Shown in pieces: positions 1 through 43,316 of a DNA stretch of 43,316 bases. The stretch spans positions 1-43,316 of the forward strand of contig JAOADV010000005.1 in the NCBI GenBank assembly GCA_026417135.1, in the 5' to 3' direction. How positions within the stretch are numbered: the stretch's first letter is position 1; the number at the start of each line of letters is the position of its first letter. A model generated the notes under the pieces. That model was given only the letters and a program-made list of their open reading frames with translations. It did not search any database and was not told the DNA's origin. The DNA comes from Ignavibacteria bacterium (GTDB taxonomy: Bacteria > Bacteroidota > Ignavibacteria > Kapaibacteriales > UBA2268). A program made the position numbers and the translations under genes.

Positions 1-516
1 ACAAATTGCAGAGTTTTGTCCAACGGTATCGCCGATAATTACCGTTCCAGGTTCAATTACCAATACGCCTAATGAATCTACAAATACATAGCCATCGAGA
101 GCATAAATCTTTCTCGACGTAAGCTGAACTCTCGTTTTGATTGGGTCCCGTAATATGGAATCCGCTTTGACCGGAAGTGGTTGTTCAATTTCGAAAGGAG
201 CATCGTTAATATCCGAAACACTTTCATTCAAAGTTCCATCTGGATTAAGTAAAACCATTCTTATATAACCAGTTGTCGTTTTGATAGCGGGGACACGCCA
301 TCCACCATCGACTCGGCCCCGTGTTCTTCCACTGTCGAGAACATTACTTAAACCAGTAATTGTTGTCCAAGGACCATTCGACGATGTTCCGAATTGAAAA
401 GCATAGCGAGAGCGATAAGTTCCAGCAATTGTTGTATCCCAAATAATGTTCACAGATGAACCCGCGCGGAATTTTTCGCCACCATTCGGGAATACTAGTC
501 TTAATGACGTTGGCTT
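1..516 (-). repeat. Second copy of internal tandem module (partial)
   Basis: This stretch aligns base for base with 1708-2223 at a constant offset of 1707 nt (569 codons) and continues off the left edge. At protein level the copies are very similar, sharing for example LDSGRTRGRVDGGWRVPA and ADSILRDPIKTRVQL. Many differences are synonymous third-position changes, which suggests an old duplication kept under protein selection. Confidence 0.9.
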
Positions 517-2280
517 TTCAGGCTCGGGGGGCTTTACAGTATCTTTCTTCGGTTCATAAATGGCATTAATAGGGTCGTATTCAGCCCAAGGCAAATCCCA
601 ACGCTCGGTCAACACTGGCGAAAATGCTCCAAGATATGACACTCTCTCGAAAAATGGGTCGTCGATTCGCACAATGCCATCACGAACAAAAGACGCTGCA
701 TTTAGAAAACCAGCATTCTGCTTTGGAACTGGATTAATTAATCCTTGCTCGCCGAATGGGTCTGTCAAATTAGCCTTGTAAGGCGAAGACCTATCGACAT
801 AGTTTTGAAATTCTGGTTTTTCGAGCCAAGTTGTTGGTATTGGTGATACACCATCGACTTGAAATAAGACTAATTTAATCCCATAGAAATGATTCCTGCG
901 AATCTGCAATGTATCACCCTTCGCAGCATTCTGCGAACCAGTTGAATATATTTGCACTCCACGATTCCAGCCAAGTATTACAGAATTAAATAACGACTGC
1001 CTACAATTCCGTCGAAATTGAACAGCAGTGTTATACCTCGAATTATATCTATTCGGTCCAGTCCCAGTCGTCCAAGATGTATCCTTTAATGGACCTATCG
1101 CAGTTACATTCGAAAATATAGCATTTGTCATCGGAGCATTCCAACTACCAGCAGCATCATTGTCGCATTCAAATACCTGACTATTCGATACATCCGCTAA
1201 CTGTGGGTCTCGTATCGACAAGGCAAACTGAACCTTCCCAGAATATCCATTGTCAGTGTCAAAATCATCATCTAATCCATTGTATGCAATAATACGCTTA
1301 GCATTTACAGAACCCCCAAACCATTCATACGAATCATCATTAGCATACGAAACCATAACATTCTCTATCTTGGTCTTACGCCCTACGCCTCCCATAGTCA
1401 AAGAGTTTAACTCTTGATTCGGTGCAGCTGCTATCCCCGCAAACTCAATCCGCACATATCTCAAAACTCCACTGCTATCGTCGTCATTTGGATTGTTGCG
1501 ACCGCCAAACCATCCTCGAACACGATTAGCATCGGCTATACCACCTTCCAAAGCAGCTTCTCCACCAGGATGATTTGTCGATGCAAGACCGCATATCAAC
1601 AGACCGCCCCAATCACCTGCCCGCCTTTGTCCCGGAGGTGCAGAACTGGTGAATATGATGGGCTTCTGCGGTGTACCATCAGCAATAATTTTACCGCCTC
1701 GGTTCACACAAATTGCAGAGTTTTGTCCAACGGTATCGCCAATTACAATTGTTCCAGGTTCTATGACCAATACACCTAACGAATCTACAAAGACATATCC
1801 GTCAAGCCCGTAGATTTTTTTGGCGCTTAACTGTACTCTTGTTTTAATTGGGTCTCTTAAAATAGAATCAGCTTTAATTGGCGGGGGTTGTTCTATTTCA
1901 AATGGCTGGTCATTTCTATCCCAGACATCCTCGTTAAGAGTTCCATCAGGATTCAACAAAATCATTCTTATAAAGCCAGTTGTAGTTCTAACAGCGGGGA
2001 CACGCCAACCCCCGTCAACCCGTCCGCGTGTTCTTCCACTGTCGAGCACATTACCTAAACCAGGAATAGTAGCCCAAGGACCAACTGCAGATGTTGCAAA
2101 TTGAAAAGCATATCGGGAACGAAATGTTCCAGCAATACTTGTATCCCAACTTATAGTTACCGATGAACCAGCACGAAATTTTTCGCCACCACGAGGAGAA
2201 GTAAGCTTTAAAACCTTTGGCTGCGCAAATAATGTTTGAGTAAGTAAAAAAGTGGCTATTAAAAGAACTAGATAATTCAT
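1..2280 (-). CDS. Secreted tandem-module surface protein (Ig-like plus beta-helix-like), 3' end beyond window
   Basis: The frame is open from an ATG at 2280 to base 1 (760 codons) with no stop, so the C-terminus lies outside the window. Residues 1-20 form a signal peptide (MNYLVLLIATFLLTQTLFAQ). Residues ~22-130 look like an Ig-like domain with the motif GGEKFRAGSS followed by ISWDT. Residues ~150-510 are rich in Gly, Asn and Asp (YVRIEFAG, NDDSYEWFGGSV), as in right-handed beta-helix surface proteins. After a Pro/Glu/Lys linker (~560-588) the Ig-like domain and the start of the second module repeat with a 569-residue offset. It lies 28 nt downstream of the TonB-dependent receptor on the same strand, so it is probably co-transcribed and surface-exposed. 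Similar proteins beside such receptors are sometimes labelled 'multidrug transporter', which the sequence does not support. Substrate unknown. Confidence 0.85.
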   Translation of the reverse strand, partial: MNYLVLLIATFLLTQTLFAQPKVLKLTSPRGGEKFRAGSSVTISWDTSIAGTFRSRYAFQFATSAVGPWATIPGLGNVLDSGRTRGRVDGGWRVPAVRTTTGFIRMILLNPDGTLNEDVWDRNDQPFEIEQPPPIKADSILRDPIKTRVQLSAKKIYGLDGYVFVDSLGVLVIEPGTIVIGDTVGQNSAICVNRGGKIIADGTPQKPIIFTSSAPPGQRRAGDWGGLLICGLASTNHPGGEAALEGGIADANRVRGWFGGRNNPNDDDSSGVLRYVRIEFAGIAAAPNQELNSLTMGGVGRKTKIENVMVSYANDDSYEWFGGSVNAKRIIAYNGLDDDFDTDNGYSGKVQFALSIRDPQLADVSNSQVFECDNDAAGSWNAPMTNAIFSNVTAIGPLKDTSWTTGTGPNRYNSRYNTAVQFRRNCRQSLFNSVILGWNRGVQIYSTGSQNAAKGDTLQIRRNHFYGIKLVLFQVDGVSPIPTTWLEKPEFQNYVDRSSPYKANLTDPFGEQGLINPVPKQNAGFLNAASFVRDGIVRIDDPFFERVSYLGAFSPVLTERWDLPWAEYDPINAIYEPKKDTVKPPEPEKPTSLRLVFPNGGEKFRAGSSVNIIWDTTIAGTYRSRYAFQFGTSSNGPWTTITGLSNVLDSGRTRGRVDGGWRVPAIKTTTGYIRMVLLNPDGTLNESVSDINDAPFEIEQPLPVKADSILRDPIKTRVQLTSRKIYALDGYVFVDSLGVLVIEPGTVIIGDTVGQNSAIC
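1708..2223 (-). repeat. First copy of internal tandem module
   Basis: This is the N-terminal counterpart of the repeat at 1-516. It encodes the Ig-like domain and the start of the beta-helix-like region just after the signal peptide. The similarity begins after the signal peptide codons, so the repeating unit is the mature-domain block. Confidence 0.9.
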
Positions 2281-2308
2281 AAAAAGCCCAGTTTGTTTGA
2301 CAAAATAT

Positions 2309-5146
2309 TTAATTAAGAGTGTAGGATATTCCAAAGGTAATAGTATTACCAAATTTGTTTGTCGCCCAGCGCCGACCAGCTTGTTCCAATATTGTTTCAG
2401 CACCTAAAATATTTTTAATGGAAAGTCTAAGGTCGAACATTCCTATGCGCTGTCCGAAAGACAAATCAAGGTAATGTTGAGGAAGTTCATAAATGTGTGG
2501 GTCATCTGCATTATATATACCTTTTTGAGAAACTTTAACAATTCGTTTCCCGTATGTATTATATGCTAATGAAACGAGTGTCCCGGTCGAAGAGTTTTGG
2601 TAGAACAAAGCAACATTAAGAGTGTAAGGTGATTGCCCCCACATAGGCCTAACATCTTCCGTACCAACTCCTCCTTGTCGAACTGTTATTTTCGAGGAAA
2701 TCCAAGCAAAGTTACTGACAAGAGAAAAATTATCTAAAATATGCCAAAAAGACCCCAAATTCTTCCTCAATTCGAGCTCAAAGCCGAAGTTTCTTGCAAC
2801 TCCATCGGCATTTTCAAAAGTCCGAGTAAGCTCGCTCTGTTGTGGATAGATTGTTTCTTCTATGGCATTTTGAAACTCTTTGTAAAAAATACCTAAAGAG
2901 TATAGCTCGGAAGAAGTTGGAAAAATTTCGTATCGCAAATCAAAATTGTCGATAAGAGAACGCTTTAAATTAGGATTACCTTGAACCAAAGCCATTTCGT
3001 AGTAATCATAAAAAGCAAATGGCGCAAATTCTCGGAACGAAGGCCTCGCTAATGTCCGAGCAACAGAAAATCTTAGATTTGACATCTTATCGGTCAAAAA
3101 GATTAGGTTAAGAGAAGGAAGTAAATCGAAAGTTTTATAATTAATATTAACTGGTTCATCATTTATTTTGTGACTGTTTAACTTTATGAGGTTATTTTCG
3201 AGGCGCAATCCACCAATTATTCGTGTAGATAAGCCGAAAATGTTAAACCTTTGGTCTAACATAAAATAGCCCGCCAAAAGATTTTCCGCAGAAGAATAAG
3301 AGTCGCTTAACTTTGAATCTTCCCCAATTCGCAAACCATCATCATAAGAAAAGTTCTCGGGGGCGAAAACTTCGCCTAAATTATCATATAAACTTAATTT
3401 CTCGTAAATATCTTCGCGAATATATGGAGACATAGTTATTGTAATTGAGCGAGCATTGAAGTTCCTTTTTCTGTTCTCAGTTAAAAAACCAAATTTTATC
3501 TTCAAATTCTCGAAACTTCTTTCCAAATCGACTTTAGCATTCAAAGAATTTTCATTAGTATTTGCAAAGAATCGACCAGCACGAGTTCCATCACCTTGCT
3601 GGTTAGGTAAGACTTCAAGACTAAAAGGAGTTTGTGGGTCTAACTCAACATTCGAAAGTGCACGCGAAAACTTAAAACGGCGATAGTCAGGCTCGTCTCT
3701 TAATATTAAAGAGTATCCAACATTCCAATCTATCTTTAGGCCTAAGGGTTCAAGGAAATTGTTTCCAGTAAAAGAAGTATTAAATAGAGTCTTTTGAGTA
3801 TAATGCAAACTAAAATTCTTAAACTCTATAAACTGGTATCCTTTATCTGTACCCTCTAAGATAAGAACTTCGTCGTCGGCGTTATTAACAAAAGAATTTT
3901 TCCAAGAATAAATTTGATTCGAGGGTGTTTTAATAGCTAAATTAAGCATTGCACCAAGGTTTACCGAATTTAGTGATTTTGAACCTTGGGTTGCATAAAT
4001 AGTATCAAAATTGGAAAGATAAGTGTTTCGAGTGATTTGCAAAATTTTATGTTCGTTTGAGTAAAGCCCATTGAAAGTTACTCCGAGGAGGTAATCCGAT
4101 AAATCAAAACTATTAAGATATTGGAGATTAACATTTCTATTGTCAAAGGGGAGAATTGTTCTTCTTTCGGTCTTTAATGTTTTATTACTCAAAGATTTAG
4201 CAACACTTTCAAAAGTTTGTTTAGCATTCGTTGTATCGAAAGGATTATTAGCACGATTGAGGAGTTCGTTAAATTCTCGTCTATTTGATGGAAATGAAGA
4301 AGGCAGCTTCCTTGTTCCATCATCAAAACCTAACCAGTCGAGCTTGCCACCTCGGTAAAAAACGTAGGAGTTCTTTCTAAAAGTAGTAACTGAATTACTA
4401 TTGGTGCTAAAACTAACCTTAAAAGCATTACTAGCAGGGAAATCTACTGTATTTAGTTGGACTAATCCTCCTGTAAAACTTCCGGGCAAATCGGGAGTAT
4501 AAGATTTAACAAGATTTACATTTTCGATAAAATCGCTTGGATATAAATCGAAAGAAAATGCCCTTTTATCTGTTTCAGTCGAGGGCAAAGTTGTTCCATT
4601 CAAAGTAGCAAGATTATAGCGTTCACCTATTCCACGAACAATTACAAAATCGTTCATCAAGGTTACGCCGGAGATTCGCCTAAGCGCAGATACTAAACTT
4701 CTATCGGGTAATCTTTTTATTTCGGTTATCGAAATACCATCACTAAGATTTATGGAATTCTTTTTCATAGAAAGCATAGCTGCTTCGTTATCGTTTATTC
4801 GAGTAGCTTCGATTGTAACTTCTTTTGTTGCTTTAATTTCGGGATATAGCGGTACGACTACTTCGTTCTCTTTGACAGTTTCAACATTTTGTATGACTTT
4901 TGTTTCGTATCCAACATAACTGACCTTTAATGAATATACAGTAGGTTTCAAGCCAGCAATACGAAATCTTCCTTTTGTATCGGTGAAAGCACCCCTTTGT
5001 TCTTCTAAAACTTGAACAGTAGCCCCAACTAACGGTTCGGAAGTTTCACCATCCAAAACTTTACCAGTTAATACTAATGAACCCTCTTTAGAATACAAAA
5101 GACTTGTTGAACATATCAACAAAAAAAGGTATAATATTTTTTTCAT
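2309..5146 (-). CDS. TonB-dependent outer-membrane receptor with carboxypeptidase-regulatory-like domain
   Basis: This 945-residue outer-membrane active transporter starts with a signal peptide (MKKILYLFLLICSTSLLYS). Residues ~24-105 are a CarboxypepD_reg-like beta-sandwich (LTGKVLDGETSEPLVGATV). The plug domain follows at ~135-235 (RGIGERYNLATLNG; DLPGSFTGGLVQL), then a long barrel with many alternating aromatic strands. An in-frame ATG exists 15 codons upstream at 5191, but its extension precedes the signal peptide and is not protein-like, so I chose 5146. No clear Shine-Dalgarno is seen. It is the first gene of a probable two-gene unit with the modular protein 28 nt downstream. Receptors of this architecture import varied substrates; nothing here identifies which one. 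The gene is divergent from uvrA. Confidence 0.93.
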   Translation of the reverse strand: MKKILYLFLLICSTSLLYSKEGSLVLTGKVLDGETSEPLVGATVQVLEEQRGAFTDTKGRFRIAGLKPTVYSLKVSYVGYETKVIQNVETVKENEVVVPLYPEIKATKEVTIEATRINDNEAAMLSMKKNSINLSDGISITEIKRLPDRSLVSALRRISGVTLMNDFVIVRGIGERYNLATLNGTTLPSTETDKRAFSFDLYPSDFIENVNLVKSYTPDLPGSFTGGLVQLNTVDFPASNAFKVSFSTNSNSVTTFRKNSYVFYRGGKLDWLGFDDGTRKLPSSFPSNRREFNELLNRANNPFDTTNAKQTFESVAKSLSNKTLKTERRTILPFDNRNVNLQYLNSFDLSDYLLGVTFNGLYSNEHKILQITRNTYLSNFDTIYATQGSKSLNSVNLGAMLNLAIKTPSNQIYSWKNSFVNNADDEVLILEGTDKGYQFIEFKNFSLHYTQKTLFNTSFTGNNFLEPLGLKIDWNVGYSLILRDEPDYRRFKFSRALSNVELDPQTPFSLEVLPNQQGDGTRAGRFFANTNENSLNAKVDLERSFENLKIKFGFLTENRKRNFNARSITITMSPYIREDIYEKLSLYDNLGEVFAPENFSYDDGLRIGEDSKLSDSYSSAENLLAGYFMLDQRFNIFGLSTRIIGGLRLENNLIKLNSHKINDEPVNINYKTFDLLPSLNLIFLTDKMSNLRFSVARTLARPSFREFAPFAFYDYYEMALVQGNPNLKRSLIDNFDLRYEIFPTSSELYSLGIFYKEFQNAIEETIYPQQSELTRTFENADGVARNFGFELELRKNLGSFWHILDNFSLVSNFAWISSKITVRQGGVGTEDVRPMWGQSPYTLNVALFYQNSSTGTLVSLAYNTYGKRIVKVSQKGIYNADDPHIYELPQHYLDLSFGQRIGMFDLRLSIKNILGAETILEQAGRRWATNKFGNTITFGISYTLN

Positions 5147-5318
5147 AAATAACACAAAGGTTTTTTGGAAAATACAAAATTCCTCAGCCAAAATAAGTTT
5201 TTGATAAAAAAAATGTTAAAAGATTGTTAAGAAATTCAAATTTTTCTCTTTGAAATGAAACAAGAAAAAATTCGTTAATAGTAAATTATTCTTAACTATA
5301 CATCTTTAAAACTGGAAA

Positions 5319-8204
5319 ATGGGGAAAAAAGGGAACAACGAACCAAAAAACAGTCGAAATGGCTTTGAATTTATATTTGTCAAAGGTGCCCGAAAACACA
5401 ATCTAAAAAATATTGATGTAGAAATTCCAAGAAATAAATTTGTCGTAATAACTGGTCTTTCTGGTTCGGGAAAATCAACTCTTGCGTTCGACACAATTCA
5501 TAGTGAAGGGCATCGCCGCTACGTAGACTGCTTGTCCGCTTATTCTCGGCAATTTATTGGTACTTATAAAAATCCCGAAGTTGACCTTATAGAAGGAATC
5601 TCGCCATCTATATCTATCGAACAAAAGCGAATTAGCCATAACCCGCGTTCCACCGTAGGTACTGTAACAGAAATCTACGACTATCTACGACTTTTATTCG
5701 CAAAAATAGGCGTCCAATATTGCCCAAATTGCAAAATTCCAGTCGAAAAGAAAACGATTGATGAAATAGTTGAAAAGATAATAAAAGACTTTCAAGGCAA
5801 GAAAATCAAGATTTTAGCTTCTGTTGTCCGAGGGAGAAAGGGTCATTACCGAGAACTTTTCGAGCAATTTCTTCGACTTGGGTTCACTCAGGTCCGAGTT
5901 GATGGTGAATTCCGTGAACTTGTCGAAGATATGAAAGTTTCGCGTTACCAAATCCACACAATTGAACTTGTAGTCGATAAACTAATTGTCAATAAAAATC
6001 AGGAACATCGCCTGTATCAATCTTGCGATTTAGCACTAAATTATGGGGAAGGAAATATTATAATTTTCGATTCAGATGCCGAAACAGAAAAGCTTTTAAG
6101 TATTAATTACTCTTGTCCAAGTTGTTCTCGTTCATTCGAACCACTTGCTCCAAATAGCTTTTCATACAATTCAAGATATGGTGCTTGTGGAAATTGTGAT
6201 GGAATAGGTGAATTATTTGATTTCGATGAATCATTACTAATGCCAGACAAAAGTCTATCGATTGCCGAAGGAGGTATTGAAATCCTTACCGAACATCGCT
6301 TTTCTTGGCTTGTCGAACAAGTTTTTGCTGTTGCAAACAAGTATAAGATAGATTTAAACAAACCAATAGCAGAATTTACACCCGAAGAGTTAAACCTATT
6401 GCTCTTTGGAAACGGAGAAAACCCAATCGAAATAAGCTACAAATCCAGTACATCGAATGTTGTATATACACATACATACAATGGAATTATTAATTCGTTA
6501 AGGCACCTTTACAAAAATTCCAACTCACCTATGACCACGAGACTTTTAGAAAAATACATCCGTGGTTTCACTTGCCCAGTCTGTAATGGTTCGCGATTAA
6601 AAGAGGATAGTGTAAATGTTTTCATTCAAAACTACTCTATCTACGACATTTCCCATTGTTATATTACCAAAGCGAAAAAAATTCTGCAAGAAATCCATGA
6701 AAATCTAACTCAGCGCGAGCTACAAATTGCTAAATTAATTTTCCGAGAATTGTTCGCACGATTATCATTTCTCGAAAAACTTGGGATAGGTTACGTATCT
6801 ATCGACAGACCAGTGAGAACCCTTTCGGGAGGCGAATCACAAAGAATTCGGCTTGCAGCTTCTTTAGGTTCTGAATTAGTCGGTGTAACTTATGTTCTCG
6901 ATGAACCAAGTATAGGACTTCATCAATATGACAATCACAAACTAATTGAATCATTGAAAAATCTCCGAGATATTGGCAACTCCGTTATAGTCGTTGAACA
7001 CGATAAATCCACAATCGAGAATTCCGATTACATAATCGACCTTGGGCCAAGAGCAGGATTGGACGGTGGCGAAGTAGTATTTTCTTGTGAACCTCAATAC
7101 CTTTCAAATCTACCAGAAAATGTCAAGAATAAATCGCTAACAGCCCAATACTTGCTTAATGAGAAAAGGATAGAAATACCAAAAAATCGAAGAAAAGGAA
7201 ACGGCAAATTCATCATCTTGCACGGAGCAAAAGGTAATAATTTAAAGAATGTTACCTTAAAACTACCCTTAGGGGTTTTTATTTGTGTTACCGGATTAAG
7301 TGGCTCTGGGAAATCATCGTTAATAAACGACACGCTGTTCCCAATCCTTTCGAACCACTTTTTTAGAACGAATTACAAGCCATTACCTTACGATTCCATC
7401 GAAGGAATTGAAAATATAGATAAAATAATTGAAATCGACCAGTCCCCAATAGGAAGAACTCCAAGGTCAAACCCTGCAACATACACTGGGGTTTTTACAG
7501 AAATCCGTTCATTTTTCGCACTACTTCCGGAATCGAGGCTTCGAGGATATAAAGCTGGAAGATTTTCATTTAATGTTGCTGGGGGCCGCTGCGAGGATTG
7601 TCAAGGTGGAGGAATGAAAGTTATCGAAATGAATTTCTTACCCGAAGTATATGTTGTATGCGATACTTGCGGTGGTAAAAGATATAACGACGAAACTTTA
7701 GTAGTAAAATATAAAGGAAAATCGATTGCCGATGTTTTGGAAATGACTGTTGCCGAAGCTTATGAATTATTTAAAGATATACCAAAAATAAAGAACAAAC
7801 TAAAAACGCTTGTTGAAGTTGGTCTGGGCTACATTAAGCTAGGCCAGCAAGCACCAACTCTTTCTGGTGGAGAAGCCCAACGAGTTAAGCTTGCAACTGA
7901 ACTATCCAAAAAAAGCACTGGAAAAACTTTGTATCTTTTGGATGAACCAACAACTGGTTTACATTTCGAAGATATCAACGTTCTTTTGAAATTACTTCAA
8001 AGCCTTGTCGATAAAGGTAACACTGTAATTGTTATCGAGCATAACCTGGAAGTGATAAAATCTGCCGATTGGATAATAGACCTTGGACCTCTCGGAGGCG
8101 ACGAAGGTGGCGAAATTATAGCCGAAGGAACCCCCGAGCAAGTTGCTCTAAATACAAGAAGTTACACTGGAATGTTCCTCAAACAAGAGCTTTCAATTGG
8201 TTAA
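5319..8204 (+). CDS. uvrA: UvrABC excinuclease subunit A
   Basis: UvrA is the damage-sensing ABC ATPase of nucleotide excision repair; it works as a dimer with UvrB. The 961 residues match the family's full length (about 940 in E. coli). Walker A motifs are GLSGSGKST at 46-54 and GLSGSGKSS at ~657-665. ABC signatures are LSGGESQ at 502-508 and LSGGEAQ at 848-854. Zinc-module cysteines are visible in the first half (CPSC and CGNC, either side of a Ser/Tyr-rich loop) and the second (CEDC and CDTC). The N-terminus extends about 14 residues beyond the usual start before the conserved [15 protein letters not shown] lies only a few bases before the ATG. The 3' end overlaps kdtA by 8 nt, implying co-transcription. 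Confidence 0.98.
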
Positions 8205-9477
8205 TTTCATTTACCAAGTATTTATAAACTTAGTTAACCTAATTTCACCTTTACTCTGCTTTGTTTCAGAAAAATTTAGAATTCGAGAAAAGAATTGGAA
8301 AAAAGTCCTCGAAAGTCAAATTCATTTGCTTTCTAACTCGGACGACGAGAAGTTAAGAATCTGGGTTCATTCTTCTTCGATGGGGGAGTTCGAACAAGCA
8401 AAACCAATAATAGAATTATTAAAGAAAAAATTCAATAACATTTTTATTACTGCATCTTTTTTTTCTCCATCGGGTTACGAAAATCAAAAAAATTACAGAC
8501 CCGCCGATGTCAAGCTTTACCTTCCTTTGGATACAAGAAAGAACGTTTCTTATTTTTTAAGCTTAATAAAACCGAATTTAGCCATTTTCATCCGCTATGA
8601 AATTTGGCTTAATTTGCTAATACATTTAAAAAGAAGCGGAATACCCGCTTTCCTTGTTTCTGCTACAAAACCCCGTGGATTTAACTTACTAACAAAAGAG
8701 TACTACAAGATATCATTTTCAAAATTTACTAAAATATATCCATCGAGCGAACAAGATTTTAAATTTTTTGAATCTTTGAAGATAAATGTTCCATTGGAGA
8801 AAATTACCGACACAAGATTCGACAGAGTTTGGATTCGAATTAACGAAAAAAAAGAAAAAATTCTTAGCAAAGAAGAATTAGGGTCCGATTTCGTTTTAGT
8901 TGCTGGAAGTATCTGGAAAGAAGATGCTAAATTAATTTTGTCCAGAATTTCTTTTATTAAAAACTTTTACTCACTAAAAATTGTTTACGTCCCACACGAA
9001 CCTACAACCTCGTTAATAAATTTAATTAAAAGATACGACCCACAGACTATCCTTTTAAGCGATATTTTGAATAACCTAAGTATTATTAAAGATCAGTCGG
9101 AGAACATAATTGTCGATAAAGTTGGGTTTCTTTTGGACTTATATTCGATTGCCGATGCAGTGTTTGTCGGAGGTGGCTTTGGGAAGGGGGTTCATAGTGT
9201 CGTAGAACCAGCTGGATATTTTCTGCCTATTTCTTGCGGTCCACGAATATCGAACTCGCAAGAAGCACAGTTTATGTCCGAAAACGGCATAATACGGATA
9301 GTTAGAAACACCACCGACTTTTTAGATTGGCTTTCACGTGTCCGATACAATAAAGATTATTATAAAAGCATCACTGAAAAAACAAAAGAGTACTTTATGC
9401 AAAGATTGGGTTCTACCGAGAAAGTTGTTAATGAAATAATATCGATAGGAAATCTATTCAGAGCTAACAATCTTTAG
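8197..9477 (+). CDS. waaA: 3-deoxy-D-manno-octulosonic acid (Kdo) transferase
   Basis: WaaA/KdtA adds Kdo from CMP-Kdo to lipid IVA at the inner face of the cytoplasmic membrane, the first step of LPS core assembly. The 426-residue protein has an N-terminal hydrophobic anchor (~5-22) and the catalytic-loop motif HSSSMGEFEQ (58-67; Glu64 is the expected base). It also has IRYEIWLNLL and the C-terminal GT-B motif GGGFGKGVHSVVEPAGY (325-341), followed by CGPRISNSQEA. The only suitable start is TTG at 8197, inside the end of uvrA, which gives an 8-nt overlap and suggests translational coupling. One of only three GATC sites in the window lies here (9091). The 3' end overlaps the convergent HDOD gene by 24 nt. 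Confidence 0.95.
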   Translation: MVNFIYQVFINLVNLISPLLCFVSEKFRIREKNWKKVLESQIHLLSNSDDEKLRIWVHSSSMGEFEQAKPIIELLKKKFNNIFITASFFSPSGYENQKNYRPADVKLYLPLDTRKNVSYFLSLIKPNLAIFIRYEIWLNLLIHLKRSGIPAFLVSATKPRGFNLLTKEYYKISFSKFTKIYPSSEQDFKFFESLKINVPLEKITDTRFDRVWIRINEKKEKILSKEELGSDFVLVAGSIWKEDAKLILSRISFIKNFYSLKIVYVPHEPTTSLINLIKRYDPQTILLSDILNNLSIIKDQSENIIVDKVGFLLDLYSIADAVFVGGGFGKGVHSVVEPAGYFLPISCGPRISNSQEAQFMSENGIIRIVRNTTDFLDWLSRVRYNKDYYKSITEKTKEYFMQRLGSTEKVVNEIISIGNLFRANNL

Positions 9478-10329
9478 AAATTCCCTTGATTTTTTGAAGT
9501 CTTCCTCCAATTCGAAGGTAAACTTTTCAATGTCCATATTTGAAAGTTCGGGAAAATGCTCGACAAGATTCTTCCAAGATTGCTCCTCTTCAAACTTAAT
9601 AATCCTTTGCCCTTCGAAAAAGTCCGCCCCCCAAATTTCGCATAATAGGTCGGCAAATCTTACAACTGACGCAAGGACATTATCCTCCTTCAGCCTATTT
9701 AATTTTGAATGATAACCAATAGTGTTGATGATTTGAGGGGGTAGTTTCCACCTTTGTGCAATAAAATAACCAACTTCCAAATGGTCCACACCGAAAATAC
9801 TTTTTTCTGCTTCAACATCGAGCACCACATTGTTCGTAATCATATCGATAACTTTTAAGTAGTCCGAAAGTTTATATTGCATAAGTATAAGTTTTCCAAA
9901 ATCGTGAAGCAAGCCACCGACAAACTCTAATTCTCTAAAATTGCGGCCAACTTTTCCTAAAAGAGCCTTAGATATTATCCCAGTAGAAGCAGAATGCATC
10001 CAAAATTTTTCCATTAATTGCTTTACTTGGGATTGCCCTTTTATCATAAATCGAGAAAAAATCGAAACGCCTATAACTATGTTTGCTAATCGGTTCAAAC
10101 CAATAGTGATTATCGCTTGGGAAATCGAGGCAACAGGAGTTCGCAAGCCATAAATTGCCGAATTAGCAACTTTCAAGACTTTAGCAGTTAAAGGGGCATC
10201 GGTTTCGATAGTTTGAGCAACATTTCTAATATCGACATTATCGTCTTCGATTTGTTGCAAAATTTTTGCAGTAACACTTGGTAAAGTAGCAATCTCTTGG
10301 ATTTCTAAAAGTTTTTCTAAAATTAGCAT
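9454..10329 (-). CDS. HDOD-domain signalling protein
   Basis: This 291-residue cytoplasmic protein is mostly one HDOD domain (~8-205), a non-catalytic relative of HD phosphohydrolases found in bacterial signalling and stress proteins. Motifs seen are LPSVTAKILQQI, VLKVANSAIYG, GGLLHDFGKL and VDHLEVGYFIAQRWKLP. No receiver, EAL or GGDEF domain is attached. The last ~80 residues are acidic and charged, without a recognisable fold. It begins 20 nt downstream of the large T9SS propeller protein on the same strand, so the two may share a transcript. Its end overlaps kdtA by 24 nt tail to tail. The family assignment is firm; the role is unknown. Confidence 0.9.
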   Translation of the reverse strand: MLILEKLLEIQEIATLPSVTAKILQQIEDDNVDIRNVAQTIETDAPLTAKVLKVANSAIYGLRTPVASISQAIITIGLNRLANIVIGVSIFSRFMIKGQSQVKQLMEKFWMHSASTGIISKALLGKVGRNFRELEFVGGLLHDFGKLILMQYKLSDYLKVIDMITNNVVLDVEAEKSIFGVDHLEVGYFIAQRWKLPPQIINTIGYHSKLNRLKEDNVLASVVRFADLLCEIWGADFFEGQRIIKFEEEQSWKNLVEHFPELSNMDIEKFTFELEEDFKKSREFLKIVSSE

Positions 10330-10349
10330 TATAAATTCAACAAGTTACT

Positions 10350-13300
10350 TCAATTTTTTATTACTTTAAATATTTTGCTCCCAATTACATTTTCAAAAAT
10401 AATGAAATAAATTCCACTTTCAAAACTTTTTAGGTTCAATTTAATTTCCCCGTTCGAAAAATTATCTAAGGCTGTTATAAAAATAGACCTACCTAATACA
10501 TCCCTAATTTCAATTTTCCTTACCCCATTAGAAATCTTGACATACAAAAAATCATCGAAAGGATTGGGAAAAATTTGAATATTACTGAAATCATCGGGAA
10601 CAGTGGCTGGCTGTTGCCTCGTTCGGAACTTCCAGGTTTCTGACCAATCGCCATTCCCATTTTGAGTAAGCCCCCGGACTTTCCAATAGTAGGTTGTTTG
10701 ATAAGAAAGTCCCGAAACTAAATATTGTGTTGTGTTCAATTTTGTTTCTCTGGCAATTATATCGCTTGTAAAATTAGGGTCGAGCGATAACACAAACTCG
10801 TACCATTCAGCACCCGCAACTAAATCCCATATAAAATTAACATAAAGTGGCATATCAGTAGTATCATTTGGTGGGTAAACAAGTTGGGGAACTCCGATAG
10901 AAGTACTAAAGGAGCGTGTTTCACTCCACAGCCCAATATATTGGTCCACTTTATACCTAACCCGCCAATAGTAAGTCTTATTCGGAAGGAGGTCTTTCAG
11001 TGAATAAGAATTAGTTCTAAGTGTGGAATCGTTGACAACAAAATTCGTAAAATCGGGGGTAGTGGAAATTTGAATATGATGATGAGTCGCTTGTGCAAAA
11101 TCGCCCCATTTTAAAAGAAGTGGAGCTTTGATATTTTCTTGTTTGTCATAGGGACTTAACAATTCTGGGGCTTGAATGATTGTAATGAACCACCATACTT
11201 CGGACCAATCGCTACTGCCATGTTCGTCAGATGCACGAATTCTCCAATAATATTTGGTAAAATGTTCCAGGAGTTTCGTTTCGAACTGGTCATTTGCTTG
11301 CGAAAGCCCATCGAAGAATTTATACTCGAAGTTCTGGTCCAAAGCTATTTGCACTTCATAACTTATTCCACCTTTTACTTGATTCCAACGAAGCGTAGTA
11401 ATTGTCGGAACTCCGTAAGTTCTATTTGCTGGACTACGTAAAACAGGAGCTTGAATCTTTGTTTTGAACTTCCAAACTTCTGACCATTCGGATTGAGCAG
11501 TACCTACTCGACCAGCAACTCGCCAATAATACTCAGTATAATATTCAAGGTCTGAGTTATGAATGTAACTTGTATCATTTACATTGGTAAAAGTTCTATT
11601 AATTACGAAATTCGAAAAGTTTGAATCTTTCGAGACTTGCAGTATATAGCCAGTAGCTCCTTCCGACTTCATCCAAATGAAGGTTGGCCGAAGTCCCAAA
11701 GCATGTTGTTGATTAAGTGGTGCCACCAATGTTGGGGATTTTATTATAGTTGTAAAAGTGAACGTGGGGGACCAATTCCCAAGTGCATTATTTAACCTTG
11801 GCCTTACTCGCCAGAAGTATAGGGTATAGTATTTCAACAAATATTTATTCGCCCAAATTGTATCGTAGAAAACAATTTTTTCTCGAACCATACTGAAATC
11901 ATCGTAGTCGGAAAGTTCAAACTCATACATTTCTGCTTTTGGTAAATGTTTCCAAATGAAATCTAACTTTATTGGTACTCCTCTGGCATTTTGTGGTGGA
12001 GAAATTAGTTCAACACGTGAAAAAGCATTTGGGTCGATAGTTCGATATATACTTTTCGAGCTAACAAGCCAGATATATCCTTGATTGTCGGCTTTAAGCA
12101 TACTAACAATTTCGCGCAAAAAACCATAGTATATGTGTGTAGAATCCCAACTACTACCAGAGTTAATTGAAGTTAAAATTCCACCCATTGTTGAACCTAA
12201 AAGTATCTGGTCGAAAGGTGTAACAACTATTGGTTGTAAAAACTGATTCTGTGGGCTTACATACTTAATCGACCAACTGGCACCTTCGTTAGTCGAAATG
12301 TATAATGCCATATCGGCTGTAACAAAAACAGTTCCACTTCTAGTAAATCCGATTGAGCGATAGAAATTGGAACTCTTCCCAAGAGCAATTGACCAACTAT
12401 TTCCATTGTTAGTCGATTTTATCACGCTGTCGGTTAAGGAAATATATACATTGCCATTTGAATTAAATCCAATGAAACTGATACCCGAAGAAGTTTTTGC
12501 ACGAACCCCTAAAGCTGTCCAAGTACTTCCAGCATCAGTTGAACGAAGAACATCGGAGGAAGGTGAATTCGGGTTCTGAGGATTAGCTGGACGAAAACCA
12601 ATCCCAAGGAAAAACAAATTATTCCTTGTTCCAATAGTAACAAACATAGTATCGCGCTTTTCCAACAAAGTAGCCCAAGTAGTGCCTTGGTCGGTCGAAA
12701 CAAGCAAACGACCCGCTGCGGTATCTATCCTCGAGCCAAGAGCCAAAATCCTCCCCGTTGAATCATTAGTGAAAAATCTTACACGAGTGTTACCCATATC
12801 CATTTCGGTCCAAGTCAAACCTTGGTCGCTGCTTCGATAAGACCTACCATTGGTAAGGGAAACAAAAAGATAATTGCCATACGAATGAAAAGCTTCGATA
12901 GAAATCAAGCTTGCAGAGCGAAGAACAGTCCAACTTACGCCACCGTTTGTACTTCGATACAAAGAACCATCGGAAGCACCGGCGAACAATTGGCCAGTTC
13001 GACTTCTACCCAACGCAGATATGCCAAGTTCACGAAGGTTAGTTAGTTGCCAATCTTCTGCATTTCTCGAATCATAGCGTAGAACTCCAATCCTATCGGT
13101 CCCCGCAATTGGTTCTTCATTATTGAAATATGTAACTGCCGTAACGTTTTTTAAAGTGTCGTTAGCTTTAAAAACTGTCCAATTTAAGCCATTATTTTCA
13201 GAAATGAACACACCTCCTTGATATGTTCCACAGAGAATTTCGCCAAGTCCAGTTTTGGCAAACGAAGTGATAACTCTAAAGTTGGATGCATATCCAGACT

Positions 13301-13904
13301 TGGTCCAATTATTACCATTATCAGTTGAATAATAAATTCCATCACCATCTGTCCCTGCCAATACCCCACCATTATTAGCTATCGTGAAACAATTTACAGT
13401 ATAGAAACCTAAACCTTTATTTACAGCAACCCAAGAACTTCCACTATTGGTCGAACGATAAATCCCATAGCCTTCGACTGCAACAAAAATAATCGAAGGA
13501 TATTTAACTTTCAATGCACGAATTTTCAAAGAAGGCAAACCAGTATTTACTTGTGTCCACAAAGCTCCATTGTTCGTCGAAACAAAAACACCACCACCGT
13601 AAGTTGAAGCAAAAATTCGACCCAACGAATCGATTTCTATACTGGTAATATATGGATTGGTCAACCCAGAGCTAACCAAAGTCCAATTCTGACCTAAATT
13701 CAACGAGCGATAGACACCTTCTCCCCAAACACCGATATACATTACGTCGCTACTATCAAATGTAATGGCTTTAATGATAGAAGGGTTGGGCGAAGGAATA
13801 GCATTCCAAACTCTGGCTAAAGTATCCCGGCTTGGTTGGGAAAAACAAATCACCAAATTAAAAATAAGCAAAACCAAAACATTTGGTATAATTTTTGTTC
13901 TCAT
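10350..13904 (-). CDS. Large secreted Asp-box propeller / FN3 protein with T9SS sorting domain
   Basis: This 1184-residue protein begins with a signal peptide (residues 1-22). From ~40 to 640 there are about twelve Asp-box (BNR) motifs of the form S-x-[DN]-x-G-x-x-W, such as STNNGALW, STDNGNNW and STNEGASW, indicating beta-propellers. Five FN3-like modules follow (~645-1105), each carrying a [YF]WR[VI] or WKV strand and a WSE or WSP strand. Residues ~1109-1184 are a T9SS type A C-terminal sorting domain (IFPNPFDDFLYV, GIYFIIFE). The protein should be exported by Sec, then moved across the outer membrane and anchored or released by T9SS. Asp-boxes alone do not make it a sialidase: no catalytic Arg triad or FRIP motif was seen. 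An adhesin or carbohydrate-binding scaffold is plausible. Confidence 0.93.
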   Translation of the reverse strand: MRTKIIPNVLVLLIFNLVICFSQPSRDTLARVWNAIPSPNPSIIKAITFDSSDVMYIGVWGEGVYRSLNLGQNWTLVSSGLTNPYITSIEIDSLGRIFASTYGGGVFVSTNNGALWTQVNTGLPSLKIRALKVKYPSIIFVAVEGYGIYRSTNSGSSWVAVNKGLGFYTVNCFTIANNGGVLAGTDGDGIYYSTDNGNNWTKSGYASNFRVITSFAKTGLGEILCGTYQGGVFISENNGLNWTVFKANDTLKNVTAVTYFNNEEPIAGTDRIGVLRYDSRNAEDWQLTNLRELGISALGRSRTGQLFAGASDGSLYRSTNGGVSWTVLRSASLISIEAFHSYGNYLFVSLTNGRSYRSSDQGLTWTEMDMGNTRVRFFTNDSTGRILALGSRIDTAAGRLLVSTDQGTTWATLLEKRDTMFVTIGTRNNLFFLGIGFRPANPQNPNSPSSDVLRSTDAGSTWTALGVRAKTSSGISFIGFNSNGNVYISLTDSVIKSTNNGNSWSIALGKSSNFYRSIGFTRSGTVFVTADMALYISTNEGASWSIKYVSPQNQFLQPIVVTPFDQILLGSTMGGILTSINSGSSWDSTHIYYGFLREIVSMLKADNQGYIWLVSSKSIYRTIDPNAFSRVELISPPQNARGVPIKLDFIWKHLPKAEMYEFELSDYDDFSMVREKIVFYDTIWANKYLLKYYTLYFWRVRPRLNNALGNWSPTFTFTTIIKSPTLVAPLNQQHALGLRPTFIWMKSEGATGYILQVSKDSNFSNFVINRTFTNVNDTSYIHNSDLEYYTEYYWRVAGRVGTAQSEWSEVWKFKTKIQAPVLRSPANRTYGVPTITTLRWNQVKGGISYEVQIALDQNFEYKFFDGLSQANDQFETKLLEHFTKYYWRIRASDEHGSSDWSEVWWFITIIQAPELLSPYDKQENIKAPLLLKWGDFAQATHHHIQISTTPDFTNFVVNDSTLRTNSYSLKDLLPNKTYYWRVRYKVDQYIGLWSETRSFSTSIGVPQLVYPPNDTTDMPLYVNFIWDLVAGAEWYEFVLSLDPNFTSDIIARETKLNTTQYLVSGLSYQTTYYWKVRGLTQNGNGDWSETWKFRTRQQPATVPDDFSNIQIFPNPFDDFLYVKISNGVRKIEIRDVLGRSIFITALDNFSNGEIKLNLKSFESGIYFIIFENVIGSKIFKVIKN

Positions 13905-13909
13905 AATAT

Positions 13910-13917
13910 TACCTTTG
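13910..13917 (+). promoter_or_regulatory. Possible -7 element (TAnnTTTG) for ppk
   Basis: TACCTTTG matches the Bacteroidota housekeeping -7 consensus 48 nt before the ppk ATG. A TTTG lies about 24 nt upstream, slightly farther than usual for a -33 element. Chance matches are expected in AT-rich DNA, so this is tentative. Confidence 0.3.
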
Positions 13918-13964
13918 GTTTTTTTATTAAATTCGTTTGTAAATTAACTATTTTTTTTCAAAAA

Positions 13965-16109
13965 ATGAAAGATTTAGAAAAAAGTATAAAAACTGACGGT
14001 AAGAACTCCAAGGAAAAGGTCAAAAATTTATATTTCAACCGAGAATTAAGTTTCCTTGAATTTAATCGTCGGGTTCTTTACGAAGCTACCGACAGAAGGC
14101 ATCCACTACTCGAAAGACTGAAGTTCCTTGCAATATTCAGCTCGAACCTCGATGAATTTTTTATGATTAGAGTTGCTGGTCTTAAACGACAAGTTGAATC
14201 TGGAGTTGTCGAACTGTCCAGCGACGGATTGACACCCGAAGAACAACTTTCTGCAATTAGAGAGCGAGTTTTAGAACTTTACAAACTTCAAGAAAACTTG
14301 TATTATCAAATTTGGGAGGAACTTGAGAAAGAAGGTATCTACTTACATAATTACAAAGAACTATCGCAAGAAGACAAGAATTATCTAAGGGAGTTTTTTT
14401 GCACAAACGTTTTACCAATTTTGACTCCAAGAATCATCGACCAAGCCCATCCTTTCCCAAATTTAATTAACCGCGCTTTGAATATAGTTTTTGTTTTAAA
14501 AGAAAAGGATAATAAAAGTGGAGCACAAGGCTACAATTTTGTCCAACTTTCCGATAAAATCCCAAGATTTGTCAAACTTCCAAGGAAACCGAAAGGAGAA
14601 TACCATTTTGTATTGATTGAACAAGTAATAAAGGCAAATTGGGATGTTTTATTCCCCGGTTATCAAGTTATATCGTCGAACACATTTCGTGTTACAAGAG
14701 ATGCAGACATCGAAATTGCAGAAGATGAAGCCGAAGATTTGTTGTTCGCAATCTCCGAGCAAATCAAACTCCGCATTTGGGGAACAGCAGTTGTCCGACT
14801 CGAAGTAAGCACCAAGATGTCCGACGAACTCGTAGAGTTCTTACAAACAAATCTTGGAATAAAAGATTCCGATACTTATAGGCTGAACCGACCCTTGAAA
14901 CTTCCGGACTTCTTTTATTTACTTTCCATCGACAAAAGGCATTTAAAAGATATTCCATTTCAGACTCGTATACCTTTGGAACTCCGTTCGCAACAGAAAA
15001 ATATTTTCGATATAATCAAAAACGGAGATATTCTTGTACACCACCCTTTCGATTCTTTCACAAACTCTGTACTTCGTTTTATAAGAACCGCCGCCGAAGA
15101 CCCCAATGTACTTTCAATCAAAATAACACTCTATCGTGTTGGGCAGAATTCCCCAGTCGTCGAAGCTTTAAAAAAAGCTGCCCAGAATGGGAAAGATGTT
15201 GTCGCATTCGTCGAGCTAAAAGCACGATTCGATGAAGAGAGCAATATCGGTTGGGCAAAAGAACTCGAAGAAATTGGGGTTAATGTAGTTTATGGTGTTC
15301 TCGGAGGCAAAACGCATTCAAAAATTGCTTTAGTCATTCGGCAAGAGGGAAATATATTACGAAAATACGTACATCTTAGCACTGGAAACTACAATGCTTT
15401 CACAGCAAGAATTTACACTGATATGGGTCTTTTTACCGCCGACGAAGACTTTGGCTGGGATGCAGTTCAATTTTTCAACCTACTTACTGGATACTCCAAA
15501 TATACCGAATGGCGAAAATTGATTGTTGCACCATTTGACTTAAAACGGAAATTGATAGAATTGATTCGCAGAGAAGCAGAAAACTCGACCCCAGAAAATT
15601 CTGGTCTAATATTCGCAAAAATGAATTCCATCGCTCACGACGAAATAACACAAGAACTTTACAAAGCCTCGCAGAAAAACGTTAAAATTAAACTTTTAGT
15701 TCGAGGAATATGTTGTCTTGTTCCGGGCGTTAAAAATCTAAGCGAAAATATCGAGGTTAGAAGCATTCTTGGAAGATTTCTCGAACATACTCGGATTTTT
15801 TATTTTTATGCTAATGGTAAGCAAGAAATTTACCTTTCCAGCGCCGATTGGATGACTCGGAATCTTAATCGTAGAATTGAACTGATGTTTCCAATCGAAA
15901 ATCCTATTCTGAAGGAAAAATTGATTAAAATTCTCGAACTATACTGGAAGGACAATACAAAGTCTTGGCGGTTACTATCCAACGGGCAATACGAAAAAAT
16001 TCAACCAGCTAACGGCGAAGAAGAATTTAATACTCAACAATACTTCTTGAATGAAATTGCCGAGATAAGAAAAGAAACAAGAATTCGAATTCTTCCTATT
16101 TCCAAATAG
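13965..16109 (+). CDS. ppk: Polyphosphate kinase 1
   Basis: PPK1 reversibly transfers the gamma phosphate of ATP to polyphosphate, for phosphate and energy storage. The 714-residue length fits the family (688 in E. coli). The N domain shows YFNRELSFLEFNRR and SSNLDEFFMIRVAG. The first catalytic region has GGKTHSK, where His451 is the expected autophosphorylated residue, and HLSTGNYN. The second has LEHTRIF, with His608 the counterpart of the second conserved His. An ATG at 13836 would add 43 residues that overlap the divergent gene and resemble no PPK, so I chose 13965 (AAAAATGAAAG context). lpxB follows after 4 nt, so the two are probably co-transcribed although functionally unrelated. Confidence 0.97.
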   Translation: MKDLEKSIKTDGKNSKEKVKNLYFNRELSFLEFNRRVLYEATDRRHPLLERLKFLAIFSSNLDEFFMIRVAGLKRQVESGVVELSSDGLTPEEQLSAIRERVLELYKLQENLYYQIWEELEKEGIYLHNYKELSQEDKNYLREFFCTNVLPILTPRIIDQAHPFPNLINRALNIVFVLKEKDNKSGAQGYNFVQLSDKIPRFVKLPRKPKGEYHFVLIEQVIKANWDVLFPGYQVISSNTFRVTRDADIEIAEDEAEDLLFAISEQIKLRIWGTAVVRLEVSTKMSDELVEFLQTNLGIKDSDTYRLNRPLKLPDFFYLLSIDKRHLKDIPFQTRIPLELRSQQKNIFDIIKNGDILVHHPFDSFTNSVLRFIRTAAEDPNVLSIKITLYRVGQNSPVVEALKKAAQNGKDVVAFVELKARFDEESNIGWAKELEEIGVNVVYGVLGGKTHSKIALVIRQEGNILRKYVHLSTGNYNAFTARIYTDMGLFTADEDFGWDAVQFFNLLTGYSKYTEWRKLIVAPFDLKRKLIELIRREAENSTPENSGLIFAKMNSIAHDEITQELYKASQKNVKIKLLVRGICCLVPGVKNLSENIEVRSILGRFLEHTRIFYFYANGKQEIYLSSADWMTRNLNRRIELMFPIENPILKEKLIKILELYWKDNTKSWRLLSNGQYEKIQPANGEEEFNTQQYFLNEIAEIRKETRIRILPISK

Positions 16110-16113
16110 CCTT

Positions 16114-17238
16114 ATGGATAAAAATCTCAACGTTTTCATAGTTTCGGGAGAAAGTTCAGGCGACTCCCACTCGGCTAAACTTATGGCAGAACTATTAAAA
16201 TTGCAACCAGAAATCAAGTTCTATGGAATCGGTGGCAACGAAATGGAAAAGATAGGCTTGCAAAGTATAGTCCCCATATCAAAAATTTCAGTGGTAGGAA
16301 TATACGAAGTAGTAAAAAATTTTTTTCATATACAGAAGGCTTACAAACAAGCTTGCAACTTGCTTAGAAGTAATAACTTTAATCTTGTAATTTTAGTCGA
16401 TTTTCCCGGTTTCAACTTACGAATCGCACAAGTCGCTAAATCATTGAATATCCCTATTTGCTATTACATAGCTCCTCAACTTTGGGCTTGGGGCAAAAAC
16501 AGAATAAAAAAGCTACAAAACTACATAAACAAGTTGTTGGTTGTTTTCCCTTTCGAAGAAAATTTTTTCAAATCTTATGGTATCGATACCGAGTTTGTAG
16601 GCCATCCTTTACTTGATGAGACCATCTTTAAGCAAGAAATTTTACCCTACGAAAAACGCGAAAACATCGTGGCACTTTTTCCCGGCTCAAGAAAATCGGA
16701 AATTCTACAACACAAAAACTTAGTAATCGAGATTATCAATAAGTTAAAGAGCCGACTTCCAAACTACGCAGTTACCATTCCTATCGCAAAGAATTTAGAA
16801 AAAGAGTTTATCGAAAAAGAATTAGCCGAAGTTGTAAATTTTATCCATTTTACATACGATTCTCTTGAATTATTGCGAAAGGCAAAATTCGGAATAATTA
16901 AATCTGGCACATCCAATTTGGAATCTGCCCTTTTAGGTTTACCTTTCGCTATGTTTTACTCTACTTCTTTCTTTACGTATTTTTTAGCAAAAAAACTGAT
17001 TAATTTAAATTCTTTATCAATAGCGAATATTTTGCTTAATGATAAAGTAGTTCCAGAATTCATTCAGAAAGATGCCATTCCAGAAAAAATTGTGGACTTA
17101 GCTCAATATGTTTTAACAGACCAAGAAGTTTATCAGAATTTTCAAAACAGGTTATTCGAAATTCGAAAAATACTTGGGGGAAGTGGTGCAAGTAGCAACG
17201 CCGCCAAAATCATCCAAAAAACCTTTTTCGAGAAATAA
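16114..17238 (+). CDS. lpxB: Lipid-A-disaccharide synthase
   Basis: LpxB joins UDP-2,3-diacylglucosamine and lipid X into the lipid A disaccharide at the cytoplasmic membrane. The 374 residues equal the usual size. The N-terminal motif SGESSGD (11-17) is diagnostic. VDFPGF (95-100), IAPQLWAWG (119-127) and FVGHPLLDE follow, and the C-terminal half has LFPGSRKSEI and KSGTSNLESALL. It starts 4 nt after ppk. With kdtA 7 kb away, this shows the lipid A-Kdo pathway is present but scattered. The 3' end is 8 nt from the end of the convergent recG. Confidence 0.97.
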   Translation: MDKNLNVFIVSGESSGDSHSAKLMAELLKLQPEIKFYGIGGNEMEKIGLQSIVPISKISVVGIYEVVKNFFHIQKAYKQACNLLRSNNFNLVILVDFPGFNLRIAQVAKSLNIPICYYIAPQLWAWGKNRIKKLQNYINKLLVVFPFEENFFKSYGIDTEFVGHPLLDETIFKQEILPYEKRENIVALFPGSRKSEILQHKNLVIEIINKLKSRLPNYAVTIPIAKNLEKEFIEKELAEVVNFIHFTYDSLELLRKAKFGIIKSGTSNLESALLGLPFAMFYSTSFFTYFLAKKLINLNSLSIANILLNDKVVPEFIQKDAIPEKIVDLAQYVLTDQEVYQNFQNRLFEIRKILGGSGASSNAAKIIQKTFFEK

Positions 17239-17246
17239 AACCAAGC

Positions 17247-19460
17247 TTACCCAATACCCCAATACTTTTTCCCTTTCGAAAACTTGTTTAATACTTCACT
17301 CAATTTAGGTGCAAATTTCAAAAACGGGTCTTTTTTCAACAAAGAGAAGGCATATTCCCTTGACTTTGAAATAATCTCCCCATCTGTTGCCAAATTAAGG
17401 TAGCGAAATTCTGGAAAGCCAGTTTGTTGTTTACCAAGAACGTCGCCAGGACCGCGTAATTTCAAATCAATCTCTGCAATTTTGAATCCGTCGGAAATCG
17501 ATTCAATCGCTTTCAACCGAACTAACGCCGACCTTTTTTCAGATTCAGGGAACAACTTTTCGCCTCGTAAAGTATCAAACCTATCTTTGGTTACAAGGAA
17601 ACAATAAGATTTGTAACTACCTCGCCCCACTCTCCCTCGTAGTTGATGAAGTTGTGCCAAGCCAAACCGTTCAGCACTTTCGACAACCATAATTGTAGCA
17701 TTCGGAACGTCGATACCAACCTCGATTACGGTAGTTGCAACTAAAATCGAAAATTCTTTATTCTTGAATCTTTGCATCACCTCTTCTTTTTCATGCGGTT
17801 TCATCCTCCCATGAAGTAAACCACACTTATACTCTGGGAAAATATCTTTTTGAAGTAATTCCCAATGCTCGGTCGCCGATTTTATGTCTAATTTTTCCGA
17901 TTTCTCTATCAATGGATAAACAAAAAATGCTTGCCTTCCATCTTTAATTTTTTCACGAATAAAATCATACATTTTAGGCAAGTCCTTTTCGTAAACGATT
18001 CTTGTCCATACCGGCTTCCTACCTTTGGGAAACTCTTTTATCATTGAAACGTCGAGGTCGCCGTAAAGCGTCATAGCCAAAGTTCTGGGAATTGGAGTAG
18101 CCGACATCACCAACATATGTGGAACAAAATTATTTGAAAGAGACATCGATGCTATTTGTCGAAGGCGATGCCTTTGTTCGACACCAAAACGATGTTGCTC
18201 ATCGATGATAATCAACCCTAAATTTTTATATAACACATTTCCTTCGAAAAGTGCATGCGTACCAACAATTATATCTATTTCACCATTTTTAATTCTCCTT
18301 TCAATGATTTCCCGCTCCCTTTGACTTTGACTTCCAACAACAATCTCAATGGTAACGGGAAATCCAAACAATAGGTTCTGTAAAGTCAATAGATGCTGTT
18401 CAGCAAGGACTTCGGTAGGTGCCATTATGGCAGATTGGAAACAATTCTCTTTCGCAAGCAACATCGCAAAAACTGCTACAATGGTTTTACCAGAACCAAC
18501 ATCACCTTGGATTAATCTATTCATTGGTTTTCCACTTCGAAAGTCATAAAAAATTTCTCGGATTACCTTCTTTTGGTCGTTTGTCAGCTCAAATTTTAAA
18601 CTTTTATAGAATTGACTTAACAAAGTTCCCTTTTGTTCGAACTTTGGGGCTTTCAACATCGTTTTGAAATGATTTCTTTTTAAACCTAATAGCAACTCGA
18701 AAAGGAAAGCTTCTTGGAACTTGAACCTATTGAAAAGCTCATCAATTTCCTCGGGGTTTGTTGGAAAGTGAATGTTAAGCAAAGAATATTGTAGGTCCTT
18801 GAATTTTAAGTCATTAACTATTTCGCTTGGCAAAAAGTCCTCGACTTTTTCAACGGCTTGTTCTATAATACTTTTTATAAGTTTTCGAAGAACTTTATTA
18901 TTGATTTTTGCAACTTTAAAAAAAGACGGGATTGAATAAACTGGCAAAGTCGAGCCCTTTTGAAATTCGTATTGTTCCTCGGTATCGAACTTTTCAACTT
19001 CTGGATGGTGAATCACCAATTCCCCAAAAGCATTGATTTCCGGCACACCATTGACTATGTAATATTCACCGACCTGAAAATATTTGTAATAATAATCTAT
19101 GTAGTTCCAGTAGAATATCTTTAACTTGTCATCGTTCAAATCCTTAGCCAAAATAGTAAGAAAAGGCTTTCGGCTACGGGGATTTTGGATTTTATTTTCT
19201 AAAACTCTGACAACTAGTGTAATTTCCTCTTTGAAGCTATATTCTTTAGACTCCTCGACAAAAAATTCTTCTTTTAAAAGCTTTCCACAAACTTGCTTAA
19301 TTGTCAAAAGTGATGACCGGTTTACATAAGACCTTGGAAAATAAAAAAGCAAATCAACATCGTAGTTAATTCCGACTTTTTGGAATGCCTTAGCTCGTAA
19401 AGGTCCAACTCCTTTTAAATACTGAATTGGGGCAGGTTCGGAGCGAAAAACATAATACAT
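17247..19460 (-). CDS. recG: ATP-dependent DNA helicase RecG
   Basis: RecG is a branch-migrating superfamily 2 helicase that remodels stalled forks and Holliday junctions. It has an N-terminal wedge/OB region (IQYLKGVGPLRAKAF near the start), Walker A GDVGSGKT (~320), the DEQH box (~421), SATPIPRTLAMTLYGDLDVS, and motif VI QLRGRVGRG. At 737 residues it is a little longer than E. coli RecG (693), with an enlarged N-terminus. I chose ATG at 19460, 2 nt after the dapF stop; a TTG at 19466 would add two residues and overlap dapF by 4 nt. It is the last gene of the suhB-dapF-recG unit. Three of the window's six CATG sites lie in this gene. Confidence 0.97.
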   Translation of the reverse strand: MYYVFRSEPAPIQYLKGVGPLRAKAFQKVGINYDVDLLFYFPRSYVNRSSLLTIKQVCGKLLKEEFFVEESKEYSFKEEITLVVRVLENKIQNPRSRKPFLTILAKDLNDDKLKIFYWNYIDYYYKYFQVGEYYIVNGVPEINAFGELVIHHPEVEKFDTEEQYEFQKGSTLPVYSIPSFFKVAKINNKVLRKLIKSIIEQAVEKVEDFLPSEIVNDLKFKDLQYSLLNIHFPTNPEEIDELFNRFKFQEAFLFELLLGLKRNHFKTMLKAPKFEQKGTLLSQFYKSLKFELTNDQKKVIREIFYDFRSGKPMNRLIQGDVGSGKTIVAVFAMLLAKENCFQSAIMAPTEVLAEQHLLTLQNLLFGFPVTIEIVVGSQSQREREIIERRIKNGEIDIIVGTHALFEGNVLYKNLGLIIIDEQHRFGVEQRHRLRQIASMSLSNNFVPHMLVMSATPIPRTLAMTLYGDLDVSMIKEFPKGRKPVWTRIVYEKDLPKMYDFIREKIKDGRQAFFVYPLIEKSEKLDIKSATEHWELLQKDIFPEYKCGLLHGRMKPHEKEEVMQRFKNKEFSILVATTVIEVGIDVPNATIMVVESAERFGLAQLHQLRGRVGRGSYKSYCFLVTKDRFDTLRGEKLFPESEKRSALVRLKAIESISDGFKIAEIDLKLRGPGDVLGKQQTGFPEFRYLNLATDGEIISKSREYAFSLLKKDPFLKFAPKLSEVLNKFSKGKKYWGIG

Positions 19461-19462
19461 TT

Positions 19463-20314
19463 TCAAATTTCGTAAACTGTACTTTCAAGCAAAGTAACTC
19501 CACCAGAAAGGGATAATTTATCAAACTTACTATTGCTGTAACTGAAATCAACCCAAAGTGGTTCCCTACTTGTTGGTATAATTTTGTATGGTGGAATAAG
19601 TTTCTTCCGCAAAAACAAAGAAAGCGAAGTTGCAAGAGCACCAGTTCCACAAGCTCCAGTTTCGTTCTCAACTCCCTTCTCGTATGTCCTCAAAAAAATT
19701 ATGTCGTCGTCGAAAAGGTACAGGTCGAAATTTGTTCCTTTTGGGCTAAAATCTGTATGAAATCTAATTTCTTTACCTAACTCATTTAAATTGTAATCGA
19801 AGAAGTTATCTTTTAAAATATTTGATTCTAAATCTTCAATATCAACAACAAAATGCGGAGACCCAACATCAATAAAATCTCCCACGAGCTCCTTATCTTG
19901 TAGATTCAATCTACGATTGGTTTCGACAATATCTGGTGGTGGGAAAAAAATTTTTACCATCTCCTCATCTATTTCCCCGTAATATTTTCGCCCCCAAACA
20001 TCGAAAGTAACCATTTTTCTACAATTAATAACAATGCTGTACTTATAAGCAAGGTAAACCGCACATCTCGCACCATTTCCACACATCATTCCGAACGAAC
20101 CATCGGGATTGTAAAACCAAAGAGAAAAATCATATTCGTCAGATGGTGGTTGCGACAAAACTAATAATCCGTCCGTTACTCTTTTAGAATATGCCATTCG
20201 GCAAATGTCTTTCGAAAACTCTCTGAAGAATTTGCGATTAAGTTTCAATTCAAAATTGTTTACAAAGGAAAAAATATTTCCGGAGCCCGAAACAATGTCA
20301 ACTTTGATTACCAC
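19463..20314 (-). CDS. dapF: Diaminopimelate epimerase
   Basis: DapF converts LL- to meso-diaminopimelate for lysine and peptidoglycan synthesis, using a cofactor-free two-cysteine mechanism. The first catalytic Cys is Cys78 in NPDGSFGMMCGNGARC. The second is Cys222 in ENETGACGTGA. Also present are the N-terminal GSGNIF and KGTNFDLYLF. The 283-residue length is normal. The start is GTG at 20314; the result, MVIKVDIVSGSGNIF, aligns with the usual short lead-in of the family, and no ATG fits. It overlaps suhB by 17 nt and abuts recG, so translation is probably coupled. Confidence 0.95.
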   Translation of the reverse strand: MVIKVDIVSGSGNIFSFVNNFELKLNRKFFREFSKDICRMAYSKRVTDGLLVLSQPPSDEYDFSLWFYNPDGSFGMMCGNGARCAVYLAYKYSIVINCRKMVTFDVWGRKYYGEIDEEMVKIFFPPPDIVETNRRLNLQDKELVGDFIDVGSPHFVVDIEDLESNILKDNFFDYNLNELGKEIRFHTDFSPKGTNFDLYLFDDDIIFLRTYEKGVENETGACGTGALATSLSLFLRKKLIPPYKIIPTSREPLWVDFSYSNSKFDKLSLSGGVTLLESTVYEI

Positions 20315-21113
20315 AAGTAATCTCCCAATAACAAGAAATCAAAGTTTGCGAAAGTTCCTCGTGGATAAGACCATTAGTGGCAAGAATGTTGTTGCAATCA
20401 ATCCAATACTTTTCGCAATTATATTGGGTTACAAGCCCACCAGCCTCCTCGACAAGTAAAAATCCCGCAGCAACATCCCAAGGATTCAAATTAATTTCCC
20501 AAAAACCATCGAAACGACCACAAGCCACATAAGCTAAGTCGAGCGCTGCAGACCCAAGTCGTCGAACTGGGATACCCCGCTTGAGCATCATTACAAATTG
20601 CTCGACACAGTGCCCCGGATTATTATCTATGTTATATGGGAAACCAGTAACAAGAAAGGAGTCGTCGAGTTTGTCGCATTTCGAAACCTTGATTTTTTCA
20701 TCATTTAAAAAAGCCCCTTTACCACGTTCAGCAACAAACATTTCATCCAGAATTGGATTGTAAACCACACCAGTCAGAATTTCATACTGTCGCGAAAGTG
20801 CAATAGAAATACTAAAGATTGGAAGATTATGGGCGTAATTTACAGTCCCATCGAGTGGGTCTATAATCCAAACTAATTCATTCTTATCGAAAAAATTCGA
20901 ACTACCACTTTCTTCTGCAAGAAAAGAAGTTTCGGGAAATCTTTTAGACAAAGCATCGATAATATAATCCTCAGATTTACGGTCGAATTCAGTAACCAAG
21001 TTGTTCTTACCTTCCTTGTTGTCAATCCAAAAGTTGGTTCCAAAGCCCTCGAGAAGAATCTTTCCAGCTTTTCTTGCAACTTCGACAGCAGAATATGTAT
21101 AATCTGTAAACAT
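20298..21113 (-). CDS. suhB: Inositol monophosphatase family protein
   Basis: This 271-residue metal-dependent phosphatase belongs to the IMPase/SuhB superfamily. It has the metal-binding Glu in LAEESG, the signature WIIDPLDGTVNYAHNLP, and the C-terminal motif WDVAAGFLLVEEAGG. Substrates in the family include inositol-1-phosphate, histidinol phosphate and 3'-phosphoadenosine 5'-phosphate; the sequence does not choose between them. An upstream in-frame start at 21194 would add 27 hydrophobic residues not typical of the family, so ATG 21113 is preferred. It is the first gene of a compact unit with dapF and recG, and is divergent from the HNH gene. Confidence 0.92.
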   Translation of the reverse strand: MFTDYTYSAVEVARKAGKILLEGFGTNFWIDNKEGKNNLVTEFDRKSEDYIIDALSKRFPETSFLAEESGSSNFFDKNELVWIIDPLDGTVNYAHNLPIFSISIALSRQYEILTGVVYNPILDEMFVAERGKGAFLNDEKIKVSKCDKLDDSFLVTGFPYNIDNNPGHCVEQFVMMLKRGIPVRRLGSAALDLAYVACGRFDGFWEINLNPWDVAAGFLLVEEAGGLVTQYNCEKYWIDCNNILATNGLIHEELSQTLISCYWEITCGNQS

Positions 21114-21214
21114 AAAATTTTCGTATTTAACCAAAACTAACATCAGAAGGACGATAATAACAAAGTTTTGTTTAAGTAAACAAATAATTAACAAAATTAT
21201 TAAAATACTTTTGC

Positions 21215-21222
21215 TAAATTTG
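21215..21222 (+). promoter_or_regulatory. Possible -7 element (TAnnTTTG) for the HNH gene
   Basis: TAAATTTG matches the Bacteroidota -7 consensus. Transcription would start near 21229, just upstream of a strong AGGAGG at 21235-21240. That places the protein start well before the first in-frame ATG at 21380. Confidence 0.35.
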
Positions 21223-21234
21223 TAATTATAAGAT

Positions 21235-21240
21235 AGGAGG
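21235..21240 (+). promoter_or_regulatory. Shine-Dalgarno AGGAGG without an in-frame canonical start
   Basis: This is the strongest ribosome binding site I noticed in the window. In the HNH reading frame no ATG, GTG or TTG follows until 21380, 140 nt later. ATT at 21247 has ideal spacing but lies in another frame that stops at 21288. Confidence 0.4.
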
Positions 21241-21379
21241 TTTAGAATTCGACTTATTTGGGGAAAAAGACGAGCGATACCCGAATAAAAATCCTTTAAA
21301 GAGTAAAGTTCTTGTCCTTAATCAAAGTTATGAACCCATAAGCGTTTGTTCAGCGAAGAAAGCAATTATTTTACTTTTA

Positions 21380-21802
21380 ATGACAAAAGCCGAATTAGTC
21401 GCAACTAAAAACGGATTGAAAATTCGTTCGGTAAACCGAAACTTTCCTATCCCAAGTATAATTCGTATCCTAAGATATATTAAAATTCCATATAAAAGGA
21501 TTGAACTTTCGAGAAAAAATATTTTGCGAAGAGATGGCAATCGTTGTCAATATTGTGGCACCCATTCAACAAACTTAACAGTTGACCACGTCATTCCAAA
21601 ATCACGCGGTGGAACAGATTCTTGGGACAATCTCGTTGCTGCTTGTATCTCTTGCAACAACAAAAAAGGAAACCGAAGTCCAGAAGAAGCTGGAATGAAA
21701 CTTATCGCCAAGCCCAGAAAGCCCAACCACATAGTCTTTATTATAAATTTCGTTGGAAGTTCAATCGAAGAAGATTGGAAACCTTATCTATTCTTAGATT
21801 AA
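21380..21802 (+). CDS. HNH endonuclease-family protein (true N-terminus probably upstream)
   Basis: The visible ORF has 140 residues. Its HNH/zinc motif reads CQYCG (from residue 56), VDHVIPKSRGG, WDNLVAACISCN, with KKGNRSPEEAG after it. This is the widespread stand-alone HNH family of Bacteroidota and Chlorobiota, whose function is not established; it is not linked here to a mobile element or restriction system. The frame stays open upstream to 21218 and encodes KVLVLNQSYEPISV, the usual N-terminal motif of this family, so the ATG at 21380 truncates the protein. The likely start lies at about 21242-21251, after AGGAGG, but no standard start codon is there; a rare start or a sequence error is possible. 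It is divergent from suhB and convergent with actC. Confidence 0.85.
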   Translation: MTKAELVATKNGLKIRSVNRNFPIPSIIRILRYIKIPYKRIELSRKNILRRDGNRCQYCGTHSTNLTVDHVIPKSRGGTDSWDNLVAACISCNNKKGNRSPEEAGMKLIAKPRKPNHIVFIINFVGSSIEEDWKPYLFLD

Positions 21803-22003
21803 TTTATTTTACCAGAACCCTTTCATTTTTTACTGTTTTCTGCAATGACTTTTTAAATCCAAGTTTTTCAAATAGCAATAGCTGAAATATCTTTTAATAA
21901 ATTTGTAAAGCATTATACCAAAAAGGTTGATTTGAAATAGATTTTATTTTAAGTCTTCGGAAACCTTTGCAACAAAATTCTGAGCTATTTTTAATTTACT
22001 TCC

Positions 22004-23245
22004 TTAAAATTCATTCTTTGGTATAATTGGTACTCGCTTAGAAATTTCGTAAAAAGCAACCACAAAAAAACCAACAGCCCCAAGAGTAAGTGAAATATCA
22101 GTAAAAGTAGGTAGGTAAAACGATTCGTATCCAGAGACAAAATCTTTTGCAAGCACTGGGATAATCAGCAAATAACGCTCCAACCACATACCAACAATAA
22201 CAGCACCGGACACAAGCAATTGAATTTTTTTCTTCCCTTTTAATTTTCTAAACAAAAACAACTGGGGCAAAACGAACAACAAAATAAGCATAGCAATATT
22301 TAAAATATTAAAAGGAAAACTTAGCCTTGCTTGTACAATTTGCAATTCGAAAAAATTTTGTGAATAAAAAGAGTAAAATACTTCCAAAACGTAGAAATAG
22401 AGAAGAATATACGAAAAAGAAAGTACTAATTTAGAAATTTTCTCTCGAACTTCATCAGTAATCTCTTCCCCAAAATGGCTAAACTTCGATAGGACAACAG
22501 AAACGAAAAGAATAAAAGCCAATCCCGAATAAATTGCACCAACGACAAAAAAGATTGGGAGCGAAGTAGAATGCCAAGTAGGTAGAAACGTGGTCGAAAA
22601 ATCGTACGAAACAATTGTATGAACAGAAACTACAACAAAAGTCAGCACACCAGCAAAAATGTGGTAGCTCCATCGATATTCAATCCAATTGTCAAGAGAA
22701 CCAATCCAAATTTTTTCCTTTAATTTTCCGACAATTTTAGTTGGAATCTTCGATTTCAGTTTTACATATTCCAAATCGGGTAGAATTCCAAAAATCCAAA
22801 ACAAAAAACTCAAAATAAAATACGAGAAAACTGCAATCACATCCCAAGTGATAGCAGACATAAAATTTGGGTAAGCCAACATTTGATTTGGATAAGGGAA
22901 AAGCCAATAAAAAAACCAAGGCCTACCCATATGAAGGAACGGAAAGAACGCAGAAATGACAATTGTGATAATAGTCATTGTTTCTGCAACTCGGTGAATT
23001 GGCTTACGCCAGCTTTGTCGAAGAAGGTAAAATACTGCAGAAATCAGCGTTCCAGAATGAGAAACTCCTATCCAAAAAACAAAATTTACAATTTCAATCC
23101 CCCAAACGACTTTTGAATTCAAACCCCAACTTTTTAAGCCGACTATAAGAGTATAAATCGCAGAAGTAAAACCTAAAAGAACAAAAAGCCAAGAGATGCT
23201 AAGAATTATCTTTTTTATAAAACTATACCTACTCATCCGATACAT
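22004..23245 (-). CDS. actC: Alternative complex III subunit ActC (NrfD family, quinol-binding membrane subunit)
   Basis: This 413-residue multi-spanning membrane protein belongs to the NrfD/PsrC family. Motifs match ActC: FWIGVSHSGTLISAVFYLLR, HRVAETMTI, FFPFLHMGRPWFFYWLFPYPN and SAITWDVIAVFSYF. Membrane segments cover most of the length. It should carry the quinol-oxidising site next to the iron-sulfur subunit ActB. ATG 23245 overlaps actB by 17 nt; a second ATG at 23236 would overlap by 8 nt and is equally possible. It is the last gene of the cluster: actD, actE and actF do not follow; the next gene is the convergent HNH. Confidence 0.92.
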   Translation of the reverse strand: MYRMSRYSFIKKIILSISWLFVLLGFTSAIYTLIVGLKSWGLNSKVVWGIEIVNFVFWIGVSHSGTLISAVFYLLRQSWRKPIHRVAETMTIITIVISAFFPFLHMGRPWFFYWLFPYPNQMLAYPNFMSAITWDVIAVFSYFILSFLFWIFGILPDLEYVKLKSKIPTKIVGKLKEKIWIGSLDNWIEYRWSYHIFAGVLTFVVVSVHTIVSYDFSTTFLPTWHSTSLPIFFVVGAIYSGLAFILFVSVVLSKFSHFGEEITDEVREKISKLVLSFSYILLYFYVLEVFYSFYSQNFFELQIVQARLSFPFNILNIAMLILLFVLPQLFLFRKLKGKKKIQLLVSGAVIVGMWLERYLLIIPVLAKDFVSGYESFYLPTFTDISLTLGAVGFFVVAFYEISKRVPIIPKNEF

Positions 23246-25976
23246 TCAAGAAATACAAAATGTTGGGGGAAGTATTCAACTTTGGCAACAAATATTTTAC
23301 TTCCGAATTTTTGTGAGAAGTTAGAATTTTTTCTTTTCTACCAAAAAACAACGCAGAAACTGGACAAGCCTCTTGGCAAGCAGTCTTTACATCGTATTCA
23401 TATTCTTCATTTCCTTTGAGTTTAGAAAGCGATTTGGCAAAATTTATACGATGAATGCAAAAAGTACATTTTTCGCTAACTCCTCGCGAACGAATCGTAA
23501 CGAAGGGATTCGACATTCTTGGGAGAAAGTTAAGATGAGCTTCCGTACTCGAAATAAAATTAAACTTACGGACCTTGTAAGGGCAATTTACCATACAAAA
23601 ACGGGAGCCGACACAACGACTATAGGTCATCTCGTTTATCCCTTCTTGAATATGACTTGTTGCACCAACAGGACATACGCTTTCGCAAGGGGCGAAATCA
23701 CAATGTTGACACATAATTGGCAAAAATATAACCTCTTTACCATATTTTGGCTCGGCAAATTTCTGTATGCCTATCCAAAACATATCCCTTTCTTTACTGA
23801 TGAATTCGATTCCTACAATTGGTATGTTGTTTTCTATTTGGCAAGCAACCATACATAAATTACATCCAATGCATTTCTGAACATCAACAGACATTACCCA
23901 TTTTCTATCTTGCAAAATCCTATTTTTATTAATAGATTTCGATTCATCGTAACCCGTAGTCCCCAAAATCTCTTCAAGTTTTATATCCGAGAAGTTATTC
24001 CGTGAAAATTTTGCTAAATGTATCTTGCGACCTAACAATCTTTCAAACCTTACGTTGGAAATGTCCAGATAGTAATAATTTTGCTTCCTTACAAGATCTA
24101 CCAAATCCAAGTAATCAAAGTCGAAGTTTTTATGAATGTAATAGTTATCGTAATAAAAAAAATAATTTGCTTTTGAGTTTTCAAGAGATACAATTGGAAA
24201 TACCAGTTCTTTTAAGTCTGAAAATTTAAGGCAATAGGTTTCCCCATCGAGCAATTCCATTTTGCCAAATAAATCCAACGAGGTAAACAAAGGAATACCC
24301 CAAGTTGCACTGCTAATAGGTTCCGGTATCTCATTTAAGTAGATATTATAGGAATATTCACCTGCATAAGAGTATTGATGGGGAATTATCAGGATTTCTT
24401 TGCTCTGCAACCTTTGCTGGCTCAAGCTTTGCTTTATAAATTCAATAGATGTACGAAGTTGTACTCGACCTAAGTTTGGGTGGGGACATTGGTCTGACCC
24501 CTTAGAGAAAAATCCTTCAGATAAATTTTCTCGTAGTTCTACACTATCGAAACTTTCGGAATATCTTTTAAAAATAAAACTTTTGTATTCTTCAAGATTA
24601 AATTTCCTTTTACTTAAATAATCTTTTAGACAAAACAAGAATTCTGGCGTAGAAATAGAATTAGAATTTAAAGGGAAAATAATCTGTTGTTGTGCAGAAA
24701 TCGAACCGTCAAAATTAGCATAGTCCAACCAAAATTCAAGATAATGTTTAGCAGGGAAATAACATCCGCTATGCTCTACGAGTTTGTTTGCATAAAGCGA
24801 AGAAGATACAACATTCTCTTTTGGGTAGTCTTCTATAAATTCACTGAGTGGGCTGTTTAACGAAAAATACGGGTTGTAATTTAAGAAAACAACTTTACCA
24901 ATGTTTTGTGTTTTTAAAAGCGATGAGTCAAACTTTTCGAGAAAGTTACTTTTTTCTGACAAATCAATCTTATGATAATTTAGCGTAAAGGTATTACCAT
25001 TCGTTATGTAATCCAGCAAATAGCAAATTAAATGAAGAGTTGGACTTGCAAAGTCGGAACAAAGAAATACGACATTTCCACGATTACGTAAAATTTCATC
25101 AATTAATTCTTGCGATATTAATTCATTTTCTCTAAGTGATATGTCATCAAGTTCAACGAAAGCAGAGCCACTGTTAACAAATTCTTTCGAAAGTAGAGTT
25201 AATAAATTGAAAGCAACTCTTTCTATTTCATAATTACTTAATATATATCTTCTGTTCGAATTCATTCCAGTAAGAGAAACTATGCTTTCGAAGGTATAAA
25301 TCTTATGCTTTTTTGGATTGAATTTATTTGCATAAAAAGGAAAAAACAAGTCGTTAAAGAGGAAATCTCTTTCAAAGTTGACAATGATTTTAGTTTCGTG
25401 AATATCTTTTAGGATATAAAATTTTTCATCGAAAATCATCCGATTTGCCGAAATTTGGTTCGAACAAAAGTCGAAGGTGGGTAAATTATAAATAGCAAGA
25501 TTTTCGAAAGAGTTTTGTAAATCGAGCTGAAGTTTCCAAATAGTTGGAGAATGAAGGTATTCACAAAAGACGAGAACTTTTTGCCCTTTCTTGATAGTTT
25601 CAAGCAAACTTTCGAAAGTATGCGATAGAACTTCGCTTAGATTAAACTTTTTATCTCCAATTCGAGGGTGATTAAATCGGAGCGGGTCGTAAAGATTGTA
25701 TAACGAAGCCAAAATCGGTGCAGCTAAAGCACCTTTCGAAAAGGGATGGAAAGGGTTTCCCGAAATCCAAAATGGTGCATCGTTGATTGTTTTAACATTA
25801 ATACCAACGGGAAACCCCGACCAAGGAAATGTTGTGGAGTAATTTGCAACATTTTCGAAAGGGGGGAAATAATCTTGTTTAACTTTGCTCGTGAAGATTA
25901 AATCTGGCCGCCGACAAGAAGAAAATAAAAAAAAACTTGACCAAAGCAAACGCGACAAAAAGTCTCTTCTTTCCAT
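23229..25976 (-). CDS. actB: Alternative complex III subunit ActB (molybdopterin-oxidoreductase-like plus ferredoxin-like domains)
   Basis: This 915-residue periplasmic subunit has an N-terminal twin-arginine-like start (MERRDFLSRLL) and a hydrophobic stretch ending LFSSC, possibly a lipidated Tat signal. Residues ~40-600 resemble a molybdoenzyme but lack an N-terminal FeS cysteine motif, as in ActB, which carries no molybdenum. The C-terminal part holds four cysteine groups: CIGCNLCMVAC, CQHCDFAPCESVCP, CVGSRFCMVNCPYKVR and CTFCIHRIN with ACQEACP. These should bind the FeS clusters that pass electrons from quinol to the ActA haems. It starts 2 nt after actA. It seems somewhat shorter than the ~1000 residues I recall for the family. 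One of the three GATC sites lies here (24095). Confidence 0.92.
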   Translation of the reverse strand: MERRDFLSRLLWSSFFLFSSCRRPDLIFTSKVKQDYFPPFENVANYSTTFPWSGFPVGINVKTINDAPFWISGNPFHPFSKGALAAPILASLYNLYDPLRFNHPRIGDKKFNLSEVLSHTFESLLETIKKGQKVLVFCEYLHSPTIWKLQLDLQNSFENLAIYNLPTFDFCSNQISANRMIFDEKFYILKDIHETKIIVNFERDFLFNDLFFPFYANKFNPKKHKIYTFESIVSLTGMNSNRRYILSNYEIERVAFNLLTLLSKEFVNSGSAFVELDDISLRENELISQELIDEILRNRGNVVFLCSDFASPTLHLICYLLDYITNGNTFTLNYHKIDLSEKSNFLEKFDSSLLKTQNIGKVVFLNYNPYFSLNSPLSEFIEDYPKENVVSSSLYANKLVEHSGCYFPAKHYLEFWLDYANFDGSISAQQQIIFPLNSNSISTPEFLFCLKDYLSKRKFNLEEYKSFIFKRYSESFDSVELRENLSEGFFSKGSDQCPHPNLGRVQLRTSIEFIKQSLSQQRLQSKEILIIPHQYSYAGEYSYNIYLNEIPEPISSATWGIPLFTSLDLFGKMELLDGETYCLKFSDLKELVFPIVSLENSKANYFFYYDNYYIHKNFDFDYLDLVDLVRKQNYYYLDISNVRFERLLGRKIHLAKFSRNNFSDIKLEEILGTTGYDESKSINKNRILQDRKWVMSVDVQKCIGCNLCMVACQIENNIPIVGIEFISKERDMFWIGIQKFAEPKYGKEVIFLPIMCQHCDFAPCESVCPVGATSHIQEGINEMTYSRCVGSRFCMVNCPYKVRKFNFISSTEAHLNFLPRMSNPFVTIRSRGVSEKCTFCIHRINFAKSLSKLKGNEEYEYDVKTACQEACPVSALFFGRKEKILTSHKNSEVKYLLPKLNTSPNILYFLNVSDE

Positions 25977-25978
25977 AC

Positions 25979-26632
25979 TTAATTATGGCAGCTTGAACAT
26001 TCAATAGAGGCTGGTTGCAAAGGTTTGGAAATAGGAATTATAAGCCTAAGATTATACTCTAAAACTTTATGAGAAGGAAAAGAACTATCCAAAGAGTCTT
26101 GTGGAATATAAAAAATCCCCGAAATTTCCCTTGGCGAGATAGCATAAGCTGAGGGATTCTTATGGCATTCAACACACCATCCCATTGTCAAAGGACGAAC
26201 TCGATAGACAGAATCCATTTCTTCAACATTTCCGTGGCAAGTTGCACAGTCTATTCCAGAGCGAATATGGTGACTATGGCTAAATCTTACATAATCGGGC
26301 AAGTCGTAAACTTTATTCCAATTTAGAGAAATTAAGCTATCGTAGGAATAAACAACATTCTTAAGGAATTCGCTTTCAGTTTTCAAGGCTATATGACAGG
26401 TCATACAAGTTCGGGTCGTCGGGTAATTAGCGTAAGAATTTATTTCAACTTGATGATGACAAAAAAGACAGCTAATATTGTATCTACTGTGAACTTTATG
26501 TGAAAAAGAGACACTTTGAATAGGAGTATAACCAACACCGGTCCGTAGGTATGTTAAAATTAAAAAGAGGTTGAAAGCTAAAAGAATTAAAACTAAAACA
26601 AGAGCAAAAACTTTTTGTAAAGTGTATTTCAT
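25979..26632 (-). CDS. actA: Alternative complex III subunit ActA, pentahaem cytochrome c
   Basis: The 217-residue protein has one N-terminal membrane anchor (~8-29) and exactly five CxxCH haem-binding motifs: CLFCH, CMTCH, CATCH, CVECH and CSSCH at the very C-terminus. Extra His residues (FSHKVHSR, FSHSHHIRSG) are likely distal ligands. Five haems with one anchor match ActA, the periplasmic electron-transfer subunit. It leads the actA-actB-actC unit and is divergent from htpG across 94 nt. Confidence 0.92.
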   Translation of the reverse strand: MKYTLQKVFALVLVLILLAFNLFLILTYLRTGVGYTPIQSVSFSHKVHSRYNISCLFCHHQVEINSYANYPTTRTCMTCHIALKTESEFLKNVVYSYDSLISLNWNKVYDLPDYVRFSHSHHIRSGIDCATCHGNVEEMDSVYRVRPLTMGWCVECHKNPSAYAISPREISGIFYIPQDSLDSSFPSHKVLEYNLRLIIPISKPLQPASIECSSCHN

Positions 26633-26726
26633 AAAAGCAAAAATAGTAGAAAAACCGCAAATGTTTAAATATTCAACGATTTAATTCGTTTATGTGTTTA
26701 TATTGTAGTCAAAATGGGGGCTAATC

Positions 26727-28604
26727 TTGAATACCGACAAAATAAAACCACAAGAGTTCGAGTTTGTTGCTGAAATCAAGCAATTGTTGGATATCATTAT
26801 TAATTCATTATATACACATCCAGAAATATTCATCCGAGAGTTAGTTTCAAATTCATCCGATGCACTCAACAAAATAAGATTAATAAGTTTAACACAACAT
26901 AACATCCAAAGCCCCGAGCTGGAGCTACGAATCGACATAACAGTCGACCCAACAACAAACAAGTTCTCCATCGAAGACACTGGAATTGGAATGACCCGAG
27001 ACGAAGTAATAAGGCAAATTGGAACTATTGCCCATTCCGGAACATCGAATTTTTTAAAACCTTTTGCCAATGACCAAAAACAATTAGATATAAACTTAAT
27101 TGGACGATTTGGGGTAGGCTTTTATTCAGTATTTATGGTAACAGAAGAAGTTACTCTCGAAACACGCTCGTACTTACCAGATTCAACTGCTGTTCGGTGG
27201 AAATCCTCTGGAAAAGAAAAATACATAGTCGAAGAAATTGAGCGAGAACGAAGAGGTACACTTGTTTACTTTAACTTGAAACCAGAACACAAGGAATTTG
27301 CCAATCCCGAAAAGGTAAAAGAAATTATTAAACGATACTCTAATTTTGTCGGCTTTCCAATCTATGTTAACAATGAAAGAGTTAATACTATTGAATCCAT
27401 TTGGCATAAGAAGAAAGAAGAGCTCGAAGAAACTGAAGTAATCGAATTCTATAAATTCATTACAAACGATACAAATCCACCTCTGTCTTTTTTCCCCATA
27501 CAAGTTGAAGGTACTGTGAATTTCAAAGCACTATTATTTATTCCCGATAGTCCACCCAAGCTTTTTTGGCAGTCCTTTTTTGAAAAAACTATTCATTTGT
27601 ATTCACACAGAGTATTTATCCAAGACGATAACTCGGAAATACTACCCGAATACTTGCGTTTTGTAAGAGGAGTTCTCGATACCGAAGATTTACCATTGAA
27701 CATTTCCCGAGAAACTATTCAAAATTCTCCAGTAATTTCAAAAATTCGACAAATCCTGACATCGAGAATTTTGAATCACCTCGAAGAATTGCTTACAACA
27801 AATCCAGATAAATACGACAGATTCATCGAAACCTTTGGTCAAATATTAAAAGGCGGAATTTCTATTGATTCATCAAACAAAGAACGGATAATAAGCTTGC
27901 TTAAATACCAAAGCACAACACTTCCAAAGGGTCAATACACAACCTTAGATGATTACATTGCACGAATGAAAGAAGGTCAAAAGTCAATCTATTACGTTCT
28001 CGCTAATAGTAGGGATTTAATCGAAAGGAATCCAAATTTAGAATACTTCAAAAGAAACAATCTTGAAGTACTTATTATGACAGACCCGATAGACGCTTTT
28101 GTGGTACCTTTCATCACAGAATATAAAGACAAACCTTTAAAATCTATCGACAAAGCCGACCCAGAAATAAAAAAAGATGAAACCTACGAAGCTAAAAAAT
28201 TAGACCCAGTTTTGGCTAATAAACTATTCGAAAGATTTAAACAAGTTTTAGGCGACAAGGTGCTAAATGTACAAGAGTCGAACCGATTGATAGAGTTCCC
28301 AATTACACTCGTAGCACCCCAATATGGGCTCGACCCACAATCCGAAAAGATTTTCAAAATTCTTGATAAAGACTTTATCAAGACAAAAAGAATTTTAGAA
28401 ATTAACACTTCTCATCCATTAATTTGTAATTTAGCAGAGATTGTAGATAAGAATTCAGATGAAAAAATTCTGAACGATATTATTCTACAACTTTACGAAG
28501 GAACTTTGCTTTTGGATGGAGAAATTGAAAATACACTTGGTTTTGTTGAACGCCTAAATAACTTGATACAACAATTGACAGACTTTTTAAAATATAAAAG
28601 TTAA
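26727..28604 (+). CDS. htpG: Hsp90-family chaperone HtpG
   Basis: HtpG is the bacterial Hsp90, an ATP-dependent cytoplasmic chaperone that works with DnaK. The 625-residue length is normal. GHKL ATP-site motifs are ELVSNSSDALNKIR (from 38), DTGIGM (84-89) and IGTIAHSGTSNF (from 98), then GRFGVGFYSVFMV in the lid region. The start is TTG at 26727; the nearby ATG at 26714 is out of frame and soon stops. A GGGGG run 6 nt upstream of the TTG may serve as ribosome binding site. queA follows 87 nt downstream. No CIRCE or other heat-shock operator was seen. Confidence 0.96.
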   Translation: MNTDKIKPQEFEFVAEIKQLLDIIINSLYTHPEIFIRELVSNSSDALNKIRLISLTQHNIQSPELELRIDITVDPTTNKFSIEDTGIGMTRDEVIRQIGTIAHSGTSNFLKPFANDQKQLDINLIGRFGVGFYSVFMVTEEVTLETRSYLPDSTAVRWKSSGKEKYIVEEIERERRGTLVYFNLKPEHKEFANPEKVKEIIKRYSNFVGFPIYVNNERVNTIESIWHKKKEELEETEVIEFYKFITNDTNPPLSFFPIQVEGTVNFKALLFIPDSPPKLFWQSFFEKTIHLYSHRVFIQDDNSEILPEYLRFVRGVLDTEDLPLNISRETIQNSPVISKIRQILTSRILNHLEELLTTNPDKYDRFIETFGQILKGGISIDSSNKERIISLLKYQSTTLPKGQYTTLDDYIARMKEGQKSIYYVLANSRDLIERNPNLEYFKRNNLEVLIMTDPIDAFVVPFITEYKDKPLKSIDKADPEIKKDETYEAKKLDPVLANKLFERFKQVLGDKVLNVQESNRLIEFPITLVAPQYGLDPQSEKIFKILDKDFIKTKRILEINTSHPLICNLAEIVDKNSDEKILNDIILQLYEGTLLLDGEIENTLGFVERLNNLIQQLTDFLKYKS

Positions 28605-28691
28605 GAATATTATAATAAAAAATTAGTAATTCGTTAAATAATTTGTCTAAACATAGATTGTAGGGTTAACTTTCTAAATTAAGGGAAAAGT

Positions 28692-29735
28692 ATGCGTTTA
28701 TCGGAATTTAACTTCACAATTCTAAAAAGTCAAATTGCAAAGTTTCCTGCCGACCCTCGCGATTCTTCGCGACTTTTAGTCTTGAACCGAAAAACCGGCG
28801 AAATCGAAGACAAAACCTTTTCCGATATTGTCGACTATATCGACAAAGGAGATTGTTTGGTGTTAAACGAAACGATGGTTTTTCCGGGTCGCTTGTATGG
28901 TAAAAAAGAAAAAACAAATGCCAGGATTGAAGTGCTACTACTTCGAGAACTGCGTCCAGAAGAAAAGCTTTGGGACGCATTGGTCGAACCTGCGCGAAAA
29001 GTTCGTATTGGGAACAAAATTTACTTCGGGGAAAACAATTTTTACGCAGAAGTTATGGACAATACTACATCGCGTGGAAGAACACTTCGCCTAAGCTACG
29101 AAGGAAATATTTACAAACTACTTGAACGAATAGGCGAGATGCCTTTACACCATTATATTAAAAGGGAACACTCGCCACTCGATAAAGTTAATTATCAAAC
29201 TGTATTCGCAAACTCTAACTTTAGAGCATCGATTGCCCCGCCAACTGCTGGTTTACATTTCACCAAAGAGCTACTCGAAAAAATAAAGAAAAAAGGAGTA
29301 AAAATTGCAAAAATTGTTCTCAATATTGGTCAAGGTGTTTTCGAAAGAATAGAAGTCGAAGATTTAACAAAACACAAAATGTACAGCGAATACTTTATTA
29401 TACCAGAAGAATCAGCAGATATTATCAACAAAACTCTAAAAATGAAGCGCGAAGTCTTTGTCGTTGGATGTAGCACAGCTCGTGCATTAGAATCTTCTGT
29501 TTTAGTTTCTGGAACAGTTAAACCCAACAAGGACTGGACGGATAAATTTATCTATCCACCATACGATTTCAAAATTGCTACAAAATTAATTATGAACTTC
29601 CACGAATATAACGACCCAGCAACTTTCTTGGGAATGGCTTTTGCTGGAAAGGAAAACTATATGAAAGCAATTAAGCACGCTTTAAAAAATGAATATCGCT
29701 TCCTTGCTTACGGCGACGCAATGCTTATTATTTAA
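28692..29735 (+). CDS. queA: S-adenosylmethionine:tRNA ribosyltransferase-isomerase (divergent QueA)
   Basis: QueA transfers and isomerises the ribose of S-adenosylmethionine onto preQ1 in tRNA, giving epoxyqueuosine. The 347-residue protein has the family start (MRLSEFNF, IAKFPADPRDSSRLLVLNR), PGRLYGKK, the central APPTAGLHFT and the C-terminal YRFLAYGDAMLI. Several motifs are altered: NIGQGVFERI replaces the usual HVGxGTFxPV, and MNFHEYNDPATFLGMAFAG replaces TNFHxPxSTLLMLVSAF. It may be a lineage variant or a paralogue with changed substrate. AAGGGA lies a few bases upstream of the ATG. No other queuosine gene is in the window. Confidence 0.9.
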   Translation: MRLSEFNFTILKSQIAKFPADPRDSSRLLVLNRKTGEIEDKTFSDIVDYIDKGDCLVLNETMVFPGRLYGKKEKTNARIEVLLLRELRPEEKLWDALVEPARKVRIGNKIYFGENNFYAEVMDNTTSRGRTLRLSYEGNIYKLLERIGEMPLHHYIKREHSPLDKVNYQTVFANSNFRASIAPPTAGLHFTKELLEKIKKKGVKIAKIVLNIGQGVFERIEVEDLTKHKMYSEYFIIPEESADIINKTLKMKREVFVVGCSTARALESSVLVSGTVKPNKDWTDKFIYPPYDFKIATKLIMNFHEYNDPATFLGMAFAGKENYMKAIKHALKNEYRFLAYGDAMLII

Positions 29736-29760
29736 AAATTTCACCTTCTTTTTTCGTTTA

Positions 29761-29779
29761 ATTACCCTTTTTAGGTAAT
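29761..29779 (+). terminator. Weak hairpin after queA
   Basis: ATTACC and GGTAAT form a 6-bp stem around a T-rich 7-nt loop, 25 nt after the queA stop and between convergent genes. It is short and AT-rich with no T tract, so it is a doubtful terminator. Confidence 0.2.
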
Positions 29780-29936
29780 AAATTAATTAATGTTTTAAGA
29801 ATTTGTGCTTAGATTATTTTTTTTCAATAAACTCGAACGCTTAAACTACAAATAATCGAAAAAATCAATTTGAATTCTCAATTTTCAAATGTTTTGGACT
29901 TCACTTCGACATAATCTAGGCTTGAAATTTTGTGAT

Positions 29937-31097
29937 TTAAATACAAATTTTTCTGTCCTCTAAAATTTGTTCAAGTTTTTCTAAAAGTTCCAAAGTTAAT
30001 TTGTCCGCAACAAAATAGCCATCATTTGTTAAACAAATTCCATCTTGTGTAAAATTTGCTAAACCAAGCGAAACCCATAACTCAAACAAATCATAACCAA
30101 AAGATTTAAGGTCGGTGTTAAATTCCAAGTCGAATTTTTTAAATATAATACCTTCGGACCGAAGCCCCAACATTATCGTTTCTGTCAATCTCTGCTCGAA
30201 AGTCAAATCTTCTTCCCCTTCGATTGGAAGCTTACCATCGTTGATATGTTCGAAATACTGCTTTAACCCACGATAGTTCCACCATCTTTTGTTATTAATA
30301 AAACTATGTGCCGAAGGACCAAAACCTATGTAATTGTCCCTTCTCCAATACATTAGATTATGTTTTGCTTCATACCCATTCTTTGCATAATTTGAAACTT
30401 CGTATTGATTAAACCCAGCATCCGTCAACTTATTGTAAATCAATTTATATAGAGCATAATCTTCTTTCTCGGACAATGGTTCAATTTTTTTCGAAACCAA
30501 GTCCAAATAAAGCCTAGTTCCCTCTTCATAAATTAAACTATATGCTGAAATATGTTTTAAATCATAATTTCCGAGAAGGTCTAAGGTTTTTTCAAGATTA
30601 GATGCGTTCTGGTTTGGTATTGAAAAGAGAATATCCACGCTAACATTATCAAAGTGTTGCAAAGCTGTTTCTATCGAAAGAAGTGCTTCGCCAACACTAT
30701 GCACCCTTCCAAGAAATTCTAACTCTTCAGATATTAAGGATTGTACACCAATACTTATTCTATTGACACCTATGGATTTGTAAAAAGATAAATTCTTCAA
30801 AAAATCTGACCCGGGGTTACACTCAATCGTGAATTCTGTAAGATATGATAAATCAAAAGATTTATCAATAGAGTTTACAATAATTTCAAGATAGCGAGGC
30901 TCAAGTATTGAAGGGGTCCCCCCACCAAGAAAAATTGTCTCGACTTTATCCAGAGCTAACCTTTCAGAAGCGAATTCAATTTCTTTTCGTAAAGCCTTCA
31001 CAAAATCGTCAACTTCGGCAAGATTAATAATTGAATAAAAATCGCAATAAGAACACTTCTTAAGACAAAATGGGATATGAATATACAAACCAAGCAT
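29937..31097 (-). CDS. hemW: HemW-type radical SAM protein (haem chaperone / coproporphyrinogen oxidase-like)
   Basis: The 386-residue protein begins LYIHIPFCLKKCSYCDF, with the radical-SAM cysteines at 11, 15 and 18 (CxxxCxxC). IFLGGGTPS and VNRISIGVQS follow, and KHNLMYWRRDNYIGFGPSAHSF contains the HNxxYW motif. That motif and the short N-terminus mark HemW, a haem chaperone for respiratory enzymes, rather than the coproporphyrinogen dehydrogenase HemN. That role would suit a cell with c-type and quinol-oxidising haem proteins such as ActA. It starts 1 nt after the sigma-54 activator, as the last gene of a four-gene unit. Confidence 0.93.
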   Translation of the reverse strand: MLGLYIHIPFCLKKCSYCDFYSIINLAEVDDFVKALRKEIEFASERLALDKVETIFLGGGTPSILEPRYLEIIVNSIDKSFDLSYLTEFTIECNPGSDFLKNLSFYKSIGVNRISIGVQSLISEELEFLGRVHSVGEALLSIETALQHFDNVSVDILFSIPNQNASNLEKTLDLLGNYDLKHISAYSLIYEEGTRLYLDLVSKKIEPLSEKEDYALYKLIYNKLTDAGFNQYEVSNYAKNGYEAKHNLMYWRRDNYIGFGPSAHSFINNKRWWNYRGLKQYFEHINDGKLPIEGEEDLTFEQRLTETIMLGLRSEGIIFKKFDLEFNTDLKSFGYDLFELWVSLGLANFTQDGICLTNDGYFVADKLTLELLEKLEQILEDRKICI

Positions 31098-31098
31098 T

Positions 31099-32301
31099 TT
31101 AAGAAAGATTGTATTCGTTTATTTTTCTATAAAGTGTTCTTTCGCTTATGCCAAGAGCTCTGGCAGTTTTTCTTCTATTACCTTTAAATTTTTTTAAAGT
31201 ATATATAATTAAGTCCCTCTCGATATTTTCCAAATTCAAATTATCGTCGGAAATCGTTGGCAAGCCATCGCTCTCGACAAAATGAAATTGCTCCGGTTTA
31301 ATTTCAATTATATTAGCATTGATAGATTCCAAACGGGAAGTCATTTCCCCAACCGATGTCTTCAATATTTCAATATCCCTTTTCAATTCAAGCAATGTTC
31401 TAAAAATCACCTCGATATTTATAGGGGTTTCTTTAGAACTTGGTAAAAAGATAAGAGAACTTTCTCGGGGCTGTTCGACAACTCGATAAGGTGGCAAAGC
31501 TGGGGGGATGTATTTTCGGAGTAAATCCAAAGTAATATATCCCGTCTTCTCTAACTGAATTATAGTTTCTACGAGATTTTTTAGTTCCCGAACGTTCCCT
31601 TTCCAAGGCATTCCTCGTAAAATATTTAAAGCGTCGAGAGAAATACCTTCATAATCGATGCCAAGTTGGTTACAAGTTTTTTCAGCAAAGAAAGAAACAA
31701 GAAGTGGAATATCTTCGGGTCGCTCCCTTAGCGCAGGCAAGATAATCTGTAAATTTCTTAATCGATAATACAAATCTTGCCGAAAAGTACCACGATAAAT
31801 TTCGTCCTCTAAAAAACGATTTGTAGCTGCAATAACTCTAACATCGACTTTCTTTGTTTCAGTCGAACCTAATCGGTTAAATTCACCAGTTTCAATAACC
31901 CGAAGCAATTTGACTTGCGTTCCGATGGGCATTTCTCCAATTTCGTCGAGAAAAATTGTTCCTCTGTGGGCTACCTCGAAATATCCTTTCCTTTGCTCAT
32001 AAGCACCAGTAAAGGCGCCTTTTTCGTGCCCAAAAAGCTCCGATTCTAACAAAGTTTCGGGTATTGCTCCACAATTAACACTTACAAAAGGATACTTTCT
32101 TCGCTTACTTAATTGGTAAATCGCATTTGCGACAACTTCCTTCCCGGTCCCAGTTTCTCCCATTATCAAAACGTTTAAGTCCGTTGGGGCAACTTGCTGA
32201 ATTGTGTAAAAAATTTCGAGCATTTTGTTCGATGCCCCGACCAATCCAAATCTATTACGAAAAAAGTCCACAAGGTTTTGTTCTATTTTTACCTCTTCCA
32301 T
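31099..32301 (-). CDS. Sigma-54-dependent transcriptional activator, no N-terminal sensor
   Basis: The 400-residue AAA+ bacterial enhancer-binding protein has Walker A GETGTGKE (48-55), the sigma-54 contact loop GAFTGA (95-100), GTIFLDEIGEMP (Walker B) and the arginine-finger region FRQDLYYRL. A Fis-type helix-turn-helix closes it (RRKTARALGISERTLYRKI, ~375-393). Only ~18 residues precede the AAA+ domain, so there is no receiver, PAS or GAF sensor. Control must come from elsewhere or from the ~270-350 linker, which looks coiled-coil-like (ELKRDIEILKTSVGEM). It lies between the rhodanese gene (3 nt) and hemW (1 nt). Targets are unknown; sigma-54 itself is not in the window. Confidence 0.95.
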   Translation of the reverse strand: MEEVKIEQNLVDFFRNRFGLVGASNKMLEIFYTIQQVAPTDLNVLIMGETGTGKEVVANAIYQLSKRRKYPFVSVNCGAIPETLLESELFGHEKGAFTGAYEQRKGYFEVAHRGTIFLDEIGEMPIGTQVKLLRVIETGEFNRLGSTETKKVDVRVIAATNRFLEDEIYRGTFRQDLYYRLRNLQIILPALRERPEDIPLLVSFFAEKTCNQLGIDYEGISLDALNILRGMPWKGNVRELKNLVETIIQLEKTGYITLDLLRKYIPPALPPYRVVEQPRESSLIFLPSSKETPINIEVIFRTLLELKRDIEILKTSVGEMTSRLESINANIIEIKPEQFHFVESDGLPTISDDNLNLENIERDLIIYTLKKFKGNRRKTARALGISERTLYRKINEYNLS

Positions 32302-32304
32302 AAC

Positions 32305-32973
32305 CTAATTCCCACGTTTTTTCAGCCAATCCTCCCATCCACCAGCATAAACAAAAACATTTTTATGACCAAGCCTTAATAAATCCTTAGCGACTTTATG
32401 GCTTGCATCGCAAGCACCTCCCTCGCAATAAACTATAATTACGTAATTATCCCCAAAAGGAACTTTGGAAAGATTTTGAAAATAAGCACCAACATCCGAT
32501 TCGAAAGCAAAGATATTCAAAGCATTTGCAATATGACCTTGTTGATAATCTTCAGGCCTTCGCGCATCAACAAGAATAATATTTGGAGAATTAATATACT
32601 TAATTAATTGCTCGTAGATAATTTCTGGAACTTTGAAATCTTCGTTTAAATAGGATGATTCACTTTTAGGTAATATTTTATCTTGGTTTTTATTTTGAAC
32701 TTCATCGGCTTTGGGATTTAGGGATACTTTTTCAGAAAAACTGTTTAATGCAATGCTATCTTGTGGCTTGTTTGTGCTTTCCATCGAAACGACTACAAGA
32801 CTATCTGTGCTCCCAAGTAACCTCTCCAAAGTTGAATCGGAAACAACTGTCGGTTTTTGGAGTAAATTAATTCCTTTTGGATTAAAATAATTAAAAACAA
32901 TAGCAACGAGAACAGAAAAAAGAATAATTAAAACTGCTTCTGGTAGAACCTTTTTAAAATTGATTTTTTTCAT
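32305..32973 (-). CDS. Membrane-anchored rhodanese-domain protein
   Basis: The 222-residue protein has one N-terminal membrane segment (~11-30), a low-complexity polar stretch (~35-115) and a C-terminal rhodanese domain (~120-220). The domain has the DARRPEDYQQGHIANALN signature, the active-site loop CEGGACDAS with the catalytic Cys, and the closing GHKNVFVYAGGWEDW. The topology puts the sulfurtransferase domain outside the cytoplasm. Typical substrates are thiosulfate or persulfides, but none can be named from sequence. Its start codon directly abuts the J-domain gene's stop. Confidence 0.9.
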   Translation of the reverse strand: MKKINFKKVLPEAVLIILFSVLVAIVFNYFNPKGINLLQKPTVVSDSTLERLLGSTDSLVVVSMESTNKPQDSIALNSFSEKVSLNPKADEVQNKNQDKILPKSESSYLNEDFKVPEIIYEQLIKYINSPNIILVDARRPEDYQQGHIANALNIFAFESDVGAYFQNLSKVPFGDNYVIIVYCEGGACDASHKVAKDLLRLGHKNVFVYAGGWEDWLKKRGN

Positions 32974-33363
32974 TCATAAACCCCTTATTTTCCGTAAAGT
33001 TTCGTATGCCCAATTAATTTCTTTCATCTTTTTGTTTGCAAGTTCACGAAGTTCCGTTCCAAGCTGCGCAACTCGGTCTGGATGATATTCTCTAACTTTT
33101 TTTCTGTAAGCCTCCTTTATCTCGTCTGGACTGGAATTTTTTTCTATGCCGAGAATTTTGTAAGGGTCTTTTTCGGTATAAAAATCTTCTTTCGAAGTGT
33201 TTGTATGGCAATTTTTGGCATCACTAACAGCATCGTCAATCTGACGCTTCAACTCACTATCAAAGTCGAAATCCACATTAAACTCATTTGGACCCCCTAT
33301 CGATTCGTTACCTCCGATATGTATTTTAAAGAAATTCTTAATCCTTTCAAAAAGTTGACCCAT
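32974..33363 (-). CDS. Small J-domain co-chaperone
   Basis: The 129-residue protein has an acidic N-terminal half without a known domain and a C-terminal J domain (~66-129) with the HPD tripeptide in YHPDRV and the lead-in DPYKILGIEKNSSPDEIKEA. It lacks the Gly/Phe and zinc-finger regions of DnaJ, so it is a type III J protein. It probably directs DnaK to a particular client. It is the first gene of the J-domain / rhodanese / sigma-54 activator / hemW unit, with zero intergenic bases to the next gene. Confidence 0.9.
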   Translation of the reverse strand: MGQLFERIKNFFKIHIGGNESIGGPNEFNVDFDFDSELKRQIDDAVSDAKNCHTNTSKEDFYTEKDPYKILGIEKNSSPDEIKEAYRKKVREYHPDRVAQLGTELRELANKKMKEINWAYETLRKIRGL

Positions 33364-33486
33364 AATAAAACCTTTTTAAAATCGATTAACGAATAAGATT
33401 AACTTTTATGACATCTTTTTAAATCTATCTGACAAAATGTCCTAAAAAATAGACTTTTCACAATGAAAATATTATCAATTTTTGTA

Positions 33487-33494
33487 TAATTTTG
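33487..33494 (+). promoter_or_regulatory. Possible -7 element (TAnnTTTG) for the CAP-domain gene
   Basis: TAATTTTG lies 33 nt before the ATG at 33528, a suitable distance. No clear -33 TTG was found at the usual spacing. A GAGGG sits a few bases before the ATG. Confidence 0.35.
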
Positions 33495-33527
33495 TAATTC
33501 TTTTTTGAGTAATGTATCGAGGGAAAA

Positions 33528-35330
33528 ATGTTAAGAACTATCGCGTGGGTTATATTTTTTCTTTACATATTCATTCCAATTGTAAAATCCCAAAATGATT
33601 TCCCGCTTGTAACGTTAACTGAACTCTACGACGAAGTTCCTAATGTAGCCAATTGTTACGAAGGAAAATTAAAAGCATCGGAAAAGCAAAAAATACTTCA
33701 AGCATTAAACTATATACGACAAATTCACGGATTAAAACCAGTTGAATATCATTCTGGTTACGACAAGGAAGTTGCTAAAAGTGCATTGATAACAGTTGCA
33801 AATTCACTTTTAGACCACTTTCCTAAGTCATCGTACCATTGCTATACGCAAGATGGTTACAATGGAAGCAGTACATCGAATCTATATATTTTCGCTGGGT
33901 CCTCGCCAAGTATGATGCCTACATCCGAATATAGCTTGCAAGCTTGGATGATTGACTATAATGTAACCCAACTTGGGCATAGGAGAGCTTTGCTAAATCC
34001 TTTTTTAAAATACACTTCTTTTGGTCGGGTCGACGGCTACCCAAAAACGAATAACAACTACTTCGTTTCTGGAATGTCTATAAAAGTTTATGGATTTCCC
34101 TCGGAACACAACCTTTCCGATTGGAATCAAGAGTTTATTGCTTATCCTTACCAAGAATATCCCGCTTCTTACTTCGATTCAAGATGGTACTTATCATTCA
34201 CTGTTATTGCCGATAAAAGCAACATTTGGAATAATGGTCAAAACAAAGTTGATTTTTCTCAAGCAAAAGTCAAAATTACCGACCCAAACAATCAAAACAT
34301 TGCTGTTTCCAATTTAAAATACGACTATATTGGCGCTGGCGTTCCAAATTGTCTTTATTGGTTGAGCACCTCTATTCAAAAAAATGTCCGTTATACCGTA
34401 ACAATTTCTGATGTTCGCGTTGGAGGGCAAAATAAAACTTACACATACTGGTTTAGACTAACTGATGCTCCTTCGACCACAATCCAACCACCAACATTAC
34501 TTTCACCCCCCGATAACTCAACCGAAGTTGAAACTCAGGTAACATTATCTTGGTCAAGTGTAAGTGGAGCACAAACCTACTCTTTGCAAGTTTCAAAAAA
34601 TATCGATTTTAACAACACAATCGTTAACCTTACCAATCTTACAACAACATCTTATTTACTTTCGAACTTAGAACCAAAGACCAAGTATTATTGGAGAGTT
34701 AAAGCCCACCAAGGGCAAGAGCAAAGCTCGTGGTCTTCGGTTTACTCCTTTACAACAAAGGATGCACCTTTACTTGCTCCGGGCCTTTTTGAACCTCTCC
34801 CAGAAGCAACAAGTATTTCGCTTCGTCCAAAATTTGTTTGGGGACGCATTCCAATGGCAGAAAAATACCACTTGCAAGCTAATCTTTCAGAGGATTTTGA
34901 CGATTTTTCAATGCAACTTAACGAACAAAACATAACAGATACTTCCTATCAAGCACTTGTTAACTTTTTCCCAAAAACTCTTTACTATTGGCGTGTAAGA
35001 GCAATTCGGGGAACTCAATCAGGTGGATGGTCACAAGTTTGGAAGTTTTGGACACTCGACCCCACTACCGTCGAAGAGCAAATGCCAAGTAGCAATTCAG
35101 CTCTTGTCATAGATAACGAAATGAGTTCAATCATTTTCATCGGAAACTTCGACAAACCAAAAAAAATTACTTTATATAATTTATTCGGCAAACGCTTTTG
35201 CTTATCTGAAAATTCATCACATTCGAATTATATTCAAATACCATATTCACAATTAACGCAAGGACTTTGGTATTTGCAAATATCTTTGCCAAATGAAAAT
35301 TATCTCGTTAAGTTATTGATAATTAAGTAA
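33528..35330 (+). CDS. Secreted CAP/SCP-domain protein with two FN3-like modules and T9SS sorting domain
   Basis: The 600-residue protein starts with a signal peptide (~1-21, ending VKSQ). Residues ~55-190 form a CAP (SCP/PR-1-like) domain: ALNYIRQIHGLKPVEYH, LLDHFP, WMIDYNVTQLGHRRALLNP. A ~110-residue beta-rich region follows, then two FN3-like modules (~320-505), each with YYWRV and W-S strands like those of the large propeller protein at 10350-13904. The last ~75 residues are a T9SS type A-like sorting domain (ITLYNLFGKR, LTQGLWYLQIS, LVKLLIIK). Export through T9SS to the surface is inferred. Bacterial CAP proteins have varied or unknown roles. pdxH starts 12 nt later. Confidence 0.9.
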   Translation: MLRTIAWVIFFLYIFIPIVKSQNDFPLVTLTELYDEVPNVANCYEGKLKASEKQKILQALNYIRQIHGLKPVEYHSGYDKEVAKSALITVANSLLDHFPKSSYHCYTQDGYNGSSTSNLYIFAGSSPSMMPTSEYSLQAWMIDYNVTQLGHRRALLNPFLKYTSFGRVDGYPKTNNNYFVSGMSIKVYGFPSEHNLSDWNQEFIAYPYQEYPASYFDSRWYLSFTVIADKSNIWNNGQNKVDFSQAKVKITDPNNQNIAVSNLKYDYIGAGVPNCLYWLSTSIQKNVRYTVTISDVRVGGQNKTYTYWFRLTDAPSTTIQPPTLLSPPDNSTEVETQVTLSWSSVSGAQTYSLQVSKNIDFNNTIVNLTNLTTTSYLLSNLEPKTKYYWRVKAHQGQEQSSWSSVYSFTTKDAPLLAPGLFEPLPEATSISLRPKFVWGRIPMAEKYHLQANLSEDFDDFSMQLNEQNITDTSYQALVNFFPKTLYYWRVRAIRGTQSGGWSQVWKFWTLDPTTVEEQMPSSNSALVIDNEMSSIIFIGNFDKPKKITLYNLFGKRFCLSENSSHSNYIQIPYSQLTQGLWYLQISLPNENYLVKLLIIK

Positions 35331-35342
35331 AATATTGGAAAT

Positions 35343-36008
35343 TTGAAAAAAGAAAGCGAAGTAAATCTATTTCAAACAATTTCATCTTTACGTCGAGATT
35401 ATTCTAGAAATAAATTCGACGAAAAAACTGCCAAAGACAACCCTTTTGAACAATTTGAAATATGGTTCGAAGAAGTTCTACGAATGGACTTTCTCGAACC
35501 AAATGCTATGGTTTTAGCAACATCTACAAAAAATGGAATTCCTTCCGCACGGGTTGTTCTTCTTAAAAAATTCGACAAGACTGGCTTTGTTTTCTTTACA
35601 AATTACGAAAGTCAAAAAGGAAGGGAAATTGAAGAAAACCCAAATGCCGCGCTACTTTTTTATTGGGACAAATTAGAGCGGCAGGTAAGGATAAATGGAA
35701 TCATAACTAAAACTTCGTGGGAAGAGTCGAATGAATATTTTCAAACGCGACCATATCTTTCCAAAATTGGTGCTTGGGCTTCGAAGCAAAGTCAAGAACT
35801 AAAATCTCGATTTACTTTAATTCGTTCCGTCGCAAACTACATAATAAAATATGCAAATTTCGTTCCTCTTCCCCCTTTTTGGGGCGGCTACCGCCTTGTC
35901 CCTAACTATTTCGAATTTTGGCAAGGCCGAGAAAGTAGACTGCACGATAGGATTGCTTACTATCTCCAAGAAAACGGTTCTTGGCGAAAGCAACGACTTT
36001 ATCCATAA
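35343..36008 (+). CDS. pdxH: Pyridoxamine 5'-phosphate oxidase
   Basis: PdxH is an FMN enzyme that oxidises pyridoxine or pyridoxamine 5'-phosphate to PLP. The 221-residue length is normal. Motifs include NPFEQFEIWFEEVL, MVLATSTKNGIPSARVVLLK, FFTNYESQKGREI (FMN phosphate contacts), FYWDKLERQVRINGI and the C-terminal FEFWQGRESRLHDRI with RLYP at the end. The start is TTG at 35343; no nearer ATG keeps the conserved N-terminus. It lies 12 nt behind the CAP gene, so it may be read from that promoter. Confidence 0.95.
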   Translation: MKKESEVNLFQTISSLRRDYSRNKFDEKTAKDNPFEQFEIWFEEVLRMDFLEPNAMVLATSTKNGIPSARVVLLKKFDKTGFVFFTNYESQKGREIEENPNAALLFYWDKLERQVRINGIITKTSWEESNEYFQTRPYLSKIGAWASKQSQELKSRFTLIRSVANYIIKYANFVPLPPFWGGYRLVPNYFEFWQGRESRLHDRIAYYLQENGSWRKQRLYP

Positions 36009-36529
36009 TTTAAAATAAAAATATTAAATGCTCTTTAAATTTAAAGAGCAACCTTCATAATAAAACAAATTTTTTCGAGACACTAACAAGCTATAGTTCC
36101 TCGAAACTAAAAAACGAAACTGAATTTTTATTGAACTTCCTACAGGTTCTTTCCAAAAATCTTATTTGAAAAATTTACCTAAGCTAAGAATTAATATTAC
36201 TCATCTATGATTTGATTTATAACCTTAGCTTATTTATTAAATACTTTCGTTTGCATTACATCACTGTATTAATACTTAAAAAACAAAACGACTTTTAGGA
36301 ATATTGCTCAATTTTCAATTTTATGATTTTTCCGCTTTAATCACAACTAAATACTTTACAAAATTTAGCAATATAATTCAAATCGAAAAAGGTACATACC
36401 TATTTAATATTAGATTAGATTGTCCTTGAAAACAGAATCAAAATTTTCTGATATCCTTTATTTTTAAATAAAATAGCTTGTTAATAAAATTAATAATTCA
36501 ATTATTCAGTTCGTTTGTAAGAAATTCGT
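36009..36529 (+). other. AT-rich 521-nt gap between convergent genes
   Basis: No credible ORF, tRNA or known RNA was found. It holds a 22-bp perfect palindrome at 36029-36050 and a longer-range inverted repeat, TAAGCTAAG (36180-36188) with CTTAGCTTA (36224-36232), separated by 35 nt. Since both flanking genes end here, transcription termination is the simplest use. Confidence 0.5.
36029..36050. terminator. Palindromic hairpin after pdxH
   Basis: TGCTCTTTAAA followed by TTTAAAGAGCA is a perfect 22-bp inverted repeat starting 20 nt after the pdxH stop. As RNA it would give about a 9-bp stem with a 4-nt loop. There is no T tract, so it is a possible terminator or 3'-end stabiliser. Confidence 0.35.
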
Positions 36530-38911
36530 TTAAAATTCCAACTCAATGCCTAAAAAGTAATTTCGTTCGGCGGCTGGGAAAAATTCCTTACCTTCGGCAC
36601 CAGCAGCATAAAGCTGATTGAAAAGGTTTCTAACTTGGAGCTTGAAATTTAAACTTTGAAAATAGCCAATATTCCTAAAGCTATAATTTGCATTTAAATT
36701 CACCACAAAGTAGGGGTCGACTTTGTTATCCGCATAGTAATCACCTCGATAAACTAAATGCCTTATCAAATCCTTGTTCTCTGTAATCAAATTTCCATAA
36801 TTATCTGTCCGATAACCTCCGACATACTGACCGTGTAAAGAAGCAAAAAATCCACCATATTCATAGCTAAGCCTAATGTTACCCATAAAATCTGGAAAAC
36901 CAGAGATTGGATTATCTTTAAACGATATTTTTACAGAGTCGTAGGTAAAGAAATCGTAGTCGACTATTCTATTGTTTGAAAGAGTTGCATTTCCATAAAA
37001 AGAAAGTTTGCCAAAATCACTCTCGACAATTGTGCCTATTGCTTCCAATTCCAATCCGTAATGATGAGAACGCGGTATGTTTTCTTCAATTGGGTTACCA
37101 AAAATATCAATTCTTCCCGTTTTAGCAAGCTCGTCTGCGTAGCTCATAAAGTAAAGATTCGTGTTGAAGTTGAAATTATCGGAAATCTTGAAATTCGAGC
37201 CAAACTCAATATCGAGCATACTTTCGGGTTTTAGCAAAGGTTTGCTAAAATCGTAGCGAATTTCATTTCCAACTTGTTTGAATTCGAACTGAGGCTTAGC
37301 TCCAAAGTATGAATCTTCGGCAGGATAAAGATTTCGCATCCGAGGTTCTCGCGAAGTGTATGCAACGAAACCAAACAAATTCCAATCTGGACTCAACTTG
37401 TAACTAAATCCAATTCTTGGGTTGAAAAACAAATATTTTATATCGAACAAGAAATTTTCGCCACCAACACGTTTACCATCGATATTTGTAAAATAAACAT
37501 ATTTCCCACCAGCCTTTTCATTTTTTATAGCATATCTTTGATAGTTCAGTTGTGCTTCGGCAAAAACGGAAAGCTCATCCAAAATGTAATATTGGTTGCG
37601 AACGAAACCAGAAAACATATCGCGGAAGCCATCTATACTATAAACTTTGTAATCTGGATTAAAGTTAGTCGGAAGGTACTCGGCAAAACGAATTTTCCCC
37701 CAACGAACAGAGCGATGGAGACGCATTTCCAACCCAGCAGTTAATTCGTTTTTACCGTATTTCCATACAATTCGTGGAATCCATCCGCCGTGTTTATTTC
37801 CAACAAAGCCACGAAATATTGTTCCAGTCGGATTTTGAGAAGGCGAAAATCCATACTCGCTTGTAAGGCGAAGCATAAAAGTATCTGCCCAACTTGCATC
37901 ATAATCGAAGAAACCATCGCCCGTGTAATAAAACAATATTGAAAGAAACCTTAAATCTGGGCTGATTTGCCAATCGTTAAGAATTTCGTAATGTGGTTGC
38001 GAAAATTCTTCGATTTCTTGTTTACGTCTTTCGACAGAAAATAGAACATTCTTTCCTGTGCTGTCGTAGGTCCAAAAGCCCAAATTATACCTACGTTTTG
38101 TCAAATCCTTAACGAATTCTTTTGGCACACCAGTATAGTCCAAGCCATCGGTAAAAGGGCCACCAAAAATATTGACTTGGGTCGAAAAATTATCGTCGAA
38201 ACGAGCTGCACTAAAAAAGTAGCTATTCAAAAAAGCATAAGAATGATTTCTATATCCTAAAGAATTTGTACGCGACAATCTACCATAAAATGCATATTTA
38301 TCGACTAAACCAGAGGAAAATTCTATCGAATATTTCGTCACATTTGCTTTTATCTCGGAAGGGTCACCATTACCAAATTCTTGAAATCCTATTCCAGTGA
38401 AAAGCTTGACACTCCGCCTTTCAAGAAAATAGCCTGTCGTAAAATTTATCGACCCACCTATTGCAGCAGAGCCGTAATGATTTAATCCTGCTCCTCGTTG
38501 GATTTGCACTTGTTGGACATTTGGCATAAAATCGGGGAAGTCTATCCAATAAACATTGTGGTCTTCGGGGTCGTTTTGTGGCACCCCGTTAATCATAACC
38601 GAAATGCGTCTTTGGTTAAATCCCCGCATAGTCATATTAGAATAGCCAATATCATTACCGCTTTGAGAATAGGTTATTATCGAAGGTAGTTCGCTGAGCA
38701 ATCTTGGGATGTCTTGTGTGGTATAAATTGGCTCGATTTGTTTGTAACTAAGCTCGGAAAAGGGAATTGGAGTTTCACCTCTAATCGCACGAGTTGAAGT
38801 TACAGTTACGCTTGGTAGAACGAATTTTTTAAGTGTGTCGCTTGCTTCTTCATTAGCAAGCAAAGCTGTTGCAAGAATGAAAAGAACCAAGGGAAACATA
38901 ATTTTAAACAT
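36530..38911 (-). CDS. TonB-dependent receptor under TPP riboswitch: predicted thiamine (or precursor) outer-membrane importer
   Basis: The 793-residue protein has a signal peptide (~1-19), a plug domain (~35-150; SVTVTSTRAIRGETPIPFSEL, MTMRGFNQRRISVMINGVPQ, GAGLNHYGSAAIGGSINF) and a barrel ending in the aromatic terminal strand YFLGIELEF. It lacks the carboxypeptidase-regulatory domain of the receptor at 2309-5146. Its mRNA leader carries a TPP riboswitch, so the substrate is very probably thiamine, a phosphate ester or its pyrimidine precursor. Riboswitch-controlled TonB receptors of this kind are known from Bacteroidota thiamine regulons. The ATG at 38911 follows AAGGTGG at good spacing. 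No inner-membrane thiamine transporter or thi gene is in the window. Confidence 0.92.
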   Translation of the reverse strand: MFKIMFPLVLFILATALLANEEASDTLKKFVLPSVTVTSTRAIRGETPIPFSELSYKQIEPIYTTQDIPRLLSELPSIITYSQSGNDIGYSNMTMRGFNQRRISVMINGVPQNDPEDHNVYWIDFPDFMPNVQQVQIQRGAGLNHYGSAAIGGSINFTTGYFLERRSVKLFTGIGFQEFGNGDPSEIKANVTKYSIEFSSGLVDKYAFYGRLSRTNSLGYRNHSYAFLNSYFFSAARFDDNFSTQVNIFGGPFTDGLDYTGVPKEFVKDLTKRRYNLGFWTYDSTGKNVLFSVERRKQEIEEFSQPHYEILNDWQISPDLRFLSILFYYTGDGFFDYDASWADTFMLRLTSEYGFSPSQNPTGTIFRGFVGNKHGGWIPRIVWKYGKNELTAGLEMRLHRSVRWGKIRFAEYLPTNFNPDYKVYSIDGFRDMFSGFVRNQYYILDELSVFAEAQLNYQRYAIKNEKAGGKYVYFTNIDGKRVGGENFLFDIKYLFFNPRIGFSYKLSPDWNLFGFVAYTSREPRMRNLYPAEDSYFGAKPQFEFKQVGNEIRYDFSKPLLKPESMLDIEFGSNFKISDNFNFNTNLYFMSYADELAKTGRIDIFGNPIEENIPRSHHYGLELEAIGTIVESDFGKLSFYGNATLSNNRIVDYDFFTYDSVKISFKDNPISGFPDFMGNIRLSYEYGGFFASLHGQYVGGYRTDNYGNLITENKDLIRHLVYRGDYYADNKVDPYFVVNLNANYSFRNIGYFQSLNFKLQVRNLFNQLYAAGAEGKEFFPAAERNYFLGIELEF

Positions 38912-38916
38912 AACGC

Positions 38917-38990
38917 CACCTTACGAATAGTTCAACATATCAAACTATCCGCTTGGAGGCTTGTCGAGGATTAATACTGGAATTGTAGGG
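38917..38990 (-). promoter_or_regulatory. Putative riboswitch expression platform with sequestered ribosome binding site
   Basis: On the minus strand CCCTAC (38990-38985) is perfectly complementary to GTAGGG (39010-39005) in the aptamer's conserved 3' core. It can also pair at five of six positions with GTAAGG (38924-38919), which overlaps the AAGGTGG ribosome binding site. GCCTCC (38960-38955) can likewise pair 5 of 6 with GGTGGC. No U tract follows any stem, so translational rather than transcriptional control is favoured. Confidence 0.45.
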
Positions 38991-38996
38991 TTTTGC

Positions 38997-39080
38997 GTCC
39001 GTTTCCCTACGCCAGCATTACCTGGATCAGGTTCCAGGGGTATCCTCTCAGCCCAAAAATCTTGAGCACCCCCAACGGAC
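38997..39080 (-). promoter_or_regulatory. TPP riboswitch (THI element) aptamer
   Basis: Read on the minus strand, the region contains the conserved blocks GGGGGTGCTC, GGGCTGAGAGGATACCCC, GAACCTGATCCAGGTAATGC and GCGTAGGGAAA in order. P1 is closed by GTCCGT (39080-39075) pairing with ACGGAC (39002-38997). These match the thiamine pyrophosphate aptamer consensus closely, including CUGAGA and the CUGAUC...UAAUGC core. It lies 85 nt upstream of the TonB receptor start on the same strand. High TPP should repress the receptor. Confidence 0.96.
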
Positions 39081-39085
39081 AATAA

Positions 39086-39093
39086 CAAAATTA
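39086..39093 (-). promoter_or_regulatory. Possible -7 element (TAnnTTTG) for the riboswitch transcript
   Basis: TAATTTTG on the minus strand ends 5 nt before the first base of P1, so transcription would start almost exactly at the aptamer. No convincing -33 TTG was found in the very AT-rich upstream DNA. Confidence 0.45.
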
Positions 39094-39174
39094 AGAAAAA
39101 ATGAAATTTTAAAAAATTATCGATAAAAAATTTCAATACATAAAACTTTTACTCAAAATGCAAAGAAATATTTG

Positions 39175-39204
39175 ACGAAAGCATACTTCACCATTTGCTT
39201 TCGT
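39175..39204. terminator. Hairpin between the SPFH gene and the riboswitch
   Basis: ACGAAAGCA and TGCTTTCGT form a perfect 9-bp stem with a 12-nt loop. It lies 82 nt past the SPFH gene's stop and upstream of the thiamine-receptor promoter, so it could separate the two transcripts. There is no strong T tract on either strand. Confidence 0.4.
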
Positions 39205-39285
39205 TTAAAAAGAAATTCGAAAAACTACTTTATTCGAGTTTTCCCGATAACTTTAAACAACTTGGAATTTAAACAATTTCCAATC

Positions 39286-40185
39286 TTACTTTGATTCGCC
39301 TATGATAAATGGAGGGGTTCCTTTGCCAGTGCCAACAAGGATAATTTTCGAATTCGGGGAATTAACCAGCTCTTTCTGAACCTTGATAAGCTCAAATTGA
39401 ATAATTTTGTCGGTTAAACCAGCATTGATAATTCTTTGTGCATCTGCTATGCCTTGTGCTTCGACGCGCTTACGCTCGGCCTCTTGACGTTCTTTTTGAA
39501 GAACAAACTCCATTCTTTGTGCCTCTTGAACAGCAGTAATTTTTCTTTCGATGGATTCTTTGACCGATGGTGGCAAAGTTATATTTCGAACAAGTAATCT
39601 TTCGAGAATTATACCTCTTTTTTGAAATTCATCGTAGATTTTTTCCTTAATTCTCTGCTCGAATTCTTCCCTCTTATCGGAGAACAAAGAAATTGCATCG
39701 TAATAAGTTGCACTTTCGCGAATACCAGTTCGAGTGATTGGCCTTATAATCTTATCTTGATAATTCATTCCTATTTCACGGTATATCTTTGGAGCTTGGT
39801 CTGGATAAATTCGATATAACACGGTCAAATCTATCGTTACTTCGAGCCCATCCCTACTGAGAACCCGAATTGCATCGTCGGCCGAATGTGCGGATTCGTC
39901 GGTTTGGCCACTCATAGTGTAATTTTGAGTTTGTATGCTCATTTCTCGAATCTCGATAAAGGGATTTACGAAATTTAAGCCTTCGTACAAAACATTTGGC
40001 TGAACCTTTCCAAATAAAATTTGAACGCCAACGTGCCCAGCATCGACTTGTCGAATTGTTGCTGTCAGAAAGCCAACGAAAGAAACTAACAATCCTATTA
40101 TTATTGCACCCTTCTTGTATTTACCCGGGGTAATCGAAAAAATTCCTAATGCAAGTATTATTAGACCGATTGCAAGAAGAAGCAT
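39286..40185 (-). CDS. SPFH/prohibitin-family membrane protein
   Basis: The 299-residue protein has two N-terminal hydrophobic segments (~1-18 and ~24-44), then an SPFH (Band 7) domain (~45-215; RQVDAGHVGVQILFGKVQ, GLNFVNPFIEIREM). A charged coiled-coil follows (~205-250; QKERQEAERKRVEAQGIADAQRI, written here as overlapping runs QKERQEAERKR and EAQGIADAQ) and a C-terminal tail with IILVGTGKGTPPFI. This order matches prohibitin-type proteins that form large rings in the membrane and modulate proteases. No FtsH or NfeD-like partner is adjacent. It starts 28 nt after the YhdH gene and is probably co-transcribed. Confidence 0.92.
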   Translation of the reverse strand: MLLLAIGLIILALGIFSITPGKYKKGAIIIGLLVSFVGFLTATIRQVDAGHVGVQILFGKVQPNVLYEGLNFVNPFIEIREMSIQTQNYTMSGQTDESAHSADDAIRVLSRDGLEVTIDLTVLYRIYPDQAPKIYREIGMNYQDKIIRPITRTGIRESATYYDAISLFSDKREEFEQRIKEKIYDEFQKRGIILERLLVRNITLPPSVKESIERKITAVQEAQRMEFVLQKERQEAERKRVEAQGIADAQRIINAGLTDKIIQFELIKVQKELVNSPNSKIILVGTGKGTPPFIIGESK

Positions 40186-40213
40186 TTTTTTACCTATTTA
40201 TTTGTGAAACATA

Positions 40214-41212
40214 CTACTCCCAAAGATTTACCACAACTTTCCCAATTTGCTTTCCGAGCAAGATTTTATCGATTTCATCATTCAACTCTGTTAAAGAAAC
40301 TTCTCGAAAAAGTTTATCAAAAGGAATTTTCCATTCTGTCGACAATTTTTCCCATACAAGCAATCTTTTTTCCATTTTGGTTTCGGCTGAATCTATACCT
40401 ACCAGCGATACCCCGCGAAGAATAAACGGATAAACTGTAATGTCGAGTTTTTCGGATTCGACCAAGCCTACAGAAGCAACAACTCCGTCATAATCGGTAG
40501 AACGAATAATTGTCGATAAAGTATTCCCACCAACATTATCAATACTTGCAATCCATTTTCGTGGCAAAAGAGGTTTACCAGACGTATCGTTTACTTCGCT
40601 ACGATGAATCACTTCTTTTGCTCCTAAAGAACGCAAAAAATCTTCCATTTCGAGCTTCCCAGTGGAAGCAACAACATAATAGCCCAGTTTAGACAAAATA
40701 GCAACAGCAAGACTTCCAACTCCACCAGTACTTCCAGTTACAAGAACTTTCCCAGAACTTGGGCCAATATTCCTTTGGTTAAAAGCAAATATACATAGGC
40801 CAACTGTAAATCCAGCTGTCCCCAAAACCATTGATTCTAATAATGAAAGATTTTCTGGTAAAGGCACAACCCATTCTGATGGAACAGAAATGTATTGTCC
40901 AAATCCACCAGAAGTATTCATCCCCAAATCGTATCCAGTAACAACTACTTGGTCGCCAACTTTGAATTTAGAGGACTTTGTTTCGACAACAATACCTGCA
41001 GCGTCGACTCCCGGTGTATGCGGATAGACACGCGTTATTCCTTTATGTCCTCGAGCTGAAAGAGCATCTTTATAATTCAACGCAGAATATAAAACCTTTA
41101 CAATAACATCATTTTTAGGTAGCTCAGAAATTTTTTTGAGCCCAACATACCTTCGGAAATCGTTAGTTCCAACTTCTTCGACAATTAATGCTTTAAATTC
41201 TAAATCATTCAT
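40214..41212 (-). CDS. YhdH/YhfP-family NADPH-dependent quinone oxidoreductase (acryloyl-CoA reductase type)
   Basis: This 332-residue member of the medium-chain dehydrogenase/reductase family lacks catalytic zinc. Diagnostic runs are YSALNYKDALSARGHKGI, YPHTPGVDAAG, VVVTGYDLGMNTSGGFGQY and the nucleotide-binding VLVTGSTGGVGSLAVAIL. Characterised relatives (AcuI/YhdH) reduce acryloyl-CoA with NADPH; the physiological substrate here is not shown. A TTG at 41233 would add seven residues, but ATG 41212 gives the family-like start MNDLEFKALIVEE. The SPFH gene follows 28 nt downstream. Confidence 0.92.
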   Translation of the reverse strand: MNDLEFKALIVEEVGTNDFRRYVGLKKISELPKNDVIVKVLYSALNYKDALSARGHKGITRVYPHTPGVDAAGIVVETKSSKFKVGDQVVVTGYDLGMNTSGGFGQYISVPSEWVVPLPENLSLLESMVLGTAGFTVGLCIFAFNQRNIGPSSGKVLVTGSTGGVGSLAVAILSKLGYYVVASTGKLEMEDFLRSLGAKEVIHRSEVNDTSGKPLLPRKWIASIDNVGGNTLSTIIRSTDYDGVVASVGLVESEKLDITVYPFILRGVSLVGIDSAETKMEKRLLVWEKLSTEWKIPFDKLFREVSLTELNDEIDKILLGKQIGKVVVNLWE

Positions 41213-41371
41213 ATAGCCTATAAATTTGTGCAAATAAGTATAAAGAAGTTTCTAAAACAAATATATTACAAATTTTCGATTTTTAACAAAATAATCCAAA
41301 CGAATGCCAGCTTTAATTCTCAAAAAATTTATTTTTATGTTGCAAAAATTTTAAAATATAATTTTCCATAC

Positions 41372-41379
41372 TATGTTTG
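41372..41379 (+). promoter_or_regulatory. Possible -7 element (TAnnTTTG) for adk
   Basis: TATGTTTG lies 18 nt before the adk ATG at 41398. It overlaps the alternative TTG start at 41377, which argues against that longer form. An AAGG sits in the short leader before the ATG. Confidence 0.4.
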
Positions 41380-41397
41380 ATTAAAACAAGGTTGATT

Positions 41398-42078
41398 ATG
41401 AGATTAATTTTTTTGGGTCCGCCCGGTGCAGGAAAAGGAACACAATCGGAACTGATTTGCAAAGATTTTGGTATCAAACAAATCTCGACGGGGGATTTGC
41501 TTCGTTATCATCGAATCGAAGGAACTGAGTTAGGCAAAAAAGCTCAGTTCTATATGGATAAAGGCGAATTAGTTCCAGATGAAATAATTATTGAAATGAT
41601 TAGAAACGAATTGCGTAAAACTGAATATCTCGATGGTTTTTTATTGGATGGTTTTCCAAGAACAATTCCACAAGCAGAAGCACTCGATAAACTCCTTTCG
41701 GATTCTGGACTAAAACTTGATGCAGTTTTAGTTTTAATCGTTCCAATGGAAGAACTTGTAGCAAGATTAACTGCACGCAGGGTTTGTCCTAAATGTGGCA
41801 AAGTCTATCATTTAATTAGTAATCCACCTAAGAATGATAACATTTGCGACATCGATGGAATCGAGCTATACCAAAGAACCGACGATACCGAAGAAACTGT
41901 AAGAAACCGACTTAATGTTTATGAGCAACAAACAGCACCTTTGATTGGTTACTACGAAAACCAGGGTCTCGCTTATAAAGTCGATGGTAATGGGAAAATC
42001 GAAGATATTTACAAAAAAATTAAGGATATTATTTTAAAGATATTAAAGGGAAAAGAAGAAACACATTCAGAAAAATAA
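41398..42078 (+). CDS. adk: Adenylate kinase, zinc-type LID
   Basis: Adk interconverts ATP + AMP and 2 ADP. The 226-residue long-form enzyme has the P-loop GPPGAGKGT (7-15), the AMP-site region STGDLLR, DGFPRT and the LID domain. The LID has Cys130, Cys133, Cys150 and Asp153, a C-C-C-D zinc set as in the Bacillus enzyme. RTDD and the closing-helix motif RNRLNVYEQQT follow. I chose ATG 41398 over a TTG at 41377 because adenylate kinases start directly with the MRLIFLGPPG strand. The C-terminus is Lys-rich (IKDIILKILKGKEE). It ends 4 nt from the convergent rho. Confidence 0.97.
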   Translation: MRLIFLGPPGAGKGTQSELICKDFGIKQISTGDLLRYHRIEGTELGKKAQFYMDKGELVPDEIIIEMIRNELRKTEYLDGFLLDGFPRTIPQAEALDKLLSDSGLKLDAVLVLIVPMEELVARLTARRVCPKCGKVYHLISNPPKNDNICDIDGIELYQRTDDTEETVRNRLNVYEQQTAPLIGYYENQGLAYKVDGNGKIEDIYKKIKDIILKILKGKEETHSEK

Positions 42079-42082
42079 AAAG

Positions 42083-43316
42083 TTAGGAACTCATTGATTG
42101 GAGGAAATCCCTATTGGAACGTGTTCCTTTCATTTTTTCAAGTAAAAACTCCATAGCCTCGACCGGTTGCATATCGCTCAACAACTTTCTCAAAATCCAA
42201 ACACGGTTTAACTCTTCTTGAGTAAGCAATAATTCTTCTTTTCTGGTTCCACTTCGGTTCACATCAATTGCAGGGAAAATTCTTCGGTCGGAAATTCGCC
42301 TATCAAGTACTAATTCCATATTGCCTGTCCCTTTGAACTCTTCAAAAATAACTTCATCCATTCGACTTCCAGTTTCGATTAATGCTGTGGCAATAATTGT
42401 TAGAGAACCTCCCTCTTCAATATTCCTTGCAGCACCAAAAAATCTTTTTGGCTTATGCAAAGCATTTGCATCGACACCCCCCGAAAGAATTTTACCGGAG
42501 TGCGGTGTCACGGTATTGCTTGCACGAGCGAGACGGGTCAAAGAATCAAGCAAAATAACAACGTCGAGTTTAGCTTCGACCAGCCGTTTTGCTTTTTCGA
42601 GGACGATGTCGGCAACTTGCATATGCCGTTCGGGTGGTTCATCAAATGTCGACGAGATAATTTCAGCCTTGACTGAACGCTCCATATCCGTAACTTCTTC
42701 GGGGCGCTCGTCAATCAGCAAAATAATCAACTTTATTTCTGGGTGATTTTTTACAATCGCATTTGCCATTTGCTGTAATAATATAGTTTTTCCAGATTTC
42801 GGGGGTGCAACAATTAAGCCGCGTTGACCTTTTCCAATAGGACACAACAAATTGACAATCCTCATCGAGTATTCTGTTGGAGTGGTTTCTAAATTAATTC
42901 TTTTAACTGGGTAAGTTGGGGTAAGATTATCGAAAAGAGGTCTATCCCGAAGCAATTCGGGTTCCATATAATTTACACTTTCGGTCTTAAGCAAAGCATA
43001 ATACCTTTCACCATCTTTTTTTGGTGGGCGTACCAAACCCCGAATTGTATCCCCAGTTCGCAAACCAAATCTTTTAATTTGTGAAACCGATACATACACA
43101 TCATCGGGGGAATTAAGATAATTGTAATCGGCGGAACGCAAGAATCCGTAACCATCTGGGTGAATTTCAAGCACACCAGTTGCGGTAAGCAAATTGTCTG
43201 CTTGTGGCTCTTTAACTTGAGTTTGTGTTTTAGCCTCCAAAATTTTTAGTATCAACTCTTGCTTCCTTAAGTCCGAAAAATTAGTAATTCCCAAAGATTT
43301 CGCAATGGCAGTCAAT
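42083..43316 (-). CDS. rho: Transcription termination factor Rho (N-terminus beyond window)
   Basis: Rho is the hexameric RNA helicase that terminates untranslated transcripts. The visible part (410 codons) has the end of the N-terminal Rho domain ([20 protein letters not shown]) and the RNA-binding cold-shock-like domain ([15 protein letters not shown]). The ATPase has Walker [22 protein letters not shown], Walker [15 protein letters not shown] and the secondary RNA-site R-loop [13 protein letters not shown]. The first readable codon is TTG at 43315, but alignment with other Rho proteins suggests this is an internal Leu and the gene continues past the right edge. The C-terminus is complete. 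Confidence 0.96.

What the first reader, a model, noticed from the sequence alone, without database searches (positions are those of the whole stretch)
38911..39093. TPP riboswitch with a probable complete three-way translational switch on a TonB receptor
The aptamer is unmistakable. Downstream, CCCTAC (38990-38985) can pair perfectly with GTAGGG in the aptamer core or, at 5 of 6 positions, with GTAAGG overlapping the ribosome binding site. Model: without TPP, CCCTAC holds the aptamer strand and translation proceeds; with TPP, the aptamer keeps GTAGGG, CCCTAC is freed and masks the ribosome binding site. The promoter -7 element ends 5 nt before P1, so the RNA begins at the aptamer.
Basis: partly seen in the sequence, partly recalled or inferred. 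Interest (0 to 1): 0.6.

Follow-up and report, generated by a model that had tools for sequence, protein, structure and literature searches.

The report
Vitamin B1 switch on receptor gene
A known kind of vitamin B1-sensing RNA sits in front of an outer-membrane receptor gene and most likely shuts off its translation when the vitamin is plentiful; the switch is real and shared by relatives, but a different RNA strand from the one first proposed probably hides the ribosome binding site.

Summary
The TPP aptamer is real (RF00059, 77.6 bits, E 9e-14, window 39083-38987, minus strand). It is the only one found in the genome and its match ends 75 nt before a TonB receptor gene. A homologous receptor follows the aptamer in 43 of 45 family loci and 23 of 25 other loci of the order. 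The better mask is a conserved hairpin, GCGGATAGTT/AACTATTCGT, closed by GCCTCC against GGTGGC at the ribosome binding site. Its competitor, CCTCCAAGCGGA, can pair with the aptamer's P1-P2 5' strand; CCCTAC, TTCCAG and ATCCTC add anti-aptamer pairs. Anti-P1 pairing recurs across the order (0 of 5000 permutations as good over 35 genera), but inside the family the test is not significant (0.14), and predicted SD occlusion is no stronger than with shuffled platforms family-wide. This is the E. coli thiC/tbpA "anti-P1" design (PMC5234074, PMC11487190, passages) in a Kapabacteria lineage: a new member of a known kind.

The parts
39086..39093 (-). TAATTTTG, promoter -7-like element (TAnnTTTG; motif recalled)
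   Evidence: Position. TAnnTT[TC]G occurs within 40 nt upstream in 43 of 70 leaders, in 41 of those 43 ending 0-4 nt before the Rfam match (no shuffle control). No sigma-70-like site found. No TSS data.
38987..39083 (-). TPP riboswitch aptamer RF00059, P1 39080-39074 / 39003-38997
   Evidence: 77.6 bits, gathering 54.3, E 9.1e-14, full model 1-105; the only match in the genome
39069..39079 (-). TCCGTTGGGGG: P1-P2 5' strand, partner of the anti-P1 strand
   Evidence: Of seven aptamer segments the only one clearly targeted over the family, mean z -1.76
38985..38990 (-). CCCTAC, anti-aptamer segment 1, pairs GTAGGG 39010-39005 (P4 3' strand)
   Evidence: 30 of 30 cells canonical in 5 congeners, all invariant; P 0.96-1.00 in unconstrained folds
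38977..38982 (-). TTCCAG, anti-aptamer segment 2, pairs CTGGAA 39037-39032; in the window CCAGTATTA (38980-38972) can instead pair TAATGCTGG (39020-39012)
   Evidence: 34 of 35 cells for the 7-bp version in 5 congeners; the window's MFE uses the second option
38966..38971 (-). ATCCTC, anti-aptamer segment 3, pairs GAGGAT 39047-39042
   Evidence: 33 of 35 cells for the 7-bp version in 5 congeners
38948..38959 (-). CCTCCAAGCGGA, anti-P1/P2 strand; contains the anti-SD CCTCC
   Evidence: -16.8 kcal/mol with the P1-P2 5' strand, shuffle p 0.037; 59 of 60 cells in 5 congeners (34 of 35 plus 25 of 25)
38923..38952 (-). Sequestering hairpin GCGGATAGTT / AACTATTCGT, 10 bp
   Evidence: 50 of 50 cells canonical; platform alone beats shuffles in 5 of 5 congeners (0, 0, 0, 1, 2 of 150 as good), not in the next genus G009 (20 of 150)
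38955..38960 (-). GCCTCC, anti-SD, pairs GGTGGC 38920-38915 in the TPP-bound model
   Evidence: CUCC:SD 16 of 20 cells; antiSD:SD pairing 0.60 in the aptamer-forced fold of the window at all four 3' ends
38915..38922 (-). Ribosome binding site AAGGTGGC
   Evidence: Duplex with the 16S tail -6.1 kcal/mol
36530..38911 (-). TonB-dependent outer-membrane receptor, 793 aa, probably for thiamine
   Evidence: PF00593 E 2.2e-21, PF07715 E 6.9e-14; substrate inferred from the riboswitch

Best explanation
A TPP-responsive, translation-level OFF switch of the anti-P1 kind on a probable thiamine-uptake TonB receptor. Without TPP, the downstream strand CCTCCAAGCGGA pairs with the aptamer's P1-P2 5' strand TCCGTTGGGGG. 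In this genus CCCTAC, TTCCAG and ATCCTC also pair with the aptamer core, so the aptamer is dismantled, the anti-SD CCTCC is occupied and the ribosome binding site is more open. With TPP bound while the RNA is being made, P1 and P2 hold their own strands; CCTCC is free, closes the GCGGATAGTT/AACTATTCGT hairpin onto GGTGGC, and translation of the receptor is blocked. Shown by sequence: aptamer, receptor, conserved hairpin, conserved complementarity. Inferred: TPP binding, the direction of the switch, ribosome access, the receptor's substrate.
For: Aptamer and receptor homologues downstream in 66 of 70 loci. In 5 of 5 congeners the islands CCCTAC, TTCCAG, CCTC, CCTCCA, CGGATAGTT and AACTATTCGT are kept while the spacers between them vary. 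Hairpin better than shuffles in 5 of 5 congeners. Of seven segments only the P1-P2 5' strand is clearly targeted (mean z -1.76, sem 0.24, 20 family genera; -1.14, sem 0.39, 15 further genera). Own platform fits own P1-P2 strand better than swapped ones over 35 genera, 0 of 5000 permutations; for example ACTTTAGGGG faces CCCCTGAAGT and CGTTTGGGG faces CCCCAAACG. Forcing the anti-P1 helix instead of the aptamer raises SD openness in 5 of 5 congeners, in the window 0.66 against 0.17. No terminator-like site. In 5 of 5 congeners no ThiC and no NMN/PnuT-family hit but a thiamine pyrophosphokinase, so control of uptake makes sense. The same design is described in E. coli thiC (PMC5234074, passages) and tbpA (PMC11487190, passages).
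Against: Inside the genus no pair changes on both sides: 5 congeners test conservation only. Inside the family the swap test is not significant (0.14), and permutation ignores kinship. Anti-P1 complementarity reaches shuffle p 0.05 in only 20 of 42 family and 11 of 24 other leaders. In the aptamer-forced state the SD is no more occluded than with shuffled platforms (family 0.26 against 0.26, p 1.0, lower in 9 of 19 genera; all 0.24 against 0.25, p 0.56). The gain in openness, anti-P1 minus aptamer, is modest (+0.14 against +0.07 shuffled, p 0.11 for 19 family genera; +0.15 against +0.07, p 0.019 for 27), and one genus falls. In unconstrained folds the window shows no switch if the RNA ends at the start codon, two congeners (G002, G003) hardly switch at any end, and results move with the 3' end. 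The neighbouring genus G009 does not beat shuffles for either hairpin (20 of 150) or anti-aptamer (46 of 150). The anti-aptamer state lies 10.0-14.9 kcal/mol below the aptamer state in the model, so the switch would have to be kinetic. SDs are weak in most other ORFs of the window.
Confidence: 0.7

Rival explanations
1. One reading: CCCTAC alternates between GTAGGG in the aptamer and GTAAGG at the ribosome binding site.
For: CCCTAC:GTAGGG forms with P 0.96-1.00 in unconstrained folds of 5 of 5 congeners; CCCTAC against GTRWGG keeps 5 of 6 pairs in all 5.
Against: P(CCCUAC:SD) 0.000-0.001 with the aptamer held; forcing it costs 7.3-9.7 kcal/mol, as it competes with the 10-bp hairpin. A mismatch at the same pair in all 5.
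Confidence: 0.06
2. The SD hairpin is constitutive and the anti-P1 complementarity does not switch it; TPP acts otherwise, for example by Rho-dependent termination or RNA decay.
For: In the unconstrained fold of the window ending at the start codon the SD hairpin coexists with the anti-aptamer core (antiSD:SD 0.59 free, 0.60 aptamer-forced); aptamer-forced SD occlusion equals shuffled platforms family-wide; E. coli TPP switches also act on mRNA level (PMC11487190, passages).
Against: Forcing the anti-P1 helix opens the SD in 5 of 5 congeners; the anti-P1 strand overlaps the hairpin's 5' arm and the anti-SD; the strand recurs across the order.
Confidence: 0.18
3. The complementarity to a G-rich P1-P2 strand is a by-product of SD-complementary pyrimidine tracts and has no role.
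For: Individual shuffle p-values are modest (20 of 42 family and 11 of 24 other leaders at 0.05 or less); family swap test 0.14.
Against: Complementarity extends through P1 (CGG) and follows divergent P1 sequences: 0 of 5000 permutations over 35 genera, 0.24% over the 15 genera outside the family.
Confidence: 0.06

Closest known systems
E. coli thiC TPP riboswitch (PMC5234074, passages seen)
   Same: TPP aptamer; anti-P1 stem in the TPP-free state that excludes both P1 and the RBS-sequestering stem; aptamer 5' region (C7-G16) protected in that state
   Different: Controls thiC, with Rho termination and pausing studied there; here a TonB receptor and, in this genus, extra anti-aptamer segments against the core; no experiments here
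E. coli tbpA (thiB) TPP riboswitch (PMC11487190, passages seen)
   Same: Anti-P1 ON state, SD sequestered with TPP, transporter gene
   Different: ABC transporter operon; sequences not compared here
Bacteroides thetaiotaomicron OMthi BT2390 TPP riboswitch (PMC5613172, passages seen)
   Same: TPP riboswitch upstream of a TonB thiamine receptor; no significant change of the transport operons' expression with thiamine, which fits translational control
   Different: That paper calls the mode of action in Bacteroidetes uncertain; a 2019 preprint (bioRxiv 867226, title seen only in the reference list of PMC7366714) names transcription or translation control in Bacteroides. B. thetaiotaomicron also has pnuT and thiamine synthesis genes; PnuT-family and ThiC hits were not found in the 5 congeners

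Membership tests
TPP riboswitch (RF00059) | Score above the curated gathering score over the whole model | tested here: met
   77.6 against 54.3 bits, positions 1-105
TPP riboswitch (RF00059) | Conserved core CUGAGA, ACCUGAUCC, GCGUAGGGA (core recalled and seen in the Rfam consensus) | tested here: met
   Present at 39051-39046, 39032-39024 and 39012-39004
TPP riboswitch (RF00059) | Binds TPP | not testable with these tools
   Needs binding or in-line probing
Translational anti-P1 OFF switch (thiC/tbpA type) | Downstream strand complementary to a P1 strand, excluding P1 | tested here: met
   CCTCCAAGCGGA with TCCGTTGGGGG, -16.8 kcal/mol, shuffle p 0.037; 59 of 60 cells in the genus
Translational anti-P1 OFF switch (thiC/tbpA type) | RBS in a stem that excludes the anti-P1 stem | tested here: met
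   Anti-P1 strand 38959-38948 overlaps the hairpin's 5' arm 38952-38943 and the anti-SD 38960-38955
Translational anti-P1 OFF switch (thiC/tbpA type) | Ligand-dependent change of RBS accessibility | tested here: inconclusive
   Constrained folds open the SD in 5 of 5 congeners, but the effect is modest and mixed over the family, and aptamer-forced occlusion equals shuffled platforms
Thiamine TonB receptor (OMthi) | TonB plug and barrel | tested here: met
   PF07715 and PF00593
Thiamine TonB receptor (OMthi) | Transports thiamine | not testable with these tools
   Inferred from the riboswitch and no ThiC found; no sequence relative among solved structures at E 1e-3; NCBIfam hits all far below cut-off

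The most novel reading that the evidence does not exclude
In this genus the expression platform is close to a segment-by-segment antisense of the aptamer (P4 3' strand, J2-4, J3-2 and P1-P2 5' strand, in antisense order), so that the nascent leader has only a very short window to bind TPP before the aptamer is dismantled for good; and it works through a masked SD in a genome where most other genes of the window lack a strong one.
Probability: 0.4. Interest if true: 0.42.

Novelty: new member of a known kind. Interest (0 to 1): 0.3.

Why it matters
It gives a concrete, testable ON/OFF model for TPP control of probable thiamine TonB receptors in a Bacteroidota-related lineage. For Bacteroidetes the mode of action was called uncertain (PMC5613172, passage) and classical SD sequences are said to be lacking (PMC7366714, passage). 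In the window 9 of 28 ORFs have an SD at -4 kcal/mol or better at the chosen start, against 29 of 42 TPP leaders of the family, 16 of 20 genera, so the switch may preserve SD use locally; both sets had starts chosen partly by SD strength. For these probable auxotrophs it is the only TPP switch found in each of the 5 genomes of the genus.

Tried and rejected
CCCTAC as the mask: rejected. Intrinsic terminator: none found. Covariation within the genus: none, because the paired aptamer segments are invariant. The MAFFT alignment A1 was misregistered by one base in the anti-aptamer, so I counted pairs by motif in a script and did not use the count of structure pairs. Viral contigs: no match. ThiG: weak hits in 4 of 5 genomes, E 7.5e-5 at best, over the cut-off in 4 of 5 once frame neighbours are added. 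I checked two of the seven hits: the own genome's is the dihydrouridine synthase DusB (351 bits; PF01207) and one of the two of G001 is IMP dehydrogenase (646 bits). The other five hits, in G001, G002 and G004, were not scanned. Receptor substrate: NCBIfam gave only hits far below cut-off, solved structures none.

Rows set aside: of 70 loci, L048 (thiS-like operon by eye), L057 (contig end), L061 (long insert) and L014 (no clear start) were dropped, leaving 66 (42 family, 24 other). For one search, 13 more with uncertain start codons were dropped, leaving 53 leaders in 27 genera, with 15 shuffles each. Start codons were chosen partly by SD strength and seven were set by hand; this favours finding SDs. 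The aptamer pairs of other genomes were lifted from the window by alignment and are sometimes a few pairs short, which can overstate the cost of the aptamer state there.
Full report
WHAT IS THERE. The minus strand at 39083-38987 carries a complete TPP aptamer (RF00059, 77.6 bits, E 9.1e-14), the only match in the 2.24-Mb genome. Its P1 starts 5 nt after a TAATTTTG element (39093-39086). The start codon at 38911, 75 nt after the end of the match, opens a 793-aa TonB receptor (Plug and barrel domains). The sequence statements in the finding are correct.

HOW WIDESPREAD. The aptamer is found in 5 of 5 genomes of the genus, 45 of 54 of the family and 53 of 60 in the mixed relative set. I took 70 aptamer loci, 45 of the family and 25 of other families of the order. 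A homologue of the window's receptor follows on the same strand in 66 of 70: 43 of 45 and 23 of 25. The four without are L048, L057 (contig end), L070a and L070b.

THE MASK. In the five congeners the stretch between aptamer and start codon can be cut into kept islands (CCCTAC, TTCCAG, CCTC, CCTCCA, CGGATAGTT, AACTATTCGT) separated by spacers that vary in sequence and length. NCGGATAGTT and AACTATTCGT make a 10-bp stem, 50 of 50 cells canonical, continued by CUCC against the SD, 16 of 20 cells. The platform alone folds better than shuffles in 5 of 5 congeners (0, 0, 0, 1 and 2 of 150 as good), but not in G009 of another genus (20 of 150). With the aptamer forced, the SD G's are unpaired at 0.00-0.02 in 4 of 5 congeners and at 0.25-0.39 in the fifth (G003), over four 3' ends.

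THE COMPETITOR. The strand CCTCCAAGCGGA (38959-38948) contains the anti-SD and part of the hairpin's 5' arm and is complementary to the P1-P2 5' strand TCCGTTGGGGG: -16.8 kcal/mol in the window, shuffle p 0.037, and 0.010-0.027 in the four congeners; 20 of 42 family leaders and 11 of 24 others reach 0.05. Of seven aptamer segments tested against the downstream stretch, only this strand is clearly targeted in the family (mean z -1.76, sem 0.24, 20 genera) and in 15 genera of other families (-1.14, sem 0.39). J3-2 (-0.77) and the P4 3' strand with GTAGGG (-0.68) follow weakly in the family (0.00 and -0.24 outside it); the rest lie between -0.27 and +0.36 (segment names recalled). Where P1 has diverged, the downstream strand has often diverged with it. 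Permuting partners over 35 genera gave 0 of 5000 as good as the real match; for the 20 family genera alone 14% did as well, as their P1-P2 strands hardly differ; for the 15 others 0.24%. This speaks for co-evolution at the level of the order, with the caution that permutation ignores kinship.

THE GENUS EXTENSION. In the window's genus CCCTAC, TTCCAG(G) and ATCCTC(T) pair with GTAGGG, CCTGGAA and AGAGGAT: 30 of 30, 34 of 35 and 33 of 35 cells, with no change on both sides. They lie in antisense order to the aptamer, and the window's minimum-energy fold joins them into one long imperfect structure, using TAATGCTGG:CCAGTATTA. The free state lies 10.0-14.9 kcal/mol below the aptamer state; 5, 15, 6, 19 and 3 of 150 shuffled platforms go as low in the five congeners, 46 of 150 in G009. 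My inference is that TPP must bind during transcription, before 38985-38948 is made, as described for thiC in E. coli (PMC5234074, passages).

DOES IT OPEN THE SD? Forcing the anti-P1 helix instead of the aptamer raises SD openness in 5 of 5 congeners (window 0.66 against 0.17; others 0.51/0.33, 0.61/0.17, 0.43/0.37, 0.58/0.35). Over 27 genera the rise is +0.15 against +0.07 with shuffled platforms (p 0.019); over the 19 family genera +0.14 against +0.07 (p 0.11). Fifteen of 27 genera rise by more than 0.1 and one falls by more than 0.1. Against the model, the aptamer-forced state does not occlude the SD more than shuffled platforms do (family p 1.0, all p 0.56). Unconstrained folds agree for three congeners and hardly for two, depend on the 3' end, and show no switch for the window if the RNA ends at the start codon. 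So the direction is supported, not proven.

PHYSIOLOGY. In the five congeners ThiC is not found (0 of 5; control 13 of 14), PF04973 NMN/PnuT-type transporters are not found (0 of 5; control 5 of 14), and thiamine pyrophosphokinase is found in 5 of 5; in the own genome it passes the NCBIfam equivalog cut-off. Weak ThiG hits occur in 4 of 5 genomes; the two scanned are DusB and IMP dehydrogenase. These bacteria probably import thiamine and convert it to TPP, and their one TPP switch controls the outer-membrane step. Other synthesis genes were not searched.

COMPARISON. The proposed mechanism is that of the thiC and tbpA switches of E. coli, where an anti-P1 stem excludes P1 and exposes the RBS (PMC5234074 and PMC11487190, passages). 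TPP switches on TonB thiamine receptors are known in Bacteroides, where the transport operons did not respond significantly and the mode was called uncertain (PMC5613172, passages). A 2019 preprint whose title names transcriptional or translational control in Bacteroides was seen only in a reference list. Kapabacteria with riboswitch gave one paper, on vitamin exchange; TPP riboswitch with Chlorobi and TonB gave none. The library lacks most subscription papers and all bioRxiv preprints, so this is no proof of novelty.

Noticed in passing
window 1-43316, 28 ORFs of 120 aa or more: SD sequences are weak in most ORFs of the window (first-ATG mean duplex -1.27 against -0.55 kcal/mol in an upstream control; 5 of 28 against 2 of 28 at -4 or better), while TPP leaders of the family have clearer ones (29 of 42 with chosen starts).
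   Followed up: partly
L070 (G044), two copies: Two similar TPP riboswitches about 1.1 kb apart, one before a thiC-like gene (by eye), both with a strong anti-P1 strand matching their unusual P1 (shuffle p 0.003 and 0.017).
   Followed up: partly
L075 2699-3286 (-): A frame that looks to me like the end of a TonB receptor barrel lies about 0.8 kb upstream of the thiamine pyrophosphokinase gene of the window's genome; Pfam and NCBIfam gave no hit for the fragment.
   Followed up: partly
window 39286-40185 (-): A Band 7/SPFH protein gene precedes the riboswitch on the same strand, ending 202 nt before the aptamer match.
   Followed up: no
L003, L035, L036 (genus g20): Predicted SD exposure goes the opposite way, clearly in two of these three leaders and slightly in the third; the start codon chosen there is uncertain.
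   Followed up: no
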